This document shows positions 1 through 6,478 of a DNA stretch of 6,478 nt, in pieces (the stretch's first letter is position 1; each line of letters opens with the position of its first letter). The stretch covers positions 1 to 6,478 of the forward strand of contig JAPULM010000646.1 of NCBI GenBank assembly GCA_027294925.1. Reading direction: 5' to 3'. This stretch comes from a bacterium (GTDB taxonomy: Bacteria; Tectomicrobia; Entotheonellia; Entotheonellales; Entotheonellaceae). Position numbers and translations under genes: made by a program. The notes beneath the pieces are model-generated. The model was given only the letters and a program-made list of their open reading frames with translations. It did not search any database and was not told where the DNA came from.

Positions 1-57
1 TGAGATGATGCGACCCCGTCTCGGAGGCCTCCCATGACGCTTCGCCTAGCCTGAGAG

Positions 58-63
58 AGGAGG
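58..63 (+). promoter_or_regulatory. Ribosome binding site of the UGSC selenoprotein gene
   Basis: AGGAGG lies 5 nt upstream of the ATG at 69, a near-ideal Shine-Dalgarno sequence. It fixes the start of the first gene and shows that the 109-codon stretch before the in-frame TGA is a translated gene rather than a chance open frame. No clear promoter is visible in the 57 nt before it. Confidence 0.85.
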
Positions 64-68
64 ACCCT

Positions 69-725
69 ATGGTTCAGCAAGCACTCACACTGACCATGCT
101 GTCACCGCTGCCGGTCTATCTCGACGAAGCAACCGACGGCATCCCTTTGGCACCTCGACCGGAGACCCTGAAAGGCCGTGTGGTTGGGCTGTTACCGAAC
201 TGGCGGCCATCGGCGATACAGATTCTGGAGGCACTGGGGAAGCTGCTTGAGCAACGCTACCAATTGCAGGCGGTGGTGATGGAACAGCCGGCCCGCGAAG
301 TGCCACAAAGCACCAGCGGTCTCATTGACACCATGGGAGAGACGCTGGATGACCTCGCCAGCCGGGTTGACGTGGTGATCACCGCCACCGGTGATTGAGG
401 ATCGTGCTCGACGTGGTGTAGCTACGTCACACCGGAACTTGAGAAGCGCGGCATTCCCACCGTCATGATTACCACCGATACCTTCACCAACTTTGCGCGC
501 CGCCTGGCGGCGACGCAGGGCTTTCCGTATGTCGTCATCGCGGAGACCCCGAATCCCATTCGGCAGTTGGACGAGGTCACCTTGCAGAAGCGGGTTCAGG
601 GCATGATCGATACCATCATCGAGGGCCTCACGCAGCCAGCGGACGTGATCCAGCGCCGCAATCAAAAGATCGCCGACGAGCAGATCCGACCCGCCGGTGT
701 CGTCCGTTCGGCATTGCCTGTCTAA
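69..725 (+). CDS. UGSC-family selenoprotein, read through an in-frame TGA (Sec110)
   Basis: Seen: an ATG frame with a strong RBS runs to TGA at 396-398 and continues in the same frame to TAA at 723-725. With TGA as selenocysteine the product has 218 residues. Sec110 starts the motif U-G-S-C (Cys113), followed by STWCSYVTPELEKRGIPTV (Cys117). Before it, residues 36-43 (GRVVGLLP) and 101-109 (DVVITATGD) look like beta strands of an alpha/beta fold. After it come TTDTF and the conserved-looking ETPNPI. No signal peptide or membrane segment is visible, so it is probably cytosolic. Known: a bacterial family carries the name UGSC (seleno)protein from this motif; its biochemical role is not established as far as I know. 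Inferred: Sec110 and Cys113 form a U-x-x-C redox centre. The alternative is a nonsense mutation or sequencing error, but the stop lies exactly at the family's Sec position and a SECIS-like hairpin follows. The gene at 840 probably belongs to the same operon. Confidence 0.9.
396..428 (+). promoter_or_regulatory. Selenocysteine UGA codon with candidate bacterial SECIS hairpin
   Basis: The UGA is at 396-398. After an 11-nt spacer, 410-416 (GACGUGG) pairs with 422-428 (CUACGUC) to give 7 bp including one G-U pair, with the 5-nt loop UGUAG at 417-421. The second loop base is G. Known: bacterial SECIS elements lie within the coding region just downstream of UGA, and the apical loop carries a G in its first two positions about 16-37 nt from the UGA. 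The E. coli fdhF minihelix has a similar 11-nt spacing. No bulged U like that in fdhF is obvious. A competing stem, 415-419 with 429-433 (GGUGU/ACACC), is also possible. SelB would bind this RNA and deliver Sec-tRNA. Confidence 0.7.
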
Positions 726-806
726 CGCAGCGTGCCGCGACGGCGCCATCCGAGCTGTTGAGCGGGTGAGGGTCGTTTTGGGGCGAGGGCGTTCTGCAGA
801 CCAAAT

Positions 807-834
807 AACCCTGTCGCAACATGAGAGGAGGGTT
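807..834 (+). promoter_or_regulatory. Ribosome binding site of the 840 gene, partly inside an inverted repeat
   Basis: AGGAGGG at 826-832 is a strong Shine-Dalgarno 7 nt before the GTG at 840, and supports that start. AACCCT (807-812) is the exact complement of AGGGTT (829-834), so a 6-bp stem with a 16-nt loop could mask half of the Shine-Dalgarno. This may tune translation of the second gene, or it may be chance. No terminator is seen in the 114-nt gap after 725, which fits co-transcription with the selenoprotein gene. Confidence 0.5.
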
Positions 835-839
835 GTAAC

Positions 840-1856
840 GTGGCGCAAACACCTGTGCATCTGGAGTCGGCTTCAGCTGCAGAACTTATGGCACAGGCGT
901 ACGACTACGCCTATGATCAGGGTTGGACCGACGGGCTGCCCATCATTCCCGCCACACCGGAGATGGTACAGCGCTGCATCGCGGCATCTGGCCGTGACGC
1001 CGATGCGGTTATCGGGCTCATTCCACCGCGTAAGGGTCGCGCCACGGTAGAAGCCATCGCCACCAACGCGGTCATGGCTGGCTGCCGACCCGAGTACATG
1101 CCGGTCATCCTTGCGGCGCTCGACGGCCTTACCGACCCAAACTTCCCGCTGGAGTTTATGCAGGTGACCACCAACCCGATGACCCCCTTGCTCCTGATCA
1201 ACGGACCCGTTCGGCATCAGCTCGACATCAACTACGGGAGCGGCTGTCTGGGTCCAGGGTGGCGTGCCAATGCGACCATCGGCCGCGCCATCCGTCTTGT
1301 CCTACAAAACCTCGGGGGTGCCCTGCCAGGGGTCTACTCCAAGGCCAGCTTTAGTTCACCCCTACGCTACACTTATGTGTGTGGCGAGTATGAGGAAGAG
1401 AACCCTTGGACGCCCTTCCATGTCGATCGCGGCTTCAACCCAGACGACAGTACAGTCACGGTGTTCAAAGCATCCAACTACTGTAACATCTCCGGCGGCG
1501 AAGGGGTTGGCGCGGACGAAATCCTGCGGCATATCGCAACCAACATGCCCCCAATGTATGGCGGCGGCGATGGTTCACTCTTGCTGCTCGGCATTAACCA
1601 TGCGCGGTCGCTCCACGAAGCCGGCCTCAGCAAGCGTGCTATTCAGGAAAAGCTCTGGGCCTACGCGACGCTCCCAGAGGAGATGTTCGCGGCCGACTTT
1701 GCCGTCATGGAACAGGCCGCAGGCCGAGGACATGCGGGGGTGCTGCAGCGCACCAAGAGCCCGGACGAGATCTACCTCGCCGTCGCCGGTGGCCCCGGAC
1801 CCCAGGACGTCTACATTGCGGCAGGATTGCCACAAACCCGGTTGATTCAGAGTTAA
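840..1856 (+). CDS. Conserved protein of unknown function, likely UGSC partner
   Basis: I do not assign a function. The 338-residue product starts at GTG with a strong RBS and ends at TAA. It has no signal peptide or membrane segment. Distinctive stretches are DQGWTDGLPIIPATP (26-40), NPMTPLLLINGPVR (112-125), the Gly/Cys-rich NYGSGCLGPGWRANATIGRA (131-150), EEENPWTPFHVDRGF (185-199) and YCNISGGEG (214-222). There are five cysteines, at 46, 82, 136, 181 and 215. From memory, proteins with the WTDGLPxIP start are a recurring uncharacterised family, and I have an impression, not checkable here, that they occur near UGSC proteins. The dense Gly/Asn/Pro motifs suggest a real active site rather than a structural protein. 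The 114-nt spacing and shared strand suggest an operon with the selenoprotein, so it may be the substrate-binding or catalytic partner of the U-x-x-C redox centre. It is not a recognisable reductase: no Rossmann GxGxxG or FAD motif is apparent. Confidence 0.85.
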   Translation: MAQTPVHLESASAAELMAQAYDYAYDQGWTDGLPIIPATPEMVQRCIAASGRDADAVIGLIPPRKGRATVEAIATNAVMAGCRPEYMPVILAALDGLTDPNFPLEFMQVTTNPMTPLLLINGPVRHQLDINYGSGCLGPGWRANATIGRAIRLVLQNLGGALPGVYSKASFSSPLRYTYVCGEYEEENPWTPFHVDRGFNPDDSTVTVFKASNYCNISGGEGVGADEILRHIATNMPPMYGGGDGSLLLLGINHARSLHEAGLSKRAIQEKLWAYATLPEEMFAADFAVMEQAAGRGHAGVLQRTKSPDEIYLAVAGGPGPQDVYIAAGLPQTRLIQS

Positions 1857-1951
1857 ATTACCTAGACCTGCCTGTACATAAATTCTTGCATGAAATTTGG
1901 CAACCACAGCCCCTTTCCCCATCGCCGGGTAAGGTTGGGACGGGAGGGAGA

Positions 1952-1969
1952 GGACAAGAATTTCTGTCC
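1952..1969 (+). repeat. Imperfect palindrome upstream of ubiX
   Basis: GGACA (1952-1956) is the exact inverted copy of TGTCC (1965-1969). The 18-bp unit is symmetric at 14 of 18 positions. It ends 25 nt before the TTG start of ubiX and 8 nt before the AGGAG. It could be an operator or a small leader hairpin. The rest of 1857-1994 holds no gene and no promoter that I would defend. Confidence 0.35.
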
Positions 1970-1977
1970 AGCTACTT

Positions 1978-1989
1978 AGGAGCAGAGGG
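1978..1989 (+). promoter_or_regulatory. Ribosome binding site supporting the TTG start of ubiX
   Basis: AGGAG (1978-1982) lies 12 nt and GAGGG (1985-1989) 5 nt before the TTG at 1995. The second has the better spacing. Together with the family-typical N-terminus KRLIVGISGASG encoded directly after the TTG, they select this unusual start codon. Confidence 0.6.
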
Positions 1990-1994
1990 TCTCG

Positions 1995-2570
1995 TTGAAA
2001 AGGCTTATTGTAGGGATATCCGGCGCCAGTGGTGTGATTTATGGTATTCGTTTGCTCGAAGTGTTACAGAATGTAGAGGACGTCGCCACCCATCTGGTGA
2101 TGAGTAACGCCGCCAAGCGCACGGTCCAGTTGGAAACGGATTACACCATTGAAGATATAGAGACCCTGACTGATAAAGTCTACAAATTTGGTGATATTGC
2201 CGCTTCCATCTCTTCCGGATCTTTTCAAACCATGGGCATGGTGATTATTCCCTGTTCGATAAAAACGTTATCAGGTGTCGCCAGTTCATATAGTGATAAT
2301 CTTCTCCTGCGTGCGGCTGATGTGGTGCTCAAAGAACGGCGCAAATTGGTGTTGGTGCTGCGTGAAACCCCCCTGCACCTGGGACATGTCAGGCTGATGA
2401 TGCAGGCGATTGAAATGGGTGCTATCATCGCACCACCGGTGCCGGCCTTTTATCATCGCCCGAAAACAGTGGATGATATTATCAACCAAAGCGTCGGTCG
2501 TATTTTCGACTTACTCGATATTACGTTGCCCGAAGATTTGTTCCGACGCTGGCAAGGCCCTGAAGACTAG
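1995..2570 (+). CDS. ubiX: Flavin prenyltransferase, UbiX/Pad1 family
   Basis: The 191-residue protein matches UbiX length and layout. Known: UbiX joins a dimethylallyl group to FMN to make prenylated FMN, the cofactor of UbiD-type decarboxylases in ubiquinone synthesis or aromatic acid metabolism. Seen: the flavin-binding start GISGASG (7-13), SSGSF (73-77), the hallmark MVIIPCSIKTLSGVA (82-96), LKERRKLVLVLRETPLHLGH (112-131) with the conserved Arg and Glu, and PAFYHRPKTVDDI (150-162) with the conserved Tyr. The protein should be cytosolic and form a dodecamer like its relatives. The start is TTG. The gene looks more AT-rich than its neighbours, with many ATT, GAT and TTT codons, which may point to a separate origin. 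No ubiD homologue is in the window, so the partner decarboxylase and exact pathway are unknown. A BsdB/VdcB-like subunit of a hydroxyarylic acid decarboxylase is an alternative name for the same fold. Confidence 0.95.
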   Translation: MKRLIVGISGASGVIYGIRLLEVLQNVEDVATHLVMSNAAKRTVQLETDYTIEDIETLTDKVYKFGDIAASISSGSFQTMGMVIIPCSIKTLSGVASSYSDNLLLRAADVVLKERRKLVLVLRETPLHLGHVRLMMQAIEMGAIIAPPVPAFYHRPKTVDDIINQSVGRIFDLLDITLPEDLFRRWQGPED

Positions 2571-2808
2571 GTAGGTAATACCCTCTCCGTTTCCGCCAGG
2601 CGGTCACCTGATGTTCGCTTGTCCTGCATATCAACCTATTCCCGCTGCCCCCGACCAAACATTGTCGGGATGGCGACGCGATGCAGCTGGCGGTGGAAGG
2701 GGGCAACTACGAGGCGGCAGAAAAAGAGGACACCCAGGAGTAAAATCCGGTTAGTAGGTATTGTGTCCTCATCATTCGAGACAATCAATTTCTGTGGATG
2801 ACAACCCT
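2571..2808. other. Gap between convergent ubiX and panB with inverted repeats
   Basis: No convincing gene is seen. Two perfect inverted repeats are present: CCCGAC (2650-2655) with GTCGGG (2664-2669) around an 8-nt loop, and GAGGACAC (2726-2733) with GTGTCCTC (2763-2770) 29 nt apart. Neither is followed by a T tract on either strand, so they are not classical intrinsic terminators, although the position between convergent genes would suit a terminator. A 20-codon frame (ATG 2681 to TAA 2743) encodes MQLAVEGGNYEAAEKEDTQE, which reads like protein but has no RBS. Confidence 0.5.
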
Positions 2809-3702
2809 CTACAGGTTGCTGACCGCCGCTTCTGTTGCATTGACCGCCTGCAGAAAGAGATCGAGTTCCTCGTCCGGCATGCTGTACGTGTGCTCGGCGG
2901 CGGGGAAATGGCCGTGGCGCACATCATCTCGGTATTCTGTCAGCGTCTGGCTAATGATGTCGCCAACATTGGCATACTGCTTGACAAACTTGGCCACACA
3001 ACCATCAAGTAAGGTCAGCAGATCATGATACACCAGCACCTGGCCATCGCAGCCAGCGCCGGCCCCAATACCAATGGTCGGAATGTGGAGTCGCTGGCTA
3101 ATCAATTCCGCTACAGGCGCCGGGATAGCCTCCAGGACCACGGCATAGCAACCGGCCGCCTCAAGTTCCAGGGCGTCATCAAACAGACGTTGGGCAGCCG
3201 CAGCGGTTTTGCCCTGTACCCTGTACCCACCCAGCTTAGAGACCGATTGTGGGGTCAGGCCAATATGCCCCATGACCGGGATACCTGCATTAACAATGGC
3301 GCGTACGGTGGGCGCTGCTTCGCGTCCACCTTCGAGTTTGACCGAATCCATACTACCCTGTTTGAGAATGCGTCCGGCATTTTGGATCGCCTCGGCGGTG
3401 CTCGCCTGATAAGACATGAACGGCAGGTCGCCCACCAGATGGGCATAGCGGGCCCCACGTGCCGTGGCCCGACAGTGATGTAGCATGTCGTCCATGGTCA
3501 CCGGCACTGTACTGTCGTAGCCCAACATCACCATGCCCAACGAATCACCCACCAGAATCATGTCAATACCGGCCCGGTCGACCAGCAGGCCGGATGAATA
3601 GTCATAAGCAGTCAACATGGTGATGGGTTCTCTGCGTTCTTTTTTAGTTTGTATGGTCAGGATGGTGACCTTACAGCGCTTGTCACTTGGATATTTACTC
3701 AC
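2809..3702 (-). CDS. panB: 3-methyl-2-oxobutanoate hydroxymethyltransferase (ketopantoate hydroxymethyltransferase)
   Basis: PanB transfers a one-carbon unit from 5,10-methylene-tetrahydrofolate to 2-oxoisovalerate to give ketopantoate, the first committed step to pantothenate and CoA, in the cytosol. From the GTG at 3702 the protein has 297 residues, slightly longer than the usual 260-280. Seen in this numbering: MLTAYDYSSG (29-38), the metal and substrate site VGDSLGMVMLGYDST (51-65; Asp53, Ser54), VGDLPFMSYQAS (90-101; Asp92), VKLEGG (121-126; Lys122, Glu124), MGHIGLTPQSVSKLGGYRVQ (144-163), VLEAIPAP (189-196; Glu191, matching the catalytic glutamate) and IGIGAGAGCDGQVLVYHD (210-227). All expected catalytic residues are present. 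An in-frame extension to TTG/ATG near 3741 has no RBS, whereas GTG has a perfect one, so GTG is preferred. The marR gene lies 87 nt upstream on the same strand. No panC or panD is in the window. Confidence 0.97.
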   Translation of the reverse strand: MSKYPSDKRCKVTILTIQTKKERREPITMLTAYDYSSGLLVDRAGIDMILVGDSLGMVMLGYDSTVPVTMDDMLHHCRATARGARYAHLVGDLPFMSYQASTAEAIQNAGRILKQGSMDSVKLEGGREAAPTVRAIVNAGIPVMGHIGLTPQSVSKLGGYRVQGKTAAAAQRLFDDALELEAAGCYAVVLEAIPAPVAELISQRLHIPTIGIGAGAGCDGQVLVYHDLLTLLDGCVAKFVKQYANVGDIISQTLTEYRDDVRHGHFPAAEHTYSMPDEELDLFLQAVNATEAAVSNL

Positions 3703-3707
3703 GCGAT

Positions 3708-3714
3708 CCTCCTC
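3708..3714 (-). promoter_or_regulatory. Ribosome binding site of panB, decides the GTG start
   Basis: On the minus strand GAGGAGG reads from 3714 to 3708, then 5 nt, then GTG at 3702. It lies inside the coding part of the longer in-frame extension (to 3741), which has no such site, so it argues for the shorter protein. Confidence 0.85.
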
Positions 3715-3745
3715 GTAAGGCAGCCTAATGTCAAACATCAATTGG

Positions 3746-3764
3746 CGGTTCGCTCATCGAACCG
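3746..3764 (-). repeat. Perfect hairpin in the marR-panB gap
   Basis: CGGTTCG and CGAACCG form a perfect 7-bp inverted repeat around a 5-nt loop, between the end of marR and the start of panB. No T tract follows on the minus strand. It may be a processing or partial-attenuation hairpin in a marR-panB transcript, or an operator for panB. Confidence 0.45.
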
Positions 3765-3789
3765 TATCGATAATTGCCGTTCTTAGCGC

Positions 3790-4248
3790 TTAGCTTTCAG
3801 CCGCCACGCGCAGTCCAACTTTTCGGCACAGACGGGCTAACGTATCCTGCTCCTCTGACGTCAGAATGCTGAATTCCTCCATAACGATGCCAACGTGGCG
3901 GGGAAAGATCTCCTGGATGAGTTGCGCTCCGGCGTCGGTTAACTGCACCACCATAAAGCGGCGATCCGCGTCGTCACGTTCGCGGCATACGAAATCAAGC
4001 TTGACCAGATTATCGATCACAAAGGTGAGATTGGCATTGCTTTTTAGCATCTTGCCGGCCAGTTCGTTCTGGTGTAGGGGGCCCAGATGATGCAACATCT
4101 CCAACACACTAAACTGACTTGGGGTCAGCCGCACACTGGCCAGATGCTGATGGACACGGCTGAGCACGGTCTCCGCCGCCCGACTTAGCTTCACATAGGT
4201 GTCCAGGGCGCGTTTCTCAGGCTCGGTGCCGTTGTATTGGGTCGCCAT
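3790..4248 (-). CDS. MarR-family transcriptional regulator
   Basis: A 152-residue winged-helix regulator of normal MarR length. Seen in numbering from the ATG at 4248: an N-terminal dimerisation helix (about 12-38), the helix-turn-helix region LTPSQFSVLEMLHHLGPLHQ (41-60) with NELAGKMLKSNANLTFVIDN (61-80) holding the recognition helix, the wing and family signature DDADRRFMVVQLTDAGAQL (92-110), then C-terminal dimerisation helices. Cys88 lies near the wing and Cys141 near the C-terminus; this is not the N-terminal reactive Cys of OhrR, so peroxide sensing is not implied. The track-independent start choice is ATG, because AAAGG (4259-4255) lies 6 nt before it, whereas the in-frame TTG at 4254 and GTG at 4251 are too close to that site. 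Palindromes just upstream suggest autorepression. The ligand is unknown; possible targets are itself, panB downstream and the + strand fusion gene beyond the operator. Confidence 0.93.
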   Translation of the reverse strand: MATQYNGTEPEKRALDTYVKLSRAAETVLSRVHQHLASVRLTPSQFSVLEMLHHLGPLHQNELAGKMLKSNANLTFVIDNLVKLDFVCRERDDADRRFMVVQLTDAGAQLIQEIFPRHVGIVMEEFSILTSEEQDTLARLCRKVGLRVAAES

Positions 4249-4274
4249 CACCAACCTTTCGGATGGAATTAAAC

Positions 4275-4310
4275 ATCAAATAGTTTGATATTGAATAATT
4301 TAATATCAAA
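4275..4310. promoter_or_regulatory. Overlapping palindromes, probable MarR operator
   Basis: Two palindromes share a TTTGAT half-site. ATCAAA (4275-4280) and TTTGAT (4284-4289) are a perfect 6-bp repeat around TAG. The larger unit, 4284-4310, is a 27-bp palindrome with 12 of 13 base pairs matched: arms TTTGATATT and AATATCAAA, one mismatch (4293/4301), centre at 4297. The two centres are 15 bp apart. This very AT-rich element stands out from GC-rich surroundings and lies 27-62 bp before the marR ATG, where the marR promoter should be; a TTTAAT on the minus strand next to it (about 4267-4272) is a -10 candidate without a good -35. MarR dimers typically bind such palindromes. Confidence 0.75.
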
Positions 4311-4598
4311 AGGCAATAATGTCAAGAAAATCTGCCCAAACCATCTCTTCTCGCGGCGTTTCCCCTGTGGTATAGTTAGCCACCGGGGTCTGGGGCGTTC
4401 TCTGAGGGGCTGCCCTGATGCTAGACATGCGCCGCAGAATGGCATGGGGTGCCAGGGGCAACGCAGGATGAGGGTGTCCTATTGAAAAAGCATCATGTCC
4501 GCAGATGCAGCCCTACAACAATACGCACCCCATCGTCTTCAGGGTGAAGACGCCGGCATCTTTAGCAGTAAGATCAACGTGTAGACAGGAGACCTCCG
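4311..4598 (+). other. Long gene-free leader of the PLP-NifU gene with several hairpins
   Basis: Together with the operator, 4249-4598 is a 350-nt stretch without a credible gene. Seen: CCCCTGTGG (4362-4370) can pair with CCACCGGGG (4380-4388), 8 of 9 bp, with TATAGT, a possible -10 box, in the loop at 4371-4376; TGGCA (4440-4444) pairs with TGCCA (4450-4454), and around it TGCCC...GGGCA (from about 4411 to 4460) could close a larger fold; CGTCTTCA (4534-4541) and TGAAGACG (4545-4552) are a perfect 8-bp repeat around GGG. AGGAG (4587-4591) is the RBS, 7 nt before the ATG at 4599. The structure and the sulfur-amino-acid gene downstream make an RNA leader control element conceivable, but I cannot match it to any known riboswitch consensus. 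No classical T-tract terminator is present. Confidence 0.4.
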
Positions 4599-6326
4599 AT
4601 GAATAAGCAGCTCTCGCCCGAAACGTTGGCCGCGCAAGCCCTCGGCGATATTGATTCGGCATCCGGGGCGATGGTACCGCCGCTCCATCCGTCGACCACC
4701 TATGAGCAACATGCGGACGGGACCTACCATGCAGGCCGTGTTTATACCCGGGCTGACAACCCGACCTACGATACAGCCGAGCGCCTCCTTGCCACACTTG
4801 AGAATGGGGTCGATTGCATCCTCTTTGCTTCTGGTAATGCCGCTGCTACTGCGGTGTTCCAGTCATTGCTCCCCGGCGACCATGTCATTGTGGCCCGGAT
4901 TCTCTATTGGGGTATCCGGAAGTGGTTGGCTGAGTTTGCGGTTACCTGGGGTCTCGACGTCGAATTTGTCGAGACCACTGACCTTGCCGCGCTGTCGGCT
5001 GCCATCCGTCCGGGGCGAACCCGGCTACTCTGGCTAGAGACACCGGCCAACCCGACATGGGAAATCACCGATCTTGCAGCAGCAGCCGAGATCGCTCACG
5101 CGGCTGACGTGCGGGTGGTTGTCGACAGTACCGTGGCCACGCCGGTACTCACTCGGCCAATCGAATTCGGTGCCGACCTCGTGGTGCATTCGGCTACCAA
5201 ATATTTGAACGGCCATAGCGACGTCTTAGCCGGCGCCGTCGTAACGGCACGCCATGACCCGTTTTGGGAGCGGCTCCGTTCGTGGAGGCGAAATGCTGGC
5301 GTTGTGCTGGGCCCGTTTGAGGCCTGGCTGCTGCAGCGGGGGATGCGAACCCTGTTTGTTCGAGTGCGCCGCTCGTCGGAGACGGCCCTCGCACTGGCGC
5401 GTCATTTCCACGCCCATCCGGCCCTGAAGGCGGTTCTCTATCCGGGTCTGCCGTCGCATCCCGAGCACCAGCTCGCGGCGCGCCAGATGACCGGCGGGTT
5501 TGGTGGCATGCTATCGATCCGGGTGATGGGTGGCGCTGCGCAAGCCCTGGCCGTCGCCGCCGCTGTACAGGTGTTCAAACGGGCCACATCGCTCGGCGGA
5601 GTGGAGAGCCTCATCGAACACCGTAGCAGTACCGAGGGGCCATCATCGCCAGTACCGGATGACCTGCTGCGCCTGTCTATCGGCCTGGAAAGCGTCGAGG
5701 ATCTGGTGGCCGATCTGGAGGTTGCACTCGAGGCAGTAGAACAGAGGGGCATGTCACCCACACCGCTGGCAGCTGAAAAGTCTGCAACGTTGCCGACACC
5801 GTCCGACGTCGCCGCCGCGGTCGAGGCTGCAATCGAGCGCAGTGTGGCGCCATCTATTATCGCGCGTGGTGGTGCGGTGCGTGTCGTCTCAGTCAATGAT
5901 GGCATTGTGACGTTGGAGGCAAGTGGGTCACCTGGTGCGATCCTGCCCGTGACGGCCAATATTGAGACGTTTCTTCGCACAGCAGTGGCTGAGGTGACCG
6001 CGGTGCGTGTGGTATGGCCTAAGAAAGAGGTGACGTCGGCCGGCGAGCCAGGCAATGTCGTCGAGCGTGTTCAGAAGATCCTTGACGATGAAGTCAACCC
6101 GGCGATCGCGGCCCACCGAGGGCGGGTGTCCCTGGTCAATGTGACGGCTGGTCGAGTACAAATCCGTCTCGAGGGCGGTTGCCAGGGGTGTAATCTGGCC
6201 GCGGTGACCATCCGGCAAGGTATCGAGCCGTTATTGCGGGCGCGTCTTGACGATGTTGTGGCGGTAGTCGATGTGACCGACCATGAAGCAGGGACAGAGC
6301 CTTTTTTTTCGCCGTCAAAACGCTGA
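4599..6326 (+). CDS. Fusion: Cys/Met-metabolism PLP enzyme with two NifU-type domains
   Basis: The 575-residue protein has three parts. Residues 1 to about 383 are a complete fold-type I Cys/Met-metabolism PLP enzyme (cystathionine gamma-synthase/lyase family): YTRADNPTYDTAE (49-61), FASGNAAATAVF (76-87), LETPANPTWEITD (146-158), VVVDSTVATP (173-182), SATKYLNGHSDVLAGAV (198-214) with PLP-lysine K201, SLGGVESLIEHRSS (331-344) and LLRLSIGLES (356-365). Residues 401-475 resemble a NifU C-terminal domain, but the Cys-pair site reads SGSPGAIL. Residues 484-562 are a canonical NifU domain, with GGCQGCNLAAVTIRQGIE (526-543; Cys528, Cys531). Known: PLP enzymes of this family cleave or form C-S bonds, and NifU/Nfu CxxC domains carry Fe-S clusters. 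Inferred: sulfide from Cys, homocysteine or cystathionine is passed to the attached scaffold. Substrate cannot be told from sequence. Unusual points: LYWGIR replaces the common LYGGTY loop, and VDST replaces VDNT. The last codons hold a T8 run. The RBS and ATG are strong. Confidence 0.93.
   Translation: MNKQLSPETLAAQALGDIDSASGAMVPPLHPSTTYEQHADGTYHAGRVYTRADNPTYDTAERLLATLENGVDCILFASGNAAATAVFQSLLPGDHVIVARILYWGIRKWLAEFAVTWGLDVEFVETTDLAALSAAIRPGRTRLLWLETPANPTWEITDLAAAAEIAHAADVRVVVDSTVATPVLTRPIEFGADLVVHSATKYLNGHSDVLAGAVVTARHDPFWERLRSWRRNAGVVLGPFEAWLLQRGMRTLFVRVRRSSETALALARHFHAHPALKAVLYPGLPSHPEHQLAARQMTGGFGGMLSIRVMGGAAQALAVAAAVQVFKRATSLGGVESLIEHRSSTEGPSSPVPDDLLRLSIGLESVEDLVADLEVALEAVEQRGMSPTPLAAEKSATLPTPSDVAAAVEAAIERSVAPSIIARGGAVRVVSVNDGIVTLEASGSPGAILPVTANIETFLRTAVAEVTAVRVVWPKKEVTSAGEPGNVVERVQKILDDEVNPAIAAHRGRVSLVNVTAGRVQIRLEGGCQGCNLAAVTIRQGIEPLLRARLDDVVAVVDVTDHEAGTEPFFSPSKR
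6180..6191 (+). other. CxxC cluster-binding motif of the distal NifU domain
   Basis: These bases encode Cys528-Gln-Gly-Cys531 in the setting GGCQGCN, the signature of Nfu/NifU C-terminal domains, where the two cysteines of each monomer usually share a [4Fe-4S] cluster across a dimer. It is the only Cys pair in the 575-residue protein; the sole other Cys is Cys73 in the PLP domain. Confidence 0.85.
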
Positions 6327-6478
6327 GATGCGAGGGGGGACACGCTATCGTATTGCACCTGTGTGATGGATAGGGCCAAATCGTTATGGACAGCTTTCCA
6401 GGACATGTTCGAATTAACTTACTACCTGAATGCTAGTTGATGCCCCAGCCGCCTATGGAGGGCGTTGACCCTGTGGAA
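6327..6478. other. Downstream end of window, no gene recognised
   Basis: No hairpin with a T tract and no supported gene are seen after the TGA at 6324-6326. A frame opening at the ATG at 6455 runs off the window after eight codons without a Shine-Dalgarno, so it is not called. Confidence 0.4.

Follow-up and report, generated by a model that had tools for sequence, protein, structure and literature searches.

A UGSC-family gene with an in-frame UGA predicted to encode selenocysteine, and the partner gene found beside its relatives

Results

Gene content of the locus

The window (the whole stretch of DNA analysed, 6,478 nt) begins with a gene of the UGSC selenoprotein family, preceded by a likely ribosome binding site and followed by a gene of an unnamed family, here called the partner (Table 1). 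Beyond this pair, positions 1995–4254 hold genes for a UbiX-type flavin prenyltransferase, PanB and a MarR regulator. The 575-aa product of positions 4599–6326 combines a Cys/Met-metabolism PLP enzyme (PF01053) with a C-terminal NifU domain (PF01106), an unusual-looking fusion.

Table 1. Coordinates of the features at the locus, in window positions.
Feature	Position	Strand	Remarks
AGGAGG, likely ribosome binding site of the UGSC gene	58..63	+	5 nt 5' of ATG 69-71
UGSC-family selenoprotein gene	69..725	+	218 codons, TAA 723-725
In-frame UGA, residue 110, predicted selenocysteine codon	396..398	+	TGA in 24/24 loci; Cys in 120/120 listed homologues
Cys113 codon, second residue of the UxxC pair	405..407	+	invariant in alignment A4
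SECIS-type hairpin	410..428	+	8-bp stem, 3-nt loop GUA 418-420, 19 nt past UGA, -8.9 kcal/mol
Cys117 codon	417..419	+	kept in own subfamily and in 115/120 Cys homologues; absent from some paralogues
Partner gene, 338 aa, unnamed family	840..1856	+	GTG start, AGGAGG 826-831; family found near UGSC genes
UbiX-type flavin prenyltransferase	1995..2570	+	gene after partner

Reading frame and family membership

By standard translation the first gene falls apart into ORFs of 109 aa (69–398) and 86 aa (465–725). The preliminary description of this DNA, made from the letters alone, had joined them into one gene interrupted by a UGA, and this was borne out: the two ORFs lie in a single frame, readthrough of TGA 396–398 gives a 218-aa product with UGSC at residues 110–113, and the next stop is the TAA at 723–725. 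The sequence was also described as protein-like on both sides of the TGA, in agreement with a PF24696 match that spans it (residues 12–188) and with dN far below dS on either side. In the comparison with relative L005, dN was 0.227 and dS 1.81 before the TGA, and 0.243 and 1.32 after it, while the amino acid identity of the window gene to three relatives was 0.71–0.75 before and 0.64–0.67 after. The readthrough frame is more than chance.

The assignment to the UGSC family made in the preliminary description was confirmed by profile searches. The 218-aa product scored 138.9 bits with PF24696, well over the gathering cut-off of 25 (E 2.5e-40); it stayed below the cut-off of the narrower NCBIfam equivalog UGSC_fam, NF041046 (105.3 bits against 125, E 2.7e-30). 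The motif U/C-G-[SAGT]-C, with Sec or Cys first, is present in the window gene and in 65 of the 67 UGSC profile matches across the loci. The TGA falls, as originally noted, exactly on the Sec/Cys position that names the family. The gene is therefore a further member of an already known selenoprotein family, on record since at least 2008 (PMC2398784). With the UGSC-containing selenoprotein of that GOS survey and with PF24696 it shares the whole domain, the U/C-G-S-C motif, a Sec codon at the same residue and a SECIS-type hairpin directly 3' of it. It differs in belonging to a TGDUGSCSTWCS subfamily, in its score under the NF041046 cut-off, and in having its partner as a separate downstream gene.

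Residue 110 in the relatives

Genomic relatives were retrieved by a pattern scan of contigs for two conserved peptides encoded 5' of the TGA, so that the loci were not chosen for the TGA itself. The scan yielded 24 loci, mostly from Betaproteobacteria MAGs, and the aligned codon was TGA in every one of them; TGA was also found at this codon in UGSC paralogues. In 22 of the 24 loci the next in-frame stop lay 108–109 codons past the TGA (109 in the window), and in L022 the frame was open up to the contig end. In L027, otherwise a close UGSC relative, a TAA occurred 44 codons past the TGA, which suggests a frameshift, an assembly error or decay. Among plasmids, three of 14 matches were examined at the codon: one from Acidovorax carried TGA, and two haloarchaeal ones carried TGT and TGC.

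A search with a Cys protein of the haloarchaeon Natrinema returned 150 homologues, of which 120 were listed, and residue 110 was Cys in all 120. Since the seed was itself a Cys protein and standard-code protein databases cannot contain full-length Sec proteins, this figure shows only that the alternative residue is Cys. The homologues thus have U or C at this position, as had been anticipated. Besides a lack of sel genes in the genome, the preliminary description had named two findings that would tell against a selenoprotein. One of them, unrelated residues at position 110 with nothing conserved afterwards, is the opposite of what was found, as the codon is TGA or Cys and the frame continues. 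The other, homologues ending at residue 109, did turn up, in 16 of 22 database homologues (21 aligned); the observation stands, yet not its force, because gene callers stop at TGA and the DNA has TGA in 24 of 24 loci, which makes these stubs an artefact. The suspicion that automated annotation would truncate the gene was accordingly well founded: pipelines halve this gene, and most of the close relatives found are database stubs.

These stubs, the split made by gene callers and the broken frame of L027 are what could be said for two short genes, or for a pseudogene whose frame was broken at 396–398, either through a nonsense mutation or through faulty sequencing. The same TGA in all 24 loci and in paralogues, the 108–109 codons of frame behind it in 22 of them, the low dN relative to dS on both sides, the Cys of other homologues and a covarying hairpin immediately 3' (see below) all stand against that reading, to which we give almost no probability. 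It is refuted by a TGA that is conserved and followed by an open frame.

A SECIS-type hairpin after the UGA

Bacterial SECIS elements have been described in section 5 of a recent review (PMC13188914) by a loop of 3–9 nt with a G in its first two positions, a stem of 4–16 bp, a distance of 16–37 nt from the UGA and an MFE of at most -7.5. Such elements can be specific to their host. The hairpin of the window (Table 1) lies within all of these bounds, as do 16.75% of the synonymous shuffles of the window. Only 0.45% of 2000 synonymous shuffles were as stable over the hairpin stretch (410–428), while the stability of the whole 48-nt stretch was unremarkable (12.5% of shuffles as low). No Rfam family reached its gathering score within the window.

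The signal was clearer across the family. Of 62 TGA-type genes, 61 had a hairpin within the published bounds, against 25% of 3100 synonymous shuffles and against 3 to 35 of the 62 genes at eight other sites. Stability relative to synonymous shuffles peaked at the TGA (mean z -1.37 ± 0.17), with values of -0.76 and -0.67 in the two overlapping segments and of -0.38 to +0.54 elsewhere. Among 28 sequences, no two of them alike in the hairpin stretch, each of the eight base pairs had changed on both sides and 87.9% of the cells still paired, giving a covariation score of 0.521 compared with 0.181 for shuffled and at most 0.188 for slid alignments. Because so many shuffles of the window also pass the published criteria, it is this covariation that carries the weight for a SECIS element.

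Selenocysteine machinery and decoding of the UGA

SelB was found over its cut-off in 18 of the 20 host genomes of the 24 loci, compared with 2 of 14 control genomes. A tRNA-Sec over its cut-off was found in 19 of the 20 host genomes, with 72.7–80.0 bits; five of the 14 controls also passed this cut-off of 47. In the bacterial family of genome G004, a family of uncultured Betaproteobacteria, UGSC was present in 74 of 74 genomes and SelA over its cut-off in 67 of them. In a class-level sample of 274 genomes, three had UGSC and 12 had SelA over its cut-off, the two occurring together in two of the three UGSC genomes. In an order-level sample of 399 genomes, SelA (E<=1e-50) accompanied UGSC in 39 of 41 genomes, compared with 70 of the 358 others (Fisher p 1.6e-22, ignoring kinship). 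The 41 are genomes with UGSC over its cut-off; there were 44 at E<=0.001, and the three weak ones were counted as without. SelA was missing from one of the three UGSC genomes of the class sample (G155) and from two of the 41 of the order sample, which may be incomplete genomes.

Alternatively, the genome might use TGA as a sense codon, for example for Trp under code 4. The database protein P0002 of JGI has Trp at the UGA position, which suggests that its metagenome genes were called with code 4. Within the window, however, the gene at 4599–6326 ends in TGA shortly past its NifU domain, and TGG is used 16 times across six genes; none of the 120 homologues listed for the Natrinema protein has Trp there, all having Cys instead, and a SECIS-type hairpin follows the codon. 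On these grounds a sense reading was disfavoured, and we consider it extremely improbable. The original reading of a selenoprotein gene in which UGA stands for Sec is supported, and Sec is almost certainly inserted at UGA 396–398 in the organism of the window.

A partner gene that accompanies UGSC

Neither Pfam nor NCBIfam gave a match for the partner protein itself, and at least 7917 homologues were found among 7999 candidates scored. One of its four closest homologues comes from Candidatus Entotheonellaceae bacterium PAL068K (85%), and its close relatives share the conserved motifs MAGC and GCLGPGxRANATIGRA. Its structural model reached a pLDDT of 85.1 and a pTM of 0.88, and no convincing counterpart was found among the solved structures of the PDB.

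A partner-family gene lay within 2.5 kb of 61 of 65 UGSC genes, always on the same strand, downstream in 37 cases and upstream in 24. A Cys-type UGSC paired with a partner occurs in the haloarchaeon Natrinema zhouii (L002). The 65 represent 64 distinct genes, as L007 and L039 are one gene, and exclude the second copy of L021 and L036, which are without the motif searched for. Of the four UGSC genes with no partner, three had only 36–405 nt remaining on one side, and L046 was an apparent real miss. Conversely, UGSC was nearby in 65 of 65 cases of the partner in these loci, which had been chosen around UGSC. The class sample is for this reason the fairer test of linkage: the partner (E<=1e-10) occurred in three of 274 genomes, exactly the three with UGSC, and nine of nine partner places adjoined a UGSC place. 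In G004, where 7 of 21 candidates were scored, one partial UGSC place had no partner among the matches listed.

In five loci (L003, L012, L017, L020, and L037) UGSC and the partner were fused in frame, and L036, in which U-S-S-C replaces the motif, looked fused to it too. The UGSC/Unknown_1 fusion reported in 2008 (PMC2398784) likewise joins UGSC to a conserved domain without assigned function, which may or may not be the partner described here. That UGSC lies nearly always beside this gene suggests a two-part selenium enzyme, and the UGSC protein and the 338-aa partner probably form a physical complex. One of the fusions, UGSC(TGA)-partner in L003, belongs to Acidovorax sp. T1, where a conjugative IncP plasmid carries it on a stretch with IS1071; the annotation reduces this fused gene to a 291-bp hypothetical gene.

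Predicted fold and distant relationship to PrdB and GrdB

An AlphaFold model of UGSC from 27 sequences (pLDDT 83.5, pTM 0.82) showed strands and helices alternating in the flavodoxin/Rossmann manner, with Sec just before a helix at 111–126. Its top structural neighbours were B12-binding and other alpha/beta domains (alpha/beta sandwiches). As far as a model can, this speaks for a flavodoxin/Rossmann-like fold and against the thioredoxin-like one suggested in the 2008 report (PMC2398784).

When 27 UGSC proteins were scanned against NCBIfam at E<=10, PrdB was matched by 26 (best 4.4e-5), GrdB by 23, GrdF by 20 and GrdH by 13. Among 20 Cys homologues, GrdB was matched by eight (best 4.4e-5) and PrdB by none. 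The window protein itself gave weak matches to PrdB (E 0.0027 over 38 residues) and GrdB (E 0.002 over 61), far under the curated cut-offs (17.2 against 300 bits for TIGR04483; 17.1 against 602.2 bits for TIGR01917). For GrdB a review gives the motif UxxCxxC, which is absent from the window protein; UxxCxxxC stands in its place. The distant match to PrdB (TIGR04483) and GrdB (TIGR01917/01918, GrdF, GrdH) falls around UxxC, at UGSC residues of about 96–157. Judged from sequence comparison, UGSC is distantly related to the PrdB/GrdB selenoprotein B, yet lies outside those families. PrdB and GrdB are Sec subunits that work with other subunits, as is proposed here for UGSC. When 43 partner proteins were scanned against NCBIfam and Pfam at E<=10, no family of the PrdA or GrdE type came up. 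The UGSC relatives sampled here come from Betaproteobacteria, haloarchaea and a few others; clostridia were outside the sample.

Another reading accepts Sec and regards the protein as the general thiol-disulphide oxidoreductase of thioredoxin-like fold suggested in 2008, with the partner as a mere neighbour. The UxxC motif fits it, as do weak matches to Redoxin in six of 27 members (best E 0.0085) and to protein disulphide oxidoreductase in five of 27 (best 0.0071). We regard it as unlikely, since the predicted fold and its structural neighbours are of the alpha/beta kinds named above, stronger matches, and in more members, are obtained with the PrdB/GrdB models, and the partner gene tracks UGSC and is sometimes fused to it.

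Discussion

A proposed mode of action

Computation established the UGSC membership, the exchange of Sec and Cys, the SECIS-type element, the linkage to the partner and the distant kinship with PrdB/GrdB. The locus is very probably best explained by a UGSC selenoprotein gene with hairpin-guided Sec decoding. SelB and tRNA-Sec would insert selenocysteine at UGA 396–398 under the direction of the hairpin at 410–428. The 218-aa product would form a predicted alpha/beta (flavodoxin/Rossmann-like) domain in which the Sec of U-G-S-C starts a helix, and most likely acts jointly with the 338-aa product of the adjoining partner gene. By analogy with the PrdB/GrdB subunits, Sec might serve as the nucleophile in a reductive cleavage and Cys113 might resolve the selenyl intermediate. 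This reductase chemistry is put forward tentatively, at slightly less than an even chance. The substrate is perhaps an organic acid, an idea prompted by the TctC receptors and MmgE/PrpD genes that occur nearby in some relatives. It is an equally tentative possibility that UGSC and its partner represent a new class of two-subunit, sometimes fused, selenoenzymes distantly built on the PrdB/GrdB selenoprotein B domain, with tens of substrate-specific paralogues per genome in uncultured Betaproteobacteria and a partner of new fold.

UGSC is given without a function in the text of a 2026 review (PMC13188914). The correct reading of the gene exposes both the tracking partner and the distant link to the proline and glycine reductases, and these two give the family a concrete functional hypothesis. 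The partner gene, the kinship with PrdB/GrdB and the expansion of paralogues described below are worth following up.

Expansion of UGSC paralogues

In the 74 genomes of the family of G004, at least 1081 UGSC places were counted at E<=0.001, with a median of 11 and a range of 1–40 per genome; at most 40 candidates were scored per genome, and a gene split over contigs would count twice. In G012, where all 60 candidates were scored, there were 40 UGSC matches. Every UGSC place listed in the class, order and G004-family samples and in G012 holds one TGA, whose position was confirmed in the fetched loci. As many as 40 such places occurred in single genomes of the G004 family, G012 and G330 among them, so that one family of uncultured Betaproteobacteria carries as many as 40 UGSC genes in a genome. 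By comparison, a table of a 2016 survey gives 26 and 33 for UGSC, taken here as organisms and genes (PMC5029168), and the largest selenoproteomes in print, as quoted in the text of the 2026 review, comprise 57 and 63 genes (PMC13188914). These numbers may be rivalled by lineages that carry UGSC in tens of copies, and if UGSC and its partner are indeed a new enzyme class, catabolism in those Betaproteobacteria would have selenium as a major cofactor.

Three of the loci (L020, L021, and L025, from genomes G016, G017, and G019) carry the labels Bordetella parapertussis and Chitinophaga pinensis. These labels look wrong, as the three genomes fall in the same 74-genome family of uncultured Betaproteobacteria.
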